Origin: Deltaproteobacteria bacterium
GTDB lineage: Bacteria; Desulfobacterota; Desulfuromonadia; Geobacterales; Pseudopelobacteraceae
Assembly: GCA_021781535.1 (NCBI GenBank)
Contig: JAJXWO010000001.1
Span: forward strand, 62,001-126,000
Reading direction: 5' to 3'
Length of the DNA: 64,000 nucleotides
Translations under genes and position numbers: made by a program
The notes under the pieces: model-generated
What the model saw: the letters and a program-made list of their open reading frames with translations, nothing else
The model's database searches: none
Told to the model about the DNA's origin: nothing
In this document: positions 1 through 64,000 of the stretch, piece by piece
How the letters are laid out: each line of letters begins with the position of its first letter
Numbering within the stretch: the first letter of the stretch is position 1

Positions 1-671
1 GCCAGCGCGCCGTCACTGCCGGGGCGAACCAGGAATACTTCATCAACGGCCTCACAGGTCGGGGTGCGGTAGGTATCAATGGCCCATAAACGGGCACCAT
101 TGCGCCGCGCCACCTGAGCATCGCGGAGCGCATGGATGCTGGTCGCAGCAGCATTGATTCCCCACATGATTACCAGGTCGCTCTGTTCCATTTCGGCCGG
201 TTCCATGGCCGGGGTGTCCCCCATAAGCATCTTCCAGCCGGCATCCTTGGCCGGAGAACAGATGGTTCGCTCCAGTCGTGAGGCCCCCAGTTTGTGGAAA
301 AAGGCATGACCGGCATTACGCTGGACCAGTCCCATCGTACCGGCGTATGAGTACGGGAGGATTGCTTCTGCTCCATACGTCGAACATATTCCTTGCCAGC
401 GCGAACAGATGAGTTTGATTGCACTCTCCCAGGTGATCGGCTCGAACTCGCCGGCACCTTTCTTTCCGACTCGGTGCAGCGGAGTAGTCAGGCGTCGGGG
501 AGAGTGGACGGTCTGTTCGTAATGTCCCATCTTCGGGCAGAGCAGACCGCGGGTAACCGGGTGATCCGGATCACCACTGACACTGATAGCGTGGCCGTTT
601 TCGACGGTTACCAGAAGCCCGCAGGCATCGGGGCAGTCATAAGGGCAGACGGAATGGGCTGTAGCGGGCAT
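1..671 (-). CDS. Molybdopterin oxidoreductase, N-terminal part (runs off the window)
   Basis: Reading leftward from an ATG at 671, the frame stays open to the window edge (about 223 residues), so only the 5' part is present. The N-terminus has the four-cysteine iron-sulfur motif of the bis-MGD molybdenum/tungsten oxidoreductases: CPYDCPDAC near residues 9-17 and a following LLCPK around residue 44. The ORF continues into the typical ITWESAIKLI and YSYAGTMG stretches. The YDCPDAC form is common in the NasA/BisC-like branch, but the substrate cannot be told from this portion. No Tat signal precedes the first cysteine, which suggests a cytoplasmic enzyme. A purine-rich AAAGGAT lies upstream of the ATG. 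Confidence 0.85.
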   Translation of the reverse strand, partial: MPATAHSVCPYDCPDACGLLVTVENGHAISVSGDPDHPVTRGLLCPKMGHYEQTVHSPRRLTTPLHRVGKKGAGEFEPITWESAIKLICSRWQGICSTYGAEAILPYSYAGTMGLVQRNAGHAFFHKLGASRLERTICSPAKDAGWKMLMGDTPAMEPAEMEQSDLVIMWGINAAATSIHALRDAQVARRNGARLWAIDTYRTPTCEAVDEVFLVRPGSDGAL

Positions 672-868
672 GGTTGATATCCTTTCACTCCTGATCCTGA
701 TAAACAGAGGTACGTCGTTAGCCAAGATATTTTATGCCTGAAAAGAACAGAAAACAACTTCCAACTTACTAAAATTGAGGTAGTATCATACCCGATTTCA
801 AAAAACATTTGCAGATGAAATAGTTTTTATGCAATACGTTAAGGTGACTACAATATGAGAGGTTTAAT

Positions 869-1429
869 ATGACGCAGCAGCCGGAAATCCTGCATTACGC
901 CGTTTCCGTGGTCGGCAAAGACCGCCCCGGTATCGTGGCCGCTATTACCGAGGGGCTTTTTAACCTCGGCTGCAACATCGCTGACTCCAGTTGCACGATG
1001 CTGGGGGGCGAGTTTGCGATGATTCTAATTATTTCGCTGAAAAAACCGTTCAGCAAATCCCGCCTGGTTGAAGAGCTGAAGCCGGTATGCGACCGGATAG
1101 GCATGACGCTCGGGGTGCGCACCCTCCATCCTGACGAGGTGGCCCGTCAGGAAACCGATGGTGAAATCTGCATGATCTCGGTCTATGGCGCCGACCAGCC
1201 GGGTATCGTTTACCGTGTCACCCGTGAGCTTGCAGCTCGCAGCATAAACATTACCGATCTCAACACCAAGCTGATTGGAACTGCCGAGGAACCGGTCTAT
1301 GTGTTGATGCTCGAGGTGGCGCTGCCCGATGGGGAGAGCCCTGAAAGTGTGGAGCAGACGCTTGTCGCTTTGAAAAAAGAGCTGAACGTGGAGATCGGCG
1401 TTCGGGTTATAACACCGGTGGCTTTTTAA
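869..1429 (+). CDS. Tandem ACT-domain protein, GcvR-like regulator
   Basis: The protein has 186 residues and two ACT domains, one at about residues 9-80 (starting VVGKDRPGIVAAIT) and one at about 97-175 (starting VYGADQPGIVYRVT). The repeated DxPGIV turn is the usual amino-acid-binding edge of ACT domains. This matches the GcvR-like family, which acts by ligand binding and protein contact and has no DNA-binding domain. The target in this organism is unknown. The gene ends two bases before the deformylase start, so the two are very likely co-transcribed. AGAGG lies just before the ATG. Confidence 0.85.
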   Translation: MTQQPEILHYAVSVVGKDRPGIVAAITEGLFNLGCNIADSSCTMLGGEFAMILIISLKKPFSKSRLVEELKPVCDRIGMTLGVRTLHPDEVARQETDGEICMISVYGADQPGIVYRVTRELAARSINITDLNTKLIGTAEEPVYVLMLEVALPDGESPESVEQTLVALKKELNVEIGVRVITPVAF

Positions 1430-1431
1430 CA

Positions 1432-1935
1432 ATGGCGATTCAGACGATTTTACGGTATCCGCATCCGGTGTTGAAAAAACTTTGCAATCGGGTACAGCAG
1501 ATCGACCGGAATATCCACGAGCTGATTCAGGACCTGGTGGACACGATGCATGAAGGGCCCGGTTCGGTTGGTGTTGCAGCTCCGCAGATCGGCGTTACGC
1601 TCCGGGTATGTGTGGTGGATGTTTCCAAGAACCGTCACGGTAAGGAGAACAACCACGGCTTGCTGTGTATGATCAATCCTGAAATCACGGATCGTAGCGG
1701 TTCGGCGACCATGCGCGAAGGGTGCATGAGTGTGCCGGACTATACCGGTGATGTCGAGCGGGCCACCGAAATCACGCTGCAGTTTACTCTGCCGGACGGG
1801 ACGCATCAGGTGATTGCCGCCAGCGGGTTTGAAGCGGTCGCCATCCAGCACGAAATGGACCATCTGGATGGTGTCCTGTTTCTGGACCGCGTAACCAGCA
1901 TAAAGACCGGGCTGTTCCGGCGGAAGAACTATTAA
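1432..1935 (+). CDS. def: Peptide deformylase
   Basis: This enzyme removes the formyl group from the initiator methionine of new proteins. All three family motifs are present: GVAAPQIG (residues 47-54), EGCMS (96-100, metal ligand Cys98) and QHEMDH (139-144, ligands His140 and His144, catalytic Glu141). Its 167 residues are the normal length. The ATG lies two bases after the upstream ACT gene. No fmt gene is adjacent here, unlike many genomes where def and fmt are paired. Confidence 0.95.
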   Translation: MAIQTILRYPHPVLKKLCNRVQQIDRNIHELIQDLVDTMHEGPGSVGVAAPQIGVTLRVCVVDVSKNRHGKENNHGLLCMINPEITDRSGSATMREGCMSVPDYTGDVERATEITLQFTLPDGTHQVIAASGFEAVAIQHEMDHLDGVLFLDRVTSIKTGLFRRKNY

Positions 1936-1955
1936 GGATGATGGGGGATGATGTC

Positions 1956-2513
1956 ATGTCGGAACTCTTGACCAAAAAGGAACAGAAGGAACTGCTGAAG
2001 ATTGCCCGGGAAACGATTGTTGCGTATGTCACCAACCGGAAAGTTCCTGCCGTCGTCACAACATCACCGGGGCTTAATCTGCACTCCGGTTGTTTTGTCA
2101 CGGTCAAGCAGAAGGAAGAGTTGCGCGGGTGTATCGGCAATTTTGTATCCGAGCAACCGTTGTACCTGCTGGTGCAGGAAATGGCAGTCTCTGCCGCAAC
2201 CCGCGACCCCCGCTTCTACCCGATGAAAGTCGAGGATCTGGCCGACTTCACCCTCGAGATCTCGGTGCTTTCACCACTGGTAAAAGCCACCTCAGTCGAC
2301 GAAATCAAGGTCGGCACCCATGGCATCTACATCGTCAAAGGGAGTTATCGCGGAGTGCTGCTCCCCCAGGTTGCCACCGAATACGGGTGGAATCGAGACG
2401 AGTTCCTGCAGCATACCTGCATCAAGGCCGGCCTGCCGAAGGATGCCTGGACGGGGGAGTGTGATATATTTATCTTCAGCGCCCAGGTTTTCGGCGAAGG
2501 AGCACGGAAGTAG
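1956..2513 (+). CDS. amrA: AMMECR1-domain protein (AmmeMemoRadiSam protein A)
   Basis: The protein has about 185 residues with the AMMECR1 hallmark LRGCIGNF and the downstream DPRFYPM and LEISVLSPL stretches. The family is conserved from bacteria to humans, and its biochemical role is unsettled. In bacteria it often occurs with a Memo-like protein and a radical SAM protein (AmrB, AmrS); neither partner is visible in this window. I chose the ATG at 1956 because a GGGGG run ends eight bases upstream. An in-frame ATG at 1938 is possible but has almost no room for a ribosome binding site after the def stop at 1935. Confidence 0.88.
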   Translation: MSELLTKKEQKELLKIARETIVAYVTNRKVPAVVTTSPGLNLHSGCFVTVKQKEELRGCIGNFVSEQPLYLLVQEMAVSAATRDPRFYPMKVEDLADFTLEISVLSPLVKATSVDEIKVGTHGIYIVKGSYRGVLLPQVATEYGWNRDEFLQHTCIKAGLPKDAWTGECDIFIFSAQVFGEGARK

Positions 2514-2525
2514 CTATCCTGCCTC

Positions 2526-3419
2526 TCATGTTTTATTCATATCTGCCTGCGGCAAGCCACGAACCATCTCTTCAAACTCTCCAGCAAGCGGAGCGAAGGC
2601 AGTGACCTCTATTCTCTTCGAATTCAGAAACGTCATCGCTGAGCAGTGCAGCATCATGCGTCCGGCTGACGGGCCGCCATAGGTTGCATCGCCGACGATC
2701 GGCAGGCCGACCGATTCAAGGTGCACCCTGATCTGGTGGGTACGTCCGGTCAGCGGCTGTGCTTCTACTAGTGAGAGGTCAGCGGATGACGCAACGATCC
2801 GGAATTTGGTTATGGAAGGTTTCCCCCCTTCGATGACCCCGTAACGGGCCGAGGCGATTTTGCCAATCGGTGCGTCCACAATCCACCTCTCCTGATCGGG
2901 GTGGCCGCGCACCAATGCGAGATACCGCTTGTCGACAAGACCATCCTGAAACTGTTTAGAAAGCCAGGCGGCCGCCGGCCGGTTTTTCGGAAAGATCATC
3001 GTTCCTGAAGTGCCGCGATCAAGGCGGTGAACAACCCGGGCCGGCTCGCTGTTCCCCTGCGCCTTGAAATATTCGGTCACCCAGTATTCCAGCGTCCCTT
3101 TCAGCTGGTAGGGGGTGCGCTGGCTGTTGATGCCGGCCGGTTTGTTGACGGCGATCAATTCGGCATCCTCGTACAACAGCGCCTCGGGAGCTAGCCGCAG
3201 TTCCTGAAAGCGCCCCGTCTCCATGATGCCGATCTCGATGACATCTCCCGTCTTGACACTCCGGGACGCCACCCGTACCAGCGCGACGTTGACCGTACAC
3301 CCGCCTCGGTCGATGATGCGGCGCGCCTCCGATTTGCTGACTCCTGCACAAAGGGATGCAATGGCATCATCGAGACGTAATCCGCTCTGATCTTTCCCAA
3401 CTGTTTTTCGTAGTATCAT
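2526..3419 (-). CDS. RluA-family pseudouridine synthase
   Basis: The 297-residue protein has an N-terminal S4 RNA-binding region (about residues 13-70) and the RluA catalytic motif HRLDRGTSG (131-139, catalytic Asp134). The RTHQIRVHL stretch lies near the C-terminal end of the core. It should isomerise uridine in rRNA or tRNA; the exact target position cannot be read from the sequence. A second RluA-type protein lies at 48178-49134 and is closer to RluD. The gene is convergent with amrA, with only 12 bases between the stops. Confidence 0.9.
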   Translation of the reverse strand: MILRKTVGKDQSGLRLDDAIASLCAGVSKSEARRIIDRGGCTVNVALVRVASRSVKTGDVIEIGIMETGRFQELRLAPEALLYEDAELIAVNKPAGINSQRTPYQLKGTLEYWVTEYFKAQGNSEPARVVHRLDRGTSGTMIFPKNRPAAAWLSKQFQDGLVDKRYLALVRGHPDQERWIVDAPIGKIASARYGVIEGGKPSITKFRIVASSADLSLVEAQPLTGRTHQIRVHLESVGLPIVGDATYGGPSAGRMMLHCSAMTFLNSKRIEVTAFAPLAGEFEEMVRGLPQADMNKT

Positions 3420-3503
3420 GGTGTCGTAGTATCCTTTTTAGACGTTGATTTCAATCAATTCCTTTGTGGCGAAAGCACATCATTTCTGCTAGACTTCGCC
3501 GCC

Positions 3504-4094
3504 ATGATCGATTCCATCTGCAACTCCATACCCGCGCTGCGTGGTCCGGTGCCGCTTTCACACCTGTTCCTGCAGACGTTTGTCCGTGACGGGCATAGTG
3601 TCATTGATGCGACCTGCGGCAACGGCCACGATACTCTGTTATTGGCCCGTTTGGTCGGCACCAGCGGCCATGTCTGGGGTTTTGACATTCAACAGCAGGC
3701 GATTGTCGAGACCGGCCGCAGGCTGGCGGAAGCGGAACTGGCGGACCGGGTGACGCTCCTGCCGGTCGGGCACGAAGAACTGGCGACGCATGTCCGAAAG
3801 CCGGTACAGGTTGTGCTGTTCAATCTGGGGTATCGGCCTGGTGGAGATCGCAGCATCATTACCCGGCCTGACACAACCGCCAAAGCACTGGAACAATCAC
3901 TGGATCTGCTTGCAGCGGGCGGAATTGTGCTGGTGACGGTGTACCCCGGCCACAGCGGTGGCGCTGATGAACAGTCCACCGTCGAGAACTGGGCGGCGGG
4001 TCTTGATCCGCGGGACTGGCATTGCTGGCGCATGGGACAGACAAACGTCAGTCAGGCCGCTCCGTATCTGCTCCTCGTCCAGAAAGTGCTTTGA
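3504..4094 (+). CDS. SAM-dependent methyltransferase, MnmM/YtqB-like
   Basis: The protein has 196 residues and a class I methyltransferase fold: VIDATCGNGHDTLLLA is the SAM-binding motif I and VVLFNLGYRPGGDRSIIT is the diagnostic family motif. These match the PF06962 family, whose Bacillus and Staphylococcus members (YtqB, now MnmM) methylate nm5s2U34 to mnm5s2U34 in tRNA. The family assignment is firm; the exact substrate here is inferred by homology. The ribosome binding site before the ATG is weak. The stop is one base before the next gene's ATG. Confidence 0.82.
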   Translation: MIDSICNSIPALRGPVPLSHLFLQTFVRDGHSVIDATCGNGHDTLLLARLVGTSGHVWGFDIQQQAIVETGRRLAEAELADRVTLLPVGHEELATHVRKPVQVVLFNLGYRPGGDRSIITRPDTTAKALEQSLDLLAAGGIVLVTVYPGHSGGADEQSTVENWAAGLDPRDWHCWRMGQTNVSQAAPYLLLVQKVL

Positions 4095-4095
4095 C

Positions 4096-5241
4096 ATGCT
4101 GCACAACCTGCTCCCCTTCATAGCCGTCCTGCCGGCGCTGGTATATTCGCTGATCTCGCTGTTCTGCGCGCTGAAATATTTTAAAACAGCTGGCCACCTC
4201 GCTTCTCACCTTATACCTCACGGAGTTTCGATTCTGAAGCCGGTCAAAGGGATGGACGAAGACAGTTACGATAACTTTGCCTCGTTCTGCCACCAGGAGT
4301 ATGTGGGGAAGGTGCAGCTTGTTTTTGCCGCAGCATCGCCTGACGACCCGGTTATTCCGGTCATCAGGCAGTTAATTGGTGATTTCCCGGAACATGACAT
4401 CATGTTGTGTATCAATCCGGCCCTGCACGGGCCAAACTACAAAGTATCCAACCTGATCAATGCCTTCCCCGAGGCAACGCATGACATTATTATCGTCTGC
4501 GACAGTGACATTCATGTAGCGCCGGACTATCTGCAGTCGGTGACGGCCCATTTTTCCGATCCGCAGGTTGGCCTCGTTACTTCACTGTACCGCACCTCCA
4601 CTGTCCATGGTATCGCCACCGCCCTCGAAGCAATCGGCTTTACGTCCGAGATGATTCCCAACGTGCTTGTTGCACGGCAACTGGAAGGACTTACCTTCGC
4701 TCTGGGCGCTTCAATGGCGGTCAGACGCGAAGCATTACGGGCTATCGGTGGTTTTGAATCACTGGCCAGCTACCTGGCTGACGACTATCAACTCGGCAAC
4801 AAGATTCACCGTGCCGGGTGGCAGATCGTTCTTGACCCCTGCTTTGTCGAGAGTGTCATCAAATCTGATAACCTGATGTCCGTACTGTCCCGGCAGTTGC
4901 GCTGGGCCCGCACCATGCGGGTCAGCCGCCCGGGAGGTTACCTGGCCTCCGGATTGACGCTGCCGTTCCCCGCCGCTCTGCTGGCAACGCTGCTGGCTCC
5001 GTCACCGGCACTCGGAGTGGCGGCGGTAGCGTTGCTGTACGGCGTGCGCCTGATCGTCTCCACCCTCCTCAGCCGTCGTTTTGTCCGGGATGGCCTCTTT
5101 CCCCGCTGGCTCTGGCTGCTCCCCCTGCGGGACATGCTCGCATTTTTCACCTGGGCGCTTTCATTCCTGGGAAATCAGGTTGAATGGCGCGGCAGCCGCT
5201 TTGTACTGAAACCGGGGGGAAAGATCGAAGAGTTGGTCTGA
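4096..5241 (+). CDS. hpnI: HpnI/ceramide-glucosyltransferase-like GT21 glycosyltransferase
   Basis: The membrane protein has 381 residues. An N-terminal membrane segment is followed by a family 21 glycosyltransferase domain: SILKPVKG, the metal-binding CDSDIHV, the catalytic ADDYQLG, and RQLRW as the (Q/R)xxRW motif. Two or three hydrophobic segments lie at the C-terminus. This layout matches HpnI, which adds N-acetylglucosamine to bacteriohopanetetrol, and its relatives the ceramide glucosyltransferases. No other hopanoid gene is in the window, so the acceptor is inferred. The ATG at 4096 directly follows the methyltransferase stop; a longer in-frame start exists upstream but would lie inside that gene. 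Confidence 0.78.
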   Translation: MLHNLLPFIAVLPALVYSLISLFCALKYFKTAGHLASHLIPHGVSILKPVKGMDEDSYDNFASFCHQEYVGKVQLVFAAASPDDPVIPVIRQLIGDFPEHDIMLCINPALHGPNYKVSNLINAFPEATHDIIIVCDSDIHVAPDYLQSVTAHFSDPQVGLVTSLYRTSTVHGIATALEAIGFTSEMIPNVLVARQLEGLTFALGASMAVRREALRAIGGFESLASYLADDYQLGNKIHRAGWQIVLDPCFVESVIKSDNLMSVLSRQLRWARTMRVSRPGGYLASGLTLPFPAALLATLLAPSPALGVAAVALLYGVRLIVSTLLSRRFVRDGLFPRWLWLLPLRDMLAFFTWALSFLGNQVEWRGSRFVLKPGGKIEELV

Positions 5242-5310
5242 TGGAGCCGAATTTCTTCTACCCGGCCGTGCCGGATAAAGGCTGACAGGCGCAGGAAGGT
5301 GAAAAAAATG

Positions 5311-5338
5311 TTGACTGCTCCAGAGTAAAAGGTCTAAA
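5311..5338 (+). promoter_or_regulatory. Candidate promoter of the tetR gene
   Basis: TTGACT (5311-5316) and TCTAAA (5333-5338) are separated by 16 bases. Transcription would start inside the palindrome at 5340-5357, as expected of an autorepressed TetR gene. Confidence 0.5.
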
Positions 5339-5339
5339 A

Positions 5340-5357
5340 GGAATGAACGTTCATTCT
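5340..5357. promoter_or_regulatory. Palindromic TetR operator, site 1
   Basis: The inverted repeat GAATGAA-CG-TTCATTC sits immediately downstream of the candidate -10 box of the tetR gene. The same 8-base arms occur again at 5996-6013 before the efflux genes. A shared site in front of a TetR gene and its neighbouring efflux operon is the classic arrangement for autoregulation plus target repression. The binding protein is inferred to be the TetR product encoded between the two sites. Confidence 0.8.
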
Positions 5358-5378
5358 GATAATGGGGCAAAGAAAAGT

Positions 5379-5954
5379 ATGGCAAAACTGGAAAAACGCG
5401 ATGAGATCGTTCGAGCAGCTTTGGAGTTGATTGCCGAGCACGGCTTTCATGGGGCTCCGATGGCGATGATCGCTGAAAAGGCCGGGGTCGGCGCTGGAAC
5501 GATCTACCGCTACTTCGAGAACAAGGATGTGTTGATCAACGAACTGTACCGCGATCTGGAAGAGCGGCTTTGCGCCGTTCTGATGGAAGGCTATTCCCCG
5601 GAGCAACCGGTCAGGGAAAGGTTTATCCATCTCGGCACCGCGATCCTCCGTTACTGTATTTCCAGTCCATTGGATTTCCGCTTTCTGGAGCAGTTCCATA
5701 ATTCTCCCTATGGCGTGGTGCATCGCCGGGATAAACTCTTTGGTAAAACCGACCAGAAAGATGTGTACCGCGAATTGTTCGAGGAAGGTCTGGTCCAGCA
5801 GGTTGTCAAACAACTCCCCATGGTCGTACTCTTTGCCCTCGCATTCGGCCCCCTGATAACCGTAGCGCGTGATCATATCCTCGGTTTTGTGGTGTTGGAT
5901 GAAGCCCTGATCGGGCAGACCATTGCCGCCTGCTGGGATGGCTTGAAGCGGTAA
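5379..5954 (+). CDS. TetR/AcrR-family transcriptional repressor
   Basis: The protein has about 191 residues with an N-terminal TetR helix-turn-helix; the recognition region reads MIAEKAGVGAGTIYRYFENK. The rest is a helical ligand-binding domain without close resemblance to a characterised sensor. An in-frame ATG at 5343 lies inside the operator and has no ribosome binding site, so I prefer the ATG at 5379. The gene directly precedes a full RND efflux operon in the same direction and is flanked by identical palindromes, so it most likely represses itself and the pump. The inducer is unknown. Confidence 0.88.
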   Translation: MAKLEKRDEIVRAALELIAEHGFHGAPMAMIAEKAGVGAGTIYRYFENKDVLINELYRDLEERLCAVLMEGYSPEQPVRERFIHLGTAILRYCISSPLDFRFLEQFHNSPYGVVHRRDKLFGKTDQKDVYRELFEEGLVQQVVKQLPMVVLFALAFGPLITVARDHILGFVVLDEALIGQTIAACWDGLKR

Positions 5955-5995
5955 GCTTTTTATAATCGACATCATATAGATAATGCAGGTATATC

Positions 5996-6013
5996 GGAAT
6001 GAACATTCATTCC
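5996..6013. promoter_or_regulatory. Palindromic TetR operator, site 2
   Basis: GGAATGAA-CA-TTCATTCC is a perfect 8-base inverted repeat with a two-base spacer, almost identical to 5340-5357. It lies 21 bases before the start of the membrane-fusion gene. A -10-like GATAAT (5979-5984) is just upstream, so bound repressor would block an internal promoter for the pump genes. Confidence 0.8.
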
Positions 6014-6034
6014 ATTAAAATCACAGGGGTGTTT

Positions 6035-7231
6035 ATGCAAGCCACGTACAGAACTAAATTGATTGCTGCCGCCGGAATTTTCCTCGGCGGTTTGATGGCT
6101 GCATCATGCAGCAAGGCGCCTCAAGCACCACCACAGGCAGCCCCTCCGGAAGTAGGGGTTGTGACGGTGCAGCCGCAGCGCGTTGCGATTACCACCGAAT
6201 TGTCGGGGAGAACGTCAGCTTTAATGGTCGCCGAGGTGAGGCCTCAGGTGGGGGGGATCATCCAGAGGCGGGTTTTTACCGAGGGAAGCGATGTCAAGGC
6301 CGGCCAGGTATTGTACCGGATTGATCCGGCCAGCTATCAGGCCGCGTATGCCAGCGCCAAGGCAGCAGAGTCCCGTACTGAGGCCACCATGATAGCGGCG
6401 CGGCTGAAGGCGGCGCGTTACCAGGATCTCGTCAAAATAAAGGCGGTCAGCCAGCAGGACAACGACGATGCACAGGCAGCCCTCAAGCAGGCGGAAGCAG
6501 ACGTGGCGGCGGCCAAGGCGGCGGTCGACACCGCCCGGATCAACCTGGCCTACACCAAGGTAACGGCCCCGATCTCCGGATGGATCGGCCGTTCCACAGT
6601 AACCGACGGAGCGTTAGTGACCGCCAGCCAGGCTACTGCGTTGGCCACGATCCAGCAACTTGGTTCCATGTATGTAGATGTCACCCAATCCAGTGCCGAA
6701 ATGCTGAAGCTGAAACAGAGTCTCGCCAGTGGCCTGATGAAAAACGGAGGTCGAGCACAGGCACGGGTCAGGCTGGTACTGGAGGATGGCAGCTCGTATC
6801 CCGTGCCTGGCATCCTGAAATTCTCGGAAGTCACCGTGGACCAGAGTACCGGATCTATAACGCTGCGGGCGATCTTCCCCAATCCGAAACAGACCCTGCT
6901 GCCGGGCATGTTTGTCCGGGCGATCCTGGAGGAAGGGGTGAACGAGCAGGCGCTACTGGTGCCTCAACGAGGTGTTAGCCGTAATCCGAAAGGTGAAGCG
7001 ATGGTCATGGTAGTTGGGGCCAAAGAGGTGGTTGAACCGCGAATTATCAAGGTCGCCCGGACGATCGGCGACAACTGGTTGGTGAGCGATGGACTGAAAG
7101 CCGGTGACCGTGTCATAGTGGAAGGTCTCCAGAAGGCGCGACCGGGAACGCCGGTCACGGCTGTGCCGTTTGGAGCCAAACCGGAAGCGCCTCCTGCAGG
7201 AACCCCTCAACCAGCTGCAGCCAAAAAATAA
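6035..7231 (+). CDS. RND efflux periplasmic adaptor (membrane fusion protein, AcrA/MexA type)
   Basis: The protein has about 398 residues. It starts with a lipoprotein-type signal peptide ending GGLMAASC, so the adaptor is probably anchored to the inner membrane by its lipidated cysteine. It then shows the lipoyl halves (GGIIQRRVFTEGSDVKAGQV and VTAPISGWIG) around an alpha-helical hairpin rich in Ala, Lys and Gln, and a C-terminal beta domain with FVRAILEEGV. An ATG at 5999 lies within the operator; the ATG at 6035 follows AGGGG at suitable spacing. It bridges the RND pump and the outer membrane channel encoded next. Confidence 0.92.
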   Translation: MQATYRTKLIAAAGIFLGGLMAASCSKAPQAPPQAAPPEVGVVTVQPQRVAITTELSGRTSALMVAEVRPQVGGIIQRRVFTEGSDVKAGQVLYRIDPASYQAAYASAKAAESRTEATMIAARLKAARYQDLVKIKAVSQQDNDDAQAALKQAEADVAAAKAAVDTARINLAYTKVTAPISGWIGRSTVTDGALVTASQATALATIQQLGSMYVDVTQSSAEMLKLKQSLASGLMKNGGRAQARVRLVLEDGSSYPVPGILKFSEVTVDQSTGSITLRAIFPNPKQTLLPGMFVRAILEEGVNEQALLVPQRGVSRNPKGEAMVMVVGAKEVVEPRIIKVARTIGDNWLVSDGLKAGDRVIVEGLQKARPGTPVTAVPFGAKPEAPPAGTPQPAAAKK

Positions 7232-7243
7232 AGGAGCCGCTTC

Positions 7244-10200
7244 ATGCCTAAATTTTTCATCAATCGCCCGATCTTTGCGTGGGTGATCGCCATCATGGTT
7301 ATGCTGGCCGGCCTTCTGTCTATCAAAACCCTGCCGGTTTCCCAATATCCGGCGATCGCTCCGCCGCAGATCGCCATCAACGCCGTCTATCCGGGCGCCT
7401 CGGCCCAGACCGTTCAGGATACGGTTACGCAGGTCGTGGAACAGAAGCTGAACGGCATCGACAACCTGATCTATATGTCGTCCACCAGTGACTCCTCAGG
7501 GGCTGTGTCCATCACCCTGACCTTCAAGGCGGGAACCGACCCGAATATCGCCCAGGTCCAGGTACAGAACAAGCTGCAGCTGGCCGTGCCGCTCCTGCCC
7601 CAGATCGTACAGCGGCAAGGCATCTCGGTCGTAAAATCCACCAGGAACTTTCTGCTGATTGTCGGACTGGTATCGGAAGACGGCTCCATGGACCGCAACG
7701 CCCTGACCGACTACATGGTCTCCAATCTTCAGGATATTATCAGCCGCCTTGAAGGCGTGGGGGAACTGCAGCTCTTCGGCACCCAGAACGCCATGCGGAT
7801 CTGGGTAAACCCGTCCAAGCTGAATAACTTCCACCTGACCACCAACGATGTGATTGCGGCGCTGCAGGCCCAGAATGCCCAGGTATCGGCCGGACAGTTC
7901 GGCGGCTCACCGGCGACGGCAGGACAGCAGTTGAACGCGACAATAACGGCCCGCACCCTGCTGCAGACTCCGGAGCAGTTCGACGGCATCATCCTGCGCA
8001 CCAACAGCGACGGCTCTACGGTCAGGCTCAAAGATGTGGCTGAAAGCAAGATCGGCACCGAAAACTACGATATCCAGTCATTCTACAACGGAAAGCCGCT
8101 GGGTGGCATGGCCATCCGGTTGGCTGCCGGAGCCAACGCACTGGATACGGGCAACCGGGTCAAGGCCAAGATGGCGGAACTATCCAAGTACTTCCCTCCC
8201 GGCATGAAAGTGGTCTACCCCTACGACAGCACCCCCTTTGTAAAGGTCTCCATCGAAGAGGTGGTCCAGACACTGTTTGAGGCGGTTTTCCTGGTATTTA
8301 TCATCATGTTCCTCTTCCTGCAGAACATCCGCGCCACCCTGATCCCGACCATCGCCGTGCCGGTGGTGCTGCTGGGCACCATGGGCGTACTGTCGGCCAC
8401 CGGATTCTCCATCAACACCCTGACCATGTTCGCCCTGGTCATTGTTATCGGCCTCCTGGTGGACGACGCAATCGTCGTCGTCGAAAACGTGGAACGAATC
8501 ATGACCGAGGAGGGGTTGCCACCCAAGGAAGCGACCATCAAGTCCATGGGGCAGATCACCAGCGCCCTTTGGGGGATTGCCACCGTGCTGACGGCTGTAT
8601 TCCTTCCCATGGCCTTTTTCGGCGGTTCCACCGGCGTAATCTATCGCCAGTTCTCCGTCACGATCATCTCCGCCATGATCCTGTCGGTGCTGACGGCGAT
8701 GATTCTGACCCCGGCTCTCTGCGCCACCCTGCTCAAACCGGTTGCAAAGGGGCATCATTCCGGTGAATCCGGCTGGTTTACCTGGTTTTTTCGCCACTTC
8801 AACCGGCTGTTTGAATTTTCCCGGGGAAAGTACGAAGGGATCGTCGGTCGCTCCTTTGGCAAGCCGTTGCGCTACCTGGTGATATACAGTGCCATCGTTG
8901 CCCTCATGGTGTTCTTTTTCCTGCGCCTTCCCACGTCATTCCTTCCCGACGAGGATCAAGGGTTCATCATCTGCCAGGTTCAGCTGCCGGCCGGGGCTAC
9001 CCAGGAACGGACCGTAAAGGTCATACGTCAACTGGAGCAGCATTTCCTCAAAGATGAGTCAAAGACGGTGGAGGGGGTTATCACCGTGGCAGGGTTCAGT
9101 TTCGCCGGCCGCGGCCAGAACATGGGGCTGGCGTTTGTGAAACTCAAGGACTGGAAGCTGCGCAAGTCCAAGGACATGAAGTCGCCTGCCATTGCCGCCC
9201 GGGCCATGAAGGCGTTCTCGCACATCCGCGACGGTCTGGCATTCGCCTTTTCTCCACCGGCGGTGCTCGAACTGGGCGTGGCAAACGGCTTTGACTTCCA
9301 GCTGCAGGATCGTGGCGGCCTGGGGCATGAAAAGCTGATGGAAGCCCGCAACCAACTGCTGGGCATGGCCATGAAAAATCCGAAACTTATCGCGGTGCGC
9401 CCCAACGGGCAGGACGACTCACCCCAGTTCAAGCTGGATATTGACGATGTCCGGGCCGGTGCCCAGGGAGTGTCACTGGCGGATATCAACAATGTCCTCT
9501 CCACGGCGTGGGGGAGTTCGTATGTCAATGACTTCATCCAGAACGGGCGGGTCAAAAAGGTCTACCTCCAGTCGGAAGCCAAATACCGAATGGTGCCGGA
9601 GGATATCAACAGCTGGTATGTCAGCAATAAAGACGGTCAGATGGTGCCGTTTTCCGCCTTTGCCACCGCCCGCTGGCAGTACGGCTCACCCCGTCTGGAA
9701 CGGTACAACGGCATTCCGTCCGTGGAGATCCTGGGACAGGCAGCCCCGGGGTTAAGCACCGGTGAAGCGATGGCCGAGATGGCTAAAATGGCGGCCAAAC
9801 TGCCGACCGGGATCGGGTACGAATGGACCGGCCTCTCCTATGAGGAACAGCATGCCGGCGCCCAGGCACCGGCGCTTTACGCGATCTCGCTGCTGGTGGT
9901 GTTTCTCTCTGTGGCAGCCTTGTACGAGAGCTGGACCATTCCCTTCGTCAACCTGCTGATGCTGCCGCTGGGGCTGGTCGGGGCGGTTACTGCGGTTACG
10001 CTGCGGGTGCTCCCCAACGATATCTATCTCCAGATCGGGCTGCTCACCACTATAGGGCTATCAACGAAGAACGCCATCTTGATCATCCAGTTCATCAAGG
10101 ATCAGATGCATCAGGGACTTGGATTGGTCGATGCTACCCTGGCAGCGGTAAAGATCCGGCTTCGTCCGGTCATCATGACGTCGCTGGCCTTCTTCTTCGG

Positions 10201-10411
10201 CACACTGCCGCTGGCCTTGACCCGCGGAGCCGGGGCTGCGGCCCAGAACGCGATCGGGACCGCCGTTACCGGTGGGCTGCTCTCCGCCACCTTTATCGAC
10301 CTGATTTTTATTCCGTTTTTCTTTGTCCTGGTCTCCCGTCTGTTTACGAAGAAGGGACCGCAGCACCCACCAGCAGCTGACGTTTCCAGCGACTCACCGG
10401 AGGTACACTGA
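7244..10411 (+). CDS. RND multidrug efflux transporter, HAE1 family (AcrB/MexB type)
   Basis: The protein has 1055 residues, the normal length. It starts with the family hallmark [20 protein letters not shown] and has twelve predicted membrane segments in two halves. The transmembrane proton-relay aspartate pair is visible in [20 protein letters not shown]. The second half carries the [20 protein letters not shown] segment. It exports hydrophobic or amphiphilic compounds from the inner membrane and periplasm, driven by protons. Thirteen bases separate it from the adaptor gene, with GGAG in between. The substrates are unknown. Confidence 0.95.
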
Positions 10412-10412
10412 G

Positions 10413-11852
10413 ATGAACCATATAAAACGGATGACGACAGCCATCTGCCTCCCTCTGGGCGCGTTTTTCTGCCTGAATGGCTGTGCAACAACCATGGCGC
10501 CCACCTACACCCGGCCGGCCGCCCCGGTACCGGCTGCCTGGCCGGGTGGGCCGGCCTATCAGCCAGAGACCGCCACGCCCTCACAAAAGCCGGTGGCAGA
10601 CATTCCCTGGCAAGAATTCTTTGTTGACAGACAACTCCGCACGCTGATTGATTTGGCACTTAAAAACAACCGTGATTTGCGGGTCGCCATCCTCAACATT
10701 GAGCGCTCCCGTGCTCAGTATCAGATCCAGCGTTCCGATCTCTTCCCGAAGGTTGACGCTTCCGGAGATGCAACGTTCCAGCGGGTTCCCGCAGACTTTT
10801 CCGGGAACGGCACGGCTGCAACCGTTGATCAATACAACGTCGGCCTCGGCGTCAGTTCCTACGAACTGGATCTGTTTGGCAGAGTGCGCAGCCTCAAGGA
10901 CCAGGCGCTGGAGCAATACCTGGCCACCGAGCAGGCCAGGCGTAGCGTGCAGATCAGCCTTGTTTCCCAGGTTGCCGCCGTCTACCTGGTCTTGGCAGCC
11001 GACCAAGAGCGGTTGCGGCTCGCCACGGATACCCTGAAGAGCCAGAACTCTTCCTACCAGCTCACCCGGAGTCGTTTTGAGGCGGGTGTTTCCTCCGCTC
11101 TCGATCTCAACCAGGCCCAGACCAGCGCGGATACGGCGCGCGTGGATATCGCCCGTTTTACCACTCTGGTGGCCCAGGACATGAACGCCCTCAATCTCGT
11201 GGTCGGCTCGCCGGCCCCGGCTGATCTGTTGCCGGCGGCCCTTTCTGAAACGCTTACCGCCCTGAAGGACGTAGCACCCGGTCTGCCGTCCGACGTGCTG
11301 CTCCGCCGCCCCGACATCCTCCAGGCCGAGGGGCAGCTCAAAGCGGTCAACGCCAATATCGGCGCGGCACGGGCGGCATTCTTTCCCAAGATTACGCTGG
11401 TTTCGTCCATTGGCTTCGGCAGCAATGATCTGGCGGGGCTATTCAAGCCCGGTTCCTTTGCCTGGAAGTTTGCCCCGCAGATCACACTGCCCATCTTCGA
11501 CGGCGGCGCCAACCGGGCCAACCTGAAGGTAGCCGAGGTGGATCGTGATATCGCCGTGGCCCAGTACGAGAAAGCCATTCAGAGCGCTTTCCGGGAAGTG
11601 GCTGACGCCATGGCCCAGCGGGGGACCATTGACGAACAGCTGGCGGCCCAGCAGTCCCTCGCCACTGCAACGGCCGAGAGCTATCGCCTGTCACAGGCCC
11701 GTTACGACAAAGGGGTCGACAGCTACCTGGTCGTGCTTGACTCCCAACGCTCTCTCTACAGTGCCCAGCAGAACCTTATTGCAGTACGTCTGGCCCGGCT
11801 GGTCAATCAGGTGACCCTGTACAAGGTGCTCGGCGGCGGTACCAGTGAGTGA
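10413..11852 (+). CDS. Outer membrane efflux lipoprotein (OprM/NodT type)
   Basis: The protein has about 479 residues. A lipoprotein signal peptide ends LNGC. The body consists of two TolC-like outer membrane efflux repeats, with [28 protein letters not shown] and [13 protein letters not shown], all typical of the NodT family. It completes the tripartite pump with the adaptor and the RND protein. The ATG at 10413 follows CGGAGG about nine bases upstream and begins one base after the RND stop. Confidence 0.93.
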
Positions 11853-11902
11853 TGGAGCTGATTTTCTGACAGGTGCGGATATTTCAGAGGATAATTTTTC
11901 AG

Positions 11903-12844
11903 ATGAGGAGCGTACGTGTTGGCATGAAAAGAGTAATGTGGACTATTCAAGCGGTGATTTTTTACCTGTGTACACTTGCATTTTCCCTTCTTCCCCAGCG
12001 CCTTGTTCGCCCGGTTGGACACGTGATCGGCACGCTGGGTTTTGTGCTTATTCCGAAACGCCGCCACATAGCTATTACCAATATTCGTCAGTCGCTCCCC
12101 GCTATGACGAAGCGGCCGGATTGGGACTTCCCCACTGTGGCACCCGAAAAAATAACACGTTTGATGTTCTGTCACCTGGGGATATCGTTGGTTGAAACGT
12201 GTCGCCTGTATCACGGTCGAGGTGAAGAGGTGCTGCAGAACATTGAAGTGAGAGGGCAGGAATATCTGGAGGCTGCCAGAGCCCGAGGCAAGGGAGTCGT
12301 GGTTCTTACCGGCCATTGCGGCAACTGGGAGCTGGCCGCTTTGGCGCTTGCCCGGTACTTTAATTCTCCGATGGCTGTGGTTGCCAGACGTCAGAACAGC
12401 CCATATCTCAATAGCATGGTGGAGAAGATGCGGCTGCGGTACGGTAATCTGATCATTTACAAGGATAACGCTTTCAGGGGCATGATGTCAGTAATCCGCA
12501 AGAATGGCATGGTCGGTCTTTTGGTTGATCAGGCGGTGTTCCCCGAAAATGGTGCGCTGATTGATTTTCTCGGACGGAAAGCGTGGGCTTCAAAAGGCCC
12601 GGTCGTGCTGGCTCGCAAATCGGGCACAGCAGTCGTTCCGGCTTTCATCCATCGCGAAGCCGACCGGCATGTCATAGAAATTCAACCTGAACTGGTGTTT
12701 TCAGATGATACTTCCGAGCAGGGAATGGCAGCAAATGTGCAAAAATATTCGAGGGCCATTGAAAACTTTATTGTACGCCATCCTGTTGACTGGTACTGGG
12801 TGCACCGCCGCTGGAAACGAGCGGGTGAATTATTGACCGATTAA
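11903..12844 (+). CDS. Lipid A late acyltransferase (LpxL/HtrB family)
   Basis: The protein has about 313 residues. An N-terminal hydrophobic segment (VIFYLCTLAFSLLP) is followed by the acyltransferase catalytic box HCGNWE (HX4E) and GLLVDQAVFPENG, both typical of LpxL-type enzymes. These add secondary fatty acids to Kdo-lipid A at the inner membrane. The start is uncertain: GTG 11873, ATG 11903 and ATG 11924 are all in frame. Family alignments by eye favour 11903 or 11924. It follows the efflux operon by 50 bases but is functionally closer to the envelope-lipid genes after it. Confidence 0.87.
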   Translation: MRSVRVGMKRVMWTIQAVIFYLCTLAFSLLPQRLVRPVGHVIGTLGFVLIPKRRHIAITNIRQSLPAMTKRPDWDFPTVAPEKITRLMFCHLGISLVETCRLYHGRGEEVLQNIEVRGQEYLEAARARGKGVVVLTGHCGNWELAALALARYFNSPMAVVARRQNSPYLNSMVEKMRLRYGNLIIYKDNAFRGMMSVIRKNGMVGLLVDQAVFPENGALIDFLGRKAWASKGPVVLARKSGTAVVPAFIHREADRHVIEIQPELVFSDDTSEQGMAANVQKYSRAIENFIVRHPVDWYWVHRRWKRAGELLTD

Positions 12845-12969
12845 GCGGTGCTACCGGGGATTGTAACGAAACTCAAGAGAGCGTTTTTTGCTCCTGGAGA
12901 CCATGCCACTGTTTGTTGCCAGCTGCAGTCCCATTTGTTTTGAGGCCATGTGCGGAATCAAGTTCTTCT

Positions 12970-12997
12970 TTGCTTTTTAAAATCATTGATGTATATT
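12970..12997 (+). promoter_or_regulatory. Candidate promoter of the mla operon
   Basis: TTGCTT and TATATT are spaced by 16 bases, 35 bases before the mlaE start. The 187-base gap between lpxL and mlaE shows no other clear signal. Confidence 0.45.
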
Positions 12998-13031
12998 TTT
13001 TTGCTACTTCTCACGGCTTGAAAGGATTCAC

Positions 13032-13793
13032 GTGGTTCAGGCGCTTGGACATACAACCATAAAGATGGTGCGGGAAATGGGGCGGTTGGGCTGGTTTATG
13101 CTCTACTCGCTTTACATGATTGTCCGGAGACCGGGCAGCCTCGTGCATGTCCTGAAACAGATCCGTTTTATCGGCACGAAGTCGCTGTTCGTGATTGTGC
13201 TGACCGCCGGATTTACGGGTATGGTTCTCGGACTGCAGGGGTATTACACGCTGACCAAGTTTGGTTCGGAAGGGATGCTGGGTGCTGCAGTAGCGCTTTC
13301 GCTGATTCGCGAGCTTGGGCCGGTGCTCGCCGCCCTGATGGTAACCGGGAGGGCCGGTAGCGCCATCACGGCGGAAATCGGCATCATGAGGATCACTGAA
13401 CAAATCGATGCGCTGGAGACCATGGCGCTGGACCCCTTTAAATATCTGGTTACGCCAAAATTCATTGCCGCCATGATTTCTCTCCCGCTGCTCTGCGCCA
13501 TCTTCGATGTGATCGGCATCTACGGCGGCTGGCTGGTTGGCGTCAAGTTGCTGGGGGTCAATCCCGGAGCCTATTTCTATGAAATGGAAAAAGCGGTTGT
13601 CTGGCGTGATGTGTATTCCGGCATTATGAAGTCCTTTTCCTTTGGCGTCATCATCGCGTGGATTGGGTGTTACAAAGGTTACTACGCCGGCCATGGTGCC
13701 GAAGGGGTTTCTAAAGCGACCACCGAGTCGGTTGTGTTGACGTCGGTCATTATTCTTGTGTGGGATTACTTTCTCACTTCGGTGCTGCTCTGA
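13032..13793 (+). CDS. mlaE: MlaE-family phospholipid ABC transporter permease
   Basis: The protein has 253 residues and five or so membrane segments. It shows the permease family signatures LIRELGPVLAALMVTGRAGS, EIGIMRITEQIDALETM and the P-rich region after it. With MlaF it forms the inner-membrane core of the Mla system, which moves phospholipids between the membranes. The start is a GTG preceded by AAAGGA at six bases. The first gene of a five-gene run to 17077. Confidence 0.93.
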   Translation: MVQALGHTTIKMVREMGRLGWFMLYSLYMIVRRPGSLVHVLKQIRFIGTKSLFVIVLTAGFTGMVLGLQGYYTLTKFGSEGMLGAAVALSLIRELGPVLAALMVTGRAGSAITAEIGIMRITEQIDALETMALDPFKYLVTPKFIAAMISLPLLCAIFDVIGIYGGWLVGVKLLGVNPGAYFYEMEKAVVWRDVYSGIMKSFSFGVIIAWIGCYKGYYAGHGAEGVSKATTESVVLTSVIILVWDYFLTSVLL

Positions 13794-13794
13794 C

Positions 13795-14541
13795 ATGATT
13801 TCACTGAGAAAAGTACATAAGTCGTTCGGTGCGCAAAAGGTGCTTGACGGACTCGACCTGGATATCCCGGCTGGCAAGATTACCGCGATTATCGGCCCCA
13901 GCGGCGAAGGGAAAAGCGTGCTCTTGAAGCACCTGATCGGGCTTCTGCAGCCTGACAGCGGTGCAGTTGAAGTTGACGGCGAAACTATCATTGATGTGCG
14001 CCGCTCCGAGTTGAACCGGATACGCGAAAAATTCGGCATGCTGTTCCAGAACGTGGCGTTGTTTGATTCAATGACGGTTTTTGAAAATGTCGCATTCCCG
14101 CTGCAGGAGAAGACCTCCCTGTCAAAGGAAGAGATCCGGGGCAGGGTGCTCTCGGCCTTGGAAGATGTCGGCCTGAAAAATATCGAAACCAAATTCCCGG
14201 ATGAGCTCTCCGGTGGTATGAAAAAGCGGGTCGGACTGGCACGCGCGGTGGTGCTCAACCCGAAAATCATCCTGTTTGATGAACCGACCACCGGGCTTGA
14301 TCCGATCATAAAGCGGGCGATCCACCAGCTCATCAAGGATACGCACGCCAAGTTCGGTTTTACCGCGGTCATTGTTTCGCATGAAATCCCGGAAATCTTT
14401 GATGTGGCCCAGAATGTGGCGATGCTGTTCAGAGGGAAAATTCTTCAATACGGCACCCCGGACGAGATTATTAATTCAACCGATCCGGCGATACGGCAGT
14501 TCATCAGCGGCAGCCTGGACGGGCCGATCCAGATGGTTTAG
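13795..14541 (+). CDS. mlaF: MlaF-family ABC transporter ATPase
   Basis: The protein has 248 residues. Walker A is GPSGEGKS, the Q-loop region is FGMLFQNVALFDSMTV, the signature is LSGGM, and Walker B is ILFDEPTTGLD followed by a switch histidine in VSHE. The LSGGMKKRVGLARA form is characteristic of Mla/Ttg2A ATPases. The ATG lies one base after the mlaE stop, implying translational coupling. An earlier in-frame start at 13756 would lie inside mlaE and is unlikely. Confidence 0.95.
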   Translation: MISLRKVHKSFGAQKVLDGLDLDIPAGKITAIIGPSGEGKSVLLKHLIGLLQPDSGAVEVDGETIIDVRRSELNRIREKFGMLFQNVALFDSMTVFENVAFPLQEKTSLSKEEIRGRVLSALEDVGLKNIETKFPDELSGGMKKRVGLARAVVLNPKIILFDEPTTGLDPIIKRAIHQLIKDTHAKFGFTAVIVSHEIPEIFDVAQNVAMLFRGKILQYGTPDEIINSTDPAIRQFISGSLDGPIQMV

Positions 14542-14570
14542 AAACTGGTTCATTTAAGTGAGGTAAATAT

Positions 14571-15020
14571 ATGAATATGGCAAAACTTGAAATGATGGTC
14601 GGCACGTTTATGCTGATCGGGATTCTGTGTCTTGGCTACGTTTCAATAAAACTGGGCAAAATGGAAATCATCGGCGGCGACTCATACACTGTTACCGCCA
14701 TCTTTGATTCGGTTTCGGGGCTCAAGCCGGGAGCGCGCGTCGAAATTGCCGGTGTCGAAGTCGGGAAGGTTGACCGGATAGCGCTCGATAACAAAACTTT
14801 TGACCGGGCATATGCCTATCTTAAAATCAATTCCGGGGTAAAGATTACGGACGATGTTATCGCGTCGGTGAGGACAAGCGGGATCATCGGTGATAAATTC
14901 ATCAAACTTCGCCAGGGCGGCTCTGACCAGATGTTGAAGAATAATGATAAGATCCGTGAGACTGAGTCGTCGATTGATATCGAAGAGCTGGTCAGTAAAT
15001 TTATCCACGGCAAGGTGTAG
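14571..15020 (+). CDS. mlaD: MlaD-family MCE-domain protein
   Basis: The protein has 149 residues: one N-terminal membrane anchor (MVGTFMLIGILCLGYVSI) and one MCE domain (about 40-118) with SGLKPGARVEIAGVEVGKV and the end motif GIIGDKFIKL. MlaD-type proteins form a hexameric ring that binds lipid above the MlaE/F core. The C-terminal tail after the MCE domain is short. Confidence 0.92.
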   Translation: MNMAKLEMMVGTFMLIGILCLGYVSIKLGKMEIIGGDSYTVTAIFDSVSGLKPGARVEIAGVEVGKVDRIALDNKTFDRAYAYLKINSGVKITDDVIASVRTSGIIGDKFIKLRQGGSDQMLKNNDKIRETESSIDIEELVSKFIHGKV

Positions 15021-15091
15021 TTCCTTTCTTTGGAGCCCCGCAAACCAGAATGAGCCAGTTTGTTTTAATGCCATACTAAAGGAATGTAGTA

Positions 15092-16471
15092 ATGAAATCT
15101 TTTTTGCGTGCCTGCATGATTGTTGGGGTGCTGTTTGCCACTGCCGGTATCAGTCATGCCGTCGAAACTCCGGCGCCTCAAGCGGCACTAACCCTTGAAG
15201 ATTGTGTCCGCATGTCTTTGAAAGCGGCGCCTGAGCTTGGTGAAGCTGAGAGCGACATTGATCTCGCGACCAGCAAGCTTGACGAAGCAAAGGGGTACCG
15301 ATTTCCGAAACTGGAGATGACGACCCTGTTCGGACCGGCGCCGACTGCCAAGCGACAGGACCTTAATCCATATATCAACACTGATAAACCGTTCAGCTTC
15401 AATGAGCTTACCTGGTTCGCCAGCGCCGATGCCACGGTCATCCAGCCGCTATACACCTTTGGCAAGATCTCGGAGAATATGCAGGCTGCAACGCACGGCA
15501 TCGAAGTCAACCGGGCTCTCAAGCAGCAACGGGCCAACGAGATCGTGCAGAAAGTGCATGAATATTATTACGGACTGCAGATGGCCCGTGAGATGAAGGA
15601 GCTGGTGCTGGAGGTACAGGATATCCTGGTCAGGGCGCGGGAGAAAGCCCAGAAACTGCTCAATCAGGGATCGGACACCGTTGATGAGATGGACCTCTAT
15701 AAACTGGATGCCTTTTCCGGAATGGCGACGAAATATCTCGAAGAGGCAAAGAAGGGGGAGTCGCTCGCTCTCTCTGCACTCAGAGCACGCATGGGTCTGC
15801 CGGTCGACGCGAAGCTGGTAACCGGAACCGAGCGGCTTGTCATTGTCGATGTAGAGATTCCTCCCCTCGAGACGTTTTTGGAAAAAGCCCGCCACCGCCG
15901 CCCCGAATTCCGCCAGATTGCGGAAGGGCTCAAGGCGCGTTCGGCTCTGGTTGAGGCGGCCAAAGCCAACTATTACCCCGATATTTTTCTTGGAGGCCTC
16001 TTTTCCTGGGCGTATGCCGACGGACGTGACCGGATCAACAATCCGTACATCAACGACCAGTTCAAGCATTTAAATGGCGGCGTGGCCCTCGGAGCGCGCT
16101 GGAAACTCGATTTCGGCATCACTGGAGCCAAAGTGGCCGGAGAGCGCGCCCAGTACAACCGGCTGCTGAGTACCAAGGAGTATGCCGATACCAATATTCC
16201 GCTGCAGGTAAAAAAGTATTACCTTGATCTGATAGAGGCCAAGAAAAGCGCTGCTGCAACACGTATTGCCTACCTGAATGCCAAAAAATGGGCCGTCACC
16301 GCCGTAGCAAATTTTGATTTCGGAGTGGGTCCGGCAAAAGACATCTTTGAAGCCCTCCAGGCGTATTCCAGCATGCGCGCCGAGTTTTTCAAATCCGTCT
16401 ACAATTATCGTGTTGCTGCAGCCAATCTTGACTATGCGACAAGCGAACCATTAAGCTATTATGAAAAATAA
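15092..16471 (+). CDS. TolC-family outer membrane protein inside the mla operon
   Basis: The protein has 459 residues. A signal peptide ends GISHAVE; two outer-membrane-efflux repeats follow, with LEDCVRMSLKAAPELGEAESDI at the start and long helical segments. It lies between mlaD and mlaC in the same direction with short gaps, so it is likely a component of the same lipid-trafficking machine. In E. coli the outer-membrane Mla partner is MlaA, which is absent here. The role as a trans-envelope conduit is an inference from position. Confidence 0.85.
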   Translation: MKSFLRACMIVGVLFATAGISHAVETPAPQAALTLEDCVRMSLKAAPELGEAESDIDLATSKLDEAKGYRFPKLEMTTLFGPAPTAKRQDLNPYINTDKPFSFNELTWFASADATVIQPLYTFGKISENMQAATHGIEVNRALKQQRANEIVQKVHEYYYGLQMAREMKELVLEVQDILVRAREKAQKLLNQGSDTVDEMDLYKLDAFSGMATKYLEEAKKGESLALSALRARMGLPVDAKLVTGTERLVIVDVEIPPLETFLEKARHRRPEFRQIAEGLKARSALVEAAKANYYPDIFLGGLFSWAYADGRDRINNPYINDQFKHLNGGVALGARWKLDFGITGAKVAGERAQYNRLLSTKEYADTNIPLQVKKYYLDLIEAKKSAAATRIAYLNAKKWAVTAVANFDFGVGPAKDIFEALQAYSSMRAEFFKSVYNYRVAAANLDYATSEPLSYYEK

Positions 16472-16486
16472 TCTGGAGGATGTGTC

Positions 16487-17077
16487 ATGCTAAAACGAAT
16501 CGTATTGGCGCTAACAGCATCGATATTCATGGTTTCGGTCGCTTTCGGAAGCCCAATGGAAGATGTGAAAAAGACCGTTGATCAAGTTGTGCATATTGTT
16601 GCCGATAAGGAATTGAAGAAGAATGATGCGAAACGTCGCCAAGCTCTGAAAAAGGCTATCAGCACCATATTCGACTACTCTGAAATGGCGAAACGCTCGC
16701 TTGGGAAGTACTGGAACGTCCGTACCGACGCGGAAAAGAAAAACTTTACACTTCTTTTTGCTACGCTCCTCGAAAATTCGTATGCCGGGAAGATAGAGTC
16801 ATATAATAATGAGAAGATTGTCTACATCAGGGAAATTCCTGATGGGGATTATGCCGAGGTAAAGTCGAAGGTTGTTACTGCTGCTCGCGACGAGTTCACG
16901 CTTGATTATCGCATGTTTAAGCACAACGGCAAGTGGATGGTGTATGATGTTGTTATTGAGGGTGTAAGCCTCGTTTCAAACTATCGCAGCCAGTTCAATA
17001 AAATTATCGCTTCAAACGGCTATGACAAGCTTGTGAAAAAACTGCAGACAAAAAATGATGAACTGAAGGCGCCGTAA
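16487..17077 (+). CDS. mlaC: MlaC-family periplasmic phospholipid-binding protein
   Basis: The protein has 196 residues. A signal peptide (MLKRIVLALTASIFMVSVAF) precedes an MlaC/Ttg2D domain with FDYSEMAKRSLG, the YDVVIEGVSLVSNYRSQF motif near the end, and a Lys-rich tail. It shuttles phospholipid through the periplasm. GGAGG lies six bases upstream of the ATG. Last gene of the mla operon; no strong terminator was seen directly after it. Confidence 0.93.
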   Translation: MLKRIVLALTASIFMVSVAFGSPMEDVKKTVDQVVHIVADKELKKNDAKRRQALKKAISTIFDYSEMAKRSLGKYWNVRTDAEKKNFTLLFATLLENSYAGKIESYNNEKIVYIREIPDGDYAEVKSKVVTAARDEFTLDYRMFKHNGKWMVYDVVIEGVSLVSNYRSQFNKIIASNGYDKLVKKLQTKNDELKAP

Positions 17078-17268
17078 TTCGCATGAAATGTCTTGACACC
17101 CGCTTTAAGGCTATGATAAACGACTCGGGCTCGCAGTTTCGGAAGTTTTTGCAGAACGTTGCAAATAGCACGTTTGACCAGGCATTGCGCTTTTCCTGCA
17201 TCAGACTCCAGAAACTTTAGCGGTAACCACATGTTCCGGGGTAGAACCGGACAAAAAGGAGGCAGGAA

Positions 17269-17469
17269 ATGGCACAGGGTAAAGTTAAATGGTTTAACGA
17301 CACAAAGGGTTTTGGATTCATCGAGCAGGAAGGCGGCGAAGACGTTTTTGTTCATTTCTCCGCAATCACCGGTGACGGGTTCAAGTCACTTGCAGAAGGT
17401 GATGCGGTAACGTTTGAAATCACCCAGGGTCCTAAAGGACTGCAGGCTGCTAATGTAGTTAAGCAGTAA
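17269..17469 (+). CDS. Cold-shock domain protein (CspA family)
   Basis: The protein has 66 residues and is a single cold-shock domain: [15 protein letters not shown] carries RNP1 and DVFVHFSAI carries RNP2. It binds single-stranded RNA or DNA and melts secondary structure. It follows an unusually good AAAGGAGG ribosome binding site. The 190-base leader from the mlaC stop contains a small hairpin (CCGG...CCGG, about 17234-17248) that could be part of a thermoregulated 5' UTR, but no canonical cold box was recognised. Confidence 0.95.
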
Positions 17470-17496
17470 TAAGACCGTGATATTTCATGAAGATTA

Positions 17497-17528
17497 AAGC
17501 CTGCTGGGATCAGCGGGCTTTTTTTTGC
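17497..17528 (+). terminator. Factor-independent terminator after the cold-shock gene
   Basis: AAGCCTGCTG, loop GGAT, CAGCGGGCTT, then a run of T. The stem is 10 bp with one G:T pair. Confidence 0.9.
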
Positions 17529-17794
17529 GCGCCCGATCGGAAGCATTTTCGTGGCCATCATCTCTTTCTCTCTCTTTGCCCCACAAGCTGACTAAACTCA
17601 CCTTTATCCGGAAACGCTTCTCAGACAACGGATCACATCAAAAAGTACGAATGCCATCCACCTCCAGCAAAAGTCACTGCATTGGCCGGAAGAACCAGAA
17701 AGCATGCCAGTGAGTTAAAAAAACTGTTTTTAAATTATTTCAGAAAGGTCTACAGTTGAATAAAAGATAAAATCTGTCCGGAAGGAGAGGTGTT

Positions 17795-18448
17795 ATGAAA
17801 ACAGAACTGCTCACCCCATCAAACAGCACCGTCATCTTTATCGACTTTCAGCCGCAGATGACCTTCGGTGTTGCCAATATTGACCGCCAGCTACTCTTCA
17901 ACAATGTGCTTCTGCTTGCCAAAGCCGCCAAAATATTCAAAGTGCCTACCATTCTCACTACCGTTGAAACAAAAAGCTTCTCGGGTAATATGTGGCCGCA
18001 ACTCCTCGATCTCTTCCCTGACCAGGAACCGATTGAGCGCAGCTCAATGAACTCATGGGAAAGTGAGGAGTTCGTCGCAGCGGTGAAGGCGACGGGAAGA
18101 AAAAAACTGGTCATTGCTGCTCTCTGGACTGAGGTCTGTCTGACATTCCCGGCCCTGGAAGCGCTGAAAGCTGGTTTCGAGGTCTACGGTGTCGAGGATG
18201 CCTCGGGGGGGACAAGTTTAGTCGCCCATAATGCCGCCATGCGCCGCATTGAACAGGCGGGGGCGGTGCCGATGACCGCTCTCCAGATCCTGTTAGAGTA
18301 CCAGCGCGACTGGGCGCATAAGGAAACCTACAATGATGTCATGGCGGTGGTGAAGGAACATTGCGGCGCGTATGGCCAGGGAGTCGAGTATGCCTACACC
18401 ATGGTTCACGGTGCACCGCCAAGCAGAACAGGAGCAGCAGGGCACTGA
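17795..18448 (+). CDS. Isochorismatase-family cysteine hydrolase (YcaC-like)
   Basis: The protein has 217 residues. FIDFQPQM gives the catalytic Asp and ALWTEVCL gives the catalytic Cys; the MNSWES stretch matches the YcaC branch rather than true isochorismatases. YcaC itself has no firmly established substrate. GGAAGGAGAGG precedes the ATG. It lies 40 bases before an amidohydrolase gene, and the two are probably co-transcribed. The 265 bases upstream, after the cold-shock terminator, show no gene. Confidence 0.87.
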   Translation: MKTELLTPSNSTVIFIDFQPQMTFGVANIDRQLLFNNVLLLAKAAKIFKVPTILTTVETKSFSGNMWPQLLDLFPDQEPIERSSMNSWESEEFVAAVKATGRKKLVIAALWTEVCLTFPALEALKAGFEVYGVEDASGGTSLVAHNAAMRRIEQAGAVPMTALQILLEYQRDWAHKETYNDVMAVVKEHCGAYGQGVEYAYTMVHGAPPSRTGAAGH

Positions 18449-18488
18449 GCCATGGAAAGCTTGAAAACTGCCTACAGGGGGTGGAAAT

Positions 18489-20315
18489 ATGATCGCACCT
18501 GAGCTGATGTTACATAATGGAGCTATTACCACATGTGATGATATGCGTCCCCAGGTATCTGCTGTTGCCATAGCCGACGGACGCATAACCGCCATTGGCG
18601 GTGAAGAACTTGTAGACACTGCTAAAAATGGTACACAACTGATTAACCTTAAAGGGAAACGCGTTATTCCGGGTCTCAACGACTCACACATCCATGTTAT
18701 CCGCGGCGGACTCAATTTCAACATGGAGTTGCGCTGGGATGGGGTGCCGACACTTGCATTGGCACTTCACATGCTGAAAGAACAGGCCAGGCGCACTCCC
18801 CCACCTCAGTGGGTGCGGGTCATCGGCGGCTGGACGGAGTTTCAGTTTGCCGAGCGGCGCATGCCGACTCTCGATGAAATCAACGCCGTGTCACCTGATA
18901 CCCCGGTATTTGTCCTCCATCTCTATGACCGGGCTTTCGTCAACAAAGCGGGGCTGCATGTGCTTGGCTATACGAAGGAAACGCCCGATCCGCCGGGAGG
19001 AGTAATCCAGCGCGACCGGGCCGGCAATCCGACCGGGCTTCTGATCGCGAAGCCGAATGCACTGATCCTGTATGCCAGTCTGGCCAAAGGGCCAAAGCTT
19101 GGTTTCGACGATCAGGTCAATTCCACCCGTCACTTCATGCGCGAGCTGAACCGGCTGGGGATCACCAGCTGTATTGATGCGGGCGGTGGATTCCAGAACT
19201 TTCCCGATGATTATCGTGTGGTCGCGGAACTGGCCGACCGGAATGAATTGACGTTGAGAATCGCATACAACCTGTTCACCCAGCGCCCGAAAGAGGAATA
19301 TGACGATTTTGCCCAATGGACCGGTATGACCGAACCGGGGAAGGGAAATGATGTCTATAAGGTGAACGGTGCCGGCGAGATGCTGGTCTTCTCCGCCGCC
19401 GACTTTGAAGATTTCCTGGAGCCTCGTCCTGATCTTCAGCCGGTCTTGGAGGCCGAACTGAAAAAGGTAATCAGCCTGCTGGTGGAAAAACGCTGGCCGT
19501 TCCGGCTACATGCTACCTACGATGAATCCATTTCACGTTTTCTGGACGTTTTCGAGGGGATCAACCGGGATATTCCCTTTAACGGCTTGCGCTGGTTTTT
19601 CGACCATGCCGAAACCATCTCGGACCGGAACCTGGAACGGGTGCGACAACTTGAAGGAGGCATTGCCATTCAGGATCGCATGGCCTTCCAGGGTGAATAT
19701 TTTGTTGCGCGATACGGGCAGGATGCCGCACGGATGACCCCGCCGATCTCAAAAATGCTGAACATGGGCATACCGGTGGGCGCCGGTACGGACGCTACCA
19801 GGGTGTCCAGCTACAATCCGTGGGTATCGCTCTATTGGCTGGTGACAGGTAAAACCGTGGGCGGATTGTCATTGTATGACGAGAACAACCGCCTTGACCG
19901 GACCACGGCCCTGCGTCTCTATACCGAGGGAAGTTCGTGGTTTTCGGGAGATGAGGGGAAAAAAGGAGGAATCGCGGTGGGACAGCTTGCCGATCTGGCA
20001 GTGCTGTCGGCCGATTATTTTGCCGTGCCTGATGAGGACATTAAAGGGATAGAGTCGCTGCTTACCATCATGGGCGGACGGATCGTGCATGGAAGCGGCC
20101 ATTTCAGCAGTCTGGCTCCGCCACTGCCACCAGTATCCCCCGGTTGGTCACCGACTGGGGTATATGGTGGGGCGTACAGAAAAGCACATGGTGGGTCGGG
20201 GGGTAATGCACCGGCATCTGCGCTCTCGTCCACCAATCCGCTCCATCAACATACCCATGCGGTGTTTGGCGAAAGCGACCTCTGGGGCGTTGGGTGCACA
20301 TGCTTTGCGTTTTGA
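18489..20315 (+). CDS. YtcJ-like metal-dependent amidohydrolase
   Basis: The protein has 608 residues. The amidohydrolase metal motif is in NDSHIHV, with GGWTEF, the LHATYDESI stretch, WFFDHAE and GAGTDATR later, as in the YtcJ group. The C-terminus ends in a Cys-containing GVGCTCFAF tail, which recurs in this subfamily. It likely hydrolyses a C-N bond in a small metabolite; the substrate is unknown. GGGGGTGG is upstream of the ATG. The pairing with a YcaC-like hydrolase suggests a joint catabolic or detoxification step. Confidence 0.85.
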   Translation: MIAPELMLHNGAITTCDDMRPQVSAVAIADGRITAIGGEELVDTAKNGTQLINLKGKRVIPGLNDSHIHVIRGGLNFNMELRWDGVPTLALALHMLKEQARRTPPPQWVRVIGGWTEFQFAERRMPTLDEINAVSPDTPVFVLHLYDRAFVNKAGLHVLGYTKETPDPPGGVIQRDRAGNPTGLLIAKPNALILYASLAKGPKLGFDDQVNSTRHFMRELNRLGITSCIDAGGGFQNFPDDYRVVAELADRNELTLRIAYNLFTQRPKEEYDDFAQWTGMTEPGKGNDVYKVNGAGEMLVFSAADFEDFLEPRPDLQPVLEAELKKVISLLVEKRWPFRLHATYDESISRFLDVFEGINRDIPFNGLRWFFDHAETISDRNLERVRQLEGGIAIQDRMAFQGEYFVARYGQDAARMTPPISKMLNMGIPVGAGTDATRVSSYNPWVSLYWLVTGKTVGGLSLYDENNRLDRTTALRLYTEGSSWFSGDEGKKGGIAVGQLADLAVLSADYFAVPDEDIKGIESLLTIMGGRIVHGSGHFSSLAPPLPPVSPGWSPTGVYGGAYRKAHGGSGGNAPASALSSTNPLHQHTHAVFGESDLWGVGCTCFAF

Positions 20316-20386
20316 GATAATGTATCAGGAGATGCTGCCGGAACATTTCTGCAATCCTGAGTGGAGTGAATCCGGAGGAAGTAATC

Positions 20387-21523
20387 ATGGCAATAGCAGC
20401 AATCATATCCGGCATTGCTCTGGTTCTGCTGGTTCTGTGGGAGGGGTTTGAGACCATCATCCTGCCGCGCCGCGTGACGCGGCGTTTCCGGCTCACCCGT
20501 TTTTTCTACAGGAGCAGCTGGCGCCCGTGGGTGAGGATCGTCATGGCGTTGGTTCCCGCTCGGCGGCGGGAAACCTGGCTGAGCTATTTCGGACCGCTGT
20601 CGCTGCTGCTGCTCCTGAGTGTCTGGGCGGTCGGTCTGATCACCGGATTTGCTCTTATTCATTGGGGACTCGGCTCAGCCGTGCTGGCCATGAACGGTGA
20701 AGCAAACTTCTTTACCGACTTCTATCTGAGCGGGACTACTTTTTTCACTCTTGGAATGGGAGACGTCCTTCCTCGCACATCTTTGGCGCGCCTGCTGGTA
20801 GTCATGGAATCGGGAATGGGGTTTGCCTTTCTCGCCCTGGTGATCGGTTACCTGCCTGCTCTCAATCAGTCCTTCGCGCGCCGTGAAGTAAGCATCTCTC
20901 TCCTTGATGCCCGTGCCGGTTCACCTCCCACCGCCTCGGAAATGCTGCGCCGGCACGGTCACGAACGGGGGAAAGAGGAACTACGCCAGCTTTTGCATGA
21001 ATGGGAGCGCTGGTCGGCGGAATTTCTCGAAGGGCACCTTTCCTATCCGGTTCTCGCCTATTTTCGCTCCCAGCACGACAACCAGTCATGGCTCGCTGCC
21101 CTGACCGCGATTCTCGATACCTGCGCGCTGATTATGGCCGGTTTGGAGGGTGCCTGCGAGCGCCAGGCGGAACTTACCTTTGCCATGGCCCGCCACGCTG
21201 TTGTCGATCTTTCACTGGTCTTCAGAACCAGCCCACGGGATCCGGTCCCTGACCGCCTGCCAGCGGAGAAGTTGATGGAGCTGCGTCTATTCCTGACCGG
21301 CAACGGTCAAAAAGTGCGTAATGAAGAGTCTTTTGCCGTGAAACTCAATGAGTTGCGTCTTATGTATGAGCCATACGTCCACGCACTGTCCACCCACTTT
21401 CAGGTTGGCCTCCCCCCCTGGATCGGAAATGAAAACTGGGTGGACAACTGGAAGGGAAGCTTCTGGGAACACTCCGGGAAGGGAAGACACGCTGCGAGGA
21501 AAAGCAGAGCCGACCATTTCTGA
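20387..21523 (+). CDS. Two-transmembrane ion-channel-like protein with atypical filter
   Basis: The protein has about 378 residues. The N-terminal half has membrane segments near residues 1-20, 68-92 and 132-155, and a re-entrant pore loop with TLGMGD (121-126) where K+ channels normally have TVGYGD. The C-terminal half (about 165-378) is soluble and helical, with no RCK/TrkA-N signature that I can see. It belongs with the Ion_trans_2-type channels; whether it passes K+ is open given the filter change. I chose ATG 20387 because GGAGGAA sits six bases upstream; a GTG at 20366 is less likely. Confidence 0.75.
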   Translation: MAIAAIISGIALVLLVLWEGFETIILPRRVTRRFRLTRFFYRSSWRPWVRIVMALVPARRRETWLSYFGPLSLLLLLSVWAVGLITGFALIHWGLGSAVLAMNGEANFFTDFYLSGTTFFTLGMGDVLPRTSLARLLVVMESGMGFAFLALVIGYLPALNQSFARREVSISLLDARAGSPPTASEMLRRHGHERGKEELRQLLHEWERWSAEFLEGHLSYPVLAYFRSQHDNQSWLAALTAILDTCALIMAGLEGACERQAELTFAMARHAVVDLSLVFRTSPRDPVPDRLPAEKLMELRLFLTGNGQKVRNEESFAVKLNELRLMYEPYVHALSTHFQVGLPPWIGNENWVDNWKGSFWEHSGKGRHAARKSRADHF

Positions 21524-21584
21524 TCACCCACGCGTCTGTCTGTTTTGGTGGTACTCTTGGTGGTAAACGCGTGCCGCCCGAAAC

Positions 21585-22949
21585 TCAAAGCCACGTTAGT
21601 ACGAAGGCACGCAGTCTCCCGCCATTTTCATCGCGGTAGTAAACCACCTTGATATTTTTCGCGACCTTCCCGCGCTGGATCAGGTATCCTTCCTTTTTTT
21701 CGGAAGTTTCAATGCTGAAGTCGGGCGTTTTCGTGATCTGATGGAGCACATTTTTCATGAAGGCTTCCGGCACTCCCTGCCCGCCACGGTCAATTACCTG
21801 AATGGCTTTGATGACATTGGCCTCGCGCAGTACTTTGAATTCGGTGACCTTCCCCCTGTATCGTTCCCACCCCGGATTGGCGGCGCTGAACTTTTTGTCA
21901 AGGCCGGACTGCGGTACGAACTCAGGCAGGCGTGACGGTCGTGCTTCGGTAGGTGCTGCAGGGGTCGGGCTCTTTGAATCACGGTTTCCGGCAATATCAG
22001 TCAGTACGGCTTTATCGCTTATCTTGTCCTGCTCCACGGAAGTTGTCGGCGCGGCACTGATTGCAGCTGTCGGCGTTTTGGCTGCGGCCGAATCTGTTTT
22101 GGAAGCCGGCGACCTTTGCTGCAGGTAGGTTACGGCAATTACGGCGACGATAACCGGCACCAGCCAGAGAAGAAAAGTACTTCTTTTAGGACGTGTTGGT
22201 TTGGATTCAATAGTATCAATGCTCTCGGCGTCCCAGTCATGAGCAAAAGATGGAGTTTCCTGGTTGAGAGCCTCGGGTTCAGGTGTGCTGCTGACGGCAT
22301 TGTCAAAGGAGCTGTTGAATTCGGAATAGACGGTTAATCGCGGTCGGGGTGCGTAGGTTATTCCCTGCTCTTCCAAAGATGGTTCGGCCGTCGCCGGCGT
22401 GGCAACCGGAAACTGCAGATCAGCATTGGGCTCTTGAGGTGGCGTCGCTTCAGAATCCGGGTGATCACCGAGGAGAGCGGACGTTTCTACTGCGCTTACC
22501 GGTTGAGGATTGGGGGCGGAGGATGCGGCGGCTTCCGCTGATGCAACAGGTTCTAGCGCTGCAGCGTCGCCATTTTTCTTTTGTTTATTTAAAAGCGTGG
22601 CAAGAAGACGGTGCAATTCCGATAGCATCTGGCCATCATCTGCCGAAGTATCGAGCCAGCCCTGATAAGGTTTGAGAATTGCGTCATTTGTCTGGTCGGG
22701 AGCGGCCAGCAGGACAAAGCGCGAGCGCTTGCGACCCAACTGCTTTTTCAGGTGCATGATCAGAATGTCGGCAGAGAGCCCGGATAAGTGCGTCTGGACA
22801 AAGACAATATCCGGTTTTTCAATAACGATTTCTTCTCCACCCTTTTCGAGGTTGTTAACGACGCGGAGACGAATGTTTTTGTCTTCGGTCAGACGGCCAA
22901 AAACCTTTCGCAGCCGTGCAACATCGGTGATTAATAGCAGATTGGTCAC
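21585..22949 (-). CDS. Membrane protein with degenerate receiver-like N-terminus and periplasmic C-terminal domain
   Basis: I do not recognise the whole protein (454 residues). Residues 1-120 look like a response-regulator receiver fold (LLLITDVARLRKVFGRLTED, then KPDIVFVQTHLSG), but the phosphoacceptor Asp is replaced (Gln52/Thr53). Residues 121-257 are a low-complexity Pro/Ala/Glu-rich linker. One membrane segment lies at 258-276 (TFLLWLVPVIVAVIAVTYL). A Pro/Ala/Ser/Thr-rich stretch follows, then a folded C-terminal domain of about 105 residues (LDKKFSAANPGWERYRGKV onward). The start is a GTG after AAGGAGG. It is convergent with the channel gene. Confidence 0.75.
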   Translation of the reverse strand: MTNLLLITDVARLRKVFGRLTEDKNIRLRVVNNLEKGGEEIVIEKPDIVFVQTHLSGLSADILIMHLKKQLGRKRSRFVLLAAPDQTNDAILKPYQGWLDTSADDGQMLSELHRLLATLLNKQKKNGDAAALEPVASAEAAASSAPNPQPVSAVETSALLGDHPDSEATPPQEPNADLQFPVATPATAEPSLEEQGITYAPRPRLTVYSEFNSSFDNAVSSTPEPEALNQETPSFAHDWDAESIDTIESKPTRPKRSTFLLWLVPVIVAVIAVTYLQQRSPASKTDSAAAKTPTAAISAAPTTSVEQDKISDKAVLTDIAGNRDSKSPTPAAPTEARPSRLPEFVPQSGLDKKFSAANPGWERYRGKVTEFKVLREANVIKAIQVIDRGGQGVPEAFMKNVLHQITKTPDFSIETSEKKEGYLIQRGKVAKNIKVVYYRDENGGRLRAFVLTWL

Positions 22950-23045
22950 AAAGGCCTCCTTCTCAATAAAGATGTCATTGTACGAAATGGAAGCGCGTTA
23001 ATCAACAGTTATGCTGAACAAGCGCCCGTTAATTGTGCTTTTAGT

Positions 23046-23075
23046 TTGACAAAACAGTGTGGTGAAAATTATTAT
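23046..23075 (+). promoter_or_regulatory. Candidate sigma-70 promoter of leuB
   Basis: TTGACA and TATTAT are separated by 18 bases, 40 bases before the leuB ATG. No leader peptide or T-box was seen between them. Confidence 0.65.
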
Positions 23076-23115
23076 CACAAGATTGGGAATATGATGTGAA
23101 CTTATTGGAGGATTT

Positions 23116-24204
23116 ATGGGCAAAATGTATAAAATAGCAGTGTTAGCGGGCGATGGCATCGGCCCTGAGGTTATGGCCGAGGCTCTTAACGTACTTGATG
23201 CTGTCGAGAAAAAGTTTGATGTAACATTTACCCGTACCCCTGCCAATGTGGGGGGAGCCGGCATCGACAACGAGGGCAAGGCGCTTCCGCAAAGCACGAT
23301 TGACATTTGCAAGGCATCTGACGCGATACTCTTCGGTTCGGTTGGCGGCCCGAAATGGGAAACACTTCCTCCTGACGAGCAGCCTGAACGCGGAGCTTTG
23401 CTGCCGCTCCGCAAGATATTCGGATTGTACGCAAACCTGCGGCCTGCCATCATCTTTCCTTCATTGACCGGAGCATCATCACTCAAGGAAGAGGTGATAA
23501 GTGGCGGTTTCAATATTCTGGTTATTCGTGAACTGACGGGAGGAATCTATTTTTCCCAACCGAAAGGTATTGAAGGTGTTGGCCGCGAGCGGGTTGGCAT
23601 TGATACGTTGCGTTACTCCGTGCCGGAGATTGAACGCATCACTCATGTCGCTTTTCAGTCTGCCCGCAAGCGCGACAAAAAGGTGTGCTCCATCGACAAA
23701 GCGAACGTCCTTTCCTCTTCCGTGCTCTGGCGCGAAATTGTTATCGGCATTGCCAAGGAATATCCGGATGTTGAACTGACCCATATGTATGTTGATAATG
23801 CTGCCATGCAGCTGGTGAAATGGCCCAAGCAGTTTGACGTGATTCTTGCCGAAAACATGTTTGGTGATATCCTTTCCGATGAAGCCGCCATGTTGACCGG
23901 TTCGCTCGGTATGCTTCCTTCAGCTTCGCTGGCGGAAGGCTCTTTCGGCATGTATGAGCCCTCTGGTGGCTCTGCTCCTGATATTGCCGGCCAGGGTATT
24001 GCCAATCCGATTGCCCAGATTCTTTCGGCCGCAATGATGCTCAAGTTTTCTTTCGGGATGCTGGATGCCGCAGATGCCATTGACAACGCCGTAAAGAAAG
24101 TGCTCGATCAGGGCTACCGCACCGCTGACATCTACCAGAAGAAAGATGGCGAGAAGCTGGTGAACACAAAGGAAATCGGCGCGGCAATTATTGCAAATCT
24201 GTAA
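23116..24204 (+). CDS. leuB: 3-Isopropylmalate dehydrogenase
   Basis: The protein has 362 residues. It catalyses the NAD-dependent oxidative decarboxylation of 3-isopropylmalate in leucine biosynthesis. The family motifs are present: [13 protein letters not shown] at the N-terminus, [14 protein letters not shown], and the metal/NAD region [20 protein letters not shown] followed by [18 protein letters not shown]. The TATTGGAGG ribosome binding site is well placed. asd follows after 31 bases, so the two probably form an amino-acid biosynthesis operon. Confidence 0.96.
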
Positions 24205-24235
24205 AACTCACTTCAATCAGAAAAGGAATGCACCC

Positions 24236-25336
24236 ATGAAAGTTGGAATCGTCGGATGGCGCGGTATGGTTGGTTCGGTTCTTATGCAGCGTATGCAGGA
24301 AGAAAACGACTTTGCTCTGGGCTTTGAACCGGTGTTTTTTACGACTTCCCAGGCTGGACAGCCGGCCCCGATGAACGCAGGCACCCTGAAGGACGCCTCG
24401 GATCTCTCCGAGCTTAAAAAGCTGGATGTGATCATCACGTGCCAGGGAGGCGACTACACCAAGGCGGTTCACCCCGAGTTGCGCAAACAGGGGTGGAACG
24501 GTTATTGGATCGATGCTGCCAGCACTCTCAGGATGGAGCCAAACGCCGTCATTATCCTCGACCCGGTCAACCGGGGTGTGATTGATGCGGCTCTTGCCAA
24601 AGGAGAGAAGGATTTTATCGGCGGCAACTGTACTGTCAGCCTGATGTTGATGGCTCTCGGCGGTCTGTTCCGTGCCGGAGTGGTTGAATGGATCAGCTCC
24701 ATGACCTATCAGGCGGCAAGCGGCGCCGGTGCTCCCAATATGCGTGAGCTGCTGGCGCAGATGGGTGCCTTGAACGGAGTCGTTGCAGAAGAGTTGAAAA
24801 ATCCGGGGTCGGCAATACTTGAAATAGACCGGAAGGTCACTGCTACATTGCGGGATGGGTCCATGCCCACCAAAGAGTTCGGTTTCCCGCTGGCCGGAAG
24901 TGTACTCCCCTGGATTGACCGGGAGGTTGAAGATGGCCAGAGCCGCGAGGAGCTGAAAGGTTTTCAGGAAACCAACAAGATCCTCGGTACGGCAACTCCG
25001 ATCCCGGTGGATGGCATTTGTGTGCGGGTGGGCGCCATGCGCTGCCACAGCCAGGCCTTGACGATCAAGCTGAACAAGGATCTGCCCGTCGCCGAAATCG
25101 AAAATCTGATCAAGAATGATAATCAGTGGGTCAAGCTGATCCCGAATACCAAGGCCGATTCCCTTGCAGGGCTCACCCCGGCTACGGTTTCGGGAACGCT
25201 GTCTGTCCCGGTCGGCCGCGTACGCAAGATGAAGATGGGGCCGCAGTACCTGTCGGCCTTCACCTGCGGCGATCAGCTCCTCTGGGGAGCGGCGGAACCG
25301 CTCCGCCGGATGCTGCGGATTCTGCTGGAAAAATAG
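24236..25336 (+). CDS. asd: Aspartate-semialdehyde dehydrogenase
   Basis: The protein has 366 residues and matches the gammaproteobacterial-length Asd branch, starting [20 protein letters not shown]. The catalytic Cys132 lies in [15 protein letters not shown], and the catalytic His in [11 protein letters not shown]. It reduces aspartyl phosphate to aspartate semialdehyde on the path to lysine, threonine, methionine and diaminopimelate. An upstream in-frame start at 24191 lies inside leuB and is rejected. A terminator follows. Confidence 0.96.
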
Positions 25337-25368
25337 CCGTCAGGCTCCGAAATTTGTTTTATGGAGTT

Positions 25369-25396
25369 AGCGCCCCGTTTGGGGCGCTTTCTGTTT
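25369..25396 (+). terminator. Terminator after asd
   Basis: AGCGCCCC, loop GTTT, GGGGCGCT, then TTCTGTTT. A perfect 8-bp GC-rich stem with a modest T tract. Confidence 0.85.
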
Positions 25397-25428
25397 GGGG
25401 TGGTAGAGGGAAAGAAACGAGGTAATGT

Positions 25429-27804
25429 ATGAAAAATGCGCACGATAAACCCGAACTCCTCGCTCCGGCCGGCTCGCTGGAATCCTTTTTTGCCGCTATG
25501 GAGAAAGGCGCCGACGCCGTGTATGCGGGGCTGCAGGAGTTTTCAGCCCGGGCCCGGGCCAAAAATTTTACTCTTTCCCAGATGGAGCGGATGCTGGCCT
25601 ATGCCCACGGCCAGAACCGGCGAATCTACATAACCCTTAATACTCTGGTGAAGGAAAAGGAACTGCCGCAGCTGGTGGATACGCTGGCGGCCCTGGCGGG
25701 GATGCGGGTCGATGGCGTTATTTTGCAGGATATGGCGGTGGCGCGGCTGATCCGGAATCACTTCCCCTCCATCCCGCTGCATGCGTCAACCCAGATGACG
25801 ATACACAATACGCCGGGAGTCAAGATGCTGGAGAAGCTCGGTTTCCAGCGGGCGGTGCTGGCGCGGGAACTGGCGGTTGATGAAATTGCCGCCATTGCCG
25901 CTTCCACCCCGGTCGAGATTGAATGTTTCGTCCATGGCGCCCTTTGCTTCTCTATTTCCGGCCAATGTTTCTTCTCTTCACTGCTGGGTGGCCATAGCGG
26001 CAACCGCGGCCGTTGCGCTCAGCCGTGCCGACGACTTTACAGCCATCGCGGCAAGGAGGGGCATTACTTTTCCACCAGCGATCTGTCGGCAATAGATCTT
26101 GTCCCTGAGCTGATCAAGGCCGGTGTTAAATCTCTCAAGATTGAGGGGCGGATGAAATCGGCCGAGTACGTTGCCACTGTGGTTGAAGCCTACCGCAGCG
26201 TGCTTGATGCGCCGGAAAAATCACGCACGGAAGCGTTGGCGGTTGCCAAGGGAATGCTGAAATATTCTTTTGGCCGCACTCCGACCAAGGGATTCCTGGC
26301 CTCACAGCAGCCGGATGATATCGCTAATCCCTGGCAAAAGGGAGGGACGGGGCGCTTTATCGGGCAGATAAAAAGTATCAAAGGGAAAAGTCTGGTTTTT
26401 GAAACCAGGGATGCACTGTATGTGGGGGACCGTTTGCGGGCACAGCCCAAAAGTGACATGGCCGGCCAGGCCTGGACCCTGCGCGAGATTATGCTCAATC
26501 GGAAAAAGGTGATGGAGGCTCCGGCCGGAAGTCTCGTAGAGGTGGAAACGCCGTTCAGTTTCTCGGTCGGTGACTCAATCTATAAAGTATCATCCAGAGA
26601 AGCTTACACCTTGAGTGATAGCGCGTGTCAGCGCCGCCTTGACGGGGCGGGACAAGGGGACAAGCTCCCCTGCCGACTGGTTGTCTCCCTGAAGGACGAA
26701 CAGCTCACGATTGCTGCCGACGTGGCGGGGTTCCATCATGAACTCGGTTTTCCGGTTGGTCCACTGGAACCGGCGCGCAGTGGTGATATGCAGGCGGTGC
26801 TGTTCGGACAGTTCTCGAAATGCGGCGATACCCCCTTCCGGCTCGAAGCGCTGGAAGCGCCCGCCTTTCCGGCGGTACTGATCCCGTCGGCCCTGTTCAA
26901 GGATCTGCGCCGCCGCTTTTATCAACAATTGCGTGAGGCGTCTACGGCCGTTTTCCGTGACCAGATTGCTTCTGCCCGCAAGAGCGCGCTACGTGATGTG
27001 GAAACGGTGCGGGGAGCCAAAGGTCGGACCGTTGCACATGAGACATTGACTGTCGTTATGGACGATCCGAAAGAGTGGCGCTTTCCGCTTCAAAGCGGGG
27101 CTGATGCGACGCTGCTGCCGCTGTCGAAAGCGGCAATCCACCAGATTTCCACAGCGGTTCCACGCATGCGCGGTGCGGAAGAACAGATAATCTGGCAGCT
27201 CCCCTTTATTCTTTTTGACCGTGACATTTCTCTGTACCGCGATACGATTAAAACCCTCTACCGCTACGGTTTCCGCCGTTTCGAAGCAGCCAACGTGTCT
27301 CACTTCGAGCTGTTGCGTGGACATGAAGGCGTACGTATCTCGACCTGGCACCGCTGTTTTTCACTCAACAGCCAGGCGCTGGCCGCCTGGCAGGAATTCG
27401 GCGCCGAAGCGGCAACCCTCTATCTGGAGGATGACAGCAGTAATCTTGCCGATTTACTCAAGGCTGGCGTTGATATTGAACAACGGGTGCTGGTCTATTC
27501 ACCACTTCCGGTTATGACCACCAAGATTCGTCTTAAAGATGTGCATGCCAATACTCCGCTCCGTTCAGACCGCGGGGAAACGTATCGCGTCACCAGCCAC
27601 GACGGTCTGCAGACGATCAGTTCTGCACAGAACTTCTCCCTGACTGCCCGGCATGGTGAATTACGGCATCTGGGGTGCAGCTCGTTTGTGATCGACCTTA
27701 GTGAAGAGCCGCGCGAACGGTGGGGGGAAATTATGGCGGCATTCAAGTCGGGGCGGGAACTGCCCGGCACAACAGAATTCAATTATGCCGCGGAGCTGAT
27801 CTAA
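25429..27804 (+). CDS. Peptidase U32-family protein, RlhA-like
   Basis: The protein has 791 residues. The N-terminal third carries the U32 signature: ELLAPAGSLESFFAAMEKGADAVY... (starts at residue 9), the ECFVHGALCFSISGQCF motif, and the RGRCAQPCRR cysteine cluster; SLKIEGRMKSAEYV follows. The C-terminal region matches the DUF3656-type extension of E. coli RlhA (YdcP), which makes 5-hydroxycytidine at 23S rRNA position 2501. The four cysteines in this region probably bind an iron-sulfur cluster. The protein is longer than E. coli RlhA (about 650), with an extra C-terminal segment. The exact role is inferred. Confidence 0.85.
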   Translation: MKNAHDKPELLAPAGSLESFFAAMEKGADAVYAGLQEFSARARAKNFTLSQMERMLAYAHGQNRRIYITLNTLVKEKELPQLVDTLAALAGMRVDGVILQDMAVARLIRNHFPSIPLHASTQMTIHNTPGVKMLEKLGFQRAVLARELAVDEIAAIAASTPVEIECFVHGALCFSISGQCFFSSLLGGHSGNRGRCAQPCRRLYSHRGKEGHYFSTSDLSAIDLVPELIKAGVKSLKIEGRMKSAEYVATVVEAYRSVLDAPEKSRTEALAVAKGMLKYSFGRTPTKGFLASQQPDDIANPWQKGGTGRFIGQIKSIKGKSLVFETRDALYVGDRLRAQPKSDMAGQAWTLREIMLNRKKVMEAPAGSLVEVETPFSFSVGDSIYKVSSREAYTLSDSACQRRLDGAGQGDKLPCRLVVSLKDEQLTIAADVAGFHHELGFPVGPLEPARSGDMQAVLFGQFSKCGDTPFRLEALEAPAFPAVLIPSALFKDLRRRFYQQLREASTAVFRDQIASARKSALRDVETVRGAKGRTVAHETLTVVMDDPKEWRFPLQSGADATLLPLSKAAIHQISTAVPRMRGAEEQIIWQLPFILFDRDISLYRDTIKTLYRYGFRRFEAANVSHFELLRGHEGVRISTWHRCFSLNSQALAAWQEFGAEAATLYLEDDSSNLADLLKAGVDIEQRVLVYSPLPVMTTKIRLKDVHANTPLRSDRGETYRVTSHDGLQTISSAQNFSLTARHGELRHLGCSSFVIDLSEEPRERWGEIMAAFKSGRELPGTTEFNYAAELI

Positions 27805-28332
27805 ATGCGGATATATCTTGTAACCCTCCTGCAAATTCTGGTTCTGGCGAACACCGCCTACGCTGGAAGAATTATAGATGGCATGGTGCGCGCGGTCTAT
27901 GATGGTGATACCGTGTTGTTGGCTACCCGCGAGGAAAACCGGCTCACCGTGAGGCTGTACGGAATAGATGCTCCCGAGACGAAGAAACCTGACATACCTG
28001 GGCAACCGTACGGCGACATCTCGAAGCGAATACTGATGTACAAGGTCCTGGGGCGGCGTGTTACCGCTGAGATCGTTGATATTGACCAGTACAAGCGAGC
28101 GGTGGCAGTTATCCGCTATGAAGGGCGGGACATCAACCGCGAGATGGTGGCCGAGGGAATGGCATGGGCGTATCGCCGGTATTTGCAGGGAACATACATC
28201 TCGGACTATATAGGAACAGAAGACCAGGCCCGTTCACATCGCGTCGGACTCTGGAAAACCGCTAATCCACAACCCCCGTGGGAATTCAGACATGGGCGTA
28301 TGAAAAAGGGGAACCGGCTACGGCGCTGGTGA
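27805..28332 (+). CDS. Secreted thermonuclease-family (SNase-like) protein
   Basis: The protein has 175 residues. A signal peptide (ends NTAYA) precedes a staphylococcal-nuclease fold: VYDGDTVLL, VRLYGIDAPE, QPYGDIS and GMAWAYRRYL. The catalytic Arg/Glu/Arg set appears in place around VRLYGIDAPE and the later KRAVAVIRYEGRDIN. It would cut nucleic acid in the periplasm or outside the cell. The ATG starts right after the U32 stop with no gap, so translation is probably coupled although the functions seem unrelated. Confidence 0.88.
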   Translation: MRIYLVTLLQILVLANTAYAGRIIDGMVRAVYDGDTVLLATREENRLTVRLYGIDAPETKKPDIPGQPYGDISKRILMYKVLGRRVTAEIVDIDQYKRAVAVIRYEGRDINREMVAEGMAWAYRRYLQGTYISDYIGTEDQARSHRVGLWKTANPQPPWEFRHGRMKKGNRLRRW

Positions 28333-28362
28333 TTGCAGTTTGGTTGATGGTGCGGTGTTGTA

Positions 28363-29184
28363 CTAGCGGGGATATTTTTTTGCCATCTCAAGGGTATGTT
28401 TGACCCGGGAAATGACCCGCAACGGCTGGACCGGCTTGGGGATAAAATCACTGAATCCTGACTCCAGTGCTTTCTGTTCATCTTCGATCGATGCTTTGGA
28501 GGTCAGCATGATAACAGGAATTTCTGAAATCATCGGATTGGCCTTGATGGCCCGCAATAATCCGTAACCATCCATGCGCGGCATTATCGAATCGGTAATA
28601 ATAAGTTTTGGCCGCTCCGACAGGGCGATTTTCAGCGCTTCCAGGCCGTCCCCGGCCAGCAGCACCGTATAGCCTTCCTTCACAAGTGCCGCCTGGATTA
28701 TCAGTGCAACCGGCGTGGAGTCTTCAACCACCAGGATCGATCCTCCGGCATCAGCACTGCTTTTCAGATAATGCAGTGAAATCGCATCCAGAATCTCTTT
28801 GCGGGTAGCCAGTACGGGAACAATTTGCAGCCCGGAAATGCGGCTCATCATTTCCATGGTTTCCATATCAAAAGGGTCGGTAATCGCCACAGCGAGCATG
28901 GTATCTTTTTGTTTAAGCGGGAAAACCAGCTTCTTCATCGCAAAATCGGATGGCAGGATGTCGAGCAGTTCTTGAGGATAGGTGTGCCTGACAAAATTTT
29001 TAATGGTTTTGAAATTGAACTGTTTCGATAGTGCATCTACCAGCTCCTCCTCGGTTATGACCCCCATTTCTTCAAGTACAATGCCCAAGCGTTTTTTCCC
29101 GGATTTCTGCCGCTCCAGCGCCCGTTCAAGCGTCTTTTTGCTGATAATTTCAGCCTCGACCAGTATGTCGCCTAAATGCTTCAA
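28363..29184 (-). CDS. MshEN (GspE N-terminal)-type domain fused to a response-regulator receiver
   Basis: The protein has about 273 residues. The N-terminal half (about 1-140) matches the T2SSE N-terminal/MshEN pattern: two LG..L...G.I....L..AL..Q blocks (LGDILVEAEIISKKTLERAL and RLGIVLEEMGVITEEELVDAL) followed by the LPSDFAMKKLVFPL segment. MshEN domains in other proteins bind cyclic di-GMP through these blocks. A receiver domain follows (about 150-270) with ILVVEDS, LIITDSIMPRMDGYG (phosphoacceptor Asp) and MLTSK. There is no output domain. A TTG start at 29184 has GGAG five bases upstream; a GTG at 29205 lies inside the hairpin at 29201-29228 and has no ribosome binding site. Confidence 0.82.
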   Translation of the reverse strand: MKHLGDILVEAEIISKKTLERALERQKSGKKRLGIVLEEMGVITEEELVDALSKQFNFKTIKNFVRHTYPQELLDILPSDFAMKKLVFPLKQKDTMLAVAITDPFDMETMEMMSRISGLQIVPVLATRKEILDAISLHYLKSSADAGGSILVVEDSTPVALIIQAALVKEGYTVLLAGDGLEALKIALSERPKLIITDSIMPRMDGYGLLRAIKANPMISEIPVIMLTSKASIEDEQKALESGFSDFIPKPVQPLRVISRVKHTLEMAKKYPR

Positions 29185-29200
29185 TACAGCTCCGTTCTCA

Positions 29201-29228
29201 ACCACCAGTCATATACACGACTGGTGGT
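29201..29228. repeat. Perfect 10-bp inverted repeat between the chemoreceptor and MshEN-receiver genes
   Basis: ACCACCAGTC and GACTGGTGGT are separated by eight bases. It lies between the stop of the upstream chemoreceptor (29251, minus strand) and the likely start of the receiver gene (29184). No T tract follows on either strand, so it is more likely an RNA processing or stability element, or a protein site, than a terminator. Confidence 0.75.
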
Positions 29229-29250
29229 CGCTTGTGTGAAGAATGGGGTG

Positions 29251-31335
29251 TTATTTGGGAACCAGATAGCCGATACGAATCCCGCCCCAATGCCGGTTGT
29301 TTATAACCAACGGTTTTGACATGTCATTCAAAATCTCCCCGGTGTCACGGCGATAGGTCTGCAGGAGGTACCCTTCCGTGTTGCGGGCGCAGCGGATACC
29401 GGTGTGATCATCAAAAATGCGCTTGGTCCGGTTGTTGTTTTTGTCTATGTCAGCATTTCCGGTCAACGGTTTGCTGAAACGCAGGTTGTGGCAGGGGCAA
29501 TAACCGTTGTTGTCAATGCAGATGGCATACATCACCTTGTTGTCACGGTTGACGATTGCTTCCTGAATCGGCGAAATCACCTTGTCGAAGAATGAATCAA
29601 AGCGGGTGGTAAACTTTTGCGGGGAAGTATTTGGTACCGGTACATAGTTTCTGTCGAACAGGCTTTCAAGGGTAATGCTTCTATCCTTGAGAGCTTTATC
29701 AATGGCAGCGAGAGTCTGCTCCTCTATTTCACGAATGTAGATTCGGACGGTATCGTGGTAATTGCCGACCGAAAATTTCCCGACCGAACCGTAGATCTGC
29801 TCAACAATCTCGGAAAACGTTACAAATGCCTGGCTGGTTTTCTGCATCATCACATAGGTCTCTTCCGCGCTGTGGGAAACGAGATGGATCATTTCGGAAA
29901 TATTATTTGTTGTGGCATTCTGTTCTTCAGAAGCGGTTGCAATCTGCTCAATCATGATTCGCGACTCGTTGGCGTGATTCTTGATGTTTTCCAGGCTGTC
30001 ACGAGCCTCTTCAGCCTTGGCAAGCCCGGTCTTGACGAGAATGCTTTCAGTGCCGATCATATCTGCGGCACTGCGGCTGGTTTTTTGGATGCTTGCTACA
30101 ACCTTTTTGATCTCGCGGGTTGAAGCGGTTGTTTTCTCCGCAAGCCCCTTGACCTCGCTGGCAACCACCGCAAATCCTTTGCCGGCATCTCCGGCCCGGG
30201 CCGCTTCAATCGAAGCATTGAGCGCCAGCAAGTTGGTCTGGTCGGCAATGTCTTCGATCAGAACAACCATTTCACCGATATGAGTGGAAGCCGCCTCCAG
30301 TTCACGGATGATTACCAGTGTGTTATTCACGCTGCCACTGATCTGCTGCATGCAGTCCCACGTTTCTTCAACAACGGCCATGCCGCTGTTGGCAGCGCTG
30401 TCGACCGCACTGGAAAGTGAGGCCGCCCGGTGAGTGTTTTCAGTCACGTCATGAATTGTCTGGGCCATCTCTTCGGAAGAAGCGGCAACCGTGATGGCCT
30501 GATCTTTCTGATCCTGGGTCATCTTCAGTGTCCGTTCGGTACCGACGGCTAATTCACAAACGTTTGTTCCGATCAGGCATGTTTGTGAATAGAGATCGGA
30601 AAAAGTGTCGCGTATTTTTCCCGTGAGGTTATTCACTTCTTCACCAAGGCGACCGATTTCGCAGGTAGAGCGAACCTCAAGTACCTTGGTCAGGTCACCT
30701 TCGCTGCCGGCCAGATCACCCAGCTGTTTGTAAAGCTCAATTATCTGTTGGACTACGGTGCGGTTGAAAAAAACATATAACGTTGCCAGCATGGCGAAAA
30801 AGAAAAACGCACCAACTGCCGACATTACCAGTGTCAGTCGCATGGCTGTTGCAAATCCGTCTTCAAGGGATGTCGTAAGAATAATGCCGCCTAAGTACTT
30901 CTTATCAGCGGTGTGGCATCCCCGACAGCGCTCTTCATTTGCCAGGGGGACAGCCAGATCAAGAAAACGCTTTCCGTCCTTGCTGGCGGACAATTCTTTG
31001 GGAGCGCCGGCAGCAATTGCCATGCGCATCTCCTCGCTGACCGCATCACCTTTCCATTCCTTCCCGTCGGCATCAAAAAGGCGAATTCCTGCAACGCCGC
31101 CCTTTGTCTTGATTTCGTTGATATACCCGCTGAAATCCTTCATATCGCCCTTTGTCATCTGGTTAAGGATGTCATGGGTGACGCTGGTTGCCAGCTGCCG
31201 GGCATTTTTTTTCTGCAGGTCAATGGTGGAGGTGTATTCGAGATAGATCGACAGAATGCCAAGACCGGCAAAGCCAATGAAAAGTGTGGCGGCTATTATG
31301 AGGACGATCTTGCGGGTCAGGATTGACTTGAACAT
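29251..31335 (-). CDS. Methyl-accepting chemotaxis protein with periplasmic c-type heme motif
   Basis: The protein has 694 residues. An N-terminal membrane segment (about 9-31) is followed by a periplasmic sensor region containing CRGCH (137-141), the covalent heme c motif. A second membrane segment lies at about 165-188, then a HAMP region and the chemoreceptor signalling core with [24 protein letters not shown]-terminal extension of about 150 residues follows, ending with [20 protein letters not shown]; this extension also occurs in other bacterial chemoreceptors. A heme in the sensor suggests redox, O2 or NO sensing, as in the heme-c chemoreceptors known from Geobacter. The ligand is inferred. 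Confidence 0.9.
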
Positions 31336-31547
31336 GATTTATCACCTTTTTGCAGAGGATTAAAAATATGGCAGGCGGGAATACTACACTATGGGAGGGT
31401 TTTATACAAACGGTTTGTTGCATAATAAAACTCTGTTATTTACTAACCAACGGATATAAATGAGGTTGCTATGCTCGTTCGGTCATTGAAAAAAATCAGC
31501 ACAAAAGAATAATGGAGCTGCCTATAAAGTAAGAAGTCAGGAACGAG

Positions 31548-31579
31548 AAAAGCCTGGAAGAATAATCTTCCAGGCTTTT
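31548..31579 (-). terminator. Terminator after rpmA (possibly bidirectional)
   Basis: AAAAGCCTGGAAG, loop AATAAT, CTTCCAGGCTTTT: a perfect 13-bp stem with A/T ends, lying 27 bases beyond the rpmA stop. No other gene reads into it from the left within 200 bases. Confidence 0.9.
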
Positions 31580-31605
31580 GAATGAATAATGAAAAGAGAC
31601 TGCTA

Positions 31606-31860
31606 TTAGTTCGGATATACTGAAACCTTTTTACGGTCTTTACCCAGGCGCTCGAACGCTACCACACCTTCAATCAGGGCGAACAGGGTGTAATCCTTGC
31701 CGCAACCAACGTTGTTGCCGGGGTGAATCTGTGTACCACGCTGGCGATAAATGATATTACCCGCCTTCACGCTTTCGCCGCCGAATTTCTTGCAGCCCAG
31801 ACGCTGTCCGCCTGAATCTCTACCGTTTCTTGAGCTACCACCAGCTTTTTTATGTGCCAT
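31606..31860 (-). CDS. rpmA: 50S ribosomal protein L27
   Basis: The protein has 84 residues, starting [20 protein letters not shown], with the conserved [15 protein letters not shown] core. The N-terminus reaches the peptidyl transferase centre. It begins without the short cleaved prefix seen in Firmicutes. It follows rplU at 38 bases, the usual rplU-rpmA operon, but the usual downstream obgE is missing here; the operon ends at a strong terminator. Confidence 0.97.
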
Positions 31861-31898
31861 TTCCGTATCTCCTGGGAAAAATATTTATGCGGTTTTGG

Positions 31899-32207
31899 TT
31901 AAGCAGTAATCTTTTCAATCTTGAGAACGGTCAGGTGCTGACGGTGACCGCGCAATTTGCGTGAGTCCTTGCGGCGTTTGGATTTGAACACGAGAACTTT
32001 TTTGCCTTTGCCCTGTACGGCAATCCTGGCTGTTACGGAAGCTCCGGCGACGAGTGGTGCGCCTACAACCGTTTTTTCTCCGCCTACCATGAGTATTTCG
32101 GCAAATTCGATACTATCACCGATTTCACCCTCAAGTTTTTCAACCTTGAGAAATTCGCCTTCAGCAACCTTGTATTGCTTGCCACCTGTTTTGATAACTG
32201 CGTACAT
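31899..32207 (-). CDS. rplU: 50S ribosomal protein L21
   Basis: The protein has 102 residues, starting [14 protein letters not shown] and ending with the [17 protein letters not shown] rRNA-binding region. I set the start at 32207 to match the universal N-terminus; GGAG lies upstream at normal spacing. An upstream in-frame ATG at 32219 would add four residues not seen in L21. Confidence 0.97.
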
Positions 32208-32246
32208 ATGCATCTCCATCCGCTTCTGATTTTTAAAGAGTTATGG

Positions 32247-32275
32247 AATATAGATACATGAGAGTAACAAGTCAA
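32247..32275 (-). promoter_or_regulatory. Promoter of rplU-rpmA
   Basis: On the minus strand, TTGACT (32275-32270) and TATATT (32252-32247) are spaced by exactly 17 bases. The leader to rplU is about 35 nt. Confidence 0.75.
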
Positions 32276-32340
32276 GCAGAAAATAATACCAGTCGCGGAC
32301 CCGGTATTCTGTGCCGGTATGGAGGCCTTGTTGTCTGATG

Positions 32341-33417
32341 TTATTCGGTTTCCGAAGTATTGCCGAAGAGCTCGTCAAAAATTGCCTGCACGGTTGTGAT
32401 CCGGTTTGCTTTCCAGGCATTAGTCCCGCAAAAAATCAGACCGGTCTCAACATCACCACGTTGGGCACGGTCCAGAGCGGTAACGATGCAGAAGCGTTCC
32501 CCGGATTCCTTATAGGAGCATTTCTTCAGGCAACCCATGCGGCATGGCGTATGGTGGTCAAGATCGTACTGGCGAATGTTGTCGATGTTGTTCAAGATGG
32601 CACGTCCGGGAAGTCCTGCCGGGCTCATAATCAGGCCGATATCTTCTTCGGTGCACTCAATGTAGCGCTGTTTGAACTCTTCGCTGGCATCACACTCTTC
32701 TGTGCAGACAAAGCGGCTGGCCATCTGTACTCCGTCAGCCCCCTCAGCCAGGGCATGTTCCAGATCTGCACGATCCCAGATCCCGCCAGCGGCAATTACC
32801 GGGACTTCAGCGCCGCACTCATCGCGGAAAAAAGCCTTGATATCACGTATCGTTGCGTATTGGTCATACTCGCCGGTGCCGATGTTTTCCATCTTTTCAC
32901 CCAGGTGGCCGCCAGCTGTATCCGGATCTTCTACCACTACTGCATCCGGCAGCCGGTGATAGGCTTTTTGCCACTTTCGCACAATAAGTTGTGCCGCCCG
33001 GAGAGAAGAGACTATCGGTACCAGAGCGACATCCGGATGATCGGCCGTCAGTTCCGGAAGTCCCATCGGCAGGCCGGCGCCGCATACAATCACTTTGGCG
33101 CCGCCTTCGATGGCCGCTTTAACGAGCGGGACGAAATCCGATAGTGCAACCATGACATTAACGCCGATCACTCCGTCCGGAGCAATTTCATACGCCTTGC
33201 GCAACTCGGCTTTAAATGCCTCGGTTTCTGCCTGAAAAAAATTCTTGCCATCATAAAGGCCGCTATTGAGGGCTATGCCGGCAGCAGCGACCAGGCCGAC
33301 GCCGCCGCATTTCGCAACATGCCCGGCCAACCGTCCGGCAGATATCCGGGCACCCATGCCGCCCTGGATAAGCGGATAACGAACGATGTGTTTCCCAATT
33401 TTTAGTGGCTGTGCCAT
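32341..33417 (-). CDS. Nitronate monooxygenase / 2-nitropropane dioxygenase family flavoprotein
   Basis: The protein has about 358 residues. It is an FMN-binding TIM barrel with YPLIQGGMGARISAGRLA at the N-terminus, VVVEDPDTAGGHLGE in the middle, and VIAAGGIWDRADLEHALAEGADGVQMASRFV carrying the phosphate-binding loop. Family members oxidise nitronates or act as FabK-like enoyl reductases. The Cys-rich C-terminal piece (CRMGCLKKCSY) is typical of the larger bacterial group often next to polyketide or lipid genes. The ATG at 33417 follows a G-run; a GTG at 33429 is less likely. Confidence 0.87.
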   Translation of the reverse strand: MAQPLKIGKHIVRYPLIQGGMGARISAGRLAGHVAKCGGVGLVAAAGIALNSGLYDGKNFFQAETEAFKAELRKAYEIAPDGVIGVNVMVALSDFVPLVKAAIEGGAKVIVCGAGLPMGLPELTADHPDVALVPIVSSLRAAQLIVRKWQKAYHRLPDAVVVEDPDTAGGHLGEKMENIGTGEYDQYATIRDIKAFFRDECGAEVPVIAAGGIWDRADLEHALAEGADGVQMASRFVCTEECDASEEFKQRYIECTEEDIGLIMSPAGLPGRAILNNIDNIRQYDLDHHTPCRMGCLKKCSYKESGERFCIVTALDRAQRGDVETGLIFCGTNAWKANRITTVQAIFDELFGNTSETE

Positions 33418-33594
33418 AGCCCCCCCCACGGAGTGTTTTTATCCGCGGTATCATAGCAAAGCATCAGCCATACTGTTTGTAATAGTTTTGTAAAACGATC
33501 TGCCACGCGTCAACTTCCCCTCCAAATTTTTTTCTGGACTTATTGAGCTATTCTCACTAAAATCCGACAGTTCATTTGAATTCAGGAGTTGGCT

Positions 33595-33951
33595 ATGGAA
33601 CAGGAAAAACTCGATTATTTTAAAAATATATTGAATGAAGAGTTAAAATCCCTGCTGGGTGAAGCTGGCAAGACTGTAACGGAAATGACTTCGGATGCAT
33701 CAAATTTTCCCGACCCGACCGATCGTGCCACACAGGAATCCGATCGCAACTTTGAGCTGCGTATCAGGGACCGGGAACGGAAATTGATCAATAAAATCAA
33801 GGACGCTCTCGACCGCATTGAGTCTAAACAATTCGGCATTTGCGACGATTGCGGAGAAGAAATCAGCGAAGCCCGCCTCAGGGTAAGACCGGTAACCACC
33901 CAATGTATCGATTGCAAGATGGCTGCTGAGGAAAAGGAACTGCGCATTTAA
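33595..33951 (+). CDS. DksA/TraR-family zinc-finger protein
   Basis: The protein has 118 residues. A coiled coil (about 1-75) carries a DPTDRATQESDR stretch like the DksA coiled-coil tip region, followed by a four-cysteine zinc finger (Cys83, Cys86, Cys104, Cys107). Such proteins bind in the RNA polymerase secondary channel and act with (p)ppGpp. DksA's tip has DxxDxA; here DPTDRA fits. AGGAG precedes the ATG; a TTG two codons upstream is not preferred. Confidence 0.9.
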   Translation: MEQEKLDYFKNILNEELKSLLGEAGKTVTEMTSDASNFPDPTDRATQESDRNFELRIRDRERKLINKIKDALDRIESKQFGICDDCGEEISEARLRVRPVTTQCIDCKMAAEEKELRI

Positions 33952-33986
33952 TTTCATTAACTGTATGACGGTACACAGGGTCAGGC

Positions 33987-35354
33987 ATGAATATTCATGA
34001 TTCTTTACAAAATCCTGAGACCGATAATCGCCTTTCTGAACTGACACTTTTGTATCAATTCAGCAACACCATGCTTTCCACCATACGCCTCAACAAGTTG
34101 ATGCACCTTATCCTTACCGCGATTACGGCGCCATCATCCAACCTCTTTGAACGCACCATTCTGTTTTTACGCAACGAAAAATCAAACGTCCTGCAAGGAA
34201 TGCTGGCTGTAACCCGCCAATTATCAGAAGGCCTCCAGATTGTCGGTGGCCACGATGCCCTCGAAAGTCGGTGGGATATCAGCGATGAATTAATTTCACG
34301 GCAACGATCCGCTGAATTCTGTCTGCAGGTGCGTTTGACACGTATTGAAATCGACAGCGCTTGCCCACTGATACACCACATAGTTTCAGAGCGGAGTTTC
34401 TGCCACTCCGAGGATATTCTTTGCCAAAAATGCCCCACCTGTCACTTTATGAGGCCATTATGCTCCGGGCCGTTTGCCGCTGTGCCACTCGTCGCCCACG
34501 AAACGACCATCGGCATGGTTGTTGTGGACAATCCCGATACCGGCCTTAAAATTACATGCGACAATCTGCATTTTCTTCAGCTTTTTGCCAATCAGGCCGG
34601 CATGGCCATTGAAAATTCGATGCTGTACAATCGTATCAAAGATGCCCACTTGAACCTGAAAGATGCCCGTGAACGCCTGTTGCATGGCGAGCGTCTCGCG
34701 GCCATCGGGGAGATGGCGGCAAACCTGGCCCATGAACTGAAAAACCCGCTCATCACTATCGGGGGTTTTGCCGGACGGTTGCTCAAGTCACTCCCCGATG
34801 AGACGCGGGAACATCAGTATGCAGACACCATCGTTTCAGAAGTCAGCAGGCTGGAAAAAATGCTGGCTGAAATTCTGGCGTTTTCTCGCAAGCCGACAAT
34901 CTGCTTTTGTGTCTGCGATCTGGAGGAAATTATTCAGGAGTGCCTTGCAAGCTGTGCGGCCACTTTTGAAGACCATAATATTACAGTATCTTTTTCCTGT
35001 GAAGCCCGTCCATGGAAGGTCTCCGGTGACGCGCACCAGCTGAAACAAGTGTTTCTCAATCTGATATTAAACGCCTGTGATGCCATGCCTGACGGGGGAA
35101 AACTGATTCTGGCTCTTGAAAGGACATCACTTGGCAAAGAAATGATTGTTGCTACTGTTGAGGACACTGGCGGCGGGATTCCGGAACATATGTTCCAGCA
35201 GATCTTTAATCCATTTTTTACAACCAAACACCACGGAACCGGTCTCGGGCTTGCGATTGCAAACCGTATCATCCTCAATCATTTTGGCTCGATCGAGGCT
35301 CACAATAGTGGACAAGGTGCCGTTTTCAAAATAACGTTGCCGCTGGCAAAATAA
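33987..35354 (+). CDS. GAF-domain sensor histidine kinase with cysteine cluster
   Basis: The protein has 455 residues and no membrane segments, so it is cytoplasmic. The N-terminal GAF-like sensor (about 18-210) contains Cys146, Cys149, Cys152 and Cys159, arranged CxxCxxCHx6C. The kinase core follows: phosphoacceptor His249 in [10 protein letters not shown], the N box [13 protein letters not shown]1 [10 protein letters not shown] box [18 protein letters not shown]. It is a family of NtrB-like orphan kinases; no response regulator is adjacent on this strand. Start ATG 33987 follows the DksA gene by 35 bases. Confidence 0.88.
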
Positions 35355-35444
35355 TCGATTGATTTCCCGGGCTCTGGCTTGACTGGAAGAATGCCGCGCA
35401 TGTAATAAAGCCCTCCCCATTTCATATCCGGCTGTCAGCTAAAA

Positions 35445-36017
35445 TTATATTGTCATTCTTGTGATGTGTTGCCCCATGAATGTCGTGATCGTAGCGAAGA
35501 ACATGATGAAAAGTATCGCCACAATTAAGCCGATGATGACGCTCCACGTGATAACCCAATTATTTACCCCGCCCACCTCCTGAAGTACGGGAATATAATA
35601 CTGTGGTGATTGTTTCGCTCGTATATCACAAATATTCGATTTTACATGCCGGTAATAAAGGTAGTTGCCTATTACACCAACACCGATGTGCATAAAGAAG
35701 TTTATGCCGGGTATGCAGAAGATTATAAAAGTGATAACAGCCAGCGCATACATTTTGCGATAGAGGAACCAGAGGAACGTAAAGCCGAAACATGACCAAT
35801 TCCATGTTATGCAGAATGTTTCTCTCCCACGGAGTGTGAAATTGGAAAATTTCTGAATGTAATAATATGAATTTGTACCTACGAAAGCACGGATTTCCTC
35901 TGGGGTGATATTATCAATGTTGATAGCATTATACGGATCAAGGTTGAGCATCGAACCGCAATGCTTGCATTTTATCGCTCCATCTAAAATAGTTTCCCTG
36001 CAGTATGGACAGATCAT
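35445..36017 (-). CDS. Zinc-ribbon DUF2628-like membrane protein
   Basis: The protein has 190 residues. An N-terminal zinc ribbon (CPYCRETILDGAIKCKHCG, residues 3-21) is followed by a soluble spacer and two or three membrane segments with FTFLWFLYRKMYALAVITF, as in DUF2628 proteins, then a C-terminal hydrophobic segment. The function is unknown. Its base composition is lower in GC than the neighbours. Nothing visible links it to the flanking kinase or chemoreceptor. Confidence 0.75.
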   Translation of the reverse strand: MICPYCRETILDGAIKCKHCGSMLNLDPYNAINIDNITPEEIRAFVGTNSYYYIQKFSNFTLRGRETFCITWNWSCFGFTFLWFLYRKMYALAVITFIIFCIPGINFFMHIGVGVIGNYLYYRHVKSNICDIRAKQSPQYYIPVLQEVGGVNNWVITWSVIIGLIVAILFIMFFATITTFMGQHITRMTI

Positions 36018-36120
36018 TTACAAAGCCTCGCAGATAGTGATGCCGTCTGTGTCCTCAATTCAGATAAAACTTCAATGAGTCGGTTCCCGCTTATAGATTA
36101 TCTTCTCCGGAATCCTTTCA

Positions 36121-37746
36121 TCATAACTTGAATTGCTGCACAAGTCTCTGAAGTTCCTCTGCGTTACCCTGCAGCCGTGTTGCTGCCGCCGCAGACTCTT
36201 GCGCACCGTGTGATGTTTGCTGAACCACTTCGGTGATCTGGTGCATATTACTTGATATTTCGCTGGTAGTGGCGGTCTGCTCTTCAGCCGCAGTTGCTAT
36301 CTGGTTTACTTGCATTGCAACATCATTGATCTGCTGGAGTATGTCTTCTAATGCGCGGCCGGATTTTTCAGCCTCAATAGTTCCGGCTTCAACCTGATGG
36401 ACTCCCTGCTCCATAGCGGTGACAGCGCCTTTGGTCTCGTTCTGGATTGCTTTAATCATCTCGCCTATCTCTCGTGTTGCTCGTGTCGTCCTTTCTGCCA
36501 AAGCGCGAACCTCATCGGCAACGACGGCAAACCCTCTGCCCTGTTCACCCGCCCTCGCTGCTTCTATTGCCGCGTTAAGCGCCAGCAGGTTGGTCTGGTC
36601 GGCGATATCTTCAATTGTGCCAATGATTGCTCCAATCTGGTCGGACCGCTCACCCAGACTTGCTACAGTTTTTGCCGATTCTTGAACTTTATCGGCGATC
36701 TGGTTCATAACTGTTACGGTCTTTTCTACTACTTCGGCCCCGTTTTGTGCCGATTGAGAAGCACGTTGTGCTCCTTCAGCAGCCATCTGGCAGTTTTGTG
36801 CGATATCTCCGGATGTCGCAGACATCTCTTCACCAGCAGTTGCAACAGTGCCGGCTTGTGCCGCAACCTCTTCAGCACCTGTGGCAATTTGTTCAGCAGT
36901 GGAGTTCAGCTGACTTGAGGCAGATGCAACCTGGTTAGATGTTGAGGAAATTTGACTGATAATAGAGCGAAGTTTCTCAATGAAGAGGTTAAAGCTGCCG
37001 CAGATATCCCCCAGTTCATCATTGCCGGTGTAGGTCAGGCGTTTGGTGAGGTCACCGTCTCCTGCGGCAATATCTCTCACCAGCACATCTATCTGATCAA
37101 GTGGCCTTTTTATAGAACGGATCAGGATCGTCACCATGATCAGAACAATTATGATGGAGATGACAATAATTAAAATCGTAAGGGTGAGGTCATGCCGTTC
37201 GTCCATGTCCAACTGCTTCTTGACGTTGGCCATTGATTCGTCGTTAGCAGTTGCATAGTCCGCGATATTCTTTTCCGACTGATGAATGGAATCCTTAAAT
37301 TCCTCTATGGCCTTGTTGGCATCGGCAGGGGTCTTTATTGTGCCGCTTTTTATCTTTTCGATGACCTTGAAGAAACCTGTTTCGTAGCCTTCCAATGATT
37401 TATTTATGTCTGCAAGCAACGCTTTATCTTTCGGCCCATCCTCCAGCTTTAATAACGTGTCCATACGCATTTTGGCATGCGCGCGGGCCTCGCTCCATTT
37501 TTTGGTGTAGTCATCCACTTTGGCAAGGTCATCAATATTCAGAAAGGCATCTTTTTCATAGCGGCGCATGATGTTGATGTTCGCTCTCATGCGTTGGGCG
37601 GTTTCAACGACCTTGGCGTCTACCCCGATCGTCTTGTCACTCTTGGTTCTCATATCTTTTAGTTCATAAAGACCAACTCCGCCTAAAAGCAACAGAAAGA
37701 AAAGACATGTTCCAAACCCAAATATCAGCCGCGTTCCGATTTTCAT
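36121..37746 (-). CDS. Methyl-accepting chemotaxis protein with four-helix sensor
   Basis: The protein has about 541 residues. A membrane segment near residues 11-31 is followed by a periplasmic four-helix-bundle sensor (4HB_MCP type) with [24 protein letters not shown], a second membrane segment (about 190-212), HAMP, and a signalling core with [45 protein letters not shown] 37746 has AAGGAG at eight bases; an ATG further upstream at 37830 lacks one. No CheB/CheR-tethering pentapeptide is visible at the C-terminus. The ligand is unknown. Confidence 0.92.
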
Positions 37747-37966
37747 CTGCCATCTCCTTTGTTTTTGGTTCCTTGACATGACTCGCTCATAATGCCTTTG
37801 ACAGATACCATTAAAAATGTTCGCAATCAACTAGATGATCAAAAAATGATACCACACCATAGGCACGCGTAGAGCGGGTGGCTTGAAAAAACCTTGCATA
37901 TGGAGTTAGACATGAGGAAAGTCGGAGGGGTGAGTGGGCGTTTTTTGTTGTAGTGCAAATTGTTTG

Positions 37967-38680
37967 TTATGCGGGTGGCGCTGATATCCTTTCCGCTTTA
38001 AAATCAAGTAGCTCTCTGATATGTGTGAACAACGCGGTGGGTAACATCGGCTTTTGAATGAAGTTGAGATCGTCTATACCTCCTAAAGATACGGAAGAAT
38101 AACCACTCATCAACAGGATCTTGGAACTTGCATTCAACTCTGATATTTCTTTATAGGCGGTAACGCCATCTTTACGAGGCATCATTACATCCATTAACAC
38201 CAAGTCAACGCGGTCCATATTTTCTTTATATGTATCAACGGCATCCTGACCATCTTCTGCCACGATGACAGTGTACCCATGGTCCGTTAATGTGTCGAAT
38301 AAGAATGCACGAGTATGTATTTCATCCTCTGCGAGCAATATTGTCTCATTTCCCTGCAGGTTCGGCGCCTTGTTCATAAGCTTCTCCCCAAAATGGTTCC
38401 AGAAGATAGAAAAATCATCAGAATTCAACCCCGGTTTGCAAATGCTCGATTTATTGAAACAGAGCAATAACTCGGTTTCTAAAAAAACTCTTGAAACCGA
38501 AACCTTCAGCGCGGTAGCAAGCTGAAATATAGTGACAAGTTTTGGCTGCTGTATGCCTCGTTCAAGCCGGGATATGAACACCCTGTCCAATGAACTGATT
38601 GCGGATAGTTCCTCTTGGGATAATAAAAGTTCCTTCCTCAATCTGCGTATAACGATGCCAAAAGCCTTTTCGATGGTCAA
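37967..38680 (-). CDS. XRE-type helix-turn-helix fused to a C-terminal receiver domain
   Basis: The protein has about 237 residues. An N-terminal Cro/C1-type HTH (about 7-65, RRLRKELLLSQEELS...FISRLERGIQQPKL) is joined by a linker to a C-terminal receiver (about 112-225) with LLAEDE, the phosphoacceptor Asp in VDLVLMDVMMPRKDG, and FIQKP. Ordinary response regulators have the receiver first; here the order is reversed. I set the start at TTG 38680 because GGGAG lies six bases upstream; an in-frame TTG at 38767 has no ribosome binding site. A partner kinase is not obvious nearby. Confidence 0.82.
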   Translation of the reverse strand: MTIEKAFGIVIRRLRKELLLSQEELSAISSLDRVFISRLERGIQQPKLVTIFQLATALKVSVSRVFLETELLLCFNKSSICKPGLNSDDFSIFWNHFGEKLMNKAPNLQGNETILLAEDEIHTRAFLFDTLTDHGYTVIVAEDGQDAVDTYKENMDRVDLVLMDVMMPRKDGVTAYKEISELNASSKILLMSGYSSVSLGGIDDLNFIQKPMLPTALFTHIRELLDFKAERISAPPA

Positions 38681-38973
38681 AAAGCTCTCCCGATAAAATT
38701 GAATAATTAATTGGTTACCATAAGCGCGATAAATTAACTGTAGTCTACTGACATCTTTTTTATTCAACCGTAAGACATGGAAAGCGTATGGCCCGCAGTC
38801 TTGAATGTTATTGCCGAATACGGAATAAAATAGTATTCATAGCTACTTGGTGCGAATATCTTTTTCTCTGATTCCGGTCGCGGGATGATTGCATATATCA
38901 TTGATGAGAATAGCACAAATTTATGGACTTAAATTGAAACGTGTCATAAGCTTGTGTGCAGATAAAAAGGTTT

Positions 38974-39049
38974 GGGGCTGTAGCTCAGCTGGGAGAGCGA
39001 CGCGTTCGCAACGCGTAGGTCGACGGTTCGATCCCGTTCAGCTCCACCA
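38974..39049 (+). tRNA. tRNA-Ala (anticodon CGC)
   Basis: 76 bases folding into a full cloverleaf. Acceptor arms GGGGCTG and CAGCTCC carry the alanine identity pair G3:U70. The anticodon loop TTCGCAA gives CGC, and the T loop TTCGATC is standard. The 3' CCA is encoded. Confidence 0.97.
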
Positions 39050-39072
39050 CAATTAATTTTAATTCCATCAAA

Positions 39073-39113
39073 AATGGTTACACAACCGGATGTTGTGAAA
39101 CACCATTATTTTG
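39073..39113 (+). terminator. Terminator after the tRNA gene
   Basis: An imperfect hairpin with outer arms AATGGT/ACCATT and a perfect inner CACAAC-CGGAT-GTTGTG, followed by ATTTT. It separates the tRNA from the deacetylase gene. Confidence 0.7.
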
Positions 39114-39137
39114 GCCATTCTGCCGTGAGGCTTGCTG

Positions 39138-40295
39138 ATGCGTCCCTGCCGTACTGCTCTGGTATATTCCCCGCTTTTCGGAAATTTCAATTTTGGCGAC
39201 GATCACCCGTTCAAGCTGCAACGCAATCGTTTGGCATATGATTTAATGGGGGACTATGGCCTGCTGGATCTGCCAAATATGCAGATCCGCGACTGTCAGC
39301 AGGCTTCCGAGGAACTGCTGCTGTCTTTTCATGACGCCGCCTATATTGCCCGCCTCAAGGAGTTCAGTTCTTCTGAGGAACCGCGGGCCGATTTCAGGTT
39401 TGGCCTCGGAGATGCTGATTGTCCGGTTTTCAAGGGTGTGTATGATTATGCCGCTCTGGGTGCCGGAGCAACCTGCGAAGCTGTCCGTCTGGTGGTGGAG
39501 GAAGGGGTCGATATTGCCTTTAATATGAATGGAGGCTGGCATCATGCCCACCGCTCAAGGGCTTCCGGTTTTTCGTACCTGAATGATGCGGTCGTGGCAA
39601 TCAACTGGCTGATTGCTCGCGGGCGGCGGGTGCTTTATCTGGATATTGATGCTCACCATGGTGATGGTGTCCAGGAAGCATATTATGATACCGACCAGGT
39701 ACTGACGATATCCCTTCATGAGAGTGGCATCTATTTCTACCCCGGCACCGGCTTCGAAGACGAAATTGGAGAAGGGCGCGGGAAAGGCTATACGGTCAAT
39801 GTGCCGCTGCTGGCTCATACGGATGACGCCATGTATATGAAAGCGTTTGATGAGGTGGCATACCCGTTGATTGCAGCTTTCAATCCGGATATCATTGTCA
39901 CGCAGATCGGTGCCGACACTTTCCGCACCGATCCGCTTACGAACCTGGAGATTACAACCCACAGTTACGGTGAAATGCTTTCAAAAATAAAACGGCTGAA
40001 AATCCCCTGGGTCGCATTGGGCGGCGGAGGGTATGATCTCATGAATACGGCCCGGGCTTGGACGCTTGCCTGGGCGGTTATGAATGGCATTAAGCTCAAT
40101 CCTCGTCTGCCGCCGGCATTTATTGACAAGATCGAGCTGCTGGGCTACCGGAACCGGGTCCTGATGGATGCCATGCACTGGGCAGATGAAGGGGAACGGG
40201 TGCTGGCGCTGGGGGCAGTAGAAAAAAGTATTGCCCGCATCAAAAAAACTATTTTTCCTGGTATACTTGGAAGTTATGGCACTCCTTCCTCATAA
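39138..40295 (+). CDS. Histone-deacetylase-family (AcuC-like) amidohydrolase
   Basis: The protein has 385 residues. Zinc-site motifs of the arginase/deacetylase fold are present: NMNGGWHHAHRSRASGFSYL, the ligands in LDIDAHHGDG, QIGADTFRTDPL, and the catalytic Tyr in GGGGYD. Bacterial members deacetylate proteins such as acetyl-CoA synthetase (AcuC) or small acylated amines. Which applies here is unknown; no acs or acuA is adjacent. GAGG lies upstream of the ATG. It overlaps the next gene by 20 bases. Confidence 0.92.
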   Translation: MRPCRTALVYSPLFGNFNFGDDHPFKLQRNRLAYDLMGDYGLLDLPNMQIRDCQQASEELLLSFHDAAYIARLKEFSSSEEPRADFRFGLGDADCPVFKGVYDYAALGAGATCEAVRLVVEEGVDIAFNMNGGWHHAHRSRASGFSYLNDAVVAINWLIARGRRVLYLDIDAHHGDGVQEAYYDTDQVLTISLHESGIYFYPGTGFEDEIGEGRGKGYTVNVPLLAHTDDAMYMKAFDEVAYPLIAAFNPDIIVTQIGADTFRTDPLTNLEITTHSYGEMLSKIKRLKIPWVALGGGGYDLMNTARAWTLAWAVMNGIKLNPRLPPAFIDKIELLGYRNRVLMDAMHWADEGERVLALGAVEKSIARIKKTIFPGILGSYGTPSS

Positions 40296-41118
40296 TTGCC
40301 AACTGCTGGATGCTGCTGGACGGCCGCTCACTTCACTGCAGGCAATCAACCGCCTGGAGGAATCTGAAAAAGAGCGTGTCTATTCTGTCCTGCTGCCCCA
40401 GCGGTTGCGTGAGGTGCTTGGTTTGGCGGAAGGATCGCTCTGTAATGCTGCCGGGGAGAAGCTGATACGCATTATTGCCCCGAAAGGGTTGTCGCTGGCA
40501 AGGATTGAAGCCCGTTCGAAACCTGATGATGGTGTCACGGTTTTTTTTCTGGAGCTGTCTGACACCCAGTTTCATCAAATGGAGCTCAGCTTCTGTATAA
40601 TTCGTGATCCACATTCGCCGCATTATGCGGTTGATGTTGATGAACGGGGAGTGAACAACTGGTTTGCTTCCCAGGGGCGCAATATTCCTGAAGAACTGCG
40701 CGCCATGCGTGCCGGGCTTTTCCCCAATCAGACTCACCACGGGCTGCAGCTGTTTGCGGCTTTTTTCCCGCTGTTGGAGCGTTTCACCGATGCGCTCGGG
40801 ATTCAGATGATTGTGGCCGAGCCGCTCTCCTACGACAATGCCATCCGTTATGAAAAATACGGTTTTGACTATCTGCGCGGCAGGAGGCTGATGCTGGAGA
40901 TAGATCGGGAGTTCCAGCCCGGAGGGCGATATTTTTCACGGCTTGATGGATCAAGCCCCTTTCGAATGCCCGGAATGGAGCGTACCGTGAGTGGGCGAAG
41001 CTGGGCGATTCACGACGGCATCATGGATCAGCCGTGGGACGAAGTACAGATTTACCGAATCATCGGCGTTCATGCCGGCATCAATACGTTTCCGGGAAGA
41101 GAGGAAGAGAAACGATGA
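40276..41118 (+). CDS. Conserved protein of unknown function in the deacetylase operon
   Basis: I do not recognise this 280-residue protein. It has no signal peptide or membrane segment and looks soluble. It includes PHSPHYAVDVDERGVNNWFA near the middle and FDYLRGRRLMLEID towards the end. The ATG overlaps the deacetylase end by 20 bases, and its own stop overlaps the next ATG (ATGA), so the genes are coupled. Such strict coupling hints at a shared job with the deacetylase, but there is no direct evidence. Confidence 0.72.
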   Translation: MALLPHNCQLLDAAGRPLTSLQAINRLEESEKERVYSVLLPQRLREVLGLAEGSLCNAAGEKLIRIIAPKGLSLARIEARSKPDDGVTVFFLELSDTQFHQMELSFCIIRDPHSPHYAVDVDERGVNNWFASQGRNIPEELRAMRAGLFPNQTHHGLQLFAAFFPLLERFTDALGIQMIVAEPLSYDNAIRYEKYGFDYLRGRRLMLEIDREFQPGGRYFSRLDGSSPFRMPGMERTVSGRSWAIHDGIMDQPWDEVQIYRIIGVHAGINTFPGREEEKR

Positions 41119-42023
41119 ATCTCAAGCAGCAGATACAACCAACGCCATTGGATGGAATAAGATATTTTACCCCGCCGGATGACTTTCTATTGAGCGGCCG
41201 GGATGGTCTGGTCTCTATTTTGTGGGAAAACAAGCCTCCGGTCCCGCTGTTGGAAGAGGATTTTAGCACTGCAGCGGAAAATGGCGCACCCGATTATGAT
41301 ATGGTGGGGAATGGCATTTACCAGGCACTGCGGCTCAACCCCGACTGCATTGGCGCTACCTGGTATGCCTCTGTGTTAAAAGAGGCCTACCCGCATATCA
41401 TCTCTGAATTGGGTGGGCAGATTATCATGCTGGATGCGAAGGAAGTTGACGCTCCCTATCTGGATCGCAAGATCAATTTTCTCAAAATCATGGCACTCCT
41501 TGATCCGGACAATGCCGGATTGCCGTTGGAAATTGCCAGAACCTACGTTGACAAAGGGGCTCGATTATCCAGTATGCAGCATGCGGTGACGTGCTGGTAT
41601 GCTGCTGAAAAGCAGCTTAAAATAGCGCTGGGGCTTAATCCTGATGATCATCATGCCGCATATGAATACGGTGAAGCGCTGTATGTACTGGGCCGTTACG
41701 AACAGGCGGCGGAAGTCTGGAGCGAGCTGATTACTCTCCTGAAGCCTGCCGAGCGGGCACGGGTTGAAGCACGCATTGCCGGGATACTGGCAGGCAAGAT
41801 TCCGCTGGTGCCGCCGGTCGACTACCTCACGGCGCTCTCGGTCGCCGTTGAACAACATCACGGCGGATTCAACGATGACGCTGCTGCAATTATAAAAGAT
41901 GTCCTGGCTGACCCGATTTTTGCAGAGCAGTTTCCCTTGGATGAGGTATACTGTCTGCTTGGAACCTGCTATCAGGAGATCGGTCTGATGGACGAAGCGG
42001 CAGATGCTTTCAAGAGGAGTTGA
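41115..42023 (+). CDS. TPR-repeat protein in the deacetylase operon
   Basis: The protein has 302 residues, soluble, with TPR-like repeats in the second half (for example EKQLKIALGLNPDDHHAAYEYGEALYVLGRYEQAAEVW, given here only as positions about 183-220, and YCLLGTCYQEIGLMDEAADAF near the C-terminus). TPRs mediate protein-protein contacts. ATGA overlap with the upstream gene; GAGGAG lies near its end and serves the next small gene. No catalytic motif is visible. Confidence 0.75.
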   Translation: MNLKQQIQPTPLDGIRYFTPPDDFLLSGRDGLVSILWENKPPVPLLEEDFSTAAENGAPDYDMVGNGIYQALRLNPDCIGATWYASVLKEAYPHIISELGGQIIMLDAKEVDAPYLDRKINFLKIMALLDPDNAGLPLEIARTYVDKGARLSSMQHAVTCWYAAEKQLKIALGLNPDDHHAAYEYGEALYVLGRYEQAAEVWSELITLLKPAERARVEARIAGILAGKIPLVPPVDYLTALSVAVEQHHGGFNDDAAAIIKDVLADPIFAEQFPLDEVYCLLGTCYQEIGLMDEAADAFKRS

Positions 42024-42025
42024 CG

Positions 42026-42130
42026 ATGTTCGGTTTCAGTACGGCAGACTGGATTTTTTGCGGATTTGTCCTTCTGGTTATTTTTGTGTGCGTTGGCATC
42101 AGTGACATGCGGAGATCAAAAAAACAGTGA
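42026..42130 (+). CDS. Small (34-residue) single-pass membrane protein
   Basis: ATG 42026 follows AGAGGAGTTGACG and begins two bases after the TPR stop. The product is MFGFSTADWIFCGFVLLVIF, then CVGISDMRRSKKQ: one hydrophobic segment (about 8-24) and a basic C-terminal tail, consistent with an inner-membrane protein with a cytoplasmic C-terminus. It is too short for routine gene calling. The strong ribosome binding site and tight position support it being real. The function is unknown. Confidence 0.65.
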   Translation: MFGFSTADWIFCGFVLLVIFVCVGISDMRRSKKQ

Positions 42131-42162
42131 TCTTACCTACCTTCATATAAAGCGGGTATCGC

Positions 42163-42615
42163 GTGGAAGACGACAACCTTCATGATGGGCACGAATTGCG
42201 GCGGCCGCTGGGAATGACACTGCTGAGCGGGTTGTATCTGTTCTTTTTCCTGTTGACCGCTTCCAGTTATGGTCAGCCGATCCCCTTTATGGGCGCCATA
42301 TACCAAGGCACACCGGCACAGGCACTGGTGATTGTTGACAGTGTGATTTGTCTTTACCTGCTTTTGGGAATTATGAAGTGCCAGAGACTTACCTGGTATG
42401 TGCTTCTCGGTTACAATGTGTTTGAAGTGGTGAATACCCTGATAAATCTGTTGCTGATAACTTCCACCGAACTGGAGAAAGTTATAGATGAAAAGGTTGA
42501 TATCTCCGGGTTGGTTGCCAGTAATATCGGTGTCATGGTGGCTATTATACTGCTTTCCGGCTTTATTTTCCGTCAGCGGGGCTATTTCTCCAACCGCTCG
42601 AAGTACTTGTTTTAG
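42163..42615 (+). CDS. Small polytopic membrane protein of unknown function
   Basis: The protein has 150 residues with four hydrophobic segments (about 17-37, 52-72, 76-98 and 118-137). The N-terminus is acidic and the C-terminus basic. No family was recognised. The GTG start at 42163 has only a weak ribosome binding site; a start at the internal ATG near residue 18 is possible. It continues the run that begins with the deacetylase. Confidence 0.65.
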   Translation: MEDDNLHDGHELRRPLGMTLLSGLYLFFFLLTASSYGQPIPFMGAIYQGTPAQALVIVDSVICLYLLLGIMKCQRLTWYVLLGYNVFEVVNTLINLLLITSTELEKVIDEKVDISGLVASNIGVMVAIILLSGFIFRQRGYFSNRSKYLF

Positions 42616-42737
42616 CAGTATTGGTCATGAATACGGCGACTTCTCCTGTTCAGATGCCGCATTCAAAAGTTGTCCTCGTGTATTATGAGCATCATTTTTA
42701 TTTCCCCGTTTCACCGAATGCGATAGAGTGAACCGCT

Positions 42738-43133
42738 ATGAGAAGAATACTTTTAGTTGACGATGATCCGGTTTTTACCCGCTTTCTTGCGGCCTATATA
42801 GCAGACAATTTCCCGCTGCTGCAGGTGGAGATTTGCAACAATCCGATGTCGGCGCTTCATTCCATTAAAGTCGGCAGTTATGACCTGATGCTGATCGATC
42901 TTGAAATGCCGGCCATGGATGGTCTCAAGCTTCTCAAGTTTGCCGTGAGCGTCGGGATGGACAAAAACCGGATTGTCATACTCTCCGGCAGGGATGCCGA
43001 TTTCCTGCACAAAATCTGCCCGATGGGTACCTGTCTCGCGGTGTTGAACAAATTCGAAGCGCGTCAGAAGAGTGTCCTTGATATGGTATTTAACTCACTC
43101 AACCGGAAAGCGGAAGTAAACAAATCTGCTTAA
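42738..43133 (+). CDS. Stand-alone response-regulator receiver protein
   Basis: The protein has 131 residues and is a single receiver domain: LLVDDDP acidic pair, phosphoacceptor Asp in LMLIDLEMPAMDG, Ser in ILSGRD, and Lys in LNKF. There is no output domain, so it acts by protein contact. It is the last gene of the cluster starting at 39138. Confidence 0.9.
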   Translation: MRRILLVDDDPVFTRFLAAYIADNFPLLQVEICNNPMSALHSIKVGSYDLMLIDLEMPAMDGLKLLKFAVSVGMDKNRIVILSGRDADFLHKICPMGTCLAVLNKFEARQKSVLDMVFNSLNRKAEVNKSA

Positions 43134-43486
43134 AAAACAGGTGTAGTACCGGTTCTGATGAGAGTGCTTCTGCGGCCTATAGTATCATTGGCGGTAGTCA
43201 TGCCGGTCGGTGCCGTGGTGCTCGGAATTATCTGCCTGGCTTCGCCGCTTGATTTCCTTACGGCAACGGCCGTTGCCATTCTTACCCCAAAATTCCCTGA
43301 AATGGCCCTGCTGCTGGAGATCTTCTGCGTACGAACGGCAGATTCATCGCCCCTGATCTGACCCCGCTGTACGTCTGATGTGCCCTCTTTTGCCCGCGGC
43401 ATTCCCGCTTGCCTTCTGCTGGAGGTATGGCACACTTATCTTACGGAACGTGTATCACGTGATTTTAATCATGAGGAGGAACGGTA
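43134..43486. other. Intergenic region with no confident gene
   Basis: A 353-base gap. One + strand frame (43158-43361) would encode 67 residues with hydrophobic stretches, and a minus frame overlaps it, but neither has a ribosome binding site or a recognised family. Near the right end, AGGAGG before 43487 is the elbB ribosome binding site. I see no terminator for the receiver gene. Confidence 0.6.
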
Positions 43487-44140
43487 ATGAAGAAGATCGG
43501 AGTAGTATTGTCAGGGTGCGGCGTTTATGACGGCAGTGAGATTCATGAAGCGGTTCTTACCCTGTTGGCAATCGACCGTCAAGGGTGTGAAGCGGTCTGC
43601 ATGGCGCCCGCTGTAGACTTTCCGGTTACCGATCACCTGGTTAACCGGGAAACGGGTGAAAAACGGAGCGTACTGGTGGAATCGGCACGTATCGCCCGCG
43701 GTAATATTCGCGATATCAAGGAGGTCAAGGCTGCCGAACTGGATGCCATAATTTTCCCGGGCGGGTTTGGCGCGGCAAAAAACCTGTGCAATTTTGCCTC
43801 GAAGGGCGCTGCTGCTTCTGTTAATCCTGATGTTGCCCGTTTGATTAAAGAGATGGCAGTTGCCGGGAAACCGATCGGTGCGGTCTGTATTGCGCCGACT
43901 CTGGTTGCTGCAGTACTGGGCAAGGAATATTCTCCTCTCGTGACGATTGGCACCGATGCCGGTACCGCCGCCGAGATTGAGAAGACGGGTGCAAAACATC
44001 AGCAATGCCCGGTGACTGAATGTGTTGTGGATGCACAGCACAAAGTAGTAACGACGCCGGCCTACATGCTGGCTACTCGCATCTCGGAAGCAGCTGAAGG
44101 GATCGACAAGTGTGTCAGGGAAGTGGTAAAGCTGATGTGA
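43487..44140 (+). CDS. elbB: Isoprenoid biosynthesis glyoxalase ElbB
   Basis: The protein has 217 residues of the DJ-1/PfpI-like class I glutamine-amidotransferase fold, starting MKKIGVVLSGCGVYDGSEIHE. The nucleophilic elbow Cys is in IGAVCIAP, preceded by the IIFPGGFGAAKNLC stretch. ElbB has glyoxalase activity and is linked to isoprenoid metabolism in E. coli. The AGGAGG ribosome binding site is good. A terminator follows. Confidence 0.92.
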   Translation: MKKIGVVLSGCGVYDGSEIHEAVLTLLAIDRQGCEAVCMAPAVDFPVTDHLVNRETGEKRSVLVESARIARGNIRDIKEVKAAELDAIIFPGGFGAAKNLCNFASKGAAASVNPDVARLIKEMAVAGKPIGAVCIAPTLVAAVLGKEYSPLVTIGTDAGTAAEIEKTGAKHQQCPVTECVVDAQHKVVTTPAYMLATRISEAAEGIDKCVREVVKLM

Positions 44141-44166
44141 CGCTATTTTCAAGCGCCACCTATTCA

Positions 44167-44195
44167 GGGCGAACATATGCTTCGCCCTTATTTAT
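44167..44195 (+). terminator. Terminator after elbB
   Basis: GGGCGAA, loop CATATGC, TTCGCCC, then TTATTTAT. Confidence 0.85.
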
Positions 44196-44213
44196 AACAA
44201 GGACATCCCGTTG

Positions 44214-45473
44214 ATGAATTTTCTCCTGCTCGGCATTTTTACCGCAATCACCGCTTTCACCTATTGGTTACGCTACCTCAACCTGCAGTACCTCAAACAG
44301 CATGGCTCCATGGTCCCTGAAGGCTTTGAAGGTGCCGTCGATGAGGAAAAACTGCGCAGCAGCTCCGCTTATACCCTTGACTCCAGCCGTCTCGGGCTGT
44401 GGGACTCGCTTCTTGACAATACCGTGCTGGTCGTATTTCTGTTCGGCGGGGTGCTGGCAACATATGACCATTTTGTCAGTACGTTAACTGTCTCACCGAT
44501 CATTTCTGCCATTCTCTTTTTTCTGCTGCTGACCTGGGCGTCAACCCTGTTGGGAATCCCGTTCGACCTGTATGGCACCTTCCGTATCGAGGCGCAGTAC
44601 GGCTTCAACACCACGACACCTCGCATATGGGTAGTGGATTTTTTCAAATCACAGGCCATCGGGGCTGTCCTTCTCGCCTTCCTGATAACCGTTGTCTTCT
44701 GGCTGATCAGTTGGCGCCCGCAGCAGTGGTGGCTCTGGGTGTGGGGCTTCATGGCTGTTTTCAGCCTGTTCATGATGTTCATATCCCCCTATGTAATTGA
44801 ACCACTCTTCAACCGCTATGAACCGGTCACCGAGGAAGGGCTGGAGGATGATATCCGGGCTATAATGGAGAAGGCGGGGTTAAGAGTCGGGAAGGTGTTG
44901 CAGATGGATGCGTCGAAGAGAAGCAGGCATTCCAATGCTTACTTTACCGGCATCGGCAGGGTTAAACGTATAGTGCTGTATGACACATTGATAAAACAGA
45001 TGACCCATGCAGAGATCGTTGCCGTGCTGGCGCACGAGATCGGGCATTGGAAAAAGGGGCATGTCTGGAAACGGCTGCTCTGGGCGGAGATAATGGCTCT
45101 GGTGGGGGCATGGATCAGCTTCAAAATGTTGGCCTGGCCGGGATTGCCGGGGTTGTTGGGATTGCCTGCCGATATTTCGCTGCCGGCTAAAATGGTGGTG
45201 CTCGGGTTTGTTGCCTCCCTGGCACTGTTTCCGCTCGGGCCGTTTTCTGCATGGCGCTCGCGTTGCCACGAACGGGAAGCGGACCGCTTTGCCTCCGACC
45301 TTACCGGCAGGCCGGAAGATCTCGCTTCGGCTCTGGTCAAGATGTCGGCGGAGAACCTGTCAAACTTGTTTCCGCATCCCTTCTATGCGGCCTTTTATTA
45401 CTCGCATCCACCGGCAGTCGAGAGGGTCCGGATCCTCAGGGAGTGGGGCTCAATGCAAAAAGAGGGAGAATAA
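44214..45473 (+). CDS. M48-family zinc metalloprotease (Ste24/CAAX protease type)
   Basis: The protein has about 419 residues and several membrane segments (about 1-15, 68-85, 97-118, 150-170, 176-196, 287-305, 320-340). The zinc motif is HEIGH (274-278), with a later EREADRFA supplying the third ligand, and the family stretch FDLYGTFRIEAQYGFN. Bacterial Ste24 homologues cleave membrane proteins during quality control. The ATG 44214 is inside the ribosome binding site reach of AAGGAC. Confidence 0.93.
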   Translation: MNFLLLGIFTAITAFTYWLRYLNLQYLKQHGSMVPEGFEGAVDEEKLRSSSAYTLDSSRLGLWDSLLDNTVLVVFLFGGVLATYDHFVSTLTVSPIISAILFFLLLTWASTLLGIPFDLYGTFRIEAQYGFNTTTPRIWVVDFFKSQAIGAVLLAFLITVVFWLISWRPQQWWLWVWGFMAVFSLFMMFISPYVIEPLFNRYEPVTEEGLEDDIRAIMEKAGLRVGKVLQMDASKRSRHSNAYFTGIGRVKRIVLYDTLIKQMTHAEIVAVLAHEIGHWKKGHVWKRLLWAEIMALVGAWISFKMLAWPGLPGLLGLPADISLPAKMVVLGFVASLALFPLGPFSAWRSRCHEREADRFASDLTGRPEDLASALVKMSAENLSNLFPHPFYAAFYYSHPPAVERVRILREWGSMQKEGE

Positions 45474-45510
45474 TTACTTCCTCACCCAAAAACCGTTCTC
45501 CACTTTGTGG

Positions 45511-46116
45511 CTATTCCTTCGTGTACATCACCGCCACGGCTCTGGCAGTGATGTCGCCGACCGCCACCCAGCCGTGCGGCTGGCTGGAATCATAATAGAT
45601 GCTGTCGCCGGTCCGCATGCGCAGCACTTCATTGGTGTAATGGAAGTCAAGCTCACCGGAAATGATGTAGATAAATTCTTCGTCACCTTCATGTTTGAAG
45701 AAGAGTGAGTCCTCCCACTCCTTGTTTTCGAACTCAACCAGAAACGGCTCCATATGTTTGTGTCTCAGCCCGTGGGCCAATGAGTGGTACGCGTAGGGTC
45801 TGGCAACCTCATTGGCTGCAGGCCGGGCAATTTTTTCGTCCTCGCGGACATCCTCGCGTCTCGTTAATACGTATTTCTGGCGATTGCCGGCGTCCTCAAA
45901 GAAAAAATGGATATCGACCTTGAGCCCTTTGGCAATTTTGAGCAGGGTGGCAAGCGGTGGGATGACCTGCTGATTTTCAATCTGAGATAAGAGTGGTTTG
46001 GACAGTGTCGTCAGCTCGGACAATTCCTGAAGCGTCAGCCGTTTTTGCTGGCGGAGCCCCCTGATTTTTTCTCCAATGCGGAATTCCCTGATCTGTTCTT
46101 TGATGTCGGTTGTCAT
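45511..46116 (-). CDS. XRE-family regulator with cupin domain
   Basis: The protein has about 201 residues. An N-terminal HTH (about 12-70, GEKIRGLRQQKRLTLQELSELTTLSKPLLSQIEN) is followed by a C-terminal cupin (about 125-195) with the EFIYIISGELDFHY motif and DSIYYDSSQPHGWVAV. Such proteins bind a small ligand through the cupin and repress nearby genes. The ATG at 46116 follows GGGGGA; a further upstream start is not supported. The genes it controls are unknown; divergent to htrA. Confidence 0.88.
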   Translation of the reverse strand: MTTDIKEQIREFRIGEKIRGLRQQKRLTLQELSELTTLSKPLLSQIENQQVIPPLATLLKIAKGLKVDIHFFFEDAGNRQKYVLTRREDVREDEKIARPAANEVARPYAYHSLAHGLRHKHMEPFLVEFENKEWEDSLFFKHEGDEEFIYIISGELDFHYTNEVLRMRTGDSIYYDSSQPHGWVAVGDITARAVAVMYTKE

Positions 46117-46238
46117 ATTTTCCCCCACCAGGTGTCTGATTGAGCGGATACTTTTACACAAACAGAGCGGTGTTTCAATAACATAATTATGCTGGATAAA
46201 ACATGCGCAGTTCCCGCGCGAATTGTGCCTAAATTCCG

Positions 46239-46267
46239 TTGACACGCCGAAAAATTTTGACTACTGT
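46239..46267 (+). promoter_or_regulatory. Candidate promoter of htrA
   Basis: A perfect TTGACA and a poor TACTGT are spaced by 17 bases, 46 bases before the start codon. Confidence 0.5.
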
Positions 46268-46312
46268 TTCGGGAGGTTAACTCAATGTATCCTGTCAGAG
46301 GTGGCTTGTAAT

Positions 46313-47743
46313 ATGAATATTCTGACACGCATTTCGTGCTCGCTCCTTTCGGTCCTGCTATGCACCGCTTTGCTTGGAGGCTGTAAGGGGAAGAATGAAG
46401 CTCCGCTGTTTCTTGAATCGAATCGCAAGGCGGGCGAAGCAGAAGCTCCGGTCAAGGACGTGCCGACCGATATCCTTTCCACCCAGAAAGCATTCAGCAC
46501 CGTAGCGAAAAAAGTAACCCCTTCTGTTGTCAATATCTCGACGGTCAGTCGAAGAAAAGTCATCCAGCCGTTTTTTGAAGCCACTCCATTTTTTGAAGAT
46601 TTTTTTGGCGCCCCGCAGACCCGGCGGGATAAAAGCCTCGGCTCCGGTTTTTTGATCAGCCCGGATGGCTACATCGTAACAAACGATCATGTCGTACGCG
46701 ATGCCGAGAGCATTCAGGTCAAGCTTTCCAACGACAAGACGTATGATGCCAAAGTGGTCGGCGCTGATCGCAAATCCGATATTGCCATAATCAAGATCAA
46801 TGCCTCCAATCTTCCGACAGCGGTATTGGGAGATTCGGATAAACTTGAAGTCGGGCAGTGGGCAATTGCCATCGGCAATCCCTTCGGCCTTGATCGCACC
46901 ATGACGGTCGGCGTAATATCGGCCACCGGCCGGTCCAATATGGGTATTGAAACCTACGAGAACTTTATCCAGACGGATGCCTCCATAAACCCCGGAAACT
47001 CCGGAGGGCCGCTGCTGAATGTTTACGGAGAGGTGATTGGTATCAACACGGCTATCGTCTCCGCCGGCCAGGGAATCGGGTTTGCCATTCCGGTTAACAT
47101 GGCCAAACCGATTATTTCGCAGCTGATACAGAAAGGCAGGGTCAGCCGTGGGTACATGGGGGTCACGATCCAGCCTGTCACAGAAGAGCTGGGGCAATCA
47201 TTCGGTCTGAAACAGGCCAAAGGCGCCCTGGTCAATAACGTTATTAAAGGCGGCCCGGCTGACAAAGCCGGCATCCGGCAGGGAGATGTCATCATCGGTT
47301 TGAACGGCAACGAGGTGAAGGACCCATCCCACCTTCAACTTCTGGTTGCCGATGCCGGCGTCGGCACACTCTCAAAAGTATCCATCTTCCGCGATGGTAA
47401 AACACTTGAATTGGGCATAACCCTGGCAAATGCCGATAGCGCACCCACGCTGCAGGAGAAGCATGGCAGCCGGCAGCAGGAAAGTGGATCAGAGCTGCTC
47501 GGGCTGGTTGTTGAAAATGCCGGGCAGGGTGGCGGCGTTGTGGTTGTTGATGTGGAGCGTGGCGGAGTTGCTGAAGAAGCCGGGATTAAACGCGGCGATG
47601 TGATTGCGTCGATAAACCGGAAAAGAGTGGCCACTACGACAGAATATGCTCGTGCCATTCAGCAGGCAGGGCAGGTCGGCAGGCTGGTGATGCTCGTGCG
47701 CCGAGGGGATGCGAGCATCTACTTTGCATTACGCTTGAAATAG
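46313..47743 (+). CDS. HtrA/Deg-family serine protease (periplasmic, lipobox-containing)
   Basis: The protein has about 476 residues. The N-terminus has a lipoprotein-type signal ending LLGGC. The trypsin-like core has catalytic His126 (TNDHVV), Asp156 (SDIAII) and Ser230 (NPGNSGGPL). Two PDZ domains follow (about 260-345 and 385-470). It degrades misfolded envelope proteins. A longer frame beginning at 46223 is rejected: the ATG at 46313 fits the signal peptide. The lipobox suggests membrane attachment rather than soluble DegP. Confidence 0.93.
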   Translation: MNILTRISCSLLSVLLCTALLGGCKGKNEAPLFLESNRKAGEAEAPVKDVPTDILSTQKAFSTVAKKVTPSVVNISTVSRRKVIQPFFEATPFFEDFFGAPQTRRDKSLGSGFLISPDGYIVTNDHVVRDAESIQVKLSNDKTYDAKVVGADRKSDIAIIKINASNLPTAVLGDSDKLEVGQWAIAIGNPFGLDRTMTVGVISATGRSNMGIETYENFIQTDASINPGNSGGPLLNVYGEVIGINTAIVSAGQGIGFAIPVNMAKPIISQLIQKGRVSRGYMGVTIQPVTEELGQSFGLKQAKGALVNNVIKGGPADKAGIRQGDVIIGLNGNEVKDPSHLQLLVADAGVGTLSKVSIFRDGKTLELGITLANADSAPTLQEKHGSRQQESGSELLGLVVENAGQGGGVVVVDVERGGVAEEAGIKRGDVIASINRKRVATTTEYARAIQQAGQVGRLVMLVRRGDASIYFALRLK

Positions 47744-47784
47744 TGCTATGGTGTCCAAACTTTACTCCATGAGGAAGATCATCC

Positions 47785-48048
47785 ATGAACTTGATTGATA
47801 ATCCGGATCAGGCAAAGCGGCTGGCCAGAGCAATTCTCTCCGACGTGGCCATGTACAATAAGGAAAAGGTTGAAAACGGCATCAAAAATGACGATATTTT
47901 TGACGTTCTTAAGGAAGAGCTTGAAGAGGGGCGCCAGCATTTTCTCTCACGGGTATCCTCCGATGTCAACCCGGAGCAGATCTATGGAACTGCCGTTGTC
48001 GATGTCCTGATCAAGCGGGCGGGGAAGATTGAATCATCCATCTGGTAA
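47785..48048 (+). CDS. Small conserved protein of unknown function
   Basis: The protein has 87 residues, soluble and acidic, with a LARAILSDVAMYNKEKVENG start and a helical body. I do not recognise a family. GAGGAAG lies upstream of the ATG. It sits 41 bases after htrA and ends before a clear terminator, so it may be the last gene of that unit. Confidence 0.7.
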   Translation: MNLIDNPDQAKRLARAILSDVAMYNKEKVENGIKNDDIFDVLKEELEEGRQHFLSRVSSDVNPEQIYGTAVVDVLIKRAGKIESSIW

Positions 48049-48074
48049 CGAATCGCCATACTCATTTTTTTTAC

Positions 48075-48110
48075 AAGGCGTACCTGCTTCGGTGCGCCTT
48101 TGTTTTTTTT
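48075..48110 (+). terminator. Terminator after the 87-residue gene
   Basis: AAGGCGTACC, loop TGCTTC, GGTGCGCCTT, then TGTTTTTTTT; one G:T pair. Confidence 0.9.
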
Positions 48111-48177
48111 ATCGCCGAGAAAGCCAACAATTTTGTCCGGTGATTTATCCGGATGGGAACAGGTAGTGAGGAACGCT

Positions 48178-49134
48178 ATGAATCATTTTTCAATTTTATT
48201 CTCCCCTGAAAATGAACCGGTCAGGATCGATCTTTTTTTGAGCCGTGAGATGGGGGGCGAATCGCGGGCCACTGTCCAGAGACTCATAGAAACCGGCAAT
48301 GTGCTGGTTGACGGCAATCCGGTACGCACGTCCCTGAAGTTGAGGGGAGGGGAGCAGATCGAGGTTGACATCCCGCCGCCGTTGCCGGCCGAGCCGCTGG
48401 CCGAGGCGATCCCGTTGGAGGTACTGTATGAAGACAGTGATCTGATCGTGATTAATAAGGCGGCCGGGCTGGTGGACCATCCTGGCGCCGGCAATACGAG
48501 CGGCACCCTGGTCAATGCGCTGTTGGCGCACTGTTGCGACCTGGCCGGCATTGGCGGGGAGTTGCGCCCCGGCATCGTTCACCGCCTCGACAAGGGAACG
48601 TCCGGGGTGCTCGTGGCGGCAAAGCATGATCGGGCTCATCAGGCGCTTTCGGAACAGTTCAGCGCCCACACGGTCAAGCGGATTTATCAGGCACTGATCT
48701 ATGGCTCGCCTCCGGAAGATACCGGCAAGATCGAAGGGATTATCGGGAGGCATCCGACCGAGAGGCTGCGCTTGTCCGGGAAGGCCAAAAACGGGAAACA
48801 TGCTGTTACCCGCTGGAAGGTAAAGGAGCGCTATGGCAGGATTTCACTGGTGGAACTGAGGCTGGAGACCGGCCGTACCCACCAGATCCGGGTACATATG
48901 ACCGAAGCCGGATTTCCGCTGCTTGGAGATCCGCTCTACCCGGACGGGGGGCGCTGCAACAACATCCCCGACACCCAGTTGCGCGGCATGATCAACCGTC
49001 TTGGCCGCCAGGCCCTGCACGCGCGCTGCCTCGGGTTCATTCATCCTTCGAGTGGCGAGTACATCGAGTTTACGACTGAGCCGCCGGAGGACATGCAGGG
49101 ACTGCTGTCCTACCTGCGAAAAGGGACGGAGTAA
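48178..49134 (+). CDS. RluD-like 23S rRNA pseudouridine synthase
   Basis: The protein has 318 residues. An N-terminal S4 domain (RIDLFLSREMG, then ETGNVLVDGN) is joined to an RluA/RluD core with the catalytic HRLDKGTSG and ETGRTHQIRVHM. This layout is that of RluD, which modifies helix 69 of 23S rRNA. GAGGAACGCT precedes ATG 48178. The 3' end overlaps the convergent HAD gene by 65 bases. Confidence 0.93.
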   Translation: MNHFSILFSPENEPVRIDLFLSREMGGESRATVQRLIETGNVLVDGNPVRTSLKLRGGEQIEVDIPPPLPAEPLAEAIPLEVLYEDSDLIVINKAAGLVDHPGAGNTSGTLVNALLAHCCDLAGIGGELRPGIVHRLDKGTSGVLVAAKHDRAHQALSEQFSAHTVKRIYQALIYGSPPEDTGKIEGIIGRHPTERLRLSGKAKNGKHAVTRWKVKERYGRISLVELRLETGRTHQIRVHMTEAGFPLLGDPLYPDGGRCNNIPDTQLRGMINRLGRQALHARCLGFIHPSSGEYIEFTTEPPEDMQGLLSYLRKGTE

Positions 49135-49765
49135 GCACTTCTTCAAGCCGCAGCAGTTGCTCAAGATTCTGGCTTAAATATACGGGGCAGCCGAGCTGCT
49201 CCGGTATGCGCAGATCAATATCGTAGCGGTCTCCGACAAACAGCGCTTCGTGTGGAGAAAGCCCGATCTTTTCCAATACCCTCTGTACCATCCCCTCATC
49301 AGGCTTGCCCTGCCAGGTGTCATCAATTGTAAACGTACCGCATACCACGCCATCCAGCCCGAGATAATTCATGATGCGGGCTGTCAGGACACGGTTGTTG
49401 TTCGTATAAATGTAGAGGGAAAAGCTCTCTGAAAGGCGCTTCATCAGCTGGATCACCCGTTCGTCGCGGACCAGAAGCGCTTCCGGTCGCAGGGTGCGCT
49501 CAAAAAAGTGATGCAGCTCCTGCACGCTCCCCCCCAGCTCCGTGCAGACCGCAGAAAGCGTCTGGACCGTACCGCTCTCTTCCGTGAGTCTCTGCCTGGT
49601 GGCGGTCATTATCAGCCCCGCTTCTGCCGGCGTGATCCGCTTGAGCCCGGCGATATAGGCTGCGGCCGCATCCTGGATCTCGGCGGCAAAACGATCACAT
49701 ACATACAGAGTGCCATCCAGGTCGAAAACGATCCCTTTAATTTCAGCGTACGCGAGAGTCGGCAT
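49070..49765 (-). CDS. HAD-superfamily hydrolase (phosphoglycolate-phosphatase-like)
   Basis: The protein has 231 residues. Motif I is VFDLDGTLY, motif II is YIYTNNNR, motif III is KPDEGMVQRVL and motif IV is VGDRYDIDLR. The helical cap sits after motif I, as in subfamily I. The substrate is unknown. It follows the MidA-like gene directly: the ATG abuts the upstream stop, so the pair is a small minus-strand operon. Its 3' end overlaps rluD on the other strand. Confidence 0.88.
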   Translation of the reverse strand: MPTLAYAEIKGIVFDLDGTLYVCDRFAAEIQDAAAAYIAGLKRITPAEAGLIMTATRQRLTEESGTVQTLSAVCTELGGSVQELHHFFERTLRPEALLVRDERVIQLMKRLSESFSLYIYTNNNRVLTARIMNYLGLDGVVCGTFTIDDTWQGKPDEGMVQRVLEKIGLSPHEALFVGDRYDIDLRIPEQLGCPVYLSQNLEQLLRLEEVLTPSLFAGRTAVPACPPAAQS

Positions 49766-50914
49766 TTACCCCCCGATCCTGCGCTGGCACAGCAGCCGGG
49801 GGGTAGTCACGTCCTTTGACTGGATCAGCACCTTGAACGTGTCGCCCATCCCTCCATCGGGCAGGATCAATTTTTTGAGGGCCAAACGAAGTCGAAGCTT
49901 TTCCTCTTCAGCTATGGCAGAACGCTCGATGTCTTCAATTTCTTCGATTATGCCGGCCGACATCAGGAAACGGTACTGCTCCCCAAACCAGTTGTTCTGC
50001 AGTCCCAGTTCTTCTCCACATTTCATCAACGTCGTGAAGTCAACATGGGCGGTGATGTCCTGCAAGCCGAGGCGGAGGTAGGGATTCTCTTCAGTCTGGT
50101 GGCGATAATAACAGAGCAGCGTCCCCAGTTTGCGAAGCGGCGTGTACAGTTCTGCTGCAGGATACCCGTAATCAATCGTCAGGATAAAGCCACGCTGGAG
50201 AGCGTTAGAGGCGGATGCCAGCCACACCGGAGCGTTCAGGTTTACTTCGGCCTGCTGACCGGGATGGAGCTTCACGGCAACACGATTCAGATAGGCTTCA
50301 AGCTCCGGTGTCGATGGTTCCCCGGCCTCTTCGGCAAACTCGCCATCCGTGCAGGTTACATACACTTCCCTGAGACCGTCGGAGGTCATTACGACGCGAT
50401 GCACGGGGAGTGCATCGATAAGTTCATTGGAGTACAGGCAGCCGCTGAAGGTGAAATTCCCTGAAGCAAATTCATCGGTAGAAAGCCAGGCGAGCCGGCC
50501 TACGTGAGCGGCCAGCATTTCGCGCTGGGCTGCCTCAAGGGACGGCTCCTGTTCAACCAGCACCAGGCGCAGACCGCCATACAGCTGCGCCTCACGTCCC
50601 GCAAGATAGTTCATGATGTCACATGCCAGACGGCCATTGCCGGCGCCACATTCCACCAGGGTAAAGTCGGCGGGAGTCCCCATGCTGCGCCACATCTGGG
50701 CAATTTCACGAGCGATCACGCGCCCGAAGGCGGCATGCACGGTGATGCTGGTATAAAAATCCCCCTCGGCGCCGACTTTGCGACCCGGAGAGGTATAGTA
50801 GCCAAGCCCGGGTTCATAGAGGCACGTTGCCATGAAGTCGGCAAAGGTGATGCGCCCCTGCTGTGCGATACGGGCGGTAATGATGTCATTGAGTGGTGTG
50901 ATTTCAGTTGTCAT
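49766..50914 (-). CDS. MidA/NDUFAF7-family SAM-dependent methyltransferase (DUF185)
   Basis: The protein has 382 residues. The SAM-binding motif is LVECGAGNGRLACDIM, preceded by GRKVGAEGDFYTS, and LYSNELIDALPVHR follows; all are typical of DUF185 proteins. The human relative NDUFAF7 methylates an arginine in a complex I subunit; the bacterial substrate is not established. ATG 50914 is chosen; a longer start at 50971 lies further upstream. Adjacent to a HAD phosphatase with no obvious functional link. Confidence 0.9.
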   Translation of the reverse strand: MTTEITPLNDIITARIAQQGRITFADFMATCLYEPGLGYYTSPGRKVGAEGDFYTSITVHAAFGRVIAREIAQMWRSMGTPADFTLVECGAGNGRLACDIMNYLAGREAQLYGGLRLVLVEQEPSLEAAQREMLAAHVGRLAWLSTDEFASGNFTFSGCLYSNELIDALPVHRVVMTSDGLREVYVTCTDGEFAEEAGEPSTPELEAYLNRVAVKLHPGQQAEVNLNAPVWLASASNALQRGFILTIDYGYPAAELYTPLRKLGTLLCYYRHQTEENPYLRLGLQDITAHVDFTTLMKCGEELGLQNNWFGEQYRFLMSAGIIEEIEDIERSAIAEEEKLRLRLALKKLILPDGGMGDTFKVLIQSKDVTTPRLLCQRRIGG

Positions 50915-50990
50915 GTGATTCAGTGCTCCCTCTGTGTAAAAAATGTTAAAAGGATATCCCCCATCAAACAAACATTAACGTGATAAGGCG

Positions 50991-51019
50991 CACCGGCTCT
51001 ACGGGGGCGTAGACCGGTG
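50991..51019. repeat. Strong unexplained hairpin between midA-like and the toxin-antitoxin genes
   Basis: CACCGG-C-TCTACG, loop GGGG, CGTAGA-CCGGTG: a 12-bp stem with a single bulged C. No T tract follows on either strand. Its purpose is not evident. Confidence 0.7.
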
Positions 51020-51060
51020 CTGCCGTTGGTTGATTATCTCTATTGTCGCGGTTTTCTAAC

Positions 51061-51091
51061 TTGACAAAGCGCATGTTGTGCGCATAACATG
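51061..51091 (+). promoter_or_regulatory. Promoter and overlapping palindromes of the toxin-antitoxin operon
   Basis: TTGACA (51061-51066) is followed by a -10-like TAACAT (51085-51090). Between and over them lie GCGCA-TGTTG-TGCGC (51069-51083) and CATGTT...AACATG (51072-51091). Such sites are where antitoxins repress their own operon. Confidence 0.7.
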
Positions 51092-51109
51092 ACATTTAGG
51101 AGGTGCAAT

Positions 51110-51364
51110 ATGCAAAAATCTAGAATCAATCTTACTCTTGATGCAGACTTAATTGACTTTATCAAGGAATATGCTGAAACACAGCGCACAACGGTTTCCG
51201 AAGTCTTTACTCAATTCGCTTTAAAGCTAAAACGGGTTAAAGAGAATGACCCTACTGAAACAATACTGGCAGACCCTGATTTTTCTGATTCACTTTTAAG
51301 CACAATTGAGCGAGTTAAAGCAGGTACGGTTAGTTGGCTCGGTTATGATGAGGTCTTTAAATGA
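51110..51364 (+). CDS. Antitoxin of a RelE-type toxin-antitoxin pair
   Basis: The protein has 84 residues. The N-terminal MQKSRINLTLDADLIDFIKE looks like a ribbon-helix-helix DNA-binding segment. The C-terminal half is helical and charged and should wrap the toxin. AGGAGGTGCAAT is an excellent ribosome binding site. Its stop overlaps the toxin ATG (ATGA). The gene is AT-rich against the surrounding sequence, consistent with recent acquisition. Confidence 0.8.
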   Translation: MQKSRINLTLDADLIDFIKEYAETQRTTVSEVFTQFALKLKRVKENDPTETILADPDFSDSLLSTIERVKAGTVSWLGYDEVFK

Positions 51365-51672
51365 ATCTTGTTTTTAGTGATGATTTTGCCGCTTCTCTAA
51401 AAAAACATAGTTCAATAAAAGAAGCTGTCCGAAAAAAAGTGAATATGATCTGCGAAAGTCCCATGACTCTGGGTGAACCGCTTAAAGGAAGCTTTCGTGG
51501 TTTCTATAGTTGTCCCGTCAAACGCAATTTCCTGATTATTTTCCTTTACTGCGCAACCTGTCGGAAGAAAGGAGACGATGCCATTGTCCTCTGTGCCGAT
51601 TGTCCTGACTGTCCTGACGACACCATCAAGTTTATTGCCCTTGGCCCCCACGATAAAGCTTATTGGGGGTGA
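51361..51672 (+). CDS. RelE/YafQ-superfamily toxin
   Basis: The protein has 103 residues. It has the toxin fold pattern: FSDDFAASLKKHS, an ESPMTLGEPLKGSFRGFYSCPV strand region, and a C-terminal His/Tyr (GPHDKAYWG). RelE-like toxins cut mRNA at the ribosome. Four to six cysteines (CRKKGDDAIVLCADCPDC) make it unusual for this family. ATGA overlap with the antitoxin. Confidence 0.8.
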   Translation: MNLVFSDDFAASLKKHSSIKEAVRKKVNMICESPMTLGEPLKGSFRGFYSCPVKRNFLIIFLYCATCRKKGDDAIVLCADCPDCPDDTIKFIALGPHDKAYWG

Positions 51673-51715
51673 CTTTACTCTGAAATTTCTAAAACAAGGG
51701 AGCGTCCCTCTTTTA

Positions 51716-51907
51716 CTAAGACGGCATATCGCAAATAACTGGCATATGGTCACTGAACTCTAACCATTCTTTTGGTTCGCCTATCCTAATTTTAGAAGCA
51801 GAAACAAGGTCTGCCGATTGGAAGATATAATCAATATGGTAGGGCTTCTGCTCTTTTCGGTACATGAAAAAGGTCGGCTTTGTTTCCTTCCCTTGCCGAA
51901 TCTGGAT
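51716..51907 (-). pseudogene. C-terminal remnant of an endonuclease/exonuclease/phosphatase-family gene
   Basis: On the minus strand, a frame ending at TAG (51716-51718) encodes KPYHIDYIFQSADLV and later EFSDHMPVICDMPS. HIDYIF and SDHMPV are the two C-terminal catalytic motifs of the EEP fold (exonuclease III, DNase I relatives). An in-frame TAA lies just upstream (51908-51910), and no N-terminal part is present. Only about 64 of the expected 230 or more residues remain. It points to a deletion next to the toxin-antitoxin insertion. Confidence 0.72.
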
Positions 51908-52004
51908 TTATCGCTACAATGTATCAGATATGAGTACAGTCGGCACCGGGGAGTATTGTAGCGGTTTGAGCCATTTTGACAATCACTTTCTGACATATAC
52001 TGTC

Positions 52005-52454
52005 ATGCTGCATGACTGGCTCAACCAGACCGGCTACGTATCTCTGTTTTTCATGAGTTTTCTTGCCTCAACGCTGTTGCCGCTTGGATCGGAGTGGCTG
52101 TTGGTGATGATGCTGGTGGGAGGGTATGAGCCGCTGTCGACTGTTGCCGTAGCCACTATCGGCAATTATCTGGGGGCTGTCGTGACCTATCTGGTCGGGA
52201 TATGGGGAGGAAGCTGGCTGATCGAGAAGGTCCTGCGGGTCTCGCCGCACCAGCAGCAACGGGCCAGGGACTCTTATAACCGTTTCGGGGTTTACTCGCT
52301 GCTGTTTTCCTGGCTGCCGGTGGTCGGAGATTCGCTCTGCCTGGTGGGAGGGATGCTGAAGGTCAATTTCGGGTTCTTTTCGCTGCTGGTCGCTGTTGGC
52401 AAGTTTGCCCGTTATGCAATTACAGCGGTAATTACCGTCGCAGCAGTTGGATAA
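52005..52454 (+). CDS. YqaA/DedA-like small membrane protein
   Basis: The protein has about 149 residues with three or four membrane segments. The pattern FMSFLASTLLPLGSEWLLVMM, ATIGNYLGAVVTYLVG and SRWGVYSLLFSWLPVVGD-like region (here NRFGVYSLLFSWLPVVGDSL) matches YqaA proteins of the SNARE-associated/DedA superfamily. The family role is in membrane lipid or ion homeostasis, not firmly known. I prefer ATG 52005; the open frame extends upstream to 51864 but overlaps the EEP remnant. Confidence 0.8.
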   Translation: MLHDWLNQTGYVSLFFMSFLASTLLPLGSEWLLVMMLVGGYEPLSTVAVATIGNYLGAVVTYLVGIWGGSWLIEKVLRVSPHQQQRARDSYNRFGVYSLLFSWLPVVGDSLCLVGGMLKVNFGFFSLLVAVGKFARYAITAVITVAAVG

Positions 52455-52603
52455 AGAGGTGTCTATCATCGGATCTGTTTCCGGCTGATGGCGGCCAAAT
52501 CTCGGCCATTCTGTTTTTCTACAACTTCAACACCCGTTACAGTGGCGATAAATTTGTCATCATGTTCAACGGGGCGAGCAAGCACGAAAGCATTCCACAA
52601 TGA
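52455..52603 (+). other. Possible tail end of a lost gene upstream of recD
   Basis: A + strand frame reads through this gap and stops at TGA 52601-52603, overlapping the recD ATG as ATGA. It encodes DGGQISAILFFYNFNTRYSG, then DKFVIMFNGASKHESIPQ. There is no start codon of its own before it leaves the gap into the yqaA gene. I do not recognise it. The ATGA junction is what one would expect if a coupled gene once preceded recD. Confidence 0.3.
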
Positions 52604-54328
52604 CGGAACCTATCAAACTATCACCACTTGACACCCATTTTGCCGACTTTATCGTTCGTATCGATCGTCATCACGGCGATGAGCTCTGGTGGGGGGCGGC
52701 TCTGGCAAGCTATTCCGCCGGCCGCGGTCATACCTGTTTCAATCTTTTCAAGGCGGTGAACGGTACGCCCCTTCCGCCTGTACATGGGCATGGCGTGCAC
52801 ACGTCGCCTCCGTCTGATGTGCGTCACTGGCTGGAGTCTCTGGAGAGGTGTGACACCGTTGGCGTCCCGGGGGCATATACCCCGCTGGTACTTGATCCGG
52901 CCGGCCGGCTGTATCTTCACCGTTGTTGGGAATATGAACAACAGATCGCCACGGGAATCCTTTCACGCATTCGGCCGCACGCGATAGACGAAACCCTGCT
53001 GGACACAGCATTAGACCGTTATTTCCCTGCCATGGATGGTGTCCCTGATCTGCAACGCTCGGCGGCCCGCATGGCGCTGACTCATGGTTTTTCGGTCATT
53101 TCCGGCGGACCCGGGACCGGAAAAAACGGCCACAGTCGCCCGTATTCTTGCATTGCTCCTTGATGTGGCGGGTGATTCCTCACCGGAGATCGCCTTGGCC
53201 GCTCCAACCGGAAAAGCGGCACTCCGCCTCCACCAGTCGATCCTGCAGGCTGCCGGCCGCCTCGATCTGCCCGATAAAATAAAAAAATGCCTCCCGGTCG
53301 GAGTGAGCACAATCCACCGTTTGCTCGGCGTACAGGCTCGTCGGGGAGGTTTCCGGCACAATCGCACCAACAGGCTTGCCTGCGATACCCTTGTCATTGA
53401 CGAGGCGTCCATGGTTGATCTCCAGCTGATGGCCAGCCTGCTGGAAGCGCTGCGTGATGATGCCCGTGTTATCCTGCTGGGAGATCGTAACCAGCTGGCT
53501 TCGGTAGAAGCCGGAGCGGTGCTGGCTGATATGTGCGACAGCGCTGTTCGGGCGCCCGTTCCGGTTACCCAGCTGACTAAAAGCTACCGGTTTGGCGCTG
53601 ACAGCGGCATAGCCGTCCTGAGCCAGCTGATCAATTCCGGTGATAGTGCAGCTGTCAGGGAACTGTTGAAATCGGGGCGCTATCCGGATATTGTCTGGCG
53701 CACGTTGCCGACCGGCAGGGCCTTCGAAACGGCCTTCGCTGAAAGCGCCCGGGATGGCTACTCGGAGTATGCCCAGGCGACATCTCCCTCAGAAGCGCTT
53801 GCGGCACTGGAATCGTTCAAAATTTTATCGCCGCTTCGCTCTGGCCCGAACGGCACGGAAACCCTGAACAGGCTCTGCGAGAGCGCCCTCGCTTCAGGGC
53901 GAAGGCTCGACTCACACGGCAGCCGTCCACAGCCGGTCATGGTCACGGGAAACAACTACGAACTCGGATTGTTTAATGGCGATACCGGGATAATCATGGA
54001 CAGTGATGGGACATCATCCGTCTGGTTTGAGCATCCGGAGGGGGGGCTGCGCCATTTTTCCAAACTCCGTGTGCCACCCAGCGAAACAGCCTTTGCCCTG
54101 ACGATCCACAAGAGCCAGGGGTCAGAATTTGACAGGATACTGCTCATTCTGCCGGAGTATCTGTCGGATGTTCTCAGCCGGGAGTTGCTGTACACGGCGG
54201 TAACACGTGCCCGCCGATCTATTGAAATCTGGGGCACGGAAGAGATTGTCAGTCAGACCGTTGCCCGGCGCACAGTGAGAACTTCGGGGCTCATTGACCG
54301 GCTTGCAGAAGGTGGTTGCCATGAGTGA
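52600..54328 (+). pseudogene. recD: RecD-like helicase gene with a frameshift in Walker A
   Basis: Two overlapping frames make one RecD (exonuclease V alpha) protein of about 575 residues. Frame 1 (52600-53126) covers the N-terminal domain up to GGPGTGK (169-175). Frame 2 (to 54328) continues directly with TATVARILALLLD and has the rest: IDEASMVD (Walker B), LGDRNQLASVEAG, the TIHKSQGSEFD motif and YTAVTRAR. The shift falls at a run of six A (53121-53126) where five would restore the frame. It may be a real mutation or a sequencing error. No recB or recC lies in the window. Confidence 0.82.
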
Positions 54329-55208
54329 CATTCGTTGCAACACATGGTGTACTGCTGCCGGCAGGAGACGGCTCTTTCTCTGCTGCCGGGCTTCTCTCCT
54401 GGTGCTGCTGGTACTGTTCTTCGTTTGTGATGACGTGCGGAGTGCGGATATGAAGGTGGAGTCGAAGCCTGTTGCCGGCGAAGCGGGAGCAGATGAAACA
54501 CCGGTCGGCATCGTTGAGCAGCTTGACAGGAAAATACCGCTGGACATTACCTTCCGGGACGAGGGAGGCACGCCGGTCCGGCTGGGTGATCTGGTTACCG
54601 GCCCGACCATTATCCTGCCGGTCTATTTCAGTTGTACGAATGTATGTTATAGTTTGCAATGGGGGTTGGCGCAGGTTCTGCCCAAGCTGAAGAACAAGCC
54701 GGATGAAGAGTACCGGGTTATTTCGGTCAGCTTCGACGAACATGATTCGCCGGAACTTGCAGCCAAGTTCAAACGGGTGTATCTGACATCGATGCATGCC
54801 CCGTTTCCCGAGAGCGGGTGGCGCTTTCTGACCGGTGATGTACACAGCATAAAAAGACTGACGGATGCCATCGGCTATACGTTCCAGCGCCGGGGGCGTG
54901 ACTTTCTCCACCCGGTTGCCAGCATCGTGATTTCCGGCAACGGTACTATTGTGCGTTATCTGTACGGGGCAACTTTTCTCCCCAAGGATCTGGCGCTGGC
55001 TCTGGTCGAGGCGCGGGAGGGGAAGAGCAGCACCGCCATCCGCAAGGTATTGCAGTACTGTTTCAGCTACGACCCCCGGCAAAATACGTATGTTTTCAAC
55101 CTGCTCAGGGTCAGTGCCACTGTGGTGATTGTCTGTACTGGAGGATTTCTGGCTTTTCTGCTACTGTCCGGCAGGAAACGCAACCAACCTGATTCGAGGA
55201 AAAAATGA
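54321..55208 (+). CDS. Sco1/SenC-family copper chaperone
   Basis: The protein has 295 residues. A membrane anchor or signal segment at the N-terminus (SLLVLLVLFFVCDD) is followed by a thioredoxin-like Sco domain with the copper motif CTNVC and the distal His in HPVASIV. A C-terminal membrane segment (VVIVCTGGFLAFLLL) is present. It delivers copper to the CuA site of subunit II. It overlaps the recD end by eight bases and the ctaD start by four (ATGA), so it is part of the oxidase operon. Confidence 0.9.
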   Translation: MSDIRCNTWCTAAGRRRLFLCCRASLLVLLVLFFVCDDVRSADMKVESKPVAGEAGADETPVGIVEQLDRKIPLDITFRDEGGTPVRLGDLVTGPTIILPVYFSCTNVCYSLQWGLAQVLPKLKNKPDEEYRVISVSFDEHDSPELAAKFKRVYLTSMHAPFPESGWRFLTGDVHSIKRLTDAIGYTFQRRGRDFLHPVASIVISGNGTIVRYLYGATFLPKDLALALVEAREGKSSTAIRKVLQYCFSYDPRQNTYVFNLLRVSATVVIVCTGGFLAFLLLSGRKRNQPDSRKK

Positions 55209-56824
55209 CTTCGAACGTGCAAAGACACGACGCCACACGAGGCGGTTTCTGGAACGACAGCGGCAAAACGGGCCTCACCTCCTGGATCTTCTCCACCGAC
55301 CACAAGCGGATCGGCATGCTCTACCTGTTTTCCACCTTCAGTTTTTTTCTGGTCGCCGTAGTGCTCGGCCTGCTGCTCCGCATCGAGCTGATGGCGCCGG
55401 GGCGTACCATCATGGGGCCCCAGACCTATAATGCCATCTTCACAGTACATGGCGTCATGATGATCTTCCTCTTCATTATCCCCGGTTTTCCCGGCGCTTT
55501 CGGCAATCTGGTGATGCCGATCCAGATCGGCGCCCGTGACGTATTCTTTCCCCGCCTGAACCTTCTCTCGTGGTGGCTCTACATAATCGGCGCCGCGATT
55601 ATCCTCACGTCGCTTTTCACCGGCGGTGGTCCGCCCGACACCGGCTGGACCTTTTACGTTCCCTTCAGTGCCCGCACCGGCACCAACGTATCCCTGGCGG
55701 TCTTCGGAGTTTTTGTAGTCGGCTTCTCATCGATCCTGACCGGCCTCAACTTTGTGACCACCATCCATCGCCTGCGTTGCGAGGGCATGGCCTGGGGGCG
55801 ACTGCCGCTGTTTGTCTGGTCCCTGTATGCCACCGCCTGGGTACAGATCCTGGCGACGCCGATTCTGGCTATCACCCTGGTGCTGGTCATGGCCGAGCGT
55901 CTTCTCGGTACGGGGCTGTTCGAGCCGGGCCAGGGAGGCGACCCGCTTATGTACCAGCACCTGTTCTGGATCTACTCCCATCCGGCGGTCTATATCATGA
56001 TCCTGCCGGCCATGGGGGTGATATCGGACATTATCCCGGTGTTTTCGCGCAAACCGATTTTCGGCTACAAGATGATCGCCTTCTCAAGTCTGGCCATTGC
56101 CGTCTTCGGGTCGCTGGTCTGGGGTCATCACATGTTCACCAGCGGCATGAGCGATACGGCCATCCTGGTCTTCTCGTTCCTGACTTTCGTGGTGGCCATC
56201 CCCTCAGCCATCAAGGTGTTCAACTGGGTATCCACCCTTTACAAGGGCTCCATCTCTCTTGAGGCTCCCATGCTCTTTGCCCTCTCCTTCATTCTGCTCT
56301 TTTCCATCGGCGGCTTGAGCGGACTGATCCTGGGGGCAGCCGCCACCGACATCCACGTTCACGACACCCATTTCGTGGTGGGTCATTTTCATTATGTGAT
56401 ATTCGGCGGTTCAGGCTTTGCTTTTTTTGCCTCCATGCATTACTGGCTTCCAAAATTTTACGGTCGCCGTTATGCCGAGAAGCCGGCTGTTGTCGCCTGG
56501 GCGTTGATGTTTACCGGATTTAACGTCATGTACTTCACCATGCAGGTGCTCGGCATGAAGGGAATGCCGCGGCGCTACTACGACTATTTGCCGGAATTTG
56601 CTAATCTCAACCTGGTTGCCACGATCGGCAGCTGGATCCTGGTTACCGGGCTGGTGATCATGCTGGTCAACCTGTTCCGGGGACTTCTGTGGGGCGCGCC
56701 GTTCGAGGGCAACCCCTGGGGAGGCGCGACATTGGAGTGGACTACCGCCACACCACCGCCGACGGAAAATTTTGGTGAGGATCCGGTGGTGACCCATGGG
56801 CCGTATGATTTTACGCAGGATTGA
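55205..56824 (+). CDS. ctaD: Cytochrome c oxidase subunit I
   Basis: The protein has 539 residues and twelve membrane segments. Heme and copper ligands are visible: IFTVHGVMM (heme a His), YSHPAVYIMILP (CuB His), GHHMFTSGM (CuB His pair) and HVHDTHFVVGHFHYV (heme a3 and a). The YSHPAVY form, in place of HPEVY, marks a type A2 heme-copper oxidase. It is the catalytic subunit that reduces O2 and pumps protons. It starts within the Sco stop (ATGA). Confidence 0.96.
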   Translation: MTSNVQRHDATRGGFWNDSGKTGLTSWIFSTDHKRIGMLYLFSTFSFFLVAVVLGLLLRIELMAPGRTIMGPQTYNAIFTVHGVMMIFLFIIPGFPGAFGNLVMPIQIGARDVFFPRLNLLSWWLYIIGAAIILTSLFTGGGPPDTGWTFYVPFSARTGTNVSLAVFGVFVVGFSSILTGLNFVTTIHRLRCEGMAWGRLPLFVWSLYATAWVQILATPILAITLVLVMAERLLGTGLFEPGQGGDPLMYQHLFWIYSHPAVYIMILPAMGVISDIIPVFSRKPIFGYKMIAFSSLAIAVFGSLVWGHHMFTSGMSDTAILVFSFLTFVVAIPSAIKVFNWVSTLYKGSISLEAPMLFALSFILLFSIGGLSGLILGAAATDIHVHDTHFVVGHFHYVIFGGSGFAFFASMHYWLPKFYGRRYAEKPAVVAWALMFTGFNVMYFTMQVLGMKGMPRRYYDYLPEFANLNLVATIGSWILVTGLVIMLVNLFRGLLWGAPFEGNPWGGATLEWTTATPPPTENFGEDPVVTHGPYDFTQD

Positions 56825-56827
56825 GAC

Positions 56828-57430
56828 ATGACTCTCCACGCACACAAAGACAATTTCGGCGCCAGGCTCGGCATGTGGCTGTTCCTCTTTACCGAACTGC
56901 TGCTCTTCGGAGGGCTGTTCCTGCTCTATGCCGTCTATTTCAAACGCTATCCACGCGAGTTTGCCGTTGCCGGCACACAGCTCAACTGGGTGATGGGCGC
57001 GTCAAATACGGTGATCCTGCTTACCAGCAGTCTCTGCGCGGCCATGGCGGTCACCGCCGTGCAGCGCGGCGAGATGCGCCGTGCCGTGGGTTTGATCGGC
57101 GGGACGATCCTCTGCGCTACCGGGTTCATGGTCATCAAGTATTTCGAGTGGAGCGAAAAGATCGGCCATGGCATCTATCCCGGCTCAACGCGTCTTAGGG
57201 GAGGCCCGCCGGGGGAATCGGTATTCTTCAGTCTCTATTTTATGACCACCGGCATCCACGGACTCCACGTAATGATCGGCGGCGTGCTTTTGGCAGTGAT
57301 CGGATTTAAGATCAAGGCGGGCACGGTAACTTCTGAAAATCATAATCTGCTGGAGAACGGTGCGCTGTACTGGCATCTGGTGGATATGATCTGGATATTC
57401 ATCTTGCCGCTCTATTACCTGATTCTGTGA
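56828..57430 (+). CDS. ctaE: Cytochrome c oxidase subunit III
   Basis: The protein has 200 residues with five membrane segments, LGMWLFLFTELLLFGGLFLL at the start, and the conserved FFSLYFMTTGIHGLHVMIG motif. Its length matches the short type III subunits of bacterial oxidases. It starts three bases after ctaD. Confidence 0.95.
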   Translation: MTLHAHKDNFGARLGMWLFLFTELLLFGGLFLLYAVYFKRYPREFAVAGTQLNWVMGASNTVILLTSSLCAAMAVTAVQRGEMRRAVGLIGGTILCATGFMVIKYFEWSEKIGHGIYPGSTRLRGGPPGESVFFSLYFMTTGIHGLHVMIGGVLLAVIGFKIKAGTVTSENHNLLENGALYWHLVDMIWIFILPLYYLIL

Positions 57431-57440
57431 CGGAATGATT

Positions 57441-57722
57441 ATGAATGAACTGGACCATATCGTAAGCTACAAAAAGCTTGTCGCCACGTGGCTGGCACTG
57501 GTGACGTTGACCGCCCTGACTGTTGCGGTCACCCGGATTGAGCTGGGGGCGTACAAGGTTGTCGCGGCGCTGACCATAGCCTGCGCCAAATCGGGGCTGG
57601 TGATCGCCATTTTCATGCACATGAAATACGAGGGGCGGCTGTTGCGCTGGTTGCTGTTCCTTGCCCTGGTAACCCTGGCCATCTTCATCGGCCTTACATT
57701 TTTTGATGTGCTCTACCGTTAG
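57441..57722 (+). CDS. Cytochrome c oxidase subunit IV family protein
   Basis: The protein has 93 residues and three membrane segments with ALTIACAKSGLVIAIFMHMKYE, the usual subunit IV pattern. Two possible ATGs (57435, 57441) are in frame; the second is better placed after ACGGA. It follows ctaE at ten bases. The subunit supports assembly of the oxidase. Confidence 0.85.
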   Translation: MNELDHIVSYKKLVATWLALVTLTALTVAVTRIELGAYKVVAALTIACAKSGLVIAIFMHMKYEGRLLRWLLFLALVTLAIFIGLTFFDVLYR

Positions 57723-57804
57723 CAGAGAAAACATGTTTGCTTTTTGGGTGGGAAATTAATTCGTTAGCGTACTTATCCTGTTTTATCAGGGCTAAGGGGA
57801 TAAT

Positions 57805-58722
57805 GTGAACCAACAGGATCTCATATCTACCACAGCTGCCATCGATCCGGTCTTCATGCTGATTTTCGGCGTCTGTCTGGTGTTGCTGGTCGGCATTACC
57901 GTGGTTATGATTGCGTTTGTCGTGCGTTACCACCGTTCCCGGTCGCCACAGCCGACGTCGCAGTCCGACGGTAATGTCTTGTTGGAAACCATCTGGATCG
58001 TGCTGCCGACCCTGCTGGTGCTGGCAATGTTCTGGTATGGCTGGAAAGAGTATCTGGTGCTGCGCACCGTACCGAAGGGCGCCCTTGCGGTTACCGCCAC
58101 GGCGCGCATGTGGTCCTGGGAGTTCAGGTATGCCAATGGCAAAACCAGTTCCAAGCTGTATGTGCCGGTGGGTAAGCCGGTGCGGGTGGAACTGGTCTCT
58201 AAAGACGTGATCCACGGGTTTTTCGTACCAGCTTTCCGGGTCAAGCGAGATGTCGTGCCGGGCATGAGCAATTACGCCTGGTTCGTAGCCACAAATCCGG
58301 GAAGTTACGACCTGTTCTGTTCCCAGTACTGCGGCATACAGCACTCGGCAATGGTCACAACAGTCGAAGCGGTGCCGGAAGCGCAGTTTACCGCCTGGCT
58401 CAATCAGAGCAGCAGCGGAGCGGTGGGTGGCAAATTGGATGGCCGGAAGCTGGCGACTGAGAAAGGGTGCCTTGGCTGCCATTCTTTGGACGGCACCCGC
58501 AAGGTCGGTCCGACGTTCAAGGGGCTCTTTGGCAGCAGGGTCGAAGTTATGAAAGATGGAAAGACTCTGAATATTATCGCTGACGATGCCTATCTGAAGG
58601 AGTCTATCCGCCAGCCCGGCGCCAAGATCGTGGAAGATTACCCGCCTATCATGCCGGCTAATGCCGATCTGACGGACCAACAGGTCACGGCATTGATAGA
58701 ATTTATAAAGAGCGTCAAATGA
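57805..58722 (+). CDS. ctaC: Cytochrome c oxidase subunit II with fused cytochrome c domain
   Basis: The protein has 305 residues. Two membrane segments (about 14-41 and 60-79) precede a CuA domain with His137, Cys172, Cys176, His180 and Met183. A C-terminal class I cytochrome c domain follows with CLGCH (222-226) and a distal Met in YPPIMP. This is the caa3-type subunit II that takes electrons directly from soluble cytochrome c. No cleavable signal peptide is obvious; the GTG start follows AAGGGGA. The order I, III, IV, then II is uncommon, with an 82-base gap before II that could hold its own promoter. Confidence 0.94.
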   Translation: MNQQDLISTTAAIDPVFMLIFGVCLVLLVGITVVMIAFVVRYHRSRSPQPTSQSDGNVLLETIWIVLPTLLVLAMFWYGWKEYLVLRTVPKGALAVTATARMWSWEFRYANGKTSSKLYVPVGKPVRVELVSKDVIHGFFVPAFRVKRDVVPGMSNYAWFVATNPGSYDLFCSQYCGIQHSAMVTTVEAVPEAQFTAWLNQSSSGAVGGKLDGRKLATEKGCLGCHSLDGTRKVGPTFKGLFGSRVEVMKDGKTLNIIADDAYLKESIRQPGAKIVEDYPPIMPANADLTDQQVTALIEFIKSVK

Positions 58723-59546
58723 TCCGGGCATTTGCCCTGTTGTTCCGGCTGAAGCTTTCGGCCCTGAATGGAATCTCTGCGCTGGCCGGCTATGCGATGC
58801 TTCCATCTCCCCTCGAAGCCATTCCCGCCTGCGCAGCCTTCGGCGGTGTCTTTCTGCTGGCAGCCGGAGGGTCCGCCGTTAATCAGGTGATGGAACGCGA
58901 CCTGGATGCCACGATGGCACGAACCCGGCAGCGGCCGCTTCCGAGCGGTAGGCTGACTGCCTCGCAGGCGTTGGCTGGTGGCGTGATTGCAATCGGCAGC
59001 GGGCTGCTGCTGCTGGTAATCGCCGGTGACTGGAAACCGGCGCTGTGCGGTGCCGCAGCTCTCGCCTGGTACCTGCGTGTATATACCCCGCTCAAGCGCC
59101 TTTCATCGCTGGCCCTGTTGGCAGGAGCCGTCTGCGGGGCCTTTCCGCCGCTCATCGGCTGGTGTCTTGGCGGCGGCTACGCTGGCGACTACCGGGTCAT
59201 TATCCTGGCAAGCCTGCTGTTCCTGTGGCAGGTGCCCCATTTCTGGCTGTTTCAACGTCGTCATGCCGAAGATTACCGCCGGGCCGGAATTCCGCTCTTC
59301 GGATCACGAGGCGTAACTGCCGGCACCAGCGGTTTCTTCTGGCTCTGGATGGTTGCCCTCTGTGCCGGGGCCATGCTCATGCCTGCCTTCAATATCATAG
59401 AACGGCCGGGCTCCCTGTGGTATGCGCTCTTTCCCGTGCCGCTCCTTTTTCTCGCATTCTTCCGCTCGGGAGACCTGCTCTTTCCCTATATCAACTGTTT
59501 CCCGCTGCTGGTGACGCTGCTGCTGATGGTCCAGAAGCATTACTGA
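58719..59546 (+). CDS. ctaB: Protoheme IX farnesyltransferase (heme O synthase)
   Basis: The protein has 275 residues and seven or more membrane segments. The UbiA prenyltransferase motif NQVMERDLDATMARTRQRPL is present, with VYTPLKR and KRLSSLALLAG later. It farnesylates heme b to heme o for the oxidase. ATGA overlap with subunit II confirms the operon. No separate ctaA (heme A synthase) is next to it, so heme A may be made from another locus. Confidence 0.94.
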   Translation: MIRAFALLFRLKLSALNGISALAGYAMLPSPLEAIPACAAFGGVFLLAAGGSAVNQVMERDLDATMARTRQRPLPSGRLTASQALAGGVIAIGSGLLLLVIAGDWKPALCGAAALAWYLRVYTPLKRLSSLALLAGAVCGAFPPLIGWCLGGGYAGDYRVIILASLLFLWQVPHFWLFQRRHAEDYRRAGIPLFGSRGVTAGTSGFFWLWMVALCAGAMLMPAFNIIERPGSLWYALFPVPLLFLAFFRSGDLLFPYINCFPLLVTLLLMVQKHY

Positions 59547-59573
59547 AGCGGCTGCTACAAGAAAGGAACTGCC

Positions 59574-60458
59574 ATGAAGATTTTCGTTGCCGGAGGAACG
59601 GGTTTCGTAGGCGAACACCTTGTCAGGGAACTGCTGGGCAGTGGCCATTCCGTGCGCCTTCTCGTGCACAGTCGCGGCACCTCCGGTGGTGAGGTCGAAC
59701 AGGTCACCGGTGACATAACCCGGCCGGAGACCTTCGAAAGCAGCGTGAGAGGGTGCGACGCCGTTATCAATCTGGTCGGCATTATCCGGGAATCCCCTTC
59801 GCGCGGGGCGACCTTTGAAAAACTGCATGTGCAGGCCACAGCGTCTCTGCTGAAGGTTGCCAGCACTGCCGGAATCCGTCGTTATCTGCAGATGTCGGCC
59901 CTTGGCACCCGGCCGGATGCTGTCTCCGCTTACCACCGGACCAAGTGGCGGGCTGAAGAGCAGGTGCGGGAGAGCGGGCTGGAGTGGACGATTTTCCGGC
60001 CGTCACTGATCTTCGGCCCGCACGATGCGTTCGTAAACATGCTGGCAGCGCAGTTGCGACATGCCCCGGTCATGCCGGTCATCGGCAGCGGCAGCTACCG
60101 GGTGCAGCCGATTCATGCCGACGATGTCGCGCGCTGTTTTGTCCGTGCGCTGGCGCTGCCCGAAACAATCGGGCAGACCTATGAATTGTGCGGCAAAGAC
60201 CGTCTGAGCTATGAGTCGCTGCTTGATATGATTGCCGCCGCCTTGGGGAGATCGCGACCGTTTAAACCGCACCTCCCGCTGGGTTTGATGAAATTGGTTA
60301 TTCCGGTCATGCAGAATATTCCACTGTTTCCGATTACAATGGACCAGCTGCAGATGCTGCTGGAGGAGAGCATCGGCAGCAGTGATTGGCAGAAAGTATT
60401 TGGCTTTGAGCCGCTCGGTATACGGGAAGGAATTGCTGAATATCTGCACAAAACTTGA
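59574..60458 (+). CDS. NAD(P)-binding NDUFA9-like epimerase-family protein
   Basis: The protein has 294 residues. The N-terminus is MKIFVAGGTGFVGEHLVREL (Rossmann GGTGFVG). The middle has YHRTKWRAEEQVRESGLEWTIFRPS, as in the complex-I-associated NDUFA9-like group, and the C-terminus is the atypical-SDR helical tail. Bacterial relatives are linked to ubiquinone or respiratory complex biogenesis; the role here is inferred. AAGGAAC lies upstream of the ATG. Confidence 0.87.
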   Translation: MKIFVAGGTGFVGEHLVRELLGSGHSVRLLVHSRGTSGGEVEQVTGDITRPETFESSVRGCDAVINLVGIIRESPSRGATFEKLHVQATASLLKVASTAGIRRYLQMSALGTRPDAVSAYHRTKWRAEEQVRESGLEWTIFRPSLIFGPHDAFVNMLAAQLRHAPVMPVIGSGSYRVQPIHADDVARCFVRALALPETIGQTYELCGKDRLSYESLLDMIAAALGRSRPFKPHLPLGLMKLVIPVMQNIPLFPITMDQLQMLLEESIGSSDWQKVFGFEPLGIREGIAEYLHKT

Positions 60459-60489
60459 CCGGAATGTCTCTGTACGGTATAAAGGCTAC

Positions 60490-61023
60490 ATGATTCGATT
60501 ATTTATCAGCATGATAGCGACCATGATGACGGGCAGGATACGGGCGTTCACTTCTGCCGTCCTCTCCATCTCCGTCTTCTCCGCTCTGATGGTTTCGTCG
60601 AATGTTTATGCGGATGGCCTTTCCCGCAGCGATCAGTCCCTGTTGGATGAACTCTCCACATCGGCACCTGCCCGTCAGGAAGAACGCTCCCTGAAAAGCA
60701 CTTCATTTGAGTCTGTCGAAGGCTTTGCGTCATACTATGCCCACCGCTTTGAAGGACGTCGTACGACCTCGGGGCATCGCTACAATCCGAACAAACTGAC
60801 CGCCGCCCATGAAAGCCTGCCGCTCGGCACGGTGGTGCGGGTCGTTAATCCGGTTAACAAAAAAGAAGTCCATGTCACCATCAATGACCGCTGCGCCCGA
60901 AAATCATTCCACTTTATCGATCTTTCCCGTGCCGCTGCCAAGAAGATCGGGCTCTGGGGCAAAGGGAAAATAAAGGTTGTCATAACTCCGCTCATTACCG
61001 ACCGCTCGGAAGAGCCGGCATAA
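60490..61023 (+). CDS. RlpA-like double-psi beta-barrel protein
   Basis: The protein has 177 residues. An N-terminal secretion signal (about 1-40, with AVLSISVFSALMVSSNVYA) precedes a double-psi beta-barrel domain (about 75-165): GFASYYAHRFEGRRTTSG, AAHESLPLGTVVRVVN, INDRCARKSFHFIDLSRAAAKKIG. RlpA proteins cleave denuded glycan in peptidoglycan at the septum; the catalytic Asp is in INDR. There is no SPOR domain, so it may not localise to the septum. AAAGG before ATG 60490 supports the start; a longer frame from 60382 does not. Confidence 0.85.
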   Translation: MIRLFISMIATMMTGRIRAFTSAVLSISVFSALMVSSNVYADGLSRSDQSLLDELSTSAPARQEERSLKSTSFESVEGFASYYAHRFEGRRTTSGHRYNPNKLTAAHESLPLGTVVRVVNPVNKKEVHVTINDRCARKSFHFIDLSRAAAKKIGLWGKGKIKVVITPLITDRSEEPA

Positions 61024-61125
61024 AATACTCCCTGCTACACAACTCCACTATTTTTGTTTCCTGATCAGCTTTTCTTTCCAAGTGGCACGCCTCATGCTAA
61101 TTCCCCGGTACGGAGGGAAACAACC

Positions 61126-61689
61126 ATGGGAAAATCTATACTGATTTGTGACGACGAACCGCTTATTAGAATGAGTTTGAAGAGCATGCTGGCCGATCTG
61201 GGGTTCGATGAAATACTTGAATGCGGCGACGGTACCAAAGCCGTGGAGTTGGCTTTGGGGTGCTTTCCGGACATGGCGATTCTGGATGTTTCCATGCCCG
61301 GCCTGGACGGGATAACCGCTGCAATCGAGATCAGAAAAAAGTTGAAAATCCCGATCATGCTGCTGACTAGCGCGTGCGACAGCGCGACTGTAAAACGGGC
61401 ATCGGCAGGCGGAATTGCCGCTTTTTTAACCAAACCGCTTCGGCAGCAGGATCTGCTGCCTGCCATCGAACTCGCTCTGCAGCATGTTGAAGAGGTTGAA
61501 ACTCTCAAAGAGAAAATCGATGACCTGCGCGAGCTTATTGAAAACCGCAAGATAATTGAAAAGGCCAAAGGGCTTTTGATGGAAAAGAACCGCGTCTCCG
61601 AAGCCGAAGCCTATAGAGTCATGCAGAAGACGGCGATGGATAAACGCAAAACGCTGCTGCAGGTTGCGGCCGCGATTTTGAAAGGGTAG
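61126..61689 (+). CDS. ANTAR-domain response regulator (antitermination type)
   Basis: The protein has 187 residues. A receiver (about 4-120) with ICDDEP, MAILDVSMPGLDG (phosphoacceptor) and TKPL is followed by an ANTAR domain (about 130-187) with ENRKIIEKAKGLLMEKNRVSEAEAY and the RVMQKTAMDKRKTL tail. ANTAR proteins bind paired hairpins in leader RNA and prevent termination. In Geobacter sulfurreducens an ANTAR regulator (GnfR) controls nitrogen-fixation genes. The neighbouring draG and nifB make a similar role plausible here. GGAGGGAAA precedes ATG 61126. Confidence 0.88.
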   Translation: MGKSILICDDEPLIRMSLKSMLADLGFDEILECGDGTKAVELALGCFPDMAILDVSMPGLDGITAAIEIRKKLKIPIMLLTSACDSATVKRASAGGIAAFLTKPLRQQDLLPAIELALQHVEEVETLKEKIDDLRELIENRKIIEKAKGLLMEKNRVSEAEAYRVMQKTAMDKRKTLLQVAAAILKG

Positions 61690-61746
61690 GCCCCCTTCCC
61701 CCGGTTGTCCTGACCACTGTGGACGGGGCGCGGCGCGTTGCGTCCC

Positions 61747-62652
61747 CTACATCGTTCTTCCCGCCGGACTTGCCGCCACCAGGCGCTCAACCATGATTTC
61801 AATTTCGGCAATAACCGTGCTGTCCATCTTCTTTATCCAGCGCTTTGGTATCGCTTCCATCCCATAATATGCCCCCGCAAGCATCCCGCAGATTGCGCCG
61901 GTTGTATCGGCATCACCCCCCTGGTTAACCGTCCCGACCAGACAGTCCTCAAAACTTTTCCCGAGAAAAAACCAGTGGAACACGGTCTGCATGGTATCCA
62001 CGATATAGCCGGTGGCGAGACCGCGGTATGGCTCAAAGTTAAAGGTGGGAAACCTGGCCACCAGTCCGTCAACATGGCGCCGCAACCGGCTTTTACCGGC
62101 CCCGCAGATAGTCATGTGGAGCAGCTGTCCCAGGCAGAGGCAGGCGGCATCAGATACCGGGTTGTTATGGGTGATGTGGGCCTGCTCAATCACGTATTTC
62201 TTGAGCAACTCTTCGTCAGGAAGCGAAAAAAGTGCGGCCGGCAGGATGCGCATGGCCGCTCCGTTTCCCGCGTCCCATTCGTTGGGCGGGGATTCGAGCT
62301 GGCCTTTGAGCATATAGGCACGGATCCCTTTCCGGCAGGTATCGCCGCAATCGACCGGCCGGGATTTAAGCCAGGTGGCAAAATTGTCGGCAACCGCCTC
62401 GGTTGACCACGCCTGGTTTTTTACAATGGCCCGGGCAATACAGAGTGCCATCTCGGTGTCATCCGTCACCTGCCCCGCTTTCAAGCGCAGCCAGCCACCA
62501 CCGCTAATGTCCCGAAATGTGCCGTATTTTGCGGCAATTTCTGTTGCTGTCATGAATTCGAGCGTGGCGCCCAGTGCATCGCCGATTGCCATGCCGATAA
62601 AGGCGGCTCGGGCACGGTTGCGGATTTCATCGAGATTGTACTGGTTGAACAT
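61747..62652 (-). CDS. draG: ADP-ribosyl-[dinitrogenase reductase] hydrolase
   Basis: The protein has about 301 residues. The ADP-ribosylglycohydrolase metal motifs are GQVTDDTEMALC near the N-terminus and NQGGDADTTGAICGMLAG near the C-terminus. The DraG-specific stretches ISGGGWLRLKAGQVTDDTEM and ITHNNPVSDAA are very close to known DraG. DraG removes ADP-ribose from nitrogenase reductase and so reactivates it. DraT is not in the window. The ATG at 62652 is chosen over 62724, which lacks homology. Confidence 0.92.
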   Translation of the reverse strand: MFNQYNLDEIRNRARAAFIGMAIGDALGATLEFMTATEIAAKYGTFRDISGGGWLRLKAGQVTDDTEMALCIARAIVKNQAWSTEAVADNFATWLKSRPVDCGDTCRKGIRAYMLKGQLESPPNEWDAGNGAAMRILPAALFSLPDEELLKKYVIEQAHITHNNPVSDAACLCLGQLLHMTICGAGKSRLRRHVDGLVARFPTFNFEPYRGLATGYIVDTMQTVFHWFFLGKSFEDCLVGTVNQGGDADTTGAICGMLAGAYYGMEAIPKRWIKKMDSTVIAEIEIMVERLVAASPAGRTM

Positions 62653-62677
62653 GGACAGCCTTTCTTTCAGAACGCGT

Positions 62678-62704
62678 AAACACAGAGGCACAGAGTCACG
62701 GAGG
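62678..62704. repeat. Left copy of a dispersed inverted repeat
   Basis: AAACACAGAGGCACAGAGTC followed by ACGGAGG. The reverse complement occurs at 62819-62842 with 20 of 22 bases shared over the core. This CACAGAG-type sequence resembles short repeats seen in many Geobacter intergenic regions. Confidence 0.55.
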
Positions 62705-62757
62705 TAATGCAATTCGTAAACCACATTAAATGCATAAATTTAGTGCAGATCTGACTG

Positions 62758-62793
62758 TTGTGGAACAAGAACCTCGGCGTGCCACAATTTTTT
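62758..62793 (+). terminator. Terminator-like hairpin in the nifB upstream region
   Basis: TTGTGG and CCACAA form a 6-bp stem around an 18-base loop, followed by six T. A weak terminator, 155 bases before nifB. Confidence 0.4.
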
Positions 62794-62818
62794 CAGAAGC
62801 CTCGAAAGTACGATTTTT

Positions 62819-62842
62819 CTGTGTCTCCGTGCCTCTGTGTTT
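62819..62842. repeat. Right copy of the dispersed inverted repeat
   Basis: CTGTGTCTCCGTGCCTCTGT followed by GTTT, the reverse complement of 62678-62704. Confidence 0.55.
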
Positions 62843-62889
62843 AATTGTGTCTAAGCTGGCACATTCTATGCTGTATCACTTCCAGCAAT

Positions 62890-62933
62890 GGCAACGACGC
62901 CCGTGGGATACCTTCCTGCGGGCGTTTTTATTT
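62890..62933 (+). promoter_or_regulatory. Candidate ANTAR hexaloop overlapping an intrinsic terminator before nifB
   Basis: GGC-AACGAC-GCC (62890-62901) is a 3-bp hairpin with a six-base loop having A at position 1 and G at position 4, as ANTAR proteins require. It overlaps the left arm of ACGCCCG (62897-62903)...CGGGCGT (62919-62925), which is followed by TTTTATTT. The hairpin and the terminator cannot form together. A second hexaloop, TCG-AAAGTA-CGA (62802-62813), lies 76 bases upstream. The terminator ends 16 bases before the nifB ATG. Confidence 0.5.
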
Positions 62934-62948
62934 CGGAAGGAGAAACCC

Positions 62949-63818
62949 ATGGCAACTGCATGCGAGATGAAGAATAAAATTCAGGGGCACCCCTGTTTTG
63001 GCGGCAATCATCACAAAAACGGCCGTATGCACCTGGCCGTAGCTCCCAAATGCAACATCAAATGCGGCTACTGCACGCGCAAGCATGACTGCGCCAACGA
63101 ATCCCGTCCCGGCGTGACGAGCCGTTTGCTGACTCCGCAAGAGGCAATCGTAAAGGTCCGCGAGGTAATGGCCAGTCCGATAGCAGGTCCGATTATCAAG
63201 GTTATCGGCATCGCCGGTCCCGGGGACCCGCTTGCGAACGAAGAGACTTTCGAAACGTTTGAGCTGGTAAAGAAGGAATTCCCTGACCTGATGCTCTGCA
63301 TGAGTACCAACGGTCTGTTATTGCCGGAATCGATTGATTGTCTGTACGAATTGGGACTTCATAGCCTGACCGTTACCATCAATGCCATCGATCCTGAGGT
63401 CGGTGCCCGGATCTATCGTCATGTAATCTATCACGGCAAACACTACACCGGTGTGGAAGGTGCCAAAATCCTCATTGCCAACCAGTTTGAAGGTCTCAAG
63501 CGCGCCGGTGAACTGGGGCTGACGATCAAAGTGAATTCGGTGCTGGTGCCGGGCGTCAACGACGAGCAGATCCCGCTGATTGCCGCCAAGGTGAAGGAGT
63601 TGGGAGCTTTTGTGATGAACATCATGCCGATCATCCCGCAGGCTGATTTTGCTGATATCGAGCCACCCAGCGAAGCCCGCATGGCCGAGATCAGAAAAAC
63701 AAACGAGGGCATAATAGGCCAGTTTGCCCACTGCAAACAGTGCCGGGCAGATGCCATCGGGCTTATCGGTCAGGATCTGAATATGACGATCGCCGAGGCG
63801 GCCTGTCCCACTACATGA
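62949..63818 (+). CDS. nifB: Nitrogenase cofactor biosynthesis radical SAM protein NifB (core form)
   Basis: The protein has 289 residues. HPCF (14-17) starts the conserved region, RMHLAVAPKCNIKCGYC carries the radical SAM cysteines (Cys35, Cys39, Cys42), and HDCANESRPGVTS follows. The product makes NifB-co, the iron-sulfur-carbide core of the nitrogenase cofactor. It lacks the NifX-like C-terminal domain of longer NifB proteins. GGAAGGAG precedes ATG 62949. No other nif structural or assembly gene is in the window. Confidence 0.95.
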   Translation: MATACEMKNKIQGHPCFGGNHHKNGRMHLAVAPKCNIKCGYCTRKHDCANESRPGVTSRLLTPQEAIVKVREVMASPIAGPIIKVIGIAGPGDPLANEETFETFELVKKEFPDLMLCMSTNGLLLPESIDCLYELGLHSLTVTINAIDPEVGARIYRHVIYHGKHYTGVEGAKILIANQFEGLKRAGELGLTIKVNSVLVPGVNDEQIPLIAAKVKELGAFVMNIMPIIPQADFADIEPPSEARMAEIRKTNEGIIGQFAHCKQCRADAIGLIGQDLNMTIAEAACPTT

Positions 63819-64000
63819 TGATCGAGCCATTCCGCATCAATGATATCGCCACTTTTCTGGAGCTGGCAGCAACGGAGGGGTGGGTGGCCGAAGCGTGGGA
63901 GTTTGATTTCCTCCTGGCAACATTTCCCGCAGGAAGTTTCTGTATGCGGGATGAATCGGGTACGGGTGTCGGTTTTGTCACTTCCATGCGCCATGACCGG
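63815..64000 (+). CDS. GNAT-family N-acetyltransferase, 5' part (runs off the window)
   Basis: About 62 residues are visible, starting MMIEPFRINDIATFLELAAT and continuing through FPAGSFCMRDESGTGVGFVTSM, where the GNAT motif region begins. It overlaps the nifB stop (ATGA), so it is likely co-transcribed with nifB. The substrate cannot be told. Confidence 0.7.
   Translation, partial: MMIEPFRINDIATFLELAATEGWVAEAWEFDFLLATFPAGSFCMRDESGTGVGFVTSMRHDR

Follow-up and report, generated by a model that had tools for sequence, protein, structure and literature searches.

A candidate single-hexaloop ANTAR antitermination leader behind a sigma54-type promoter at nifB

Results

The 64,000-nucleotide stretch of DNA analysed here (the window, at its full length) carries a gene for a REC-ANTAR response regulator, draG and a short form of nifB, and the region that leads into nifB contains a sigma54-type promoter element, a single hexaloop hairpin (P2) and an intrinsic terminator (Table 1). 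draG, on the opposite strand, separates the ANTAR gene from nifB. An Rfam search of the whole window at the gathering threshold returned tRNA alone, and thus no known riboswitch at that threshold. The host genome (G000) comprises 3.8 Mb in 133 contigs and is 95% complete and 8.9% contaminated.

Table 1. Features at the nifB locus, with positions counted from the first letter of the window.
Feature	Position	Strand	Basis
REC-ANTAR response regulator, likely GnfR-type antiterminator	61126-61689	+	Pfam Response_reg and ANTAR
draG, dinitrogenase reductase-activating glycohydrolase	~61747-62724	-	TIGR02662, 458 bits (cut-off 337)
sigma54 -24/-12 element, TGGCACATTCTATGC	62857-62871	+	10/12 consensus positions
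Predicted transcription start (+1)	62883	+	sigma54 geometry, 12 bases past the C of the -12 GC
Single hexaloop hairpin P2, GGC-AACGAC-GCC, at +8	62890-62901	+	A1 and G4 present
Intrinsic terminator stem-loop, mutually exclusive with P2	62896-62926	+	13-pair stem, T-rich tail
U-tract, TTTTTATTT	62925-62933	+	Sequence
nifB, short form, 289 aa	62949-63818	+	TIGR01290, 341 bits (cut-off 343.65); radical SAM

The product of the ANTAR gene is the sole ANTAR match in the host genome, and phmmer aligns it over its full length with Rv1626 (1s8n) and EutV (6wsh/6ww6). EutV is described as contacting RNA through Arg142, Lys143, Lys147, Lys149, Glu160 and Tyr164, with Glu146 pairing with Arg142 across the dimer (PMC8934654). 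All seven residues are identical in the window protein (R142, K143, E146, K147, K149, E160 and Y164), which combines a receiver and an ANTAR domain with the RNA-contact residues of a EutV-type regulator. An earlier note on this DNA had suggested that this protein acts on a leader in front of nifB; the retained contact residues and the single genomic match support it as the likely partner. Among distinct aligned sequences spanning all seven EutV positions, the Tyr164 position is Tyr in 40/40 own, own-family or nifB-linked sequences and Phe in 32/33 sequences from loci of three other families of the order (f2-f4; the family of the window is f1). In 30 of 52 related loci, the available flank shows the ANTAR gene upstream of nifB; at the others, the flank is short or the gene is elsewhere.

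These 52 loci come from a NifB protein search and, together with the window, make up a set of 53 nifB leaders. The search found 58 loci, of which six were left out: one because its contig begins at the gene (L030), three as second nifB-like genes that are about 70% identical (L056, L057, L065) and two as distant (L063, L064). The five left-out loci with an upstream region have neither the promoter nor the hexaloop described below.

Alignment of the relatives' nifB leaders revealed a shared upstream sigma54 element, TGGCAC-N6-TGC. In the window, GG at -24 and GC at -12 are separated by 10 bases. An element scoring at least 9/12 is present in 52/53 nifB leaders, with 1.22 expected from shuffled sequences; L054 is the leader without a match. 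A search for sigma70-type promoters between 62600 and 62960 found none. From the geometry of the element, we infer that nifB transcription starts at approximately 62883. The earlier note had listed a start downstream of 62890 as evidence against its leader, and the predicted start falls upstream of that position. A sigma54 promoter has been mapped by primer extension at nifEN of G. sulfurreducens (PMC2725144). The region ahead of the element also holds an inverted repeat pair, TCTCCGTGCCTCTGTGTT, at 62679-62696 (-) and 62824-62841 (+), with 2 and 0 mismatches, respectively, and 0.02 expected in the window. In the nifB leaders of several relatives, CTCCGTG or CTCTGTG strings that resemble it stand ahead of the sigma54 element.

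Downstream of the promoter, the P2 hairpin reported in the earlier note was confirmed, with A1 and G4 in its loop and its 3' part in the left arm of the terminator. The terminator pairing (62897-62903 with 62919-62925) is as described there, and our scan extends it to the 13-pair stem. This stem-loop is the minimum-energy fold of 62870-62935 and is far more stable than the P2 fold; as its left arm includes the 3' part of P2, the two structures exclude each other. A GGC-A1..G4 hexaloop hairpin occurs within 150 nt of the start codon in 53/53 nifB leaders, where 0.45 would be expected from shuffles, which supports the proposal of an ANTAR-type antitermination leader in front of nifB. Two features of the dual-hexaloop definition of ANTAR targets (Ramesh 2012) are seen here: an A1/G4 hexaloop whose stem has 3 bp or more, in all 53 nifB leaders, and overlap of the hexaloop with a terminator left arm, in the window and in 52/53 f1 leaders. 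The minimal motif of Walshe 2022, a single hexaloop, is also present in the window leader.

All 53 aligned P2s share GGC, A1, A2, G4 and the base that opens the 3' arm, but these hairpins were chosen by a motif that already demands GGCAA and G4, and the unbiased figure is 53/53 against 0.45 expected. The loop reads AACGAC in 29 leaders; AACGGC, AACGAT and AACGAA in 5 each; AATGGA in 3; AACGGA and AACGAG in 2 each; and AATGAC and AATGAA in 1 each (P2 of L016, loop AACGAG at +6, was assigned by hand). The 3' arm is GCC in 52 and GTT in 1. Comparison among relatives, as the earlier note had proposed, shows no compensatory changes in the P2 stem, which is G-C/G-C/C-G in 52 leaders and has two G-U pairs in one; its pairing is unproven by covariation. 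RNAalifold recovered only the 3-bp P2 stem from the nifB leaders because terminator loop lengths vary, and terminators were consequently tested leader by leader.

For this purpose and for the search for further hairpins we used a broader collection. It holds 112 distinct promoter-to-hexaloop leaders, recovered with a stricter pattern from 120 loci fetched from the order; because P2 is fixed as GGCAANGRNGCC in this pattern, the set is uninformative on P2 conservation. A terminator that uses the 3' part of P2 as its left arm was found in 52/53 leaders of f1, 6/6 of f2, 21/21 of f3 and 27/32 of f4, with 6.2, 0.8, 3.3 and 4.6, respectively, expected from shuffled downstream DNA. The leaders that failed were L207 (nifB, f1), L170 (a chance hit) and four Geomonas-type nifV leaders. 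In these f4 nifV leaders (L172, L199, L201 and L202), the hexaloop follows a sigma54 promoter without a U-tract terminator, and control there might be translational instead. The gap from promoter to hexaloop ranges from 12-15 to 71 nt with preserved terminator overlap, which ties the hexaloop motif to the terminator rather than to the promoter.

The earlier note had paired P2 with an upstream hexaloop, TCG-AAAGTA-CGA at 62802-62813. Its letters are present, but a role in the leader is not supported. The sigma54 element begins 43 bases past the end of this hairpin, which places it outside the predicted transcript, and the exact 12-mer is absent from the loci of all 52 relatives. Any Watson-Crick A1/G4 hexaloop with a 3-bp stem was found within 132 nt before the promoter in 7/52 leaders, a chance level given 5.1 expected. 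In the window itself, the corresponding region (62725-62856) holds two Watson-Crick A1/G4 hairpins against 0.10 expected (P = 0.005; with G-U pairs allowed, 0.41 are expected and P = 0.06), which we take as coincidence given their lack of conservation. Promoter position and non-conservation led us to reject a dual-hairpin model built on 62802-62813. Of the two hexaloops, only the downstream one is thus conserved in relatives, and the 76-base spacing that the earlier note had flagged as its weak point ceases to be a problem.

ANTAR targets of the dual type carry an upstream hexaloop (P1) joined to P2 by a short linker (Ramesh 2012), an arrangement of which neither the window nor the f1 leaders show a clear case. 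In the window, 7 nt separate the predicted +1 from P2, which leaves no room for P1. P2 starts at +5 to +15 in 41 of the 53 nifB leaders, too near +1 for a second hairpin to fit. It lies at +28 to +32 in six leaders from Geomonas and relatives (L050-L053, L055, L058); a P1-like hairpin is visible in these, with a loop that deviates from A1/G4 in L052 (GACGAC) and in L055 (AAGAAA), and also in L054, which lacks a promoter match. In the five leaders with P2 at +42 to +52 (L027, L033, L034, L039, L046), no clear P1 was seen by eye.

A scan of the broader collection for a hexaloop hairpin between +1 and P2, at a score of at least 11 and omitting two chance hits (L170 and L211), found none in 52 f1 leaders, where 1.8 were expected; f2 had 1/6 (0.3 expected), f3 7/21 (0.8) and f4 16/31 (1.2). 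A looser A1/G4 score gave 1/53, 0/6, 5/21 and 14/32 for f1 to f4, with 0.42, 0.08, 0.19 and 0.26 expected; the sole f1 match, L245, is a weak A1/G4 candidate. Nor was a disguised P1 above chance in own-family leaders, whether sought as an A1/G4, G4-only or any hexaloop or with any loop of 4-8 nt (for the last, 5 observed at a score of at least 11 and 7.0 expected), in a scan that could miss a bulged or unusual-loop P1. The P1 of f3 and f4 takes the form ..AC-[A/G]NNG NN-GT.., for example GCAC-AACGAA-GTGC, and is present at nifH, glnB/K and a gene whose secreted product matches no Pfam family. P1 was found in 0/7 f4 nifV and nifE leaders, and P1 with G4 in 0/9 f3 nifV, nifE and nifX leaders, with one any-loop candidate (L150). 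Single- and dual-hexaloop leaders thus coexist in the order. Several own-family leaders, nifE included, carry a block resembling TTTTCGCGAATA that starts 5-15 nt ahead of P2 and is not a hexaloop hairpin; it was seen in L210, L226 and the matched strings of G081, G120 and G121.

In the host genome, sigma54-hexaloop leaders precede nifB (hexaloop at +8), nifV (+16), nifH (+50), nifK (+34; its -24 reads AGGC) and nifX (+26), with genes named by PF00142 (nifH), TIGR01286 (nifK), TIGR02660 (nifV) and TIGR02663 (nifX). Leaders of nifE were found in relatives (L210, TIGR01283). At C21:142405-147533 of this genome (L066, L082), nifK is preceded by a leader of its own and begins about 3.7 kb past the end of nifD; nifHD and nifK are thus not one simple operon.

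The promoter-hexaloop pattern is widespread in the order, in counts that include chance matches, some in coding DNA: with a gap of 14-44 it matches in 131/141 genomes (70/76 in the own family) and with a gap of 45-75 in 119/141 (65/76). The reversed pattern for the 14-44 gap matches in 22/141 genomes, and an off-register control with promoter spacing one base short in 31/141. An ANTAR domain was detected in 129/141 genomes of the order. Two genomes of f3 (G011 and G012, genus g13; 99-100% complete) have no ANTAR domain match, and among the matches listed their protein search gave receiver-length alignments only; both keep promoter-hexaloop-terminator leaders (L154, L155, L183, L184).

Discussion

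We propose that the nifB leader is a sigma54-driven, ANTAR-responsive attenuator, part of a single-hexaloop antitermination system that spans the nif genes, and we put the probability of this reading at roughly 70%. RNA polymerase would start near 62883, 7 nt ahead of the hexaloop. When the regulator is inactive, the terminator would fold and transcription would end about 50 nt from its start. The regulator, presumably phosphorylated under nitrogen limitation, could then act as a GnfR-type REC-ANTAR protein that binds and stabilises the hexaloop as it emerges from polymerase; the stabilised hexaloop would remove the left arm of the terminator and permit read-through into nifB. The same arrangement, one hexaloop and no P1, would serve nifH, nifV, nifK, nifX and nifE in the window's family, and the sequence patterns at these genes are most likely explained by nif-wide antitermination in which the ANTAR protein acts through one hexaloop. 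More broadly, the nif regulon of the whole family may depend on single-hexaloop ANTAR antiterminators located in the first few to 60 nt of sigma54 transcripts; P1 would have been discarded, and the dimer would capture the antiterminator hairpin directly. We lean slightly towards this view.

A second hexaloop could be supplied in trans, by a dimer that bridges two nascent transcripts or through the use of a second dimer, which would make the leader functionally a two-hexaloop switch. In the EutV-RNA crystal each dimer does hold two hexaloops from separate RNA molecules, but the authors of that structure deem trans binding unlikely given the time scale of transcription (PMC8934654), and we consider it improbable here. 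It is likewise improbable that the GGCAANGRNGCC motif is read as DNA or by another RNA-binding protein: a stem that shows no covariation could be read as sequence, but the motif holds its position relative to the terminator and not the promoter, A1 and G4 are the ANTAR-specific bases, and other families of the order place a canonical P1 before the same P2. That the leader is a constitutive attenuator, with a relic hexaloop no longer needed by the ANTAR protein in the window's family, would accord with the absence of P1 throughout that family and with the leaders that G011 and G012 retain without a detected ANTAR gene; given that the non-terminator bases GGC, A1, A2 and G4 are kept in 53/53 nifB leaders, and that the ANTAR gene persists with its contact residues, we judge it quite improbable. 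Very improbable is a canonical dual-hexaloop leader carried by a longer RNA that starts at a promoter further upstream. The two A1/G4 hairpins before the window's promoter do exceed shuffles, but 62802-62813 is unconserved, no sigma70-type promoter was found nearby (62600-62960), and the spacing would be 76 nt, whereas eut antitermination was abolished in vitro by an extra 20 nt (PMC8934654) and failed in vivo with a linker of 14 nt (PMC3369931).

Read as a single-hexaloop attenuator, the nifB leader differs from E. faecalis eutP in having one hexaloop, at +8 of a sigma54 transcript. The eutP leader has P1 and P2 on a 5-12 nt linker, and both hexaloops, needed in vivo, and their spacing are reported as required (PMC3369931, PMC8934654). 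The two systems are alike in their REC-ANTAR regulator, in an A1/G4 hexaloop that excludes an intrinsic terminator and in identical RNA-contact residues. Actinobacterial ANTAR RNAs share the A1/G4 hexaloops but are described as dual stem loops whose linker spans 2-25 nt, and many lie at ribosome binding sites (PMC8164766). The nitrogenase ANTAR regulon predicted for Pelobacter carbinolicus, of the same class, likewise has substrates at several nitrogenase units but was found with a dual-hairpin model (PMC3369931). Such a model cannot find single-hexaloop leaders; dual-hairpin search models would undercount ANTAR regulons.

In G. sulfurreducens, Ueki and Lovley reportedly described in 2010 the GnfK/GnfR system, in which an ANTAR regulator serves a subset of nif genes with leader terminators and sigma54 promoters. 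Compared with that system, the window's family has its ANTAR gene beside nifB. The G. sulfurreducens genes are gnfR = GSU2822 and gnfK = GSU0941 (PMC7962754).

In the EutV work of Walshe 2022, one hexaloop is the minimal binding motif, P1 is interpreted as recruiting the dimer to polymerase in time, and single hexaloops are expected where this time limit is absent, for which bioinformatics is called for (PMC8934654). The nif leaders are single hexaloops under exactly the polymerase time limit for which that work keeps P1 necessary. As putative natural antiterminators that lack P1, found across many species and in front of essential nitrogenase genes, they make the necessity of P1 testable. In the mostly open-access literature searched, we found no description of single-hexaloop antitermination leaders, a weak negative; the comparison draws on PMC3369931, PMC8934654, PMC8164766, PMC7962754, PMC11934962 and PMC2725144.

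Slow escape of sigma54 polymerase, a high GnfR level or higher affinity through Tyr at the G4-stacking position may have allowed P1 to be lost. This residue is Tyr in the single-hexaloop family and Phe in its mostly dual-hexaloop relatives, and Tyr would give the loop an additional hydrogen bond; resting on one clade contrast, the residue is only a lead. Outside the order, where any pattern match occurs in 33/98 genomes and many matches are in coding DNA, P1-like inverted repeats were seen by eye in a sample of the class (e.g. G147, G151, G156, G162, G175, G189 and G231). Their presence in several matches there suggests that the dual form is the older one and that P1 was lost later. Three further leaders from outside the order (L276-L278) have a GGCAATGRTGCC hexaloop with no evident U-tract, together with a sigma54-like element, and precede an ammonium-transporter-like ORF (named by eye).
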